A program made the translations under genes and the position numbers. From the NCBI GenBank assembly GCA_016207095.1, contig JACQQF010000059.1, positions 1-35,103 of the forward strand: a stretch of 35,103 nt of DNA. Direction: 5' to 3'. Origin of the DNA: Candidatus Methylomirabilota bacterium. GTDB lineage: Bacteria; Methylomirabilota; Methylomirabilia; Methylomirabilales; Methylomirabilaceae. The notes below the pieces were generated by a model. That model made no database searches. It saw nothing but the letters and a program-made list of their open reading frames with translations, and was not told where the DNA came from. Of the stretch, positions 1-35,103 are shown piece after piece. Position 1 is the stretch's first letter. Every line of letters begins with the position of its first letter.

Positions 1-509
1 GACTGGAGCGATCATGGGTACCGGGAGACCTCGCAGAGCGTAGCGCTCACAGGCGGCTCGCACCTCATCGAGGTCGAGTACTTCGAGAACTTTGGCGGAG
101 CCCGGGTGGAGGTGCGGTGGCAGGGGAGTTGAGGTGACCTGCCTGACCTGGTGGTAACGGCTCTAAGTGGGCCGACGACAGGCACTATCGGGGGCAGATC
201 ACGGTTTCCCTCACCACGCGCAACCAGGGCACAGTGAGCGCAGGGGCATTTCGGGTAGGGTATTACTGGTCTCAGAATGCCACCATTACCACAGGGGATC
301 TGTTTTCTGGGTGGTTTTGCGATGCCTCCTCAGGCCTAGGGGCGGGAGCCACGGCTACGTGCGGCGGGTCAATAGGAGTACTCTCATCACTGACGCCTGG
401 GGTGTGGTATTTGGGGGCGATCGTGGATGATCAGGGGGTGGTGGGTGAGAGCAACGAGGGCAACAATGCTCGGGCCGCAGACACGGGGCCGATTACACTG
501 AGTCCATAG
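1..509 (+). pseudogene. 3' remnant of a secreted PA14-CARDB domain protein, disrupted
   Basis: The gene is cut by the window start. From base 1 a frame encodes a typical PA14-domain end (HLIEVEYFENFGGARVEVRW) and stops at TGA 130-132. The same frame continues after the stop with PDLVVTALSGPTTGTIGG, the first strand of a CARDB-type adhesion domain. At the G-run 190-194 the domain moves to another frame and continues as QITVSLTTRNQGTVSAGAFRVG to the end of the domain (VGESNEGNNAR), stopping at TAG 507-509. A single coherent PA14-CARDB reading therefore needs two repairs: read-through of the TGA and one base added to the G-run. PA14 domains bind glycans and CARDB domains occur in bacterial surface proteins, so the parent was probably exported. 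The only ATG in the last part (234) would remove the first beta strands, so I do not call it a separate gene. Assembly errors could also explain the lesions. Confidence 0.7.
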
Positions 510-785
510 AATCCCACTTTGTATCGTGAATCCACAGATAAGGCTCGTCCAAACTGTAGAGTTGCCAGTCCCCCAGGAGCAAACTGCCAGATGGACTGTT
601 AGCGACAGTGATCAGAGATGACTCCGGGAAGGTGGTATGCTCGGAGTTGTTGAAAGCTGTCACCTTCCTCTCAACGGATAGCCCACTCCTGACATCTCGG
701 TACAACAGCTTATCCAAGGGCCGGGCAGCTCTCACCCTGCGCCACCTCTAAGTCCCCATGCCGAATTACGGGTGGGGTCGGGATC

Positions 786-1451
786 TCATGGGCGGGGAGC
801 CAGGAAGAGGTGGTAATAGCTGATCAGGTCCGGTTTGGGCATCTCGGGCCAGGTCACCATCTCATCATACAGGCCGCCGGGGTCGTTCGTCAGCCGATCA
901 CAGCCCCGCCGGCTCCCTTCCGTGATGGCCTCCACTTGCCGGTTGATCAGAGGAATCAGGAGTTGGGCCGCAGCCTGCGCCAATACGTCCGGAAGAGTTG
1001 GCGGGGGCAAGAGGTAGAAGGTGAGGCGGCTTACCATCAGCGGGTTGGGCGCAGCCCGCGCTTGCCGGTACTCCAAGACAATCTCCATTGGCGCCGACAA
1101 TTGCCAGGTCTCCGTGAGGGCGACACCGATCTCGGTCCGGTAGATCCGCTTCCCAGGCTGTATCGCCAAAAGCTCGGCCTCCCCATCGAGCCCCCAACGG
1201 CGGTCTATGAACCTGATGAGGCGAGGGGTCGGTTGGGTGACGCTGTAGCCCTCGAGCGGTGGGTAGAGACGTCCAAAAAGGGCGGCGGCGAAGCCCGGAT
1301 GGCTTAGCAGGAACTCATAGGGTGGTTGGGTCGCACGACACTGGAGCCCGGGGACCTCGCGGATCAACAGGCGCTCGTCCGCGAAGACGGGCGGCGGCGA
1401 GGGGAAAGCCAAGAGCGCGATAGCGACCTGGACGACCAGACGGCGAATCAT
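786..1451 (-). CDS. Exported protein of unknown function
   Basis: This 221-residue reading begins at the ATG that places a signal peptide at the N-terminus: MIRRLVV, then a hydrophobic stretch and PPPVFADE, with likely cleavage after VFA. The open frame extends 40 codons further upstream, but that part is arginine-rich and lies before the signal peptide, so I left it out. The mature part has two cysteines (in LQCRA and RGCDRL) that could form a disulfide. It has no motif I recognise, and no membrane segment apart from the signal. No strong ribosome site is visible; an AGGTG lies about 15 bases upstream. It lies downstream of the TauE-like gene on the same strand with a gap of about 150 bases, so co-transcription is possible. 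Function unknown; probably periplasmic. Confidence 0.6.
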   Translation of the reverse strand: MIRRLVVQVAIALLAFPSPPPVFADERLLIREVPGLQCRATQPPYEFLLSHPGFAAALFGRLYPPLEGYSVTQPTPRLIRFIDRRWGLDGEAELLAIQPGKRIYRTEIGVALTETWQLSAPMEIVLEYRQARAAPNPLMVSRLTFYLLPPPTLPDVLAQAAAQLLIPLINRQVEAITEGSRRGCDRLTNDPGGLYDEMVTWPEMPKPDLISYYHLFLAPRP

Positions 1452-1597
1452 TGTTCGATGGCTGACACCTGAGGATCGCATCCCGAAAGACGATATCCGC
1501 CCGCTCCGACGCTGCCAAATGGGCGTTTGGCACATCGCGCCCTGAAGAGCACATGACAACAGAACCCTCACTCAACAGGCTGCTTGAAGCCGCCTCG

Positions 1598-1960
1598 CTA
1601 CCGCGCGAATATCATCTTGAGCGAAATGAGAAGCAATGCTATCCCAAACACCTTTTCCAACACTGGGCTCGACAGGCCAGTCGCAAGCTTGGCACCAAGA
1701 AAACCCCCTAGGAAGAAACCAATACAAATATAGGTTGCTATTCTCAAATCCACATACCCTTGCGTGTAGTATGTCCATGCGGCTAGCAACCCAATGGGTG
1801 GCACCAGCAACGCCAGGGTCGTCCCTTGGGCTTGGTGCTGGGACATACCGAACAAGAGGATCAGCGCAGGAACGATTATTATCCCTCCGCCGACGCCGAT
1901 GAGGCCACTAAACGCTCCGGCTACCAACCCCAAGAACAGATACAGCACGATGTCCGTCAT
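1598..1960 (-). CDS. TauE/SafE family sulfite or anion exporter, half-size
   Basis: The product is a 120-residue integral membrane protein of the TauE/SafE family (PF01925), which moves sulfite, sulfoacetate and related anions across the inner membrane. The diagnostic N-terminal helix is present: GLVAGAFSGLIGVGGGIIIVPAL at about residues 11-33, with the family's glycine-rich GxGGG motif. It is followed by a QAQGTTLALLV helix and a second glycine-rich segment GFFLGGFLGAKLATGL. Most family members are about 250 residues with two such repeats. This one holds a single repeat, so it would have to dimerise, as known half-size members are thought to do. The start has a ribosome site (AGGGGGT, about 8 bases upstream). 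Nothing nearby fixes the substrate. Confidence 0.8.
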   Translation of the reverse strand: MTDIVLYLFLGLVAGAFSGLIGVGGGIIIVPALILLFGMSQHQAQGTTLALLVPPIGLLAAWTYYTQGYVDLRIATYICIGFFLGGFLGAKLATGLSSPVLEKVFGIALLLISLKMIFAR

Positions 1961-2351
1961 CCGTAAGACCCCCTATTCACTCGGTGGCTCCCGCAAGACC
2001 TTCTCGACTCTGTCCAGGACCAAGCTCCCCTCACTCGACAAGGATCCCGCCGAAGCGTTCGACTGCGCCGGACCTGGAAAAAGACCCCTGAATGCCCCTC
2101 CGGGGGTATCGTCGCGGCTTGAGGACCCCACGACGGAATGCAAGGTCAGGATCAGCATGCTGGCATCTGAGGTTTGAGTCTTGGTTCAAGATTCTACTTG
2201 TACTTCGCGTGAGAAGACAAGGGTTTTCGTAGATGTTCGAAGTCGGTGCTGATGGTCGTCTGCGTCGGACCCTGATCCTCACCTGTCATCGCGTAGAGAA
2301 CACGTCATCCGATGGCCTCACATCTCCTAATTTCCCCACCATGCGCACCGC
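1961..2351. other. Intergenic stretch, no gene supported
   Basis: About 390 bases separate the divergent TauE-like gene and phaR. Short open frames exist, for example a 61-codon one on the minus strand at 1973-2158, but none has a ribosome site or a recognisable product. A small dyad TCTTG-GTT-CAAGA lies at 2179-2191. I see no tRNA or known RNA here. Confidence 0.4.
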
Positions 2352-2379
2352 TTGACATGATGACGCGTTGTGTTATACT
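2352..2379 (+). promoter_or_regulatory. Sigma70-type promoter of phaR
   Basis: TTGACA at 2352-2357 and TATACT at 2374-2379 are separated by 16 bases. Transcription should start near 2386, only about 16 bases before the GTG start at 2402. This rules out the upstream ATG at 2312 as the start of phaR. Confidence 0.75.
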
Positions 2380-2401
2380 CTCGTTTGAAAAGGGGGGCGC
2401 C

Positions 2402-2890
2402 GTGGCTGAAGAACCGATTCTCATCAAGCGCTATGAAAACCGAAAGCTCTACGATAGTAGTCGAAGTGTGTATGTCACCCTCGAGGAGATCGCCGGCCTG
2501 ATCAGAGAAGGGAAAGAGGTCAGGGTCGTCGATGCGAAAACCAGCGAAGACCTCACCAAGAACACCCTCGCGCTGATCGTCTTGGAGGGAGAGCGGCAAA
2601 AGAAAGATCTTCTCCCGCTGAGCTTCATGTACCACCTGATCAAGTACGGGGAATCGATTCAGGGGGTCTTCCAGGAATACCTATCCAGCGGGTTCGAGGC
2701 ATTCCTGGCCAGTCAGCAGGAGGCACACAAGCAATTGCGGGAATTGACCGAGGGTGGCACTGCAAAGCAGTCGACCATCTCAGAGCCGGCGGCGGAACGC
2801 GGCGGGGAAGCGTCACTGAAGGATGAGGTCGATAAATTGAAACAGAGGCTCGAACAACTGGACCGCCGCCTGCGGGAGGGAAAAGAGTAG
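2402..2890 (+). CDS. phaR: Polyhydroxyalkanoate synthesis regulator PhaR
   Basis: PhaR is a DNA-binding repressor of PHA genes, including phasins; it also binds PHA granules and is released from DNA as polymer accumulates. The N-terminus carries the characteristic PHB/PHA accumulation regulator domain: ILIKRYENRKLYDSSRSVYVTLEEIA at about residues 5-30, then VRVVDAKTSEDLTKNTLALIVLE. A PHB_acc-type region follows (LPLSFMYHLIKYGESIQGVFQEYL), and the C-terminus is a charged coiled coil (DEVDKLKQRLEQLDRRLREGKE). The GTG at 2402 is chosen because AGGGGG lies 5-6 bases upstream and because the strong promoter ends just before it. That gives 162 residues, close to the family's usual length. It faces the phasin gene convergently and sits next to phaC-phaE, which fits its role. 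Confidence 0.9.
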   Translation: MAEEPILIKRYENRKLYDSSRSVYVTLEEIAGLIREGKEVRVVDAKTSEDLTKNTLALIVLEGERQKKDLLPLSFMYHLIKYGESIQGVFQEYLSSGFEAFLASQQEAHKQLRELTEGGTAKQSTISEPAAERGGEASLKDEVDKLKQRLEQLDRRLREGKE

Positions 2891-3017
2891 GCAGCGGCCC
2901 AGGCAGCAACTCACTCGGGCTAGCGACCGCCACTCTCCGGAACGTCAATCGCTCTCCCATTGGATTTTCGAATGACTCATCCTCACCTGCGGTGAGAACG
3001 CCGGCAGAGGCGGTGAC

Positions 3018-3059
3018 ATAAAACAAGGAGCCCGCGCGCAGACCGAACGCGCGGGCTCC
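3018..3059 (-). terminator. Rho-independent terminator of the phasin gene
   Basis: A perfect 12-bp stem (GGAGCCCGCGCG at 3027-3038 with CGCGCGGGCTCC at 3048-3059) encloses a 9-base loop. On the minus strand it is followed by TTGTTTTAT. It starts 20 bases after the phasin stop codon. Confidence 0.85.
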
Positions 3060-3079
3060 TGCCGTCGGTGAGGGAGGGG

Positions 3080-3559
3080 TTAGTTTTTCCTCGCCGTCGA
3101 CTCCACAATCGCCTGCAGTTTGCCGATGAAGGCGACGTACTGCTCGCGGGTCTCCTGGCTCGCCTTCTCGAGGCGCGACCAGAGGTCGTTCACCACGCTC
3201 ACGTAGTCCTTCAGCGCCTCGGCCCCGACCTCCAGCGCCTTCCGAGACCCCTCGACGGAGGCAGCGATCACCTTCTGGGTCGCCGCCACCGGGTCCTTCG
3301 GGAGCTCGCCCCACACAGCGACCTGCTCCTTCACGAGCGCATTCGCGGTGCTGGTCGCGTCGGTGAGGCGGCCGCGCAGCTCCTCCGCGTACTTCACGCT
3401 CTCCCGCACACCCGCCGCCCCCAGCTCGAGGGCGTTCTCCAGGAGCCGCTTGCCCTGGTCCTGGGAGAGGGCGACCCCTTCGCGCGCCATGGCGACGCTG
3501 TCGGCCATCAACTGCTGGAATGGAACACCGAACGCCGGAATCTGAGTAACCTGAGTCAT
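3080..3559 (-). CDS. phaP: Phasin family protein (PHA granule surface)
   Basis: Phasins coat PHA granules, limit coalescence and help the synthase and depolymerase work at the granule surface. This 159-residue protein is almost entirely amphipathic helix, lacks cysteine and membrane segments, and has the phasin_2-like pattern: an N-terminal MTQVTQIPAFGVPFQQLMADSV, long alanine-rich helices, and SRKALEVGAEALKDYVSVVNDLWSR in the middle. The start codon has a strong ribosome site (AAGGAGGG about 8 bases upstream). It has its own consensus promoter with a dyad around it and its own terminator, so it is a single-gene unit, probably strongly expressed and a likely target of PhaR encoded next door. 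The PHA neighbourhood supports the call. The exact phasin subfamily is uncertain. Confidence 0.88.
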   Translation of the reverse strand: MTQVTQIPAFGVPFQQLMADSVAMAREGVALSQDQGKRLLENALELGAAGVRESVKYAEELRGRLTDATSTANALVKEQVAVWGELPKDPVAATQKVIAASVEGSRKALEVGAEALKDYVSVVNDLWSRLEKASQETREQYVAFIGKLQAIVESTARKN

Positions 3560-3647
3560 TGAGTATCCCTCCTTGTCATCTGCCCGATCTTTTCAGTCTC
3601 TGCGAACCGCTCGCAGAACCTCTCGGGCTTCTCCCCACTCTGACGAC

Positions 3648-3676
3648 AATATAACGCACTGCATTATCCTTGTCAA
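3648..3676 (-). promoter_or_regulatory. Sigma70-type promoter of the phasin gene
   Basis: On the minus strand TTGACA (3676-3671) is followed after 17 bases by TATATT (3653-3648). The spacer holds the near-palindrome ATGCAGTGCGT, a plausible operator. Transcription would start near 3641, leaving a leader of about 80 bases. Confidence 0.75.
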
Positions 3677-3701
3677 CTGTTTTTTATGCGTCGCGTTATA
3701 T
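3649..3701. promoter_or_regulatory. Inverted repeat around the phasin promoter, candidate PhaR operator
   Basis: ATATAACGC at 3649-3657 and GCGTTATAT at 3693-3701 are perfect 9-base inverted copies 35 bases apart. One covers the phasin -10 box and the other lies just upstream of its -35 box. PhaR is the obvious candidate to bind, because its gene is adjacent and phasin genes are known PhaR targets. The binding itself is inference. Confidence 0.5.
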
Positions 3702-3845
3702 CATTGAAACTACAAAATGTCTTGGTCTTCCTTCTAAGAAGCCCCGTGCGTTTCGCGACGTCTATCGTTCGGCACTATGAATCGCCCCCTTTGTGCAAGC
3801 GGCACGGCGACTCAGGGAAGAGACTTGCCTTGACGTGGCTTCGCC

Positions 3846-3854
3846 TGGTATATT
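3846..3854 (+). promoter_or_regulatory. Possible extended -10 promoter for phaC-phaE
   Basis: TGGTATATT is an extended -10 element (TG-N-TATATT). A poor -35 match TTGCCT lies 18 bases upstream of the hexamer, and TTGACG lies too close. It would give a leader of about 160 bases before phaC. No gene is seen between the phasin promoter and phaC. Confidence 0.4.
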
Positions 3855-4023
3855 ACTGTCACTCGGCACGTCAGGGCGCTCTGTGTTACGGCTGTTAAGA
3901 TCGTACGAAGGTCGACGAGGCGGCCTGCAAGCTGGGGAACCAGTACCGAGACGGCTCCATGAGGGGGGAGTGTTGAAGTACCCCCCTTGCGCATATATCC
4001 TTATCCTTTCATAAGGAGAGATC

Positions 4024-5115
4024 ATGACCGAGTGGAAGCTCCCGATGCCGAGCGAGCTGAGTGACAAGTTGCAGCAGGAGACGATCAAGAATCTCCAGCG
4101 ATTTTCGAAAGGAATGGACCTGGTCTACCGTCCCAGGGAGCCGCAGCTCGGGCAGACCCCGAAGGAGCTGATTCACAAGAAGAATAAGTCATCGCTCTAC
4201 CGCTACGGCCACGCCGCAGATCGGCGCCACGCGGTCCCGGTCTTCATGGTGCCCAACCTCGGCATCAGCCGTCCGTATATCTTTGACCTGTACCCAGGCA
4301 GCAGTTTCATCGAGTATATGGTGCAGCAAGGATTCGACTTCTACCTGCTGGACTGGGGGGTGTTTGGCGACGAAGATAACGGCCTCACCTTTGACGAGTG
4401 CGTGACTCAGATCCTGCCGGTGATGGTGAGAAAGCTGTTAAGGGCTTCTAAGGCCAGGCAGGTGACCGTGCTCGGCTATTGCATGGGAGCGCCGCTCGGC
4501 GCTTGCTACGCTGCCCTCTATCCGGAAGCGGTGAAGAACTTCGTCAACATGGCGGGGCCGATTGACTTCAAGCAGGCGGGGCTTTTCACCACCTGGCTGG
4601 ATCAGCGTCACTTCGATATCGACAAGCTGGTCGACGCATTCGGCAGCATGCCGTCGGATATGGTTCGCGTCGGGTTCAAGATGCTGAAACCTACCATGGA
4701 CTTGACGACCTTCACCAATCTCTGGTGGAATCTCTGGGACGATAGCTACGTGGAAGGTTTCCTGGCCTTGAACAAGTGGGCCAATGAGTTCACGCCCTTC
4801 CCCGGTGAGTTCTTTCGGCAGTGGGTCAAAGAGTTCTACCAGCAGAACAAACTGGTGAGAGGAGAGCTGGTTCTAGGGGGGAGGTCGGTTGATCTGTCCA
4901 ACATCCGCTGTCCGTTGTTGGTCGTGGGTGCCAAGCAGGACAATATCACCCCGCCCCAGTGTGCCAGGGCCCTTATGGACGCCACGTCAGGTTCCGACAA
5001 GGAATACGTTGAACTGCCTGGCGGTCACATCTCCCTCATAGCGGGCCGAGGCGCCAGGCGCAACGTCTGGCCCAAGGTGAGCGGCTGGATCGGCCAGCGA
5101 TCTCAGGAAGCCTGA
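4024..5115 (+). CDS. phaC: Class III poly(3-hydroxyalkanoate) synthase subunit PhaC
   Basis: PhaC polymerises hydroxyacyl-CoA into PHA at the granule surface. The 363-residue length fits class III/IV synthases (about 355), not the larger class I/II enzymes. It has an alpha/beta hydrolase fold with the catalytic cysteine C153 in GYCMGA, aspartate D306 in GAKQDNITPP and histidine H335 in PGGHISL. Other synthase landmarks are VPNLGISRPYIFDL (75-89), YLLDWG (107-112) and FTNLWWNLWDD (230-240). The lipase-like box usually reads GxCxGG; here the last glycine is alanine. The start has a good ribosome site (AAGGAGA). Its partner phaE follows after 58 bases on the same strand. Class III enzymes usually prefer short-chain monomers such as 3-hydroxybutyryl-CoA. 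Confidence 0.95.
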   Translation: MTEWKLPMPSELSDKLQQETIKNLQRFSKGMDLVYRPREPQLGQTPKELIHKKNKSSLYRYGHAADRRHAVPVFMVPNLGISRPYIFDLYPGSSFIEYMVQQGFDFYLLDWGVFGDEDNGLTFDECVTQILPVMVRKLLRASKARQVTVLGYCMGAPLGACYAALYPEAVKNFVNMAGPIDFKQAGLFTTWLDQRHFDIDKLVDAFGSMPSDMVRVGFKMLKPTMDLTTFTNLWWNLWDDSYVEGFLALNKWANEFTPFPGEFFRQWVKEFYQQNKLVRGELVLGGRSVDLSNIRCPLLVVGAKQDNITPPQCARALMDATSGSDKEYVELPGGHISLIAGRGARRNVWPKVSGWIGQRSQEA

Positions 5116-5173
5116 CACAGCGTATTTCCAGGCCTCGTCTCCGCGGCGCAGGGCCCATGAGAGGGGAATCCCC

Positions 5174-5701
5174 ATGAGCGACGGATTCATGAACCAAGAT
5201 CTCTTGTCAATGTGGAAACGCTCCATGGATCAGGGAATGGAAGCCTGGCAAAAGCTCGCCGGTCAGCAGCAGGCGCCGGACATCTCTCAGTTCTGGAGAC
5301 CGATGTTCGGGCAGAGCCTGGACGTCTGGACCCAGATCCTCAAACAAGGTATGAGCAGCCCGGACGTGCTTGCGCACTGGAAGAAGTTCCTGGACGATTC
5401 GGTCGAGGGCTGGTCCAAGGTCCTCGAGCAGGCGATGGGGACCGACGGGTTCGCCGCCGCCATGGGGAAGTTTCTCGACCAGTACATGAACACCGTCGGT
5501 CCCGTGCGCAAGAGTCTGCAATCCTCGAACGAAGAGTTCCTGCGGACCATGAATCTGCCCTCCCGCAAGCAGATTACGGACCTCGCCTCTCAGGTCGTCT
5601 CCCTGGAGGCGCGGCTGGAAGCGCTGGAGGAACGGATCGAGGATCTCGTCGATAGCATCTCTCTGCTGGAGACGTTCGTAAAGCGGGCGACGAATCCCTG
5701 A
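5174..5701 (+). CDS. phaE: Class III PHA synthase subunit PhaE, short form
   Basis: PhaE is the non-catalytic partner that forms the active PhaEC synthase. The protein has 175 residues, is rich in tryptophan and helix, and ends in the typical PhaE signature: LRTMNLPSRKQITDLASQVV followed by a coiled coil (SLEARLEALEERIEDLVDSI). Bacterial PhaE proteins of the Allochromatium type are about twice as long, so this resembles the short forms known from haloarchaea and the similar-sized PhaR subunit of class IV synthases. The ATG at 5174 has AGAGGGGA upstream; an ATG 15 bases later is possible. It follows phaC in the same operon. The assignment rests on the C-terminal motif and the position. Confidence 0.88.
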   Translation: MSDGFMNQDLLSMWKRSMDQGMEAWQKLAGQQQAPDISQFWRPMFGQSLDVWTQILKQGMSSPDVLAHWKKFLDDSVEGWSKVLEQAMGTDGFAAAMGKFLDQYMNTVGPVRKSLQSSNEEFLRTMNLPSRKQITDLASQVVSLEARLEALEERIEDLVDSISLLETFVKRATNP

Positions 5702-5752
5702 GAGGGCGCCCGTCGCCTAAAGGACCTGGTCGCACATGCCCGCGAGGGGTCG

Positions 5753-5790
5753 AAGAGGCCTCTACGTCATGAAGGTTGGCTCGGCCTCTT
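5753..5790. repeat. 8-bp inverted repeat after phaE
   Basis: AAGAGGCC at 5753-5760 and GGCCTCTT at 5783-5790 pair perfectly across a 22-base loop. No T-run follows, so it may be a processing or mRNA-stability hairpin rather than a terminator. Confidence 0.35.
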
Positions 5791-5875
5791 ACCAGGCTCA
5801 ATCTTGACTGAACACCATTTCCATGGCGCATTGGCCGATCGAGTTTGAACGGAACTGACAGAAGGGGGTGGAGCG

Positions 5876-6226
5876 ATGGAGCGCTCGGGGCAGGAGTTCG
5901 TGGACTTCGCCAAACAGGCCTTCCAGACCACACTGGACGCCGCTTCCAAGGTGCAACAGCAGACACACAAGTTGATGGAGGAGCTGATCCGGCAGGGGGC
6001 CATGGCCCAGGGAGAGGGCAAGCGTCTCCTCTCGGATTGGGTCGAGCAGTCCAAGAAGCACATGGAGGAGCTTCAGAAGGCGGCGGCGGAGGGGTATCGC
6101 AAATGGGAGGGAGAGGCGACCAAACGTCTCTCCAGCCTGGCTCCCGCGACAAAGCAGGAGGTGCAAGAACTGCGGCAGCGCGTCGATGAGCTTGCGAGAA
6201 AGGTCGAGGCGCTGGAGCGGCGCTAG
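5876..6226 (+). CDS. Phasin-like coiled-coil protein, probably granule-associated
   Basis: This 116-residue, highly charged, all-helical protein has no membrane segment and no cysteine. The N-terminal half (FVDFAKQAFQTTLDAASKVQQQTHKLMEELIRQGAMAQGEGKRLLSDWVEQSKKHMEEL) shows the phasin pattern of amphipathic helices. The C-terminal part (KQEVQELRQRVDELARKVEALERR) is a heptad coiled coil like those ending PhaF/PhaI-type granule proteins. A ribosome site (AAGGGGGTGGAG) lies just before the ATG. It lies 174 bases after phaE on the same strand and may be co-transcribed or have a weak promoter of its own. Its role is probably granule structure, or linking granules to the synthase. The family call is moderate because coiled coils are easily confused. 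Confidence 0.75.
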   Translation: MERSGQEFVDFAKQAFQTTLDAASKVQQQTHKLMEELIRQGAMAQGEGKRLLSDWVEQSKKHMEELQKAAAEGYRKWEGEATKRLSSLAPATKQEVQELRQRVDELARKVEALERR

Positions 6227-6232
6227 GCCCGC

Positions 6233-6424
6233 CTAGTGTCCCTCCAGCTATTCCCCCCTACAGCTGTGGGCAACCATGCCGGTCCAAGAAGCGAGCGTAG
6301 CAAGGCGCGGCCAACGGGGCCGCACCCACTGCGCGGGTACCCGGCGTACACTATCTGGTACGTCGCAGGGAGTGTCCCGGTGGCCAGCAACGCCGCTAGG
6401 CGAAGTTAATTGGACCGGCATTAG
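6233..6424 (-). mobile_element. MITE-like element, copy A (192 bp)
   Basis: The element is bounded by CTAG/CTAA ends with imperfect terminal inverted repeats (CTAGTGTCCCTCCAGCTATT on the left; CTAATGCCGGTCCAATTAAC on the right, read inwards). Read on the minus strand it matches copy C at 28617-28806 through most of its length, including TTCGCCTAGCGGCGTTGCTG and ACGCCGGGTACCCGCGCAG. It encodes nothing convincing. Its right end supplies the TAA stop (6423-6421) of the reductase gene, and its left end lies 6 bases after the phasin-like gene's stop. TA within CTAG is the target favoured by IS630/Tc1-mariner transposases, so a transposase acting in trans is likely. Confidence 0.8.
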
Positions 6425-7164
6425 ACGTACAAGCCTCCGTTGACGCTCAGCTGATGCCCCGTGATGTAGTCGCCATCTGAAGACACCAGGAAGACGACGG
6501 CTCCGGCCACCTCCTCCGGCCGTCCGAAGCGGCCGAGTGGGATGTGCGCGATGATCCGTTCCTTCGCTCTCTCCGGGACGGTCTCCATCATCTCGGTCTC
6601 GATGAAGCCCGGCGCCACGGCGTTGACAGTCACACCCTTTCGCGCCAGCTCTTTGGCCAAAGTCTTCGTCATGGCCATCACCCCGGCTTTCGACGCGGCA
6701 TAGTTGGCCTGACCGAAGCTCCCGATCTGGCCGATGACCGATGTGATGTTGACGATACGGCCCCACCGTTTCTCGAGCATCCCGTCAAGAAAGACTTTGG
6801 TACAGTTGAAGACACCATCCAGGTTGATGGCGAGCACCTTGCGCCAAATCTCGGGGGTCATCTTCAGGAAGGTCTTATCGCTCGTGATCCCGGCGTTGTT
6901 GACCAGGATATCCACCACCCCCAGGTTGGCCGTTACCGCATCTCTCATCGTAAGGGCGTCCGCGTGGGAGCTGACGTCGGCCTTGCAAATGAACGCGCTA
7001 CTGCCGATCTTCTCGATCAACCTGGCCGTGTCCCTGGCTGCCTCCTCACTCGACTGGTAGTTAATCGCGACCTTGGCACCCTCGTGCGCGAGCGCCAGTG
7101 CGATCACTCTGCCGATTCCCCGCGAGCCCCCGGTCACTAATGCGATCCGCCCCTTCAACCTCAT
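6421..7164 (-). CDS. phaB: Acetoacetyl-CoA/3-oxoacyl reductase (PhaB/FabG family SDR)
   Basis: This classical short-chain dehydrogenase has 247 residues. It shows the NADP(H)-binding motif TGGSRGIG (about residues 11-18), NNAG (about 90), the catalytic serine in ITSVIGQ, the YxxxK pair in NYAASKAG, and PGFIETEM. The long GxFGQxNY stretch before the active tyrosine and the C-terminus NGGLYV are features I associate with PhaB acetoacetyl-CoA reductases rather than fatty-acid FabG. Together with the PHA genes this suggests it makes (R)-3-hydroxybutyryl-CoA for PhaEC. FabG activity cannot be excluded. The ATG at 7164 is chosen because AGGAGA lies 6 bases upstream; an ATG six bases earlier touches that site. 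The stop codon TAA is formed by the end of a mobile element. Confidence 0.85.
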
Positions 7165-7705
7165 CGTCATTCTCCTGCCCCGCTGAAGCAGGGAGTTCCC
7201 CCAGACGCCGCTCGGCCGGAATCTCGGATCCTTCTGTACGAGCGCTTCGGACCTCTCAATAGGGCAAGAACGTCCGCAGCCGAACACGTCTGGGCCGCTT
7301 CGAAGCGCGGCTCGCCTTCGCTTGGGATTCTAGCATGTCTTACCGCTTTCAGGACACCTTCTTTGTCGCCCGATATCTCGGGTGGAACCCGCCCGCGCCG
7401 ATTCCTGATCCGATCCGCCTATTGGAGAGGGACCCACAAGGATAAACCTCTCTGTGGGGGGAATGTCTGATTTCCTGGACAGCCCACACGGGACGCCAGC
7501 CGGCACCGACAGACCGAAGACCGCTCGCAAATCGATACACGATATCTCGCTGTCTCGTATGCCCCGTTGTCAAGACCAGGACCGCAACGGCCTGAGTCGT
7601 GTGACCAAGAGACGTGATCTATCGTATCTATACTACAGGTAACTCACCACGCGCAATCGGCGAATGCTCCCCGGAGAGAGGGGACCTTGACGTGGAGGAA
7701 GATGA
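7165..7705. other. Divergent intergenic region
   Basis: About 540 bases separate the reductase and the secreted unknown gene. It holds a likely reductase promoter (7327-7335), a small hairpin CCCGA-TATC-TCGGG at 7369-7382, and a TATACT hexamer at 7629-7634 without a good -35 partner that may serve the plus-strand gene. Open frames inside it have no ribosome site and no recognisable product. Confidence 0.4.
7327..7335 (-). promoter_or_regulatory. Extended -10 promoter of the reductase gene
   Basis: On the minus strand TGCTAGAAT fits TG-N-TATAAT with one mismatch in the hexamer. No clear -35 element lies upstream, which is acceptable for an extended -10 promoter. The predicted leader is about 155 bases. 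Confidence 0.4.
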
Positions 7706-8248
7706 ATGAGGCGATGGATGGTCATATCAGTAGTCACGCAAGCCACGCTGCTTGTCTGGTTGATGGCGGCCGCTCCCTCTGTCGCGGGACCGGCCCCCAC
7801 CGCCGGCGCGAGGCCGGCGATGGGCAGTGAGACAGGTGGGGCGATTCGCGGGCAGGGAGCGACGGCGGACGCCGCCCCAACATCCTTTCAGGAGATCACC
7901 GCCTCGTTCACCGCTGCGCCTACGTCCGGGGGCCTTGGTGACGCCCTGGAGGCGTCACGGGCCACCTTCTCGACAACAGAGCCGATCGAGTTCGACGCCG
8001 TCCTCAACGAGTCCGGACTGGCGGGGACCACAGCCAACCTGCAGCTCTTTGTGTTTGACCCGAAAGGACGGCTCGCCGTCGGGGGCTTCTTTGTCAACGG
8101 CATCGTTGCTCCCTCGAACCGGACAGGGTTCTTCATCCAGTTGAGCGCCGGATCGCTACCCGCCGGGCGGTTCACATGGCTGATGGTGATCTTCGACGCC
8201 TTCGGGAACGCCTTTGTGACACCCTTCCAGGCGCTTCACGTCCAATGA
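7706..8248 (+). CDS. Secreted protein of unknown function
   Basis: The 180-residue product begins with a signal peptide (MRRWMVISVVTQATLLVWLMAAAPSVAG, cleavage probably after SVA). A low-complexity Ala/Gly/Thr linker of about 45 residues follows. The last 110 residues look like a beta-sandwich: FSTTEPIEFDAVLNESGLAGTTANLQLFVFDPKGRLAVGG, then AGRFTWLMVIFDAFGNAF. This resembles Ig-like or CARDB-like extracellular domains, but I cannot assign a family. The start is supported by GGAGGAAG 4 bases upstream. The gene stands alone; the next gene is convergent. It is probably periplasmic or cell-surface, with unknown role. Confidence 0.7.
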   Translation: MRRWMVISVVTQATLLVWLMAAAPSVAGPAPTAGARPAMGSETGGAIRGQGATADAAPTSFQEITASFTAAPTSGGLGDALEASRATFSTTEPIEFDAVLNESGLAGTTANLQLFVFDPKGRLAVGGFFVNGIVAPSNRTGFFIQLSAGSLPAGRFTWLMVIFDAFGNAFVTPFQALHVQ

Positions 8249-8348
8249 GAGAGGGCGGGACCTCCCCTCGTTCGGCGTCAAGGGCGATCACTAACGGCCC
8301 AACTGTGCGTGATGAAACCAGGGAGGGGGGACGAAAGGGGGATGGGGA

Positions 8349-8894
8349 TCAGGAGTCGAAGTCTCGGAAGTTGGTGATACGCCAAGCGCCGTCCCTCTTA
8401 CCTGCCGAGAGCACCGATCGCTTCTTGAGAGTCGGGACCCCTTGTCCCGTGATGTTCAGATCATAGACGAAGAATAGATGCTCTCCCTCCTCTCGCTTCT
8501 CCAGCAGGCGATAGGTGACGTCCCGCTGCGCGGTCCCGGCTCTTCCGCCGCTGCTACCTTGCAGTAGCGCCTCCTCCTGCTCGATCTTCCGGGTCGCCAG
8601 CCCGTCCGTCAACTGCTTTGCCCTCGTCAAATCGACCTTCACGTAGTATTGATCGACGAACCGAGAGGCGATGGCCTCAACATCTGAGGCTTTGCCGCAC
8701 GCCGCGAAGAGGGTGGCAGCGGCCAGGAGAAGAAAGGTCAAGGGGTTGCGCTCGCGCCTGGAAGGGCTGGTTCGCGTGAGATAGGCCTCAGGAAGATCGA
8801 GGAACCGCTCGAATGTCACCCCCTGATCTCGAACCCGGCGTTCGATGAAAAGTTCAGCGTAATACTCGAGCAGTTCATCGGAGATTCGTTTCAT
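8349..8894 (-). CDS. Membrane-anchored or lipoprotein-like protein with an unusual N-terminal extension
   Basis: The 181-residue frame has a charged N-terminal segment of about 50 residues (MKRISDELLEYYAELFIERR), then a hydrophobic stretch (PLTFLLLAAATLFAACGK, about 51-68) ending in a lipobox-like FAAC (C66). A soluble C-terminal domain with alternating strands follows (YRLLEKREEGEHLFFVYDL and GAWRITNFRDF). Normally a lipobox follows directly after the start. Here either the protein is a single-pass membrane protein, or translation also starts at the TTG for L52, or two ORFs have fused. The ATG at 8894 has a GGGAG ribosome site. It lies 14 bases after the PpiD-like gene and is probably co-transcribed with it, suggesting an envelope role. 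Family not recognised. Confidence 0.65.
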   Translation of the reverse strand: MKRISDELLEYYAELFIERRVRDQGVTFERFLDLPEAYLTRTSPSRRERNPLTFLLLAAATLFAACGKASDVEAIASRFVDQYYVKVDLTRAKQLTDGLATRKIEQEEALLQGSSGGRAGTAQRDVTYRLLEKREEGEHLFFVYDLNITGQGVPTLKKRSVLSAGKRDGAWRITNFRDFDS

Positions 8895-8908
8895 CCCACT
8901 CCCATCGT

Positions 8909-9904
8909 TCAGAGGTTTGCCTGCTCGATCTTGACCTTGGCCCGCGCCCGGACCTGTCGAACCCAGTCGCTGAACACCTGCTCGCGTTTCCTCCTCAGGA
9001 GCCCTCGACGGTATTCGTTCATCTCCCGCTCATACTGGGCGGGGTCTGGGTCTTTCCGATCGATCACCCGAATGAGGTAGGCGGCCTTCGTTGCCTGGAT
9101 GATCGGGCTGACCTCGCCTTTTTCCAAAGCCAGGGCTGTTTCTTTGAAGGTGTCCTGATCGGGCACCCGCTTGACCTCCTGGGTCCATGTGAAGAACTCG
9201 GTCGAGAGCGGCTTGAGCCCGGACGACTTGACGATCTCCTGCCAGGGTTTCCTCTCCTTCACGAGCGCAGCAAGCCGCTGGATCGTCGCCTGCTGTGCCT
9301 GGATATCCGAAAGTAGGATGTATTCCACCTTGACGGAGGCGCGATTGAACCGGAAGGACTCCCACACTTCGTCGGGCAGGACATTTACCGCCCCCTTCAC
9401 CCACTGTTCGAGCTTACGAATCATCAGATCCTGACGAAGACCCTCCTCGAACCTCTCCGGGCTCAGGCGGGCCGATTCGAGGGCGCGGAGATACCGCTGG
9501 CGGCTGAAGCCAGTGTTGTCACTAAAGGCCGGCAAGCGCGTGATCTCGGCAGTCAACTCATCGGGACCGATCACGAGGCCCAATCGCCTCGCCTCGTAGA
9601 GCAGCACGTAGCGTGCGACCAGGCTCTCGATAATCTGTGTCTTTAGGTTCAACCGTTCCAGGATCTTCTCGTCAAATTTGTCCCCCATCGCTTGCTGATA
9701 CTGTTGGTACTGTCGCTGGTAGGCCTGCTGATATTCAGTATAAGGAACGTTCTCACCCTCGACCGTTGCAATGGTGTCCGGCCCAAGGCCACCCGACGTG
9801 GAGCGGAACCCCCAGACGAAGAACGTGGTCCCGATGAGGGCGAAGATCACCACCCACAGGGTGATGCTCAACGCCTTCGCATGTTCTCGCATACGCCCCA
9901 GCAT
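8909..9904 (-). CDS. PpiD/SurA-like membrane-anchored periplasmic chaperone
   Basis: The 331-residue protein has the PpiD layout: a short cytoplasmic N-terminus (MLGRMREHAKAL), one membrane helix (about 13-32, ITLWVVIFALIGTTFFVWGF), then a SurA_N_3-type chaperone domain (VNVPYTEYQ-like start, Q/Y-rich helix, IIESLVARYVLLYEARRLGLVI). The C-terminal part keeps the end of a parvulin fold (ETALALEKGEVSPIIQATKAAYLIRVIDRK), but the ARHIL-type active-site strand reads VEYILLS and the usual glycine-rich GGDLG motif is missing. It is therefore probably a chaperone without prolyl isomerase activity. PpiD assists outer-membrane proteins leaving the Sec translocon. It is shorter than enterobacterial PpiD (about 620). 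The start at 9904 has GGAGGT 5 bases upstream; codons further upstream are not used. Confidence 0.85.
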   Translation of the reverse strand: MLGRMREHAKALSITLWVVIFALIGTTFFVWGFRSTSGGLGPDTIATVEGENVPYTEYQQAYQRQYQQYQQAMGDKFDEKILERLNLKTQIIESLVARYVLLYEARRLGLVIGPDELTAEITRLPAFSDNTGFSRQRYLRALESARLSPERFEEGLRQDLMIRKLEQWVKGAVNVLPDEVWESFRFNRASVKVEYILLSDIQAQQATIQRLAALVKERKPWQEIVKSSGLKPLSTEFFTWTQEVKRVPDQDTFKETALALEKGEVSPIIQATKAAYLIRVIDRKDPDPAQYEREMNEYRRGLLRRKREQVFSDWVRQVRARAKVKIEQANL

Positions 9905-9939
9905 ATCTACCTCCACACAGTTGCAGGCATTGATCTTGC

Positions 9940-9968
9940 ATGATAGCCGATCCCTCAAGGCGCCGCAA
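9940..9968 (-). promoter_or_regulatory. Promoter of the PpiD-like gene
   Basis: On the minus strand TTGCGG (9968-9963) and TATCAT (9945-9940) are 17 bases apart. Transcription would start near 9933, about 30 bases before the ATG. Confidence 0.55.
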
Positions 9969-10004
9969 CGGTTTTTTCGAACCGCCAACCTCCCCAGAAA
10001 ATCC

Positions 10005-10033
10005 TTGTGTTTTCGCGGCAGGTGTGCTACAAG
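10005..10033 (+). promoter_or_regulatory. Possible promoter of the mre-mrd operon
   Basis: TTGTGT (10005-10010) is followed after 17 bases by TACAAG (10028-10033), with TG one base before the hexamer as in extended -10 promoters. The predicted start near 10040 leaves a leader of about 57 bases before mreB. Confidence 0.45.
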
Positions 10034-10081
10034 GAGGACCCTGCGTGAAATAACGCCCTATTCTCATCGCAACATATGTGA

Positions 10082-11125
<1,044 letters not shown>

Positions 11126-11198
11126 CCGGGCCCAACCTTCGGTCGTGGATGCATGAACGGCGCGCTTCAGCGCAGGTAAGTGGATAGTCGCGACGGGC

Positions 11199-12059
11199 AT
11201 GACTCGCCTACTGGTTCGATATCGCCGACCGCTCATCCTCTCCAGCACTCTCCTGCTGTCCTTTGTGCTCATGACTCTCCAGGTGCGCAGCCTAAGCCCC
11301 CTAGCCGACCTCACCAAGCGCATATTGCTTACCACGATCTCCCCAATCCTACGTATCGCTGAGGTCAGCAAGGCAACAACTGTCAGTCTGTGGAAGGAGT
11401 ATATCGATCTCCGCCGGGTCCGCCGGGACAATCAGCTCCTGAGAGAGGAGGTCCGCCAGTTCCGGGTACAGGTGGGAGAGCTCCAGGAGGCCGCACAGGA
11501 AAACTCCCGCCTGAATCACCTCCTTCAGATGGGCAGCACCTCCGGAACAGAGACAGTCGCCGCCAAGGTCATCGGAAAGGACGTGACGAACTGGTTCAGG
11601 ACGATTCTGATCGATAAGGGGGGAAAGGAAGGGATCCAGCGCCACATGGCCGTCGTCGCCCCTGAAGGGCTGGTGGGGCGTGTGATGGATGTCACCGCGC
11701 GTGCATCTCGGGTACAGCTCATCACCGACCCGGAGAGCTCAATAGGGTGTCTCGTCCAACGGAGCCGCGTTGCCGGAGTTGCGGCGGGGAGCCAGGCGGG
11801 CACTGTCCAGATCAAGTATCTCCCCTTGATGGCCGACGTGGTCGTGGGAGACCGGGTCATCACATCAGGAATGGGCGGCATCATCCCCAAAGGCATCCCG
11901 CTGGGCAAGGTCATCAGGTCGAGCCGACCAAATGGAGCCCTCTTCCAGGAGACCGAGGTGCAGGCCCTGGCCGATTTCTCCCGGCTGGAGGAGGTGATGG
12001 TGCTGAAACGGCCGCCCGAAGGTGATCTGCCGTCGGGAGGTGGCAAGCGCCTACCGTGA
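11199..12059 (+). CDS. mreC: Rod shape-determining protein MreC
   Basis: MreC is a bitopic inner-membrane protein linking MreB and MreD to PBP2. The 286 residues show a short N-terminus, one membrane helix (about 12-29, LILSSTLLLSFVLMTLQV), a coiled coil (about 64-105, LWKEYIDLRRVRRDNQLLREE onwards), and the double beta-barrel with the family motifs VIGKDVTNWFRTILIDKGGKEGI, GLVGRV, ITDPESSIG and ITSGMGGIIPKGIPLGKV. The tail is proline- and glycine-rich. No clear ribosome site precedes the ATG, so translation may be coupled or the leader unusual. Its stop overlaps the GTG of mreD. Confidence 0.95.
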   Translation: MTRLLVRYRRPLILSSTLLLSFVLMTLQVRSLSPLADLTKRILLTTISPILRIAEVSKATTVSLWKEYIDLRRVRRDNQLLREEVRQFRVQVGELQEAAQENSRLNHLLQMGSTSGTETVAAKVIGKDVTNWFRTILIDKGGKEGIQRHMAVVAPEGLVGRVMDVTARASRVQLITDPESSIGCLVQRSRVAGVAAGSQAGTVQIKYLPLMADVVVGDRVITSGMGGIIPKGIPLGKVIRSSRPNGALFQETEVQALADFSRLEEVMVLKRPPEGDLPSGGGKRLP

Positions 12060-12538
12060 GCATCCTCCTTCTCGCACTCCTCGGCGTCTGTCTCCTGCAA
12101 TCCACCGTTGCCCACCGCCTCGCCATTGGCGGCGTGCAGCCGGACCTCTTCCTGGTCCTCGTCTTCGGTTTGAGCCTCTCCACAAGGCCTGAACTGGCGA
12201 CCGTGGGGGGCTTTCTCATCGGCCTCTACCAAGACTCGCTCTCCGGCGCCCCCCTTGGCCTGAATGCCTTCACCCTCAGCCTGATCGGCTTCCTGGTCAG
12301 CCAACTGAGTCGACAGGTGAAAACGGCGGAGTTGGGCGCGCGATTCGCGCTGCTGTTCCTCGCCGGCATTACCTCAGGCTTGACCACCCTCCTCGTCCTC
12401 CGTTTCTTCCAGGTCTTCCGCCCGGTCGCTTCGACCATCCTCTGGACGGTGCTGCCAGCGGCTATCTACACGGCCATCCTCGGGGCCTGCTTGCTGGCCT
12501 TGCCAAGGCCGAGGTGGATGAGGGGTCTCGGCCGATGA
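12056..12538 (+). CDS. mreD: Rod shape-determining membrane protein MreD
   Basis: The 160-residue polytopic protein has about five hydrophobic segments and the MreD landmarks QSTVAHRLAIGGVQPDLFLVLVFGLSL and GFLIGLYQDSLSGAPLGLNAFTLSLIGFLV (the GxxxGLxxD pattern). MreD works with MreC to activate PBP2 and RodA. The start is GTG at 12056, overlapping the mreC stop in GTGA, which indicates coupled translation. Its own stop overlaps the mrdA start (ATGA at 12535-12538). Confidence 0.93.
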   Translation: MSILLLALLGVCLLQSTVAHRLAIGGVQPDLFLVLVFGLSLSTRPELATVGGFLIGLYQDSLSGAPLGLNAFTLSLIGFLVSQLSRQVKTAELGARFALLFLAGITSGLTTLLVLRFFQVFRPVASTILWTVLPAAIYTAILGACLLALPRPRWMRGLGR

Positions 12539-14376
12539 GCTGGGATCGCGACGCCAATCCCTACGCCCCTTTTCAGAAGCGAATCAAGGTCACGGCGTTT
12601 CTCATCTCTGGGGCGATGCTGATCCTTCTGCTCCGCCTCTGGCACCTGCAGATCCTCGACGGCGAGCGCATGCTCCTGCTCTCCATCAACAACCGCCTCC
12701 GGATCCGCACGGTCGAGGCGCCCCGAGGTCTCATTCTCGATCGGAACGGAGAGGTCATTGTCGAGAACCGGGCGTCGTTCGACCTCTATCTGATGCCTGA
12801 AGACATGGCTGACGTCGAGGAGGTCACTGGCCGCCTCGCCAAGATCCTCCAGGTGTCACCGGAGGAGATGCAGCAACGTCTCTCACAACGGGAGGCCCTG
12901 CCCTCCCAGCCGATGCTGCTCCGCAAAGGGGTCGATGAGCGAACTGTGATGGCCATCGAGGAGCAGAAAATCGATCTGCCCGGCGTGAACCTCCAGGTCA
13001 GGCCGGTTCGGGCGTACCCCGCCGGCGGCAGAGCGGCCACGTTGCTGGGCTACGTCAGCGAGGTGAACCACGCCCAGTTACACTCCAAGGAGTTTCAGGA
13101 CTTCCGTCCGGGTGAAACGATGGGGCAGGCCGGCGTCGAGCGACGGTACGACGCGTTCATCCGGGGCATCGACGGCGGTGAGCAGGTCGAGGTTGACGCG
13201 CGCGGGAAGGTGACCCGGCTGGTCCAACGGGTCGAACCACGCTCGGGATTCAACCTCTATCTTACGATCGACAAGCAGATCCAGCGGATCGCAGAGGAAT
13301 CGTTCGGGGGCAAGAGCGGCGCGCTGGTCGCCATGAACCCGTCCACGGGTGAAATCCTGGCCATGGTCAGCAAGCCCTCGTACGACCCCAATCAATTCTC
13401 CCAGCGCATGACACCCGAGCAATGGCGGACGCTGGTCTCGGACCCCAAGCATCCGATGCAGAACAGAGGGCTCCAGGGCCAGTACGCTCCCGGCTCCATC
13501 TTCAAGCTCGTGACGGCACTTGCGGCGCTCGAAAAACGGGCGATCACCCCCGACACCACGTTCTCCTGCAACGGCTTGTTCAGCCTCGGGTCTCACGTCT
13601 TTCAGGACTGGAAAAAGGGCGGCCACGGGACACTGAATCTCCGGCAGGGAATCGCCAACTCCTGCAATATCTACTTTTACAACACAGCCCTCAAAACGGG
13701 CATTGAGGAGATCGCCCGAGTCGCCCGGGAGCTAGGGCTTGGCGCGACCCCTGGGATCGGCCTCGGAGATGAGGCCAAAGGGGTCATCCCCTCGGCGGAG
13801 GCCCGCGCAAGGGGGGGTGGTGAATGGTATCCCGGGAACACCCTGATGGCGGGGATCGGGCAGGGCATGGTGACCGTGACCCCGATGCAATTGGTCGTCA
13901 TGGTGTCCGCCATCGCAAACGGGGGGACCATCTTCCGGCCGTGGGTGGTGCGAAGGGTGGAAACGCTGGACCGAGAGTCGATCGAGGAGTACGGGCCGGA
14001 GATGGTCCGCAAGGTGAATATCGACCCCGACAATCTTGCCATTGTCCGGCAGGGAATGCAGGCGGTGGTGAGCGATGGAACTGGAGGGCGGGCAAGAATC
14101 CCTGGGCTGGCGGTGGCGGGAAAGACGGGGACCGCCCAGGTGGTCCGGAAGGGAGGCCCGCTGAGGGGAGATCATCGGGACCACGCCTGGTTCGTCGCCT
14201 TCGCTTCCACCACCGATCCCCAAATCGCCGTGGTCGTGCTGGTGGAGCATGGGGGTTTCGGCGGAGCGGTGGCTGCACCGATCGCCAGGAACGTCCTGGA
14301 GGCATGGTTCAAGCTTCCCAAAGAATCGGGCAGCAGGGTCCAGGCGCCTCAGTCGGAATCGACCGAGGGGGACTGA
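12535..14376 (+). CDS. mrdA: Peptidoglycan D,D-transpeptidase, penicillin-binding protein 2
   Basis: PBP2 cross-links new peptidoglycan during elongation, in complex with RodA. The 613-residue product has a short cytoplasmic start, one membrane helix (about 20-37, FLISGAMLILLLRLWHLQIL), a pedestal domain with RGLILDRNG, and a transpeptidase domain with all three motifs: S321-I-F-K324 in GSIFKL, S376-C-N378 in ANSCNIYFYN, and K530-T-G532 in AGKTGTAQV. The ATG at 12535 is preferred over one 21 bases earlier because it overlaps the mreD stop and has GAGGGG about 8 bases upstream. It is followed by rodA after 15 bases. Confidence 0.96.
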   Translation: MSWDRDANPYAPFQKRIKVTAFLISGAMLILLLRLWHLQILDGERMLLLSINNRLRIRTVEAPRGLILDRNGEVIVENRASFDLYLMPEDMADVEEVTGRLAKILQVSPEEMQQRLSQREALPSQPMLLRKGVDERTVMAIEEQKIDLPGVNLQVRPVRAYPAGGRAATLLGYVSEVNHAQLHSKEFQDFRPGETMGQAGVERRYDAFIRGIDGGEQVEVDARGKVTRLVQRVEPRSGFNLYLTIDKQIQRIAEESFGGKSGALVAMNPSTGEILAMVSKPSYDPNQFSQRMTPEQWRTLVSDPKHPMQNRGLQGQYAPGSIFKLVTALAALEKRAITPDTTFSCNGLFSLGSHVFQDWKKGGHGTLNLRQGIANSCNIYFYNTALKTGIEEIARVARELGLGATPGIGLGDEAKGVIPSAEARARGGGEWYPGNTLMAGIGQGMVTVTPMQLVVMVSAIANGGTIFRPWVVRRVETLDRESIEEYGPEMVRKVNIDPDNLAIVRQGMQAVVSDGTGGRARIPGLAVAGKTGTAQVVRKGGPLRGDHRDHAWFVAFASTTDPQIAVVVLVEHGGFGGAVAAPIARNVLEAWFKLPKESGSRVQAPQSESTEGD

Positions 14377-14391
14377 GGAGAAATCTGGGAC

Positions 14392-15492
14392 ATGCTGATT
14401 GACCGGCGCACCTTCCAGACCTTCGAGTGGCGATTGGCCGCGCCTGTCGCGCTGCTGGCTGCCCTGAGCGTTGTCGTGATCTACAGCACCAGCGGCGCCC
14501 ATGCCTCCCTCATCCGCAGATCGCTCTATCTCAAGCAAGCCACGTGGGTAGTCGTGGGGCTGAGCGCGATGATCCTGCTCTGTAGCCTGCACTACCGAAC
14601 GATCGCGCGCCTCGCCTACCCCATCTATACGGTCACCCTTGCCGCATTAGTCCTGGTGGCCCTGATCGGCCGGTCGGGCTTCGGCGCCCAGCGCTGGCTC
14701 ACGCTCGGCCCGCTCGCATTCCAGCCCTCCGAGTTCATGAAACTGTCGCTGATCGTCCTGTTGGCCCGCTACTTAGAAGATCACAAGGACGAGCTAGGGG
14801 CGCCCCGCATCTTTCTTCTTCCGATCGTCCTCACCTTAGTGCCGGCGGCCTTGGTCCTGCGACAGCCCGACCTCGGGACTGCGCTCGTGCTCCTCTTCAC
14901 CTCCATCAGCGTCATGCTGGTGGTGGGGCTCAAGATCCGTTATTTTCTCTATATCGGAGGGGCCACACTCGCCATCGCCCCTTTCCTCTGGAGCTTCCTG
15001 CGCGACTACCAGAAGAATCGCTTCCTCGTCTTCGTCAATCCCGGCTCGGATCCGATGGGAGCGGGGTATCATCTCGCCCAATCCAAGATCGCCGTCGGAT
15101 CCGGGGGCCTGATCGGCAAAGGATGGATGGGGGCGACGCAGAGCCAGCTCAACTTCTTGCCGGCGAACCACACCGACTTCATCTTCGCCGGTCTCGCGGA
15201 GCAATGGGGCTTCATCGGATGTCTCGGCGTGCTTGTGCTGTATGCCTACCTCTTTTCGATCGGCCTCCGTCTCGCGCGGGACGCCCGCGACCTGTTCTCC
15301 ATGATCATGAGCTTCGGCATCGTGAGCATGATGGCGCTGCAGGTCCTGATCAACGTCGGGATGGTGATCGGGATCATGCCGGTGGTCGGCATCCCCCTGC
15401 CCCTCATGAGTTACGGCGGCTCCTCCATGCTGATGAATATGCTGGCTCTCGGTCTCCTGCTCAATATCCAGATGCAACGCTTCATGTATTGA
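14392..15492 (+). CDS. rodA: Peptidoglycan glycosyltransferase RodA (SEDS family)
   Basis: RodA polymerises lipid II into glycan strands in the elongasome. The 366-residue protein has about ten membrane helices and the SEDS signatures: GAQRWLTLGPLAFQPSEFMKL (about 103-123), RQPDLGTALVLL (containing the catalytic-type aspartate), the Q-x-W-G-F pattern in ANHTDFIFAGLAEQWGFIG, and the C-terminal IGIMPVVGIPLPLMSYGGSSM. GAGGAGA lies 10 bases before the ATG. It is the last gene of the mre-mrd operon; a possible terminator follows at 15547-15580. Confidence 0.97.
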   Translation: MLIDRRTFQTFEWRLAAPVALLAALSVVVIYSTSGAHASLIRRSLYLKQATWVVVGLSAMILLCSLHYRTIARLAYPIYTVTLAALVLVALIGRSGFGAQRWLTLGPLAFQPSEFMKLSLIVLLARYLEDHKDELGAPRIFLLPIVLTLVPAALVLRQPDLGTALVLLFTSISVMLVVGLKIRYFLYIGGATLAIAPFLWSFLRDYQKNRFLVFVNPGSDPMGAGYHLAQSKIAVGSGGLIGKGWMGATQSQLNFLPANHTDFIFAGLAEQWGFIGCLGVLVLYAYLFSIGLRLARDARDLFSMIMSFGIVSMMALQVLINVGMVIGIMPVVGIPLPLMSYGGSSMLMNMLALGLLLNIQMQRFMY

Positions 15493-15546
15493 GGCGGCAA
15501 CTGAGACCTTGACGGTCACTGTTGCCGCTGCTCGCAGTACAGACTG

Positions 15547-15580
15547 CCCCCTGATGCGATGAGGCCCGATGGGGGTTTTT
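15547..15580 (+). terminator. Possible terminator between rodA and ileS
   Basis: CCCCC at 15547-15551 can pair with GGGGG at 15571-15575, directly followed by TTTTTCTTT. The stem is short and its inner part pairs poorly, so the call is tentative. A second 8-bp inverted repeat (GCGGCAAC/GTTGCCGC) lies just after the rodA stop. Confidence 0.45.
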
Positions 15581-15593
15581 CTTTGGAGCCCGG

Positions 15594-18410
15594 ATGAACT
15601 ACAAGGAGACGCTCAACCTCCCCACAACCACGTTCCCGATGAAGGCGGATCTCCCCATACGCGAACCGTCCCTCATCCAGTGGTGGGATAGCACGGGCCT
15701 CTACGACCGGCTTCGCCAGGCACGGGCCGGCCGCGACGTCTGGATCCTGCACGATGGCCCCCCCTACGCCAACGGTCACATCCATATCGGCCACGCGCTC
15801 AACAAGATCTTGAAGGACATCGTGGTCAAGTCGAAGTCGATGGCGGGCTACGACGCGACCTACGTTCCGGGGTGGGATTGCCACGGGCTGCCGATCGAAC
15901 ACCAGGTCGATAAAGAGCTGGGAGAGAAGAAGGAACAGGTGTCGGTGGTGGAGAAGCGACAGCTCTGCCGCCGATACGCCACCAAGTACGTCGCCATCCA
16001 ACGGGAGGAGTTCCGACGCCTGGGGATTCTGGGGACCTGGGCCAACCCGTACTTAACAATGGACTATCGTTACGAGGCCACCATCGTCCGGGAGCTCGGG
16101 CGGTTCTTCGGAACCGGTGGTGTGTACAAAGGGAAGAAACCGGTCCATTGGTGTCCCTCATGTCGGACGGCCCTGGCCGAGGCTGAGGTCGAGTACAGCG
16201 ATCACGCGTCCCCATCCGTGTACGTCAAGTTCCCCCTGAGCCCCGAGGTCTCCGGGCGCCTGCCCGCCCTGACGGGGAAGCCGTCGTCCGTCGTCATCTG
16301 GACGACGACACCGTGGACGCTTCCGGCCAACCTTGCTATCGCCGTTCATCCCGACGAACCCTACGTGGTCATCGAATCGGCCAACGAATTCCTCATCATC
16401 GCAAGAAACCGACTCGAGGCCACCGCCGCAGCCGCCGGACTGCGCGAGACCCGGGTGGTTCACGAAGTCCCCGGACGCCAACTGGAGGGGCTGGAGGCCA
16501 GACATCCCTGGATCGACCGTGCCTCGAGGATCGTTCCGGCCGACTATGTCACCATGGACCAGGGCACCGGCCTCGTCCACACGGCGCCGGGGCACGGGGT
16601 GGAAGACTACGAGACCGGCCTCAAGTACGACCTTGAGATCTATAACCCCGTGGACGATGGGGGACGGTTCGTCCCGGACCTCCCTCTCGTTGGGGGTCTC
16701 ACTGTCTGGGACGCCAACGCCACGATCATCGCCGAACTGAAGGGCCGCGGGCTCCTCCTGGCGGAGGCACGGATCGAGCACTCGTATCCGCACTGCTGGC
16801 GCTGCAAAAACGCGACGATCTTCCGGGCGACGGAGCAGTGGTTCATCTCGATGGATCAGAAGGTCCTGCCAGGAAGCAACGGGGGGAAGACGGGTCTGCG
16901 GGCGAAGGCCCTAGCCGAGATCAAGCAGGTCCGGTGGATCCCTTCTTGGGGAGAGGACCGGATCAGTAACATGATCGCGTCCCGCCCTGACTGGTGCATC
17001 TCGCGACAGCGGGCCTGGGGGGTGCCGATCGTCGCCTTCGACTGCCGGAAGTGCGGCCACCTCTTGGCGGAGCAGCGACTGACGGAGCATGTGGCCACCC
17101 TGATGGAACACGAGGGCGCCGACCTCTGGTTCACCAAAGGCGCGGCCGATCTATTGCCACCCGAGACCTCCTGTCCGAACTGCGGCGCGACGGACTTTGA
17201 GAAGGAGCGCGATATCCTGGACGTCTGGTTCGATTCCGGCGTGAGCCAGGCGGCCGTTCTCGAGGTGCGGCCCGACCAGCGATGGCCGGCCGACATGTAC
17301 CTGGAAGGGAGCGATCAGCACCGAGGCTGGTTCCACAGCTCGCTCCTGACCGCGGTCGGGACACGTGGCCGCGCGCCCTATCGGTCGGTCCTGACCCATG
17401 GGTTCGTCGTGGACGGCGAGGGCAAGAAGATGTCGAAGTCGCTCGGGAACGTCGTGGCTCCCCAGGAGGTGATCGAACGATACGGCGCCGAGATCCTGCG
17501 CCTCTGGGTGGCAGCGGAGGACTACCGGGACGACATCCGCATCTCGGAGGAGATCCTGAGTCGGCTGGCCGAGGGATACCGCCGGATCCGCAACACCTGC
17601 CGTTACTTGCTCGGGAACCTGCACGACTTCGATCCCGCCGGCGACGCGCTCCCGACCGAGGAACTCCACGAGATCGATCGGTTCATCCTACACCGGCTGC
17701 AACGCCTCATCGAGCGACTGCGCCGTGCCTACGAGGGATTTGAATTCCACCTCCTGTATCACGGCCTGCATAACTTCTGTGCCGTGGACCTCTCCGCCTT
17801 TTACCTGGATGTGCTGAAGGACCGGGTCTACACGTCCGCGCCGCGTTCCCGCGCCAGGCGGGCGGCCCAGACGTCGATGCACGAGATCCTCAACGCGCTC
17901 GTCAGGCTGATGGCTCCCGTCCTCTCCTTCACCGCCGAGGAGGTCTGGCAATTAATGCCGAGGCAGGCGAGCAAGGTTGAGAGCGTCCACCTCGACGAAT
18001 TCCCGCCCGCCCGGTCCGATCTCCTCGACGATGCCCTCGAGGCGCGCTGGGAGGCGCTGCTGAGCGTCCGGGACGAGGTATTGAAGGCCCTGGAAGCCGC
18101 TCGCAAGGCGAAACTGATCGGGACCTCGCTGGAAGCGAGAGTGGAGGTATTCAGCGAGCCGGAGCTGCTGGCGCTTCTGACCCGATACCAAGCGGACCTG
18201 CCGACGCTGTTCATCGTCTCGGCGGTCGATCTGGGCGGCCTGGCTCAGGCGGCGGCCGACAGGAAAGTGGAGGTACGAGTTCAGCGAGCCGAGGGACGCA
18301 AGTGCGCCCGTTGCTGGACGTTCAGCACAAGTGTGGGCCGATCGCCCCGTTACCCCGACGTATGCGCCCGATGCGCGGGCGTCCTAGAAGAACTAGGGTA
18401 TAGGGGTTAG
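15594..18410 (+). CDS. ileS: Isoleucyl-tRNA synthetase
   Basis: This class I synthetase charges tRNA-Ile. The 938-residue length matches bacterial IleRS. Motifs: HIGH at 64-67 in [12 protein letters not shown], the editing-domain stretch [33 protein letters not shown], and KMSKS at 612-616. The C-terminus carries the zinc-binding knuckle of type 1 enzymes: CARCW, then [11 protein letters not shown]. It starts at ATG 15594 with no strong ribosome site, only a GGAG nearby. lspA follows after 108 bases that are filled with repeats. The ileS-lspA neighbourhood is common in bacteria. Confidence 0.97.
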
Positions 18411-18444
18411 GGTAGAGGACCGACCATGATGCACCCCGCACCCC

Positions 18445-18506
18445 GCACCTCGTACGGGCGACCCGGCGGGTCGCCCCTACACACCTCGTACGTCGCACCT
18501 CGTACG
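18445..18506. repeat. CACCTCGTACG repeats flanking a perfect 9-bp hairpin
   Basis: Three copies of (G/A)CACCTCGTACG lie at 18445-18456, 18481-18492 and 18495-18506. Between the first two is a perfect stem GGGCGACCC-GGC-GGGTCGCCC (18456-18476). GCACCCCGCACCCC precedes the array. The complementary unit GGGGTGCGAGGTGC occurs in the RluD-type gene at 19796-19823, so this is a dispersed family. The array ends 12 bases before the lspA ATG, where a ribosome site would be expected; none is seen. Confidence 0.8.
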
Positions 18507-18518
18507 TTTCTCTAAACA

Positions 18519-19007
18519 ATGCGTTTCTATGCCGTCGCTTTGGGCGTCATCCTGCTCGATCAGGCCTCGAAGCTGTTCATACAGGCCACCATTCCCCTGG
18601 GCCACGGCATCCCCATCATCCCCGACTTCTTTGCGATCGTCCACGTCCTCAATCCCGGCGCGGCCTTCGGCCTCCTGGCGGCGCGACCTGCATCTTTTCG
18701 CAATCCGTTCTTTATCGGTATCTCCCTCTTGGCGATCGGGTTCATCATCTACTACCGTCATCGGGAACTGAAGGGTCATTCGCTCGCCTCGTTCGCCTTG
18801 AGCCTGATACTCGCGGGCGCCATTGGCAATCTTGTGGATCGGCTCAGGGTCGGTATGGTCATCGATTTCCTTGATGTCCACTACTACCAGTACCACTGGC
18901 CCGCGTTTAACGTCGCAGACTCCTGCATTACCGTCGGCGTTTCGCTCATGCTGCTGGACTTGATCCTTGGCGAGCGGCGAAGAGCTTCTCAGCGGTCGGG
19001 CAGATGA
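18519..19007 (+). CDS. lspA: Lipoprotein signal peptidase II
   Basis: LspA removes signal peptides from diacylglyceryl-modified prolipoproteins in the inner membrane. The 162-residue protein has four membrane helices and the family boxes: LLDQASKLF near the N-terminus, VLNPGAAFG, GAIGNLVDRLRVGMVIDFLDVHY (first catalytic aspartate) and WPAFNVADSCITVG (second catalytic aspartate). The ATG at 18519 is the only reasonable start, but it lacks a ribosome site because repeats occupy the upstream sequence. The stop overlaps the next gene's start (ATGA). Confidence 0.95.
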   Translation: MRFYAVALGVILLDQASKLFIQATIPLGHGIPIIPDFFAIVHVLNPGAAFGLLAARPASFRNPFFIGISLLAIGFIIYYRHRELKGHSLASFALSLILAGAIGNLVDRLRVGMVIDFLDVHYYQYHWPAFNVADSCITVGVSLMLLDLILGERRRASQRSGR

Positions 19008-19981
19008 GCGACGAGGAGATCCGCGAGCTCGTGGCCGACGGCTCCGCTTCGAACGAGCGCCTCGACCGCTACCTGTCTCGTATCACCGGCTTGCCGCGTT
19101 CACAGGTTCAGCGCCTCATCGATGGGGGGAGGGTATTGGTCGAAGGCCGTCGCCTGAAGGCCAGCGCCACCGTCCTCCCCGGCCAGCGGATCAGGCTGTC
19201 CATTCCTCCACCCCAGCCATCCGCCCTCACGCCTGAACCGATCCCGCTCGAGATCCTCTATGAAGACACCGATCTCGTGGTACTCAATAAGCCGGCCGGC
19301 CTCGTCGTCCACCCTGCCCCGGGGCATTCGCGAGGCACGCTGGTCCATGCCCTCTTGCATCATTGCCCGGACCTGCCGGGGATTGGCGAGGAGCGACGAC
19401 CGGGCATTGTCCACCGCCTCGACAAAGACACGTCAGGGGTAATAGTCGTCGCGAAGACCGACGCGGCCATGGCGTCACTCGCGACTCAGTTCAAAGGGCG
19501 CCGTGTGAGGAAGACCTACCTCGCCCTGGTTCATGGGGAGGTCGAGCAGACAGAGGCCCGCATCGCGACCGAGATCGGCCGACACGAACGGGACCGGAAG
19601 CGGATGGCGGTACGAACACGCAAAGGGCGGGAGGCCGTGACGACGTATCGGGTCATGAAACGACTCGATGGCTTCACGCTGCTCCAGGTCCATCCGGAGA
19701 CCGGCAGGACGCACCAGATCCGGGTGCACCTGTCGGCGATCGGACACGCAGTGGTCGGCGATAAGGTGTATGGGGGTCGAAAAGAAAGGAAGTCCGGGGT
19801 GCGAGGTGCGGGGTGCGAGGTGCGGGCGGAGCGGCAATTGCTGCATGCGTGGAAGCTCGGCCTCTTCCACCCAAGGACCAACGACTGGATGGAGTTCGAG
19901 GCCCCACTCCCGGCGGACTTTGCGACCTGGCTTCACCCAGGATCGGCAACGGACACCACAAGAGAAAAAAGGATACGGTAA
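19004..19981 (+). CDS. rluD: RluD-family 23S rRNA pseudouridine synthase
   Basis: The enzyme converts uridines in large-subunit rRNA to pseudouridine. The 325 residues contain an S4 RNA-binding domain (about 15-65, NERLDRYLSRITGLPRSQVQRLI), then the catalytic domain with LNKPAGLVVHPA, the active-site motif HRLDKDTSG, and GRTHQIRVHLSAIGHAVVGDKVYGG. The region after VYGG, variable in the family, is here a translated repeat (about residues 265-276: SGVRGAGCEVRA) before ERQLLHAWKLGLFHP resumes. The start overlaps the lspA stop. The exact target positions (RluC or RluD type) cannot be told from sequence alone. Confidence 0.9.
   Translation: MSDEEIRELVADGSASNERLDRYLSRITGLPRSQVQRLIDGGRVLVEGRRLKASATVLPGQRIRLSIPPPQPSALTPEPIPLEILYEDTDLVVLNKPAGLVVHPAPGHSRGTLVHALLHHCPDLPGIGEERRPGIVHRLDKDTSGVIVVAKTDAAMASLATQFKGRRVRKTYLALVHGEVEQTEARIATEIGRHERDRKRMAVRTRKGREAVTTYRVMKRLDGFTLLQVHPETGRTHQIRVHLSAIGHAVVGDKVYGGRKERKSGVRGAGCEVRAERQLLHAWKLGLFHPRTNDWMEFEAPLPADFATWLHPGSATDTTREKRIR
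19796..19823 (+). repeat. Tandem 14-bp repeat inside the RluD-type gene
   Basis: GGGGTGCGAGGTGC occurs twice in direct tandem (19796-19809, 19810-19823). It is the complement of the GCACCTCG/GCACCCC units upstream of lspA. It sits in the coding frame at a loop position and keeps the frame open. Confidence 0.75.
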
Positions 19982-20439
19982 AGCATTTGCTTGGTTCCTC
20001 CCAGAGCGCCTCGGAAGCCGCGGATGCCTACCCCACAATCCATGATGCCACGAACGCAGGTGTCGGCCTTGGTCCACTCGCACCCCTCTGAAGATCTCGA
20101 GGGCACGCGGGATGCCGGGAATCGTGCAAGCCAGGATGCGAGGAGGCGCGCTCTTCCATCTTGACAGTAGCCGCCCGAGTGCGGCATGCTCGGAGCTCTT
20201 GAGCCGTCGTCACGGCCAGCTAGTGCCGTTCCAACTATTTCCGCCTAAATGGTAAGGCCGGGGAAAGCGATGGTTCTTAGCACGACACCTGTCGACAGTT
20301 AGCCGCAACAAGTTGGAACGGCACTAGTACCACCAAGTTAGGGCGAAATAGTTGGAGGGGCACTAGGCGCACCGGGCCAGGACACGCACATGCCTATCGC
20401 CCGATCATAGCCGAAACGTTCCACTGAGAAGGGGTGAGC
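19982..20439. other. Intergenic region before glnS, partly mobile-element DNA
   Basis: About 460 bases lie between the RluD-type gene and glnS. Positions 20220-20366 are composite element B. In 19982-20219 I see no gene: minus-strand frames exist but lack ribosome sites and known motifs. No consensus promoter for glnS was found; its ribosome site is clear. Confidence 0.4.
20220..20366. mobile_element. MITE-like element, copy B (nested or composite)
   Basis: A 108-bp unit at 20220-20327 has perfect 17-bp terminal inverted repeats (CTAGTGCCGTTCCAACT and its complement). Another outward end of the same type, GGGCGAAATAGTTGGAGGGGCACTAG in pieces at 20341-20366, follows 13 bases later, so the locus has one left end and two right ends. 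The interior is unrelated to copies A and C; only the ends are shared. This suggests one element landed in or beside another, or that a transposase mobilises different inserts with the same ends. No coding sequence is present. Confidence 0.75.
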
Positions 20440-22131
20440 ATGACGTTGGGCGATTCGAATCAGCCCATGGACTTCATCCGGGTCGCCGTGATGGACGATC
20501 TGAAAGCGGGCCGCTACAGCCGGGTGCACACCCGCTTCCCCCCTGAGCCGAACGGGTATCTGCACATCGGCCACGCCAAGGCCATGTGCATTGACTTCGG
20601 CATCGCGGCGGAATTTGGGGGCCAGTGCAATCTGCGCTTCGACGACACCAACCCGGTGAAGGAGGACGTGGAGTACGTCGAGTCCATCCAGCAGGATATC
20701 CGCTGGCTGGGTTTCGATTGGGAAGACCGGCTGTACTATGCCTCCGACTACTTCGAGCGGCTGTGCGAGTACGCCGTCACGCTCATCACAAAAGGGAAGG
20801 CCTACGTGTGCGATCTGAGCGCCGACGACATCCGCGAGTACCGGGGCACCCTCACCGAGCCGGGCAAGGAGAGCCCGTACCGCAATCGGACGGTGGAAGA
20901 CAACCTGGATCTTTTCGCACGCATGCGGGCCGGGGAATTTCCGGACGGCTCGCGCACCCTGCGCGCCAAGATCGACATGGCCTCCGGCAACATCAATCTG
21001 CGGGACCCGGTGATGTACCGCATCATCCACGCCACGCATCACCGCACGGGCGACGCGTGGTGCGTGTATCCGATGTACGACTTCGCCCATGGCCAGTCGG
21101 ACTCCATCGAGGGCATCACCCACTCGTTGTGCTCGCTGGAGTACGAAGATCATCGGCCGCTGTACAACTGGTATCTCGATGCGTTGGATATCGACCGCCC
21201 CCGCCAGATCGAATTCGCGCGCCTCAACGTCTCCTTTACCGTGCTGAGCAAGCGCAAGCTCTTGCGGCTGGTGCAGGGAGGGCACGTGAAGGGCTGGGAC
21301 GACCCGCGCATGCCCACGCTGTCCGGCCTGCGCCGTCGGGGGTACACGCCGGAAGCCATCCGCGATTTCTGTGACCGGATCGGCGTGGCCAAGAAAGACA
21401 GCATGGTGGACATCGCCCTGTTGGAACACTGCCTGCGGGAGGACCTGAACAAGCGTGCGCCGCGCGTGATGGGTGTGCTCAAGCCCCTTCGCGTGGTGAT
21501 TGAGAATTACCCCGAGGGGCGGGTGGAAGAAGTGGCGGCAGTGAACAACCCCGAAGATCCCAGCGCCGGGACGCGCACCGTGCCGTTCTCGCGCGTGCTG
21601 TACATTGAGCAGGACGACTTTCGCGAGAACCCGCCGCCCAAGTATTATCGCTTCGCGCCGGGACGCGAAGTGCGCTTGCGCTACGCGTACTTCCTCAAGT
21701 GCGTGGGCGTGGTGAAGGATGCGCAGGGGGACGTTGTGGAGCTCACGTGCACCTATGACCCGGCCACGCGCGGCGGCGATGCGCCGGATGGCCGCAAGGT
21801 GAAAGCGACGATCCACTGGGTCTCGGCGGCGCACGCCGTGCCCGCCAGGGTCCGGTTATACGACCGGCTGTTCGTCAAGGAGGATCCGGATGACGTGGAC
21901 GGGGGCCAGGATTTTCTGGAGAACCTGAACCCAGACTCGCTGGAGGTATTGACCGGGTGCTGGGTGGAGCCCAGCCTGGCCGAAAGCAAGCCCGGGAGCA
22001 TCTACCAGTTCGAGCGGCAAGGCTATTTCTGCCTGGACCCCGATGCGGCGAAGGGGAGCCTGGTGTTCAATCGCGCGGTATCGCTTAAAGACCAATGGGC
22101 CAGGATCGAGAGGGCCCAGCGGGTCGGCTAA
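20440..22131 (+). CDS. glnS: Glutaminyl-tRNA synthetase
   Basis: GlnRS charges tRNA-Gln directly. The 563-residue protein shows the class I signature [15 protein letters not shown], GlnRS-specific [39 protein letters not shown], and the KMSKS variant VLSKRKL. A full anticodon-binding beta-barrel region follows, ending with [25 protein letters not shown]. The ATG at 20440 is chosen with GAGAAGGGG just upstream; GTG at 20434 overlaps that site. Many bacteria lack GlnRS and use GltX with GatCAB, and bacterial glnS has a history of transfer. Here it stands alone next to a mobile element, which fits acquisition but does not prove it. Confidence 0.96.
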
Positions 22132-22380
22132 TCCAAGCTGGCTTCACGCAGAACCGTCGATGGGCACCACCCCACCGGGGTCTGCTCCCGCCAGCGACGC
22201 AGGCGCGCGTTGACTCCGTCCCTGGTCGGCCGCGGACGCGATCTCTTGGCACGGTGTATGCCACTCACAGGATGACTCTGCCGTTCGGTCGCGCCTCCTG
22301 CGGCCGAACACACGAGGAGGGTGTTTGAGGTGAAGCCGAACGCGTCGCCCCGAAACATGCCGCCGAAGGGAGAAGCACGC

Positions 22381-23916
22381 ATGACCGTGAAGCGAAACCG
22401 GAAGTTGAGTGTTCCAACACTCGCACTTCTCACCCTGAGCCTGGCCGTCTCTGCCTGGGCACAGGGGTCCCACCGCGGTCACCGTGACCACCGTGACGCG
22501 CTGGGGTCGCGCTTCGAGGCCACGCACGACGAACCGCGGCACCAACCGCGACACGGGGTCGACTCGGTCCGTCACTGGAACGAGATCGCGCTCATCGCCA
22601 ACGCGCTCGACCACACGCCCGTGGCGCCAGGAGAGGACCGGGTCTTCGGGGAGCAATTGGGGCCCTGTCGAACGAGCCGGGCGTTGGCGATCGTCCACAT
22701 CGCGATCTTCGATGCGGTGAACGCGATCGACGGCGGCTACAAGAGCTATACCGGTGTTTCCTCCGCACGCGATGACACCTCCATGGACGCCGCGATCGCA
22801 CAGGCGGCGCACGATACGCTGGTCACCCTCTTCCCCTCGCAGAGGGCGAGCTTCGACGAGCGGCTCGACGAAGCCCTCAGCCGAATCCGGGACCACCGCG
22901 AAAAGAGGAACGGGGTTCATCTCGGGCGCCGGGCGGCCGCCGCGATCCTCGCGCTCAGGGCCGACGATGGCTCGCAGCATGCCGAGCCCCTCGTCGGCAT
23001 CGAGTACATGACGAGTAATCAGCCGGGAAGGTGGCGCCAGGACCCGATCAGCCAAATCCCAATCGCCCTGGGTGCCCTCTGGGGCGGGGTCAAACCGTTC
23101 GTCCTGCAGTCGGCCGACCAGTTCCGGGCTCCGCCTCCCCCCGCCCTGAACAGCCAGGAGTATGCGGCCGCGTTCGACGAGGTGAAGCGCCTGGGCGGCG
23201 ACGGTGTCATCACGCCGACGGAGCGCAACGCCGAGCAGACCACGATCGGCATCTACTGGGGCTACGACGGAACGCCGAGCCTGGGCACGCCCCCGCGCCT
23301 GTACAACCAGATCGTGGTGCACATCGCCGACCAGAGGCGCTCGGATGCCGGCGAGCTCGCGCGGCTGTTGGCGCTTGCAAACGTGGCGATGGCGGACACC
23401 TGCATCGCCGTCTGGGAGTCGAAGTACGTCTACGACTTCTGGCGCCCGGTCACCGGCATCCGCGAGGCCGACGAGGGGACCGGCCCGACCGGCCTCGGTG
23501 ATGGCAATCCCGCGACTCTCGGAGACCTGACCTACACGCCGCTCGGCGCGCCGGCCAGCAACTTCAACGCGCCGGACTTCACGCCGCCCTTCCCGGCGTA
23601 CCCGTCCGGGCATGCCGGGTTCGGGGGCGCCCTCTTCCGGATCCTGCGCAAATTCTACAGGACCGACGACATCGCCTTCACCTTCGTGTCGGACGAGTTC
23701 AACGGCGTGACGCGGGACAACGACGGGACCGTGCGCCCGCTCGTCCTACGCAGCTTCTCGTCGCTCTCCGAGGCCAAGGAAGAGAACGGCCAGAGCCGAA
23801 TCTACCTCGGTATCCACTGGGCGTTCGACAAGACCGAGGGTATCGCCCAGGGCCGGCAGGTGACGGATTACGTGTACGACAACGCGTTCGAGCGACTGCA
23901 CCGGTCGCACCACTAG
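22381..23916 (+). CDS. Secreted vanadium-dependent haloperoxidase homologue (PAP2 superfamily)
   Basis: Vanadium haloperoxidases use vanadate and peroxide to oxidise halides; relatives in the PAP2 superfamily are phosphatases. The 511 residues start with a signal peptide (MTVKRNRKLSVPTLALLTLSLAVSAWAQ, cleavage after AWA) and a His-rich linker. All vanadate ligands known from fungal chloroperoxidase have counterparts: K348 and R355 in KYVYDFWRP, S409-G410-H411 in PSGHAGF, R473 and the axial histidine H479 in SRIYLGIHW. The spacings K+7=R and R+6=H are exactly those of the enzyme. The ATG at 22381 has AAGGGAGAAG upstream; an ATG 60 bases earlier would bury the signal peptide. It stands alone, 249 bases after glnS. 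Halide or phosphatase activity cannot be decided from sequence. Confidence 0.88.
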   Translation: MTVKRNRKLSVPTLALLTLSLAVSAWAQGSHRGHRDHRDALGSRFEATHDEPRHQPRHGVDSVRHWNEIALIANALDHTPVAPGEDRVFGEQLGPCRTSRALAIVHIAIFDAVNAIDGGYKSYTGVSSARDDTSMDAAIAQAAHDTLVTLFPSQRASFDERLDEALSRIRDHREKRNGVHLGRRAAAAILALRADDGSQHAEPLVGIEYMTSNQPGRWRQDPISQIPIALGALWGGVKPFVLQSADQFRAPPPPALNSQEYAAAFDEVKRLGGDGVITPTERNAEQTTIGIYWGYDGTPSLGTPPRLYNQIVVHIADQRRSDAGELARLLALANVAMADTCIAVWESKYVYDFWRPVTGIREADEGTGPTGLGDGNPATLGDLTYTPLGAPASNFNAPDFTPPFPAYPSGHAGFGGALFRILRKFYRTDDIAFTFVSDEFNGVTRDNDGTVRPLVLRSFSSLSEAKEENGQSRIYLGIHWAFDKTEGIAQGRQVTDYVYDNAFERLHRSHH

Positions 23917-24248
23917 AAGTGATCGCTGAGCTTTCAGCCGATTCCTTCATCTTTCTCGGGCCAGTATCGGAAGAACGGGCGGATGGCCGCCCCACCGGCT
24001 GCCGAGAGTCAATGGTCGGATGGAGTCCGAGGCGCCGCCACCGGCAGACTTCACGCATCAGCTTCAGAAGGATGTGTCCTGAATGACAGGGGCAGATCCT
24101 GCCTTGAGGAATGGCCCGGACTAGTCACAGCAGGCGGGAAGGTCCGGGAAAACGAGGCCCCGCCCTCAGCGGGCGGAAGGTCTCCCGAGAGGGACCGTCG
24201 TGGGAGGAGTTGAAGGCGAACGCTGTCGGGAGCGATCCTCTCTTGTGA
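23917..24248. other. Convergent intergenic region, little content
   Basis: Between the haloperoxidase homologue and the cold-shock gene I see no supported gene. A hairpin CCGCCC-TCAGC-GGGCGG at 24160-24176 may terminate the minus-strand cold-shock transcript: a GTTTTCC follows on that strand after about 7 bases. Confidence 0.35.
24160..24176 (-). terminator. Possible terminator of the cold-shock gene
   Basis: The 6-bp GC stem CCGCCC/GGGCGG with a 5-base loop is followed on the minus strand by GGCCTCGTTTTCC. The T-run is short and displaced, so confidence is low. Confidence 0.3.
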
Positions 24249-24452
24249 CTAACCCTGCAGCACCCGCACTCGGACCGCCTTGGCGCGGCCCCGGTCATCC
24301 TGGCCTAGATCAAACTCAACCGTTTCGCCTTCCTTGAGGGTCTGACCACCCTCGACATCGCTCGCGTGGACGAACGCATCCTGTCCGCCATCGTCCCGCA
24401 CGATGAAGCCAAACCGCTTGGTCACATTGAACCACTTGACCTTGCCTTTCAT
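24249..24452 (-). CDS. Cold-shock domain protein (CspA family)
   Basis: This small RNA/DNA-binding protein of 67 residues folds as a five-stranded OB barrel. It carries KGKVKWFNVTKRFGFIVRDDGG (RNP1-type KRFGFI, where CspA has KGFGFI) and the RNP2 motif DAFVHASDV, ending GRAKAVRVRVLQG. The ATG has GAGGGGACGAGA directly upstream. It lies 159 bases downstream of uvrB on the same strand. A perfect hairpin in that gap (24505-24522) may act in the leader or as a processing site. Cold-shock proteins act as RNA chaperones; the condition for this one is unknown. Confidence 0.93.
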   Translation of the reverse strand: MKGKVKWFNVTKRFGFIVRDDGGQDAFVHASDVEGGQTLKEGETVEFDLGQDDRGRAKAVRVRVLQG

Positions 24453-24504
24453 TCTCGTCCCCTCTCAATCCGCTCGAAGAGAGGCTATGCCCCCCTTCCG
24501 CTGT

Positions 24505-24522
24505 CCCGTCCACACGGACGGG
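24505..24522 (-). promoter_or_regulatory. Hairpin in the leader of the cold-shock gene
   Basis: CCCGTCC-ACAC-GGACGGG forms a perfect 7-bp stem with a 4-base loop, about 53 bases before the cold-shock ATG. No T-run follows on either strand, so a leader structure or processing site is more likely than a terminator. Confidence 0.4.
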
Positions 24523-24611
24523 GTTCTGCCGCCACCCAACAGTCTCATCACTCCTTCACTCTTCCCTCACCCTCCGCCGCTCCGACTATCTGGCTCCCAA
24601 CTCACTTGGCA

Positions 24612-26612
24612 CTAGCCTTCGACGATGCCAAGGTGGCGCTCCTCCAGCTCCCGGATCCGATCCCGGAGCGCCGCCGCCCGCTCGAACTCCAGCCGCTTCG
24701 CCGCCGCCCGCATCTCCTTATCCAACTGCGCGACGAGCGCCCGGATCTCGTCTTTGGTGAGGAGTTCGGCCCGCTCGGCGTCCGGGACCGCCGGGACGGT
24801 GTAGTAATCCTTCTCGTAGATATTGGACAGGACATCTGTGATCGACTTCCTGATACTCTCCGGCGTGATCCCATGCTCGCGGTTGTAGGTCATCTGGAGT
24901 TGCCGTCTCCGATGAGTCTCGTCAATGGCATGCCTCATCGATTCGGTGAGCGTGTCGCCGTACAGAAGAACCCGCCCTTCCACGTTCCGTGCGGCCCGGC
25001 CGATCGTCTGGATGAGGGACCCCGCGGAACGAAGAAAGCCTTCCTTATCGGCATCCAGAATGGCGACCAGCGACACCTCCGGGATATCCAGCCCCTCCCG
25101 CAGCAGGTTAATCCCGACCAAGACGTCGAACTTGCCCAGACGGAGCTCCCGGATGATCTCGTTCCGCTCCAATGTATCGATGTCAGAGTGCAGGTAGCGG
25201 ACTTTGATCCCGACCTCGGCGAGGTAGTCGGTGAGGTCCTCGGCCATCCGTTTGGTCAAGGTGGTCACAAGGACTCGGTGGCCCCTGGCGGTCACCGCTC
25301 GGATTTCGCCGATCAGGTCATCGATCTGCCCACTGATCGGCTTAAGCTGTATCTCGGGGTCAATAAGCCCCGTGGGACGGATGATCTGCTCCACCACCTC
25401 CCCCTTCACCTTCTTCAATTCATACGGGCCTGGTGTCGCAGACACATAAATAACCTGATGAACGGCCCGCTCAAACTCCTCGAACGTGAGCGGCCGATTG
25501 TCCAGCGCGGAGGGCAGGCGGAACCCGTATTCTACGAGCGTTCCCTTCCGGGATCGGTCGCCGAGATACATGCCTCGAATCTGGGGGATCGTCTGGTGGG
25601 ATTCGTCGATGATGACCAGGGCGTCCCTTGGCAGGTAGTCCATCAGGGTCGGCGGCGGCTCGCCGGTCGCCCGGCCCGAGAGATGGCGCGAGTAGTTCTC
25701 GATCCCTTTGCAGGTCCCGATCTCACGCATCATCTCAAGGTCGAAGAGGGTCCGTTGTTTGAGCCGTTGCGCCTCAAGAAGCTTCCGCTCCCTCTCAAAC
25801 ACTGCCACCCGCTCGTCTAACTCCTGGACGATCGCCCCATACGCCAGTTCCAGCCGCTCGTGAGGGGTGACGTAATGATTGGCCGGATAGATCGGAACCC
25901 GGTGGAGCCCCTGCATCCGTTCGCCCTTGAGCGGATCGATCTCCCACAGACCTTCCACCTCGTCCCCGAACAGCTCCACCCGGACTGCCGTGTCCGCGTA
26001 GGCCGGGAAGATCTCCACCACGTCGCCCCGTACCCGGAAGCTCCCCCGATGCAGATCGTAATCGTTTCGCTGATATTGGATCTCCACCAGCTTTCTCAGC
26101 ATCCTCTCCCGATCGCAGACACCGCCGCGCTCCAGGAAGACCATCATCCCATAATAGGCTTCCGGTGAGCCCAAGCCATAGATGCACGAGACCGAAGCCA
26201 CGATCACGACGTCGCGCCGTTCCAGCAGCGACCGGGTGGCCGAATGGCGAAGCTTATCGATGTGATCGTTAATCAGTGAATCCTTCTCGATGTAGGTGTC
26301 GCTGACGGCGATGTACGCCTCCGGCTGGTAGTAATCGTAGTAACTGACGAAGTACTCAACCGCGTTGTCAGGGAAGAAGCCCTTGAACTCGGCGTAGAGC
26401 TGCGCCGCCAGGGTCTTATTGTGGGCGATGACCAGGGTGGGGCGTTCGACCGTCGCGATCACGTTGGCCACGGTAAAGGTCTTGCCCGAGCCGGTCACCC
26501 CCAGGAGCACCTGGTCGGTCCTGCCTTGCAGAAACCCGTCGGTAAGCTGTCGGATCGCCTGGGGCTGGTCGCCTTTCGGCTGATAGTCACAGACAAGCTT
26601 GAAGTTGGACAT
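24612..26612 (-). CDS. uvrB: Excinuclease ABC subunit B
   Basis: UvrB is the damage-verifying helicase-like core of nucleotide excision repair; it receives DNA from UvrA and recruits UvrC. The 666 residues are canonical: Walker A GVTGSGKT (38-45), the damage-probing beta-hairpin region [21 protein letters not shown], DEuH-type motif [36 protein letters not shown] and QTIGRAARN. The C-terminus has the UVR motif that binds UvrC (about 627-660). It starts 9 bases after the HNH gene's stop, so the two form one transcript. Confidence 0.98.
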
Positions 26613-26621
26613 GACGGGCGG

Positions 26622-27167
26622 TCAGAAGCGGTCCCTCCGCAGGTCCGCGCCTACCTCACTTGGAAGGTACTTGTTCCAGGACATGACACGGTGGGGTGAA
26701 TGCACCATGATGCCGAGGTAAAAGGCCGAGGCCGGTTTCGAAGGCTTCCGGAGCAGGGCCATCCTGACCTCCTGGAGCGGCTTGTTTCCCTTCTTCAGGT
26801 TGCAGGCCCGGCAGGCGCTCACCACGTTCTCCCAGACGGTTCGGCCGCCCAGCGATCTCGGGATGATATGATCGATCGTCATCCGTTCCCCGCCGTTGCG
26901 GCCGCAGTACTGGCAGGTGTAGCCATCACGCTTGAGGATGTTCTTTTTGTTGAATGAGATCGCGGGGCTGACAGGGCGCTTCACATATCGGTGGAGGCGG
27001 ATCACGGCGGGAAGAACCCACACTATCGACGGGGAGCGAATGATTCTGAGGCTGTCCTCGACCCGTTCGGCCCTTCCGGTGAACAGGAGGATCACTGCCC
27101 TTCGAGCGGTACAGACGTGTAGGGGTTCGAAGGAGTTATTCAGTACCAGTACTTTGTCAGTGTCCAT
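26622..27167 (-). CDS. HNH endonuclease family protein
   Basis: The 181-residue protein has an N-terminal VLVLNNSFEPLHVCTARRAVILL segment typical of a widespread bacterial HNH family, and a C-terminal HNH nuclease core: C85-x2-C88 (YCQYCGR-like), D99-H100 in TIDHIIPRSLGG, N114, and C119-x2-C122 followed by N123. The four cysteines should hold a structural zinc, and H100 with the asparagines the catalytic metal. It heads an operon with uvrB, which hints at a DNA-repair or processing role, but members of this family have no firmly known function that I can name. No strong ribosome site precedes the ATG. Confidence 0.88.
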   Translation of the reverse strand: MDTDKVLVLNNSFEPLHVCTARRAVILLFTGRAERVEDSLRIIRSPSIVWVLPAVIRLHRYVKRPVSPAISFNKKNILKRDGYTCQYCGRNGGERMTIDHIIPRSLGGRTVWENVVSACRACNLKKGNKPLQEVRMALLRKPSKPASAFYLGIMVHSPHRVMSWNKYLPSEVGADLRRDRF

Positions 27168-27218
27168 CGAGTGGGGTGTGTTTGTCTCGGGCCGACGGGA
27201 CCCGTGTAGTGAAAGAGA

Positions 27219-27247
27219 TCATTAGCATAGAAAGGGGGCGTTGTCAA
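27219..27247 (-). promoter_or_regulatory. Promoter of the HNH-uvrB operon
   Basis: On the minus strand TTGACA (27247-27242) is followed after 17 bases by TAATGA (27224-27219), with TG one base before it. The predicted leader is about 45 bases. No LexA-type box was recognised. Confidence 0.55.
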
Positions 27248-27334
27248 CGCAAAGGATGATGCCCTGGAAATGGGGAGCTGCGCGGCGCGTGCAGTGGTCC
27301 GACCCCCGTAATATTGAGGGACGCAAGAAAACCG

Positions 27335-27363
27335 TTGACAAGATAGCGTGCCCCTGGATAGCC
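27335..27363 (+). promoter_or_regulatory. Possible promoter of the aminotransferase gene
   Basis: A perfect TTGACA lies at 27335-27340. The -10 is weak (GATAGC or ATAGCC near 27357-27363, 16-17 bases away, with TG before it). It lies 80 bases before the GTG start. Confidence 0.4.
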
Positions 27364-27383
27364 TGCCTCTGCGTCAAGAGACG

Positions 27384-27409
27384 GTTCATGGTTCAGCGTT
27401 CATGGTTCA
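27384..27409 (+). repeat. Short direct repeat in the aminotransferase leader
   Basis: GTTCATGGTTCA occurs at 27384-27395 and again at 27398-27409, separated by GC. It lies between the promoter and the ribosome site, so it would be transcribed as leader RNA. Confidence 0.6.
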
Positions 27410-27444
27410 CAGGGAGGGGGAACACAGAACGAAGGAGGCATCAC

Positions 27445-28620
27445 GTGGAGACGTCGTACAGAAATCTGAACCTGCCGGTCCGAACGCTGTTGGGGCCCGG
27501 GCCGAGCAATGTGCATCCGCGGGTCTACCGCGCGATGACGACGCCGGTCCTCGGGCACATGGACCCAAAGTTCCTTGAGGTGATGGACGAGATGATGGAA
27601 TTGCTCCGATTCGTCTTCCAGACGCGGAACACCATCACCCTCGCCATCCCTGGCACCGGGAGCGCCGGGATGGAGGCCGCGCTGGTCAACCTCATTGAGC
27701 CGGGGGACGGCGTCCTCGTGGGGGTCAATGGCTACTTCGGCGAGCGCCTCTCCGCCATGGCCTCTCGCCACGGAGCGGAGGTCCGTCGCGTGGAGGCCCC
27801 ATGGGGCCAGATCGTCGAACCCGACCAGATCGAGCGGGCGCTCGCAGCGCGACGGGCGAAGCTGGTTGCCGTGGTCCATGCTGAGACCTCCACAGGCGTC
27901 CTGCAGCCCATCAAGCCGATCGCCGACGCTTGCCATCGCCACGGCGCCCTTCTGCTGGTCGATGCCGTCACCTCCCTGGGCGGGTCGCCTGTTCCGGCGG
28001 ACGAGTGGGGCGCAGACGTCTGTTTTAGCTGTACACAGAAGGGGTTAAGCGCTCCTCCTGGGCTGGCGCCGATCACCGTAAGCGACCGCGCGGTAGCGGT
28101 GACCAGCTCCCGACGTTCACCGGTCCAAAGCTGGTATCTGGACCTCAGTCTCATCACCAAGTACTGGGGCAGTGACCGCGTGTACCACCACACCGCTCCT
28201 ATCACCATGCTGTATGCCCTCCGCGAGGCGCTCTGCTTGGTCCACGAAGAAGGGCTTGAGCCACGATGGCGCCGCCACCAGGCGTTGAGCAATGCTCTGA
28301 TTGCCGGCCTGAACGCCCTCGGACTCCCGATCCTGGCCCCCGAGTCACATCGAGCGCCAACGCTGACCGTCGCCCGCATCCCGGAGGGTGTCAAGGACAT
28401 CGCGGTGCGCACGACGTTGCTCTCGGAACACAACCTGGAGATCGGCGGCGGGTTGGGGGCCCTGAAAGGTCAGGTGTGGCGGATCGGGTTAATGGGTGAA
28501 TCGTGCACCCAGGCGAACGTCCTATTGGTCCTCTCGGCGCTGGAAAGCGCCCTCGGCAGGCAGGGATGGCGGCGCGAGAAGGGAGCCGGCGTAATGGCCG
28601 CGCTGGAGGCGCTAGCCTAG
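27445..28620 (+). CDS. Serine- or alanine-glyoxylate aminotransferase (class V)
   Basis: This PLP enzyme moves an amino group from serine or alanine to glyoxylate, giving glycine. The 391 residues carry LLGPGPSNVHPRV at the N-terminus, PGTGSAGMEAALVNL, HAETSTGVLQPI, VDAVTSLGG, the PLP lysine K199 in CTQKGLSAPPGLA, and YHHTAPITMLYALREAL. GTG 27445 is chosen because GAAGGAGG lies 6 bases upstream and because the frame before it lacks family similarity. In C1-metabolising bacteria such an enzyme serves the serine cycle; elsewhere it serves photorespiration-like glyoxylate removal. Which one applies is not visible here. The stop TAG is the end of mobile element copy C. Confidence 0.92.
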   Translation: METSYRNLNLPVRTLLGPGPSNVHPRVYRAMTTPVLGHMDPKFLEVMDEMMELLRFVFQTRNTITLAIPGTGSAGMEAALVNLIEPGDGVLVGVNGYFGERLSAMASRHGAEVRRVEAPWGQIVEPDQIERALAARRAKLVAVVHAETSTGVLQPIKPIADACHRHGALLLVDAVTSLGGSPVPADEWGADVCFSCTQKGLSAPPGLAPITVSDRAVAVTSSRRSPVQSWYLDLSLITKYWGSDRVYHHTAPITMLYALREALCLVHEEGLEPRWRRHQALSNALIAGLNALGLPILAPESHRAPTLTVARIPEGVKDIAVRTTLLSEHNLEIGGGLGALKGQVWRIGLMGESCTQANVLLVLSALESALGRQGWRREKGAGVMAALEALA

Positions 28621-28806
28621 TGCCGTTCCAACTAACTTCGCCTAGCGGCGTTGCTGGCCCCCAGGGCGCTCCCTGCGACGTACCACCGTATGTACGCCGG
28701 GTACCCGCGCAGTGGGTGCGGCCCTGGGGTCCGCGCCTTGCTATGCTCGTTTCTTGGCCCGGCAGGGGCCCTCCAGGATAGGCCGAAATAGTTGGAAGGG
28801 CCCTAG
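28617..28806 (+). mobile_element. MITE-like element, copy C (190 bp)
   Basis: The element is bounded by CTAG at both ends. The left end reads CTAGTGCCGTTCCAACTAAC and the right end, read inwards, CTAGGGCCCTTCCAACTATT. The interior matches copy A in opposite orientation. The left end provides the TAG stop (28618-28620) of the aminotransferase, and the right end lies 22 bases from the stop of the convergent Ppx/GppA gene. It has no transposase. CTAG ends with an internal TA fit insertion by an IS630/Tc1-mariner enzyme. Confidence 0.8.
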
Positions 28807-28828
28807 CGTGATCTCCGATGGGCGCAGT

Positions 28829-29770
28829 TTACGACCCCCGTCCGATCTCCCTTCTGAGCAAGTCGAGCAGAATACCTTCACGCAGGCCGTCATCGCTGAC
28901 CCGCAACTCATGGTACCCGAGTCGTTCCATCAAGGCAGCGAGAATGGCAGCGCCCGCTATAATAATATCGGCACGTCCCGGCTCCAGGCCCGGAATCCCC
29001 CGTCGTTCCCGAAGGGGCAACGCCGCCAAGCGATCGAGAAGTTCCATGACGCGCCCCAGACCCAGACAATGCCCCTCCACCTTCTGCCGATCATAGGTGA
29101 CAAGTGCCAGATCGATGGCGGCGAGGGTGGTCACGGTTCCGGCAGTCCCGACGAGCTGGGCCTCTTCGGGGCTGGGTAATTCGCCTCGAAGCCGATCGAT
29201 CCTGGTTCCCACAACCTCTTCGAGCTTGCGCCGCTCATCAACGGTTGGAGGATCGCTCACGAGATACTGCTCCGTCAGCTTCACGACGCCTAGACCGGTG
29301 CTGACGACCCCCTCAATCACGTCCCCCTTGGCCAGGATGAACTCGGTGCTACCGCCCCCAATGTCAATGGCCAGGACCCGCCGCAACCCAAGGCGGAGCC
29401 CGTGCCGGACGCCGAGCAGGGTGAGGCGCGCCTCTTCCCTGCCGTCGATGACCCGAAGGGCCAGCCCCGTCCCTCGCGCCGTCTCGGCGAGAAACTCGTC
29501 ACCGTTCCTGGCCTCCCGCACCGCGCTGGTGCAGACGGCCGCGATCTCCCCGGCCTTGAAGGACCGGGCCGTGTCGGCAAACCTCCTGAGAACCGCTAGG
29601 CTTCGCCGGCGCGGGGCATCCTGCAGCAATCGGGATGGCATCAACCCTTCGCCGAGGCGGGTAATCTGCTGCTCTTCATGAAGGACCGTGTAGTCATCGG
29701 GACCAACGGTCTCGGCGACGAGGAGTCGGAGGGTGTTTGTTCCCACATCGATTGCTGCATAGACGGCCAT
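28829..29770 (-). CDS. Ppx/GppA family exopolyphosphatase or pppGpp phosphohydrolase
   Basis: The 313-residue protein has the ASKHA fold of the Ppx/GppA family. Phosphate-binding loop 1: AAIDVGTNTLRLLVAE (about 5-20). Conserved VCTSAVREARNGDEFL. Loop 2: AIDIGGGSTEFILAKG. Then GTAGTVTTLAAIDLAL, and RADIIIAGAAILAALMERLG near the C-terminus. It is the short, single-module form without the C-terminal HD domain of E. coli Ppx. The substrate may be polyphosphate or pppGpp; sequence does not settle it. Its ATG directly abuts the TGA of the upstream NFACT gene (TGAATG), with GGAGG inside that gene's end, so the two are co-translated. Confidence 0.92.
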   Translation of the reverse strand: MAVYAAIDVGTNTLRLLVAETVGPDDYTVLHEEQQITRLGEGLMPSRLLQDAPRRRSLAVLRRFADTARSFKAGEIAAVCTSAVREARNGDEFLAETARGTGLALRVIDGREEARLTLLGVRHGLRLGLRRVLAIDIGGGSTEFILAKGDVIEGVVSTGLGVVKLTEQYLVSDPPTVDERRKLEEVVGTRIDRLRGELPSPEEAQLVGTAGTVTTLAAIDLALVTYDRQKVEGHCLGLGRVMELLDRLAALPLRERRGIPGLEPGRADIIIAGAAILAALMERLGYHELRVSDDGLREGILLDLLRREIGRGS

Positions 29771-31546
29771 TCAGTCCTCCCTATGGCGATCTGTCGCGGC
29801 AGGATGTAGGCGGCGTACCAGGCCAGCGTCCGGACCCACAAGGATCGTCTTCTCCTGCGTGAGGAGCACCACTCCTGGTGCGGCGGCCTTCGGCTTCCTC
29901 AGATACTTTTTCAGCGCATAGTCCACAGGGACCTTGACCTGTCCGCGCGCCTTGCTGTAGTAGGCGGCGAGCTGGGCCGCCTCTCGAAGGGTGCGAGGCG
30001 GGACCGGCTTTCCTTTGTTCAAGCGAACGACCACATGAGAGCCCGGGCTCCCTTGGACGTGGAGCCACAAGTCGTGGGGCCGAGCGAGCCGCCAGGTCAG
30101 CCGGTCGTTTCCGGACCCGCTCCTGCCGACCAGGATCGGCAGACCGTCCGACGATCGAAAGGTGCGCGGCTCGGGACCTTGCGCTTTGGAAGCCAACGTT
30201 CGCGCTCGATCACGGGCGGGTAGGCGTCTGGCCAGCGGGACTAACGCAGCCTCGATCCGCTGCAGCTCGCCGGGCTCCTTCGTGCCTTCTGCCTCCAGGA
30301 TCAGGCGTCGCAGCTTGGTCAGACGGCCCTCTACCCCGGCGAGGCGTCCCCTCACGAGCTCCGCCCCGCGCTTCGCCTTACGGTTCAGCGCGAAGTAGCG
30401 CTTGGCATTCTCGTCCACAGAACGCGCCGGGTCCAGCTCGATGTGTAGATATTCCTGTGCCGGATTCCCGTAGTCCCGAAGCCTGATCTCCCGCTCCCCA
30501 CGACGGACCTTTGCGGAGTTGGCAACCAGGAGTTGCCCCTTCCGTCTATGAAGATCGGCGTCCTTGTAGATAGCTGCTTCGTCGGCAAGCTTGGCCGAGA
30601 GTCGCTCCGCCCTGGTGATCTCTCCTTTCAGGCGACGGAATAACCTGGCCCGTAGCACCCCATCCTCAGCAGATAGGTCGACGCTTGCATGGTAGGCGTG
30701 AGCGGCCTCGGACATTGTGGAATATGGGATCTGACGCTCGGCAGGGACCGTCACAAGCGAGAATGCCGCGAGTCCGCTCGGCTGCCCATCGTTCCCGAGC
30801 AGAAGCCTGGGCTCGAAGTCGCCACTGGCAACCCCGGCAATGAGATCGCAAAACGGTTTCCAGAGCAACAGGGCGGGCGGGCCGGGGGAGTCGTGTGACG
30901 AGAGTCCCGCTCGGGCGACAAGCTCCGCCGCCATCAACTGGCTGAACCCCGTAAAGCAGGTCATCAGGACGCGAGCCGGTTCGATCCCTTCGTCGAGGCG
31001 CGATCGGACAAGTTCCACAAATTCGTGCTCCCCGACCGTGCTGGGATCGATCCGGCCGCGATCGAATGGAGGTCGATATGCCTCGTCTGGCCCCAACGCC
31101 CTAACCTTCGCTCCTCCTGGTGACGACCGAAGACGGTCGATAATCGTTCCGGAGGTCCGATCGACCAGGACAAGGTTGCCACGAGGGCCAAACATCTCGG
31201 CATACAGCACCATGGTCGCCCCCGGCTGTGGGCCGCCTTTCAGGTGGACTGCCACTAATCGCTCCAACCCTAACTGCTCGACCGCCTCGATCAGCGCCTC
31301 CTTCGTCCGTGAGGCCATCACATCGCCAAACCTCGATGGGACGTGAGGAAGGTCACGTGGTGGCGAGGCCAGTTTAACTTTCGGCGCGCCGGGCTTGACA
31401 GAGAGCAGGAGCCCGCGCGGCCCGCGTCCCTGATGAAGGATCAGAAACAGACTCCAGCGATCGGGCTGCACGACACGCCTGATCTTCGCGCCCTGGAGGG
31501 CGTGCTGGGCTTCCTTGACCAACGCCGCGAGACAAAAAGCATCCAT
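29771..31546 (-). CDS. rqcH: RqcH-type NFACT protein (ribosome quality control)
   Basis: RqcH binds stalled 50S subunits with peptidyl-tRNA and adds alanine tails that mark the chain for degradation. The 591 residues start at MDAFCLAALVKEAQHALQG, the usual family beginning, so the 52 upstream codons are excluded. The layout is NFACT-N (1 to about 200), helix-hairpin-helix region, long coiled coil (about 270-440), then NFACT-R with DGLPILVGRSGSGNDRLTW and PHDLWLHVQGSPGSHVVVRLN (about 480-530). The conserved Asp-Arg pair of NFACT-N appears as E95-R96 (QLGLERLVAV). No clear ribosome site precedes the ATG. It forms an operon with the Ppx/GppA gene. Confidence 0.9.
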   Translation of the reverse strand: MDAFCLAALVKEAQHALQGAKIRRVVQPDRWSLFLILHQGRGPRGLLLSVKPGAPKVKLASPPRDLPHVPSRFGDVMASRTKEALIEAVEQLGLERLVAVHLKGGPQPGATMVLYAEMFGPRGNLVLVDRTSGTIIDRLRSSPGGAKVRALGPDEAYRPPFDRGRIDPSTVGEHEFVELVRSRLDEGIEPARVLMTCFTGFSQLMAAELVARAGLSSHDSPGPPALLLWKPFCDLIAGVASGDFEPRLLLGNDGQPSGLAAFSLVTVPAERQIPYSTMSEAAHAYHASVDLSAEDGVLRARLFRRLKGEITRAERLSAKLADEAAIYKDADLHRRKGQLLVANSAKVRRGEREIRLRDYGNPAQEYLHIELDPARSVDENAKRYFALNRKAKRGAELVRGRLAGVEGRLTKLRRLILEAEGTKEPGELQRIEAALVPLARRLPARDRARTLASKAQGPEPRTFRSSDGLPILVGRSGSGNDRLTWRLARPHDLWLHVQGSPGSHVVVRLNKGKPVPPRTLREAAQLAAYYSKARGQVKVPVDYALKKYLRKPKAAAPGVVLLTQEKTILVGPDAGLVRRLHPAATDRHRED

Positions 31547-31687
31547 GGACGCAACTATATCCAAGGCGGCCCCTCGTGTAAAGCTCGGCACATGTCTGAT
31601 CAGACTCTCGCCTCGCATCTCAACAAAGCCCAGTAGAGTCTGCTTGGGCCTTTGCCGGTGGGTTCCCCCGGCGTCGGCAAAAAACAG

Positions 31688-31716
31688 TTGACAGACGAAC
31701 AATAGGTGTATATACT
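31688..31716 (+). promoter_or_regulatory. Consensus sigma70 promoter of marR
   Basis: TTGACA (31688-31693) and TATACT (31711-31716) are exactly 17 bases apart. Transcription should begin at about 31722-31724, the ATG itself, which predicts a leaderless or nearly leaderless mRNA. Confidence 0.8.
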
Positions 31717-31717
31717 C
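31706..31717 (+). promoter_or_regulatory. Candidate MarR operator over the marR -10 box
   Basis: GTGTATATACTC matches 11 of 12 bases of the perfect palindrome GTGTATATACAC at 32208-32219. It covers the -10 box, a position suited to repression and autoregulation by the adjacent MarR protein. Confidence 0.55.
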
Positions 31718-31723
31718 TCACTC

Positions 31724-32182
31724 ATGCGAGACCGGGCAAGTCAGTTAGAGTTGGCCAGATCCAAGAGCGGCGAGTGTGCCTGCGGAAATCTCCGTAAAGC
31801 GGCCCGCGCGGTCACACAGGTCTACGATGAGGTGCTGCGGCCGACCGGCCTTCGCGTCACGCAGTTCGGCATCTTAGGAACGACCATGGCGATGGAACCA
31901 GTGACCGTCACACGACTGGCGGACTCGACCGTGACGGACCGCACGACGCTCACGCGAAACCTTAAGCTACTGGAGAAGCGTGGCCTGATCCGAGTCCAAA
32001 TGGGGAATGACCGCCGTGAGCGAGAGGTGACCCTCACCGCTCAGGGGCGCGAGGCGTTGGCCAGTGGGCTCCCGCTCTGGCAGAAGGCGCAGACTCGGGT
32101 CGTTCAGGGATTAGGCGAAGAGCGATGGAACGCTTTGCGCGAGGGACTGTCAGCAGTCGTCTCGTTGGCGCGAGCGACCTAA
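31724..32182 (+). CDS. MarR family transcriptional regulator with N-terminal CxC
   Basis: The 152-residue winged-helix regulator has the MarR layout: N-terminal dimer helix, LRPTGLRVTQFGILGTT, recognition region VTVTRLADSTVTDRTTLTRNLKLLEKRGLI, wing VQMGNDRREREVTLTAQGREAL, and a C-terminal dimer helix. The sequence GECACGNLRKAARAVTQVYDE holds C18 and C20, which could sense oxidants or electrophiles. The ATG at 31724 is used because the promoter would start transcription there; a GTG at 31706 lies inside the -10 box. A redox role is suggested by thioredoxin and an Fe-S protein downstream. Ligand unknown. Confidence 0.9.
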   Translation: MRDRASQLELARSKSGECACGNLRKAARAVTQVYDEVLRPTGLRVTQFGILGTTMAMEPVTVTRLADSTVTDRTTLTRNLKLLEKRGLIRVQMGNDRREREVTLTAQGREALASGLPLWQKAQTRVVQGLGEERWNALREGLSAVVSLARAT

Positions 32183-32196
32183 CTCTGCTTTTTTTT
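32156..32196 (+). terminator. Possible terminator at the 3' end of marR
   Basis: GTCG-T-CTCG (32156-32164) pairs with CGAGCGAC (32171-32178), with one bulged base and a 6-base loop. A run of eight Ts (32189-32196) follows 10 bases later. The distance is longer than usual, so the call is weak. The stem lies within the last codons of marR. Confidence 0.35.
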
Positions 32197-32222
32197 GGAG
32201 CATATACGTGTATATACACAAT
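32195..32222 (+). promoter_or_regulatory. Possible promoter of the thioredoxin operon
   Basis: TTGGAG (32195-32200) and CACAAT (32217-32222) are 16 bases apart, with the palindrome GTGTATATACAC filling most of the spacer. The leader to the thioredoxin ATG is about 150 bases. Confidence 0.4.
32208..32219. promoter_or_regulatory. Perfect palindrome, candidate MarR operator
   Basis: GTGTATATACAC is a perfect 12-base palindrome in front of the thioredoxin/Fe-S/hydrolase genes. A near-identical copy lies on the marR promoter, so one regulator probably reads both. Confidence 0.6.
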
Positions 32223-32381
32223 AACTGTGAGGTTCCTCAGGCCGCTTGATGGTGGAAGGAAAAGCAACAACCTGAGGCGAAGCGAGGAGAAGTTGATCTC
32301 AAAGCCATCAGAAGTCCCAATGTCGTTGCTCCAAATGAACGAGAGTCGATAGGCAGGCGAACAATGAGAGAGGAGGCAACA

Positions 32382-32747
32382 ATGGCTAAACCAATCCATG
32401 TCACCGATCGCACCTTCGACGCTGAGGTGCTCATGTCGGAGACCCCGGTTCTCGCCGACTTCTGGGGGGAGTGGTGCGGCCCGTGCAAAATGGTCGCGCC
32501 CATCATGGAGGAGATTGCCGGGGAGTACGACGGTGAGCTCAAAATCGCTAAGCTAGACGTGGACGAAAATGGCGAGACAGCTAGGCGTTATGGTGTGAAA
32601 AGCATCCCCACTTTGATTCTATTCACAAATGGACAGTCGGTCGAGCGGCTGGTGGGCGCAATGCCAAAGGAGCAACTGCTGTCGCGCATTCGTCCGTACC
32701 TAGCAAAGACCTATCCAGGCGCTAATCGAAGCGTCTTCCGTGAATAA
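32382..32747 (+). CDS. Thioredoxin
   Basis: The 121-residue protein has a thioredoxin fold with the active site W31-C32-G33-P34-C35 in [15 protein letters not shown], then [25 protein letters not shown] with the cis-proline, and a C-terminal helix [12 protein letters not shown]. It reduces protein disulfides in the cytosol. The ATG at 32382 has GAGGAGG about 6 bases upstream; an earlier ATG at 32364 precedes that site. A tail of about 12 residues ([12 protein letters not shown]) goes beyond the usual end. The Fe-S/SCP2 gene begins 13 bases after its stop, so a dedicated electron or thiol partner role is plausible. The genome's main thioredoxin may be elsewhere. Confidence 0.95.
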
Positions 32748-32760
32748 GCTGGGGGATTTT

Positions 32761-34104
32761 ATGGTAAGGCTTAGCGAACATCCAACTGTGAAACGGTTCT
32801 ACGAGGGGACGAGCCTTCGCCCTGAAACGGGTGAACCGCCCACACTCGATGCCGACTGGCTACGCCAGCTCTGTCTTGATGCCGGAGCGGACGATGTCGG
32901 CTTCGTCGAGATCGACCGGTCAGAGATCGCCGACCAACGACATGACATCCTTGCCGTATTTCCCCACACCAGGACGCTCGTCAGCTTCGTCTGTCGGATG
33001 AACCGCGAGCCGGTCCGGAGCCCTGCCCGCTCGGTGGCGAACCTCGAGTTCCACCACGCCGGCGACCATGTGAACGAGGTTGCCCGCAAGCTCGTGAAGG
33101 CGCTTCAAGGGAAGGGGGTCAGGGCCCTCAACCCGGCGATGGGCTTCCCGATGGAGATGGACCGCTTCCCTGGAAAGATCTGGGTCGTCTCGCACAAGCC
33201 GGTGGCGGTTACCGCGGGTCTTGGCCACATGGGGATCCACCGGAATGTCATCCATCCGAGGTTCGGCAGTTTCATCCTTCTCGGCACCGTGCTCCTCGAT
33301 GCGGAGGTGACCGCCTACGACAGGCCGATCGACTACAACCCGTGCGTGGAGTGCAAGCTGTGCGTGTCGGCCTGCCCTGTAGGGGCCATCGGGCCGGATG
33401 GGTACTTCAATTTCTCGGCCTGTTACACGCACAACTATCGTGAGTTCATGGGTGGGTTCACCAACTGGGTGGAGACGATCGCTGAGAGCAAGAGCGCCAG
33501 CGACTACCGGACGAAAGTGAGCGACCCCGAATCGGTGTCGATGTGGCAGAGCCTCTCGTTCGGCGCCAACTACAAGTCGGCCTACTGCATGGCCGTCTGT
33601 CCAGCAGGAGAGGACGTCATCGGCCCATTCCTTACGGACCGGAAGGAATTCTTGAAAGAGATCGTCAAACCTTTGCAAGACAAGGTGGAGACGATTTACG
33701 TGGTCCCCGGTACAGATGCCGAAGGGTACGTGCCACGCCGTTTTCCCCACAAGAAGACCAAGCGGGTTGGGAACGGGCTTCGTCCTCGCTCGATTCGAGG
33801 GTTCCTCGAAGGGCTGCCCCATGTGTTCCAACGGCATCAGGCAGCAGGCCTCGACGCCACGTATCACTTCACGTTTACCGGGGAGGAGGACGTCAAGGCG
33901 ACGGTCGGCATCCGGGACCAAACCCTCGAAGTTGGGGACGGCCATATCGGGGCGGCCGACATTCACATCACGGCCGACACCCGTACGTGGCTCACGTTCC
34001 TGGCCAAGGAGCGGAGCATCGTGTGGGCACTGCTTCGGCGGAGAATCCGCATCAAGGGCTCCCCGCGTTTGCTCCTGGCCTTCGGCAAGTGTTTCCCTTC
34101 ATAG
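32761..34104 (+). CDS. 4Fe-4S protein fused to a C-terminal SCP2-like lipid-binding domain
   Basis: The 447-residue protein joins two modules. Residues 30-300 resemble the iron-sulfur part of reductive dehalogenases and epoxyqueuosine reductases: AGADDVGFVEIDR, then GLGHMGIHRNVIHPRFGSFILLGTVLLD, a ferredoxin cluster C195-x2-C198-x2-C201-x3-C205-P, and a second set C221, C276, C280 (YCMAVCP) with only three evident cysteines. Residues about 362-447 resemble an SCP2 sterol-carrier domain (YHFTFTGEEDVKATVGI, then ADIHITADTRTWLTFLAKE and IKGSPRLLLAFGKCF). No Tat signal or cobalamin motif is obvious, so it is probably cytosolic. ATG 32761 has GGGGGA 5 bases upstream; GTG 32740 overlaps the thioredoxin end without such a site. 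Likely a reductase of hydrophobic compounds; substrate unknown. Confidence 0.82.
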   Translation: MVRLSEHPTVKRFYEGTSLRPETGEPPTLDADWLRQLCLDAGADDVGFVEIDRSEIADQRHDILAVFPHTRTLVSFVCRMNREPVRSPARSVANLEFHHAGDHVNEVARKLVKALQGKGVRALNPAMGFPMEMDRFPGKIWVVSHKPVAVTAGLGHMGIHRNVIHPRFGSFILLGTVLLDAEVTAYDRPIDYNPCVECKLCVSACPVGAIGPDGYFNFSACYTHNYREFMGGFTNWVETIAESKSASDYRTKVSDPESVSMWQSLSFGANYKSAYCMAVCPAGEDVIGPFLTDRKEFLKEIVKPLQDKVETIYVVPGTDAEGYVPRRFPHKKTKRVGNGLRPRSIRGFLEGLPHVFQRHQAAGLDATYHFTFTGEEDVKATVGIRDQTLEVGDGHIGAADIHITADTRTWLTFLAKERSIVWALLRRRIRIKGSPRLLLAFGKCFPS

Positions 34105-34170
34105 AGCACGCTCATCAGCCCCTTCTTTCGTCGCGGGAGAAGGTGAAGTTGAGAGGAGAGGAGGACGGAC

Positions 34171-35103
34171 ATGGGAAGGAGATGGACGATGTTAGCGGTT
34201 ATCTTGGCAAGCGTATTGGTTGTGCCGGTGGGTCTCTCGTACCTGGTAGAGGGATTACGCTCTCCGCCCGCCGTCCCGACGCGGCTGAGCTGGGCGCCGG
34301 AGATTCCCATCAGATACGTTAAGGTTGATGACATCAACCTCCGCTACGTGAAGGTTGGACAAGGGCCACCGTTGGTGTTACTGCACACGCTACGGACTCA
34401 GCTCGATATGTTCCAAAAGGTGATTCCGGAACTCTCTCGACACTTCGAGGTATATGCCCTGGATTACCCGGGGCACGGCTTCTCTGACATCCCGAACGTG
34501 GAGTATAAAGCGGAGCTGTTCGTGAACTCCGTTGCGGGGTTCCTCGAGGAGATGAACATCGACAACGCGACGGTGATGGGAGAGTCGATCGGCGGCACCA
34601 TCGCCCTCGCCCTGGCAGCGCGACACAATCCCCGCGTGCGGCGCGTGATCGCTGTCAATCCATACGATTATGATCAAGGCCGAGGCCTTCGGAGAAGCTC
34701 CGGGATTGCGAATGTTCTGTTCGGGTTGAACGATGTTCCTCTTGTCGGCTCGACGTTCACGCGGTTCCGCCAGTACCCCGTGTTTCGGAAAGTCATGGAG
34801 GGCGGTGTTGCTCGCACGGATTCGCTGCCGCCTGAGCTGCTTCGCGAAATGTACGAGGTCGGCAACCGGCCCCATCACTATCAGTCGTTCATGTCTCTGG
34901 TGTCACACTGGGCGGAATGGGAGCAGGTGCGACGGGAATACGCCAACATCGAGACCCCCGTCTTGCTCATTTACGGGGAACACGATTGGTCCCGCCGCGA
35001 TGAGCGCGAGGCCAACCACAGGATTATCCCGGGATCGAAAATAAAGACTGTAATCGACGCCGGACACTTCCTGTCTCTGGACGCGCCCGAGCCACTTATC
35101 CAA
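34171..35103 (+). CDS. Membrane-anchored alpha/beta hydrolase, 3' end outside the window
   Basis: The frame is open from the ATG at 34171 to the window end (311 codons, no stop). The start has GAGAGGAGAGGAGG just upstream. An N-terminal hydrophobic segment (about 7-25, MLAVILASVLVVPVGLSYL) is an anchor or uncleaved signal, so the enzyme probably faces the periplasm. The core is a classic alpha/beta hydrolase: LVLLHTLRTQ (oxyanion region, with HT where HG is usual), YALDYPGHGFSD, nucleophile S139 in MGESIGG, acid D272 in YGEHDWS and base H299 in DAGHFLSL. An esterase, epoxide hydrolase or dehalogenase activity is possible. It lies 66 bases after the Fe-S/SCP2 gene in the same direction and probably belongs to the same unit. 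Confidence 0.88.
   Translation, partial: MGRRWTMLAVILASVLVVPVGLSYLVEGLRSPPAVPTRLSWAPEIPIRYVKVDDINLRYVKVGQGPPLVLLHTLRTQLDMFQKVIPELSRHFEVYALDYPGHGFSDIPNVEYKAELFVNSVAGFLEEMNIDNATVMGESIGGTIALALAARHNPRVRRVIAVNPYDYDQGRGLRRSSGIANVLFGLNDVPLVGSTFTRFRQYPVFRKVMEGGVARTDSLPPELLREMYEVGNRPHHYQSFMSLVSHWAEWEQVRREYANIETPVLLIYGEHDWSRRDEREANHRIIPGSKIKTVIDAGHFLSLDAPEPLIQ

Follow-up and report, generated by a model that had tools for sequence, protein, structure and literature searches.

How does the end of a mobile element come to serve as the stop codon of a gene, and does the gene pay for it? The question is raised by a 35,103-nucleotide stretch from a Candidatus Methylomirabilota bacterium (contig JACQQF010000059.1; hereinafter the window), in which the first-pass annotation placed the stop codon of a PhaB-type reductase gene within the end of a repeat. 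The annotation attributed the repeat to Tc1/mariner/IS630 transposition and proposed that stop codons are safe landing sites for it. We compared the window with the remainder of the genome from which it comes (2.90 Mb, 103 contigs; hereinafter the source genome) and with related repeats elsewhere.

Repeat ends that supply stop codons

The end pattern CTA[G/A]TGCCGTTCCAA is present at three sites in the window (Table 1), namely, at copy A, at copy C and at copy B together with the remnant adjoining it (20220-20366). The reductase stop does lie in the end of copy A, which on the minus strand starts with CTAATGCCGGTCCAATTA, and the TAA codon at 6423..6421 terminates the reductase frame. Copy C, as annotated, repeats the arrangement at an aminotransferase gene, and in both cases, the stop is formed by the left end, the two copies belonging to one ~190-bp family and being 82% identical over 190 positions. 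The region 4024-7287 of the window is a PHA-type cluster encoding an alpha/beta hydrolase with a weak PhaC_N match, a PHA_synth_III_E-like protein (just under the cut-off), a phasin and the SDR reductase.

Table 1. Repeats, remnants and adjoining genes in the window
Feature	Position	Strand	Remarks
Copy A	6233..6424	-	~190-bp family, left end at 6424
Reductase TAA stop	6421..6423	-	copy A supplies it with its left end (CTAATGCC); reads C-TAA
SDR (FabG/PhaB-type) reductase ORF	6421..7287	-	relatives stop at the equivalent position
Copy B	20220..20327	+	108-bp element with hairpin-forming ends; not at any called stop
GIY-YIG C-terminal tail remnant in copy B (GRGKRWFLARHLSTVSRNKLERH)	20256..20324	+	followed by the element-end TAG; no element matches in the reversed-query control
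190-family right-end remnant	20328..20366	+	adjoins copy B; 84% identical to the right end of copy C
Class-V aminotransferase ORF	27241..28620	+	terminated by the TAG in copy C's left end
Copy C	28617..28806	+	~190-bp family, starts with CTAGTGCC
Aminotransferase TAG stop	28618..28620	+	made by the left end of copy C, reads C-TAG

Across the whole source genome, the end pattern was matched 363 times with up to 3 mismatches and 164 times with up to one, compared to 107 and 0 matches, respectively, for the reversed pattern. The comparison of ends at in-frame stops with other CTAG sites, which the first-pass annotation had called for, covered 61 stretches of the source genome and the window (1,125,377 bp, ~39% of the genome), all of the stretches having been picked for holding ends. 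The ends were defined by an 18-mer with up to 3 mismatches, and genes were called by a simple frame-specific Markov model built for this analysis. An excess was found: 53 of the 108 end clusters are located at a stop codon, compared to 52 stop, 259 intergenic and 335 coding sites among the control CTAGs of the same DNA, after exclusion of 241 CTAGs located within or close to elements and 26 close to edges (odds ratio (OR) 4.8, Fisher p = 1.4e-10). The excess persists when the control is limited to CTAGs that have a facing stop no more than 100 bp away (OR 4.3). Called genes contain only 2 of the 250 individual ends, as against the 335 coding control sites, that is, the elements are scarce within genes.

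Counted by end, 54 of the 250 coincide exactly with a called stop codon (offset 0). Within 60 bp, the nearest stops in the same direction otherwise fall 5-46 bp before the end and none falls at +1 to +60. Truncation in a random frame would in most cases place the gene end within the element, and these coincidences therefore do not represent truncations. Host proteins give the same answer. Among relatives of the reductase, which were at most 68% identical, the stop codon, be it TGA, TAG or TAA, lies within two residues of a common position at all 19 loci, and the corresponding sites in genomes G002 (L068) and G011 (L067) are not CTAG; among these relatives, no empty site from a close strain was found. 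In comparisons with NCBIfam models, eight of ten other host proteins match to within 11 positions of the profile end, including RpoD (630/631), HslU (441/441), DnaA (437/437), ProC (263/263), YidC (551/562), LL-diaminopimelate aminotransferase (384/387), glucan phosphorylase (599/600) and thiolase (387/389); a CysA-like protein stops 15 positions short (347/362), and ParB is uninformative. Thus, the proposal that insertion leaves the protein unchanged is supported, and neither the reductase relatives nor the profiles indicate that the genes originally ended further downstream, an outcome that the annotation would have counted against its reading. Truncation of host genes in the source genome is accordingly rejected. 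Among the stop codons made by repeat ends are those of rpoD, dnaA and hslU.

Regeneration of the CTAG target

The copies are found at many unrelated genes with only CTAG in common, and the earlier suggestion that this tetranucleotide is the target is supported. The annotation had further reasoned that an element whose first base is G or A would restore TAG or TAA upon landing in a stop codon. In 29 simple pairs of the source genome, one end lies at a stop; the outermost base at their other end is invariably a purine, G in 27 pairs and A in two, so that the rebuilt site always reads as a stop; this agrees with the reasoning, as a weak test, because the target is nearly always CTAG. In G039, a genome of the same class, CTAG flanks both sides in 45 of 47 simple pairs, and tandem copies have one CTAG in common. 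Regeneration is also supported by a filled/empty pair in the source genome. At locus L082, an element of the 108-bp type occupies an internal CTAG (positions 26-29 of copy C) of a 190-bp copy, and its flanks, when rejoined at one CTAG, yield an uninterrupted sequence, 84% identical to copy C over 80 bases without a gap; the right-hand CTAG now reads CAAG. Such exact duplication is compatible with either a 2-bp TA or a 4-bp CTAG target.

The 108-bp and ~190-bp copies of the source genome, as well as 90-bp copies in G039, display the traits of MITEs, that is, short and uniform length, inverted repeats, many copies and no transposase. Of the 44 90-bp copies, the 23 in consensus orientation are 97-100% identical to the consensus. 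As single-stranded DNA, the 108-bp and 90-bp copies fold far better than shuffled sequences (z = -6.7 and -6.8, respectively; L119, -4.2), as implied by their inverted repeats. In G042, a Gemmatimonadetes MAG, four elements (L270:7443-7553, L272:9806-9912, L281:9953-10020 and L285:9910-10016) carry the same variant base in both inverted repeats. Matched variants of this kind were considered as a sign of selection on the hairpin and rejected, being above permutations in G042 only and not in the source genome, G039 or G041, a Nitrospirae MAG. At L173:9845-9962 in G039 and in clusters of the source genome, for instance, L128:13116-13191, element ends in the same direction recur every 25 bp, as if the end unit alone had multiplied. 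Four composites of 281-282 bp (L108:9645-9925, L122:9245-9526, L136:7950-8230 and L138:16265-16545) share an identical six-end pattern, possibly because one composite moved as a single unit.

Full-length relatives encoding a GIY-YIG nuclease

Full-length elements with these ends were identified in four genomes, namely, G039, G011 (L218; Candidatus Methylomirabilis oxygeniifera, from the genus of the window), Nitrospirae NS_7 (L219) and Gemmatimonadetes AG17 (L220), and their only gene is a GIY-YIG ORF. The unit, 320-377 bp in length, consists of CTAG, a ~13-bp inverted repeat (TGCCGTTCCAACT), an ORF for ~95 aa, the inverted repeat and CTAG. In the 320-bp version from G039, the ORF starts with GTG after GGAGG, and its last codons, AAC AAG TTG GAA CGG CAC TAG (NKLERH and stop), are the far inverted repeat. 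In L220 and the G039 copies, the far CTAG doubles as the stop codon of the nuclease ORF. An internal stop is present in L217, one of the G039 copies. The L219 ORF stops short of the far CTAG, and the L218 frame continues past the far end, where CTAG has changed to CTTG. The element ORFs of G039 and G011 match PF01541 above the cut-off. Over 78 codons, the four nuclease proteins show pN of 0.22-0.27 versus pS of 0.70-0.84, indicating that the protein is under purifying selection. The predicted structure of the nuclease is poor (mean pLDDT 60.5), and the UPF0213 proteins 1zg2 and 1ywl match the element protein over about residues 2-69 (E = 1.3e-6 and 3.9e-4, respectively).

Among 22 loci with related GIY-YIG ORFs recovered in a genome scan, only three (L218, L219 and L220) have the ends described here. 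The other 19 (L221-L239) come mainly from candidate-phyla and Omnitrophota MAGs; at 13 of these, the ORF overlaps or lies within 15 bp of a tRNA gene, at two more it is within 75 bp, and next to several of them are CGCCTNAGGCG-like palindromes and a repeat of part of the tRNA. A second group of GIY-YIG elements seems to be represented here, one that restores a tRNA in place of a stop codon.

A full-length GIY-YIG element was not found in the source genome, where PF01541 has two matches, one being a 605-aa frame and the other a gene that lacks these ends. The C-terminal tail of the nuclease is nevertheless recognizable in 26 of the 108 end clusters, including copy B, and ends at the element-end TAG (tblastn, E<=5); of 11 matches with reversed tail queries, none is in an element. 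The 108-bp and 90-bp copies are thus linked to the GIY-YIG parent, with which both families have their ends in common, the 108-bp copies also keeping the tail. The 190-bp family, to which copies A and C belong, is a putative descendant of the GIY-YIG element, linked to it only by similar ends and the same target, and tblastn detected no GIY-YIG remnant in this family.

In 15 full-length copies, the left end was readable (12 in G039, plus L218, L219 and L220). It coincides with a host stop codon in eight, lies in or beside another element in three and elsewhere in four. In the copies with the left end on a host stop, the nuclease gene is in sense with the host gene, and our guess from these small numbers is that it could be expressed by read-through. 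No right end on a stop was seen where the flank is known (the L160, L219 and L220 copies). Among all stop-forming ends in G039, 14 are of the right type and 15 of the left type, three of the latter in full-length copies.

These elements bear directly on the proposed affiliation with Tc1/mariner/IS630. This label could not be upheld for the ends under study, considering that PF13358 (DDE_3), the sole transposase family searched, has no match in the source genome, G039, G020, G023 or G029, and that the full-length elements carry GIY-YIG instead. Matches to PF13358 are present in G002, G011 and G006, and two of the corresponding ORFs, both in the genus of the window, lie between CTAG ends (G011 L182 1369-2530 and G002 L181 451-1619), but their inverted repeats, CTAGTGTGCTGACAC and CTAGTGTTTAGTTA, agree with CTAGTGCCGTTCCAAC in the first six bases and diverge thereafter; the former has no match in the stretches of the source genome. 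On these grounds, an IS630 origin was rejected, although we keep it as a rival in the following form: the repeats are IS630/Tc1-type MITEs moved by an unseen DDE transposase with a TA/CTAG target, the GIY-YIG ORF being a passenger. The CTAG target with its regeneration fits this alternative, as do the CTAG-bounded PF13358 ORFs, the ends of which likewise start with CTAGTG or CTAGTA, so that an unseen DDE enzyme is possible and the odds of a GIY-YIG mover are slightly lowered. With PF13358 unmatched in the five genomes listed above, and with GIY-YIG as the only gene in the full-length elements with these ends in four genomes, we nonetheless regard the alternative as unlikely. At L182:1344-2530, the IS630-type element starts at a CTAG 26 bases into the left-end stretch of a 190-family copy, and this left end (1344) is itself where an open frame of 350 aa (295-1347) terminates, a further coincidence with a stop.

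Stop codons, selection and comparison with known systems

The claim that stop codons are favoured held only in part. In the 190-bp family, the excess is strong: 28 of 48 copies are at a stop (OR 7). By contrast, the 108-bp family, with 18 stop-forming ends among 147 (76 BLAST matches), is near background (18 of ~75 copies versus the 52:259 control; OR 1.6, p = 0.10), and G039 is likewise close to what the available CTAGs would provide. In the latter genome, 29 of 52 clusters are at stops, the control CTAGs being divided into 37 stop, 55 intergenic and 41 coding sites (29:23 versus 37:55, p = 0.05), and within 100 bp of a facing stop, the counts are 29:7 versus 37:11 (p = 0.46). CTAG availability accounts for much of the stop fraction in G039. 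Contrary to the source genome, G039 has three called gene ends 19-25 bp inside elements. The counts for G042 are 14 of 24 clusters at stops (control 21:31, p = 0.11), and those for G041 are 10 of 14 (control 3:10, p = 0.016), the latter obtained with a gene model trained jointly with the DNA of the source genome (coding 80%), as a poorer gene call (coding 41%) put 4 of 14 clusters at stops. Pooled without the source genome, G039, G042 and G041 show a modest excess over available CTAG stops (OR 2.2, p = 0.004); taken singly, G039 is borderline and G042 falls short of significance. Coincidence with stops thus occurs in all four genomes covered by the counts; the same ends are also present in G002, G011, G020, G023, G029 and others. 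An exact 18-mer search of viral contigs returned no matches, and neither did a protein search of plasmids.

The simplest alternative is that there is no preference for stops at all, the elements landing at CTAG, insertions in coding sequence being purged and the stop fraction mirroring the share of stops among the non-coding CTAGs. G039, G042 and the 108-bp family all conform to this expectation, an alternative that we take seriously. The overall excess in the source genome, which survives restriction to gene ends, the 190-bp family and the pooled result from the other three genomes depart from it, and on balance we consider this alternative appreciably less probable than the reading preferred below.

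The copies of the 190-bp family at stops display a marked asymmetry: the left end forms the stop in 24 and the right end in five, one copy being at stops with both (sign test, p = 0.0005). The right part is unalignable in 22 of the 48 copies, while left ends on the stop side are intact, which suggests that one end has been preserved through selection on the stop codon; survival of the ends retained as stop codons may act on the excess in this family. The concentration at gene ends and the left/right bias could also be expected if the family were kept there for a use, such as transcription termination or protection of mRNA 3' ends. However, the window has no Rfam match, the first 140 nt of copy C, folded as DNA, are only slightly better than shuffles (z = -2.0), and selection on the stop codon would preserve the stop-side ends in any case; hence, such a use appears improbable.

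In our view, the repeats are probably non-autonomous relatives of the GIY-YIG element that insert at CTAG and regenerate it, insertions within genes being purged and those in C-TAG stops being silent and kept. The CTAG target and its exact regeneration, with CTAG left on either side of the element, are borne out by the sequences. The GIY-YIG protein is the candidate mover, perhaps cutting CTAG with a TA overhang, which would yield the C-TA-G...C-TA-G pattern; GIY-YIG enzymes can leave 2-nt 3' overhangs. The same enzyme may move the 190-bp family, including copies A and C. Enrichment at stops would then follow from the purging of genic insertions and the silence of those in C-TAG stops, and ends in use as stop codons would subsequently be retained through selection on the gene. 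Neither the 24:5 bias of the 190-bp family nor the three G039 gene ends inside elements are explained by this model.

A bolder case, to which we give somewhat less than even chances, is that of a minimal transposable element, the sole enzyme of which, a ~95-aa GIY-YIG nuclease, cuts and rejoins DNA at CTAG. Such an element would thrive on TAG stops: its arrival would restore the stop codon of the host, its far end would supply a stop for the element itself as well as a further site for landing, and hairpin-ended derivatives would arise in large numbers. In other phyla, related GIY-YIG genes may likewise regenerate their target, at tRNA genes. If this is right, one small GIY-YIG nuclease would be all that is needed to disperse DNA over many unlinked sites, which, to our knowledge, is a role known only for other enzyme classes, and the stops of rpoD, dnaA and hslU would offer a clean case of selfish DNA avoiding harm by re-creating the signal it interrupts. 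The full-length relatives point to a little-known kind of mobile DNA that is able to land on a gene end with the protein unchanged.

Among the matches listed in a search of titles and abstract openings in the open literature, we recognized no description of such an element. Miniature repeats that form stop codons are already known; it is the bolder case that would make the element categorically new. REP sequences and their RAYT enzymes also pair a single small nuclease with numerous non-autonomous palindromic repeats located between genes, but RAYT is a Y1 enzyme, whereas the nuclease described here is of the GIY-YIG type and the ends are CTAG. The UPF0213 proteins 1zg2 and 1ywl are similar in sequence but lack the additional tail that the inverted repeat encodes in the element protein; we know of no UPF0213 protein of this pair described as part of a mobile element.

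Homing endonuclease genes copy themselves into the cognate uninterrupted allele, their own mobile DNA not being recognized (PMC1564403). GIY-YIG homing genes resemble the present elements in that a nuclease belongs to a selfish element and the function of the host gene stays intact. Unlike these, the present elements are located at many unlinked CTAG sites in unrelated genes, with no restriction to a cognate allele, have inverted-repeat ends of their own and give rise to non-autonomous derivatives. The nearest precedent recognized for the formation of stop codons is the pneumococcal BOX element, copies of which supply the stop codons of 36 annotated genes with no sign that these are truncated (PMC3049150, PMC2229807). 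RUP has a TA target and is tied to IS630-Spn1, and BOX is tied to an IS through similarity of the ends (PMC3049150, PMC2229807). Like the present repeats, BOX and RUP are small and abundant, the former forming stop codons and the latter targeting TA; the passages cited link each to an IS and report neither a GIY-YIG gene nor an exact CTAG rule (PMC3049150, PMC2229807).
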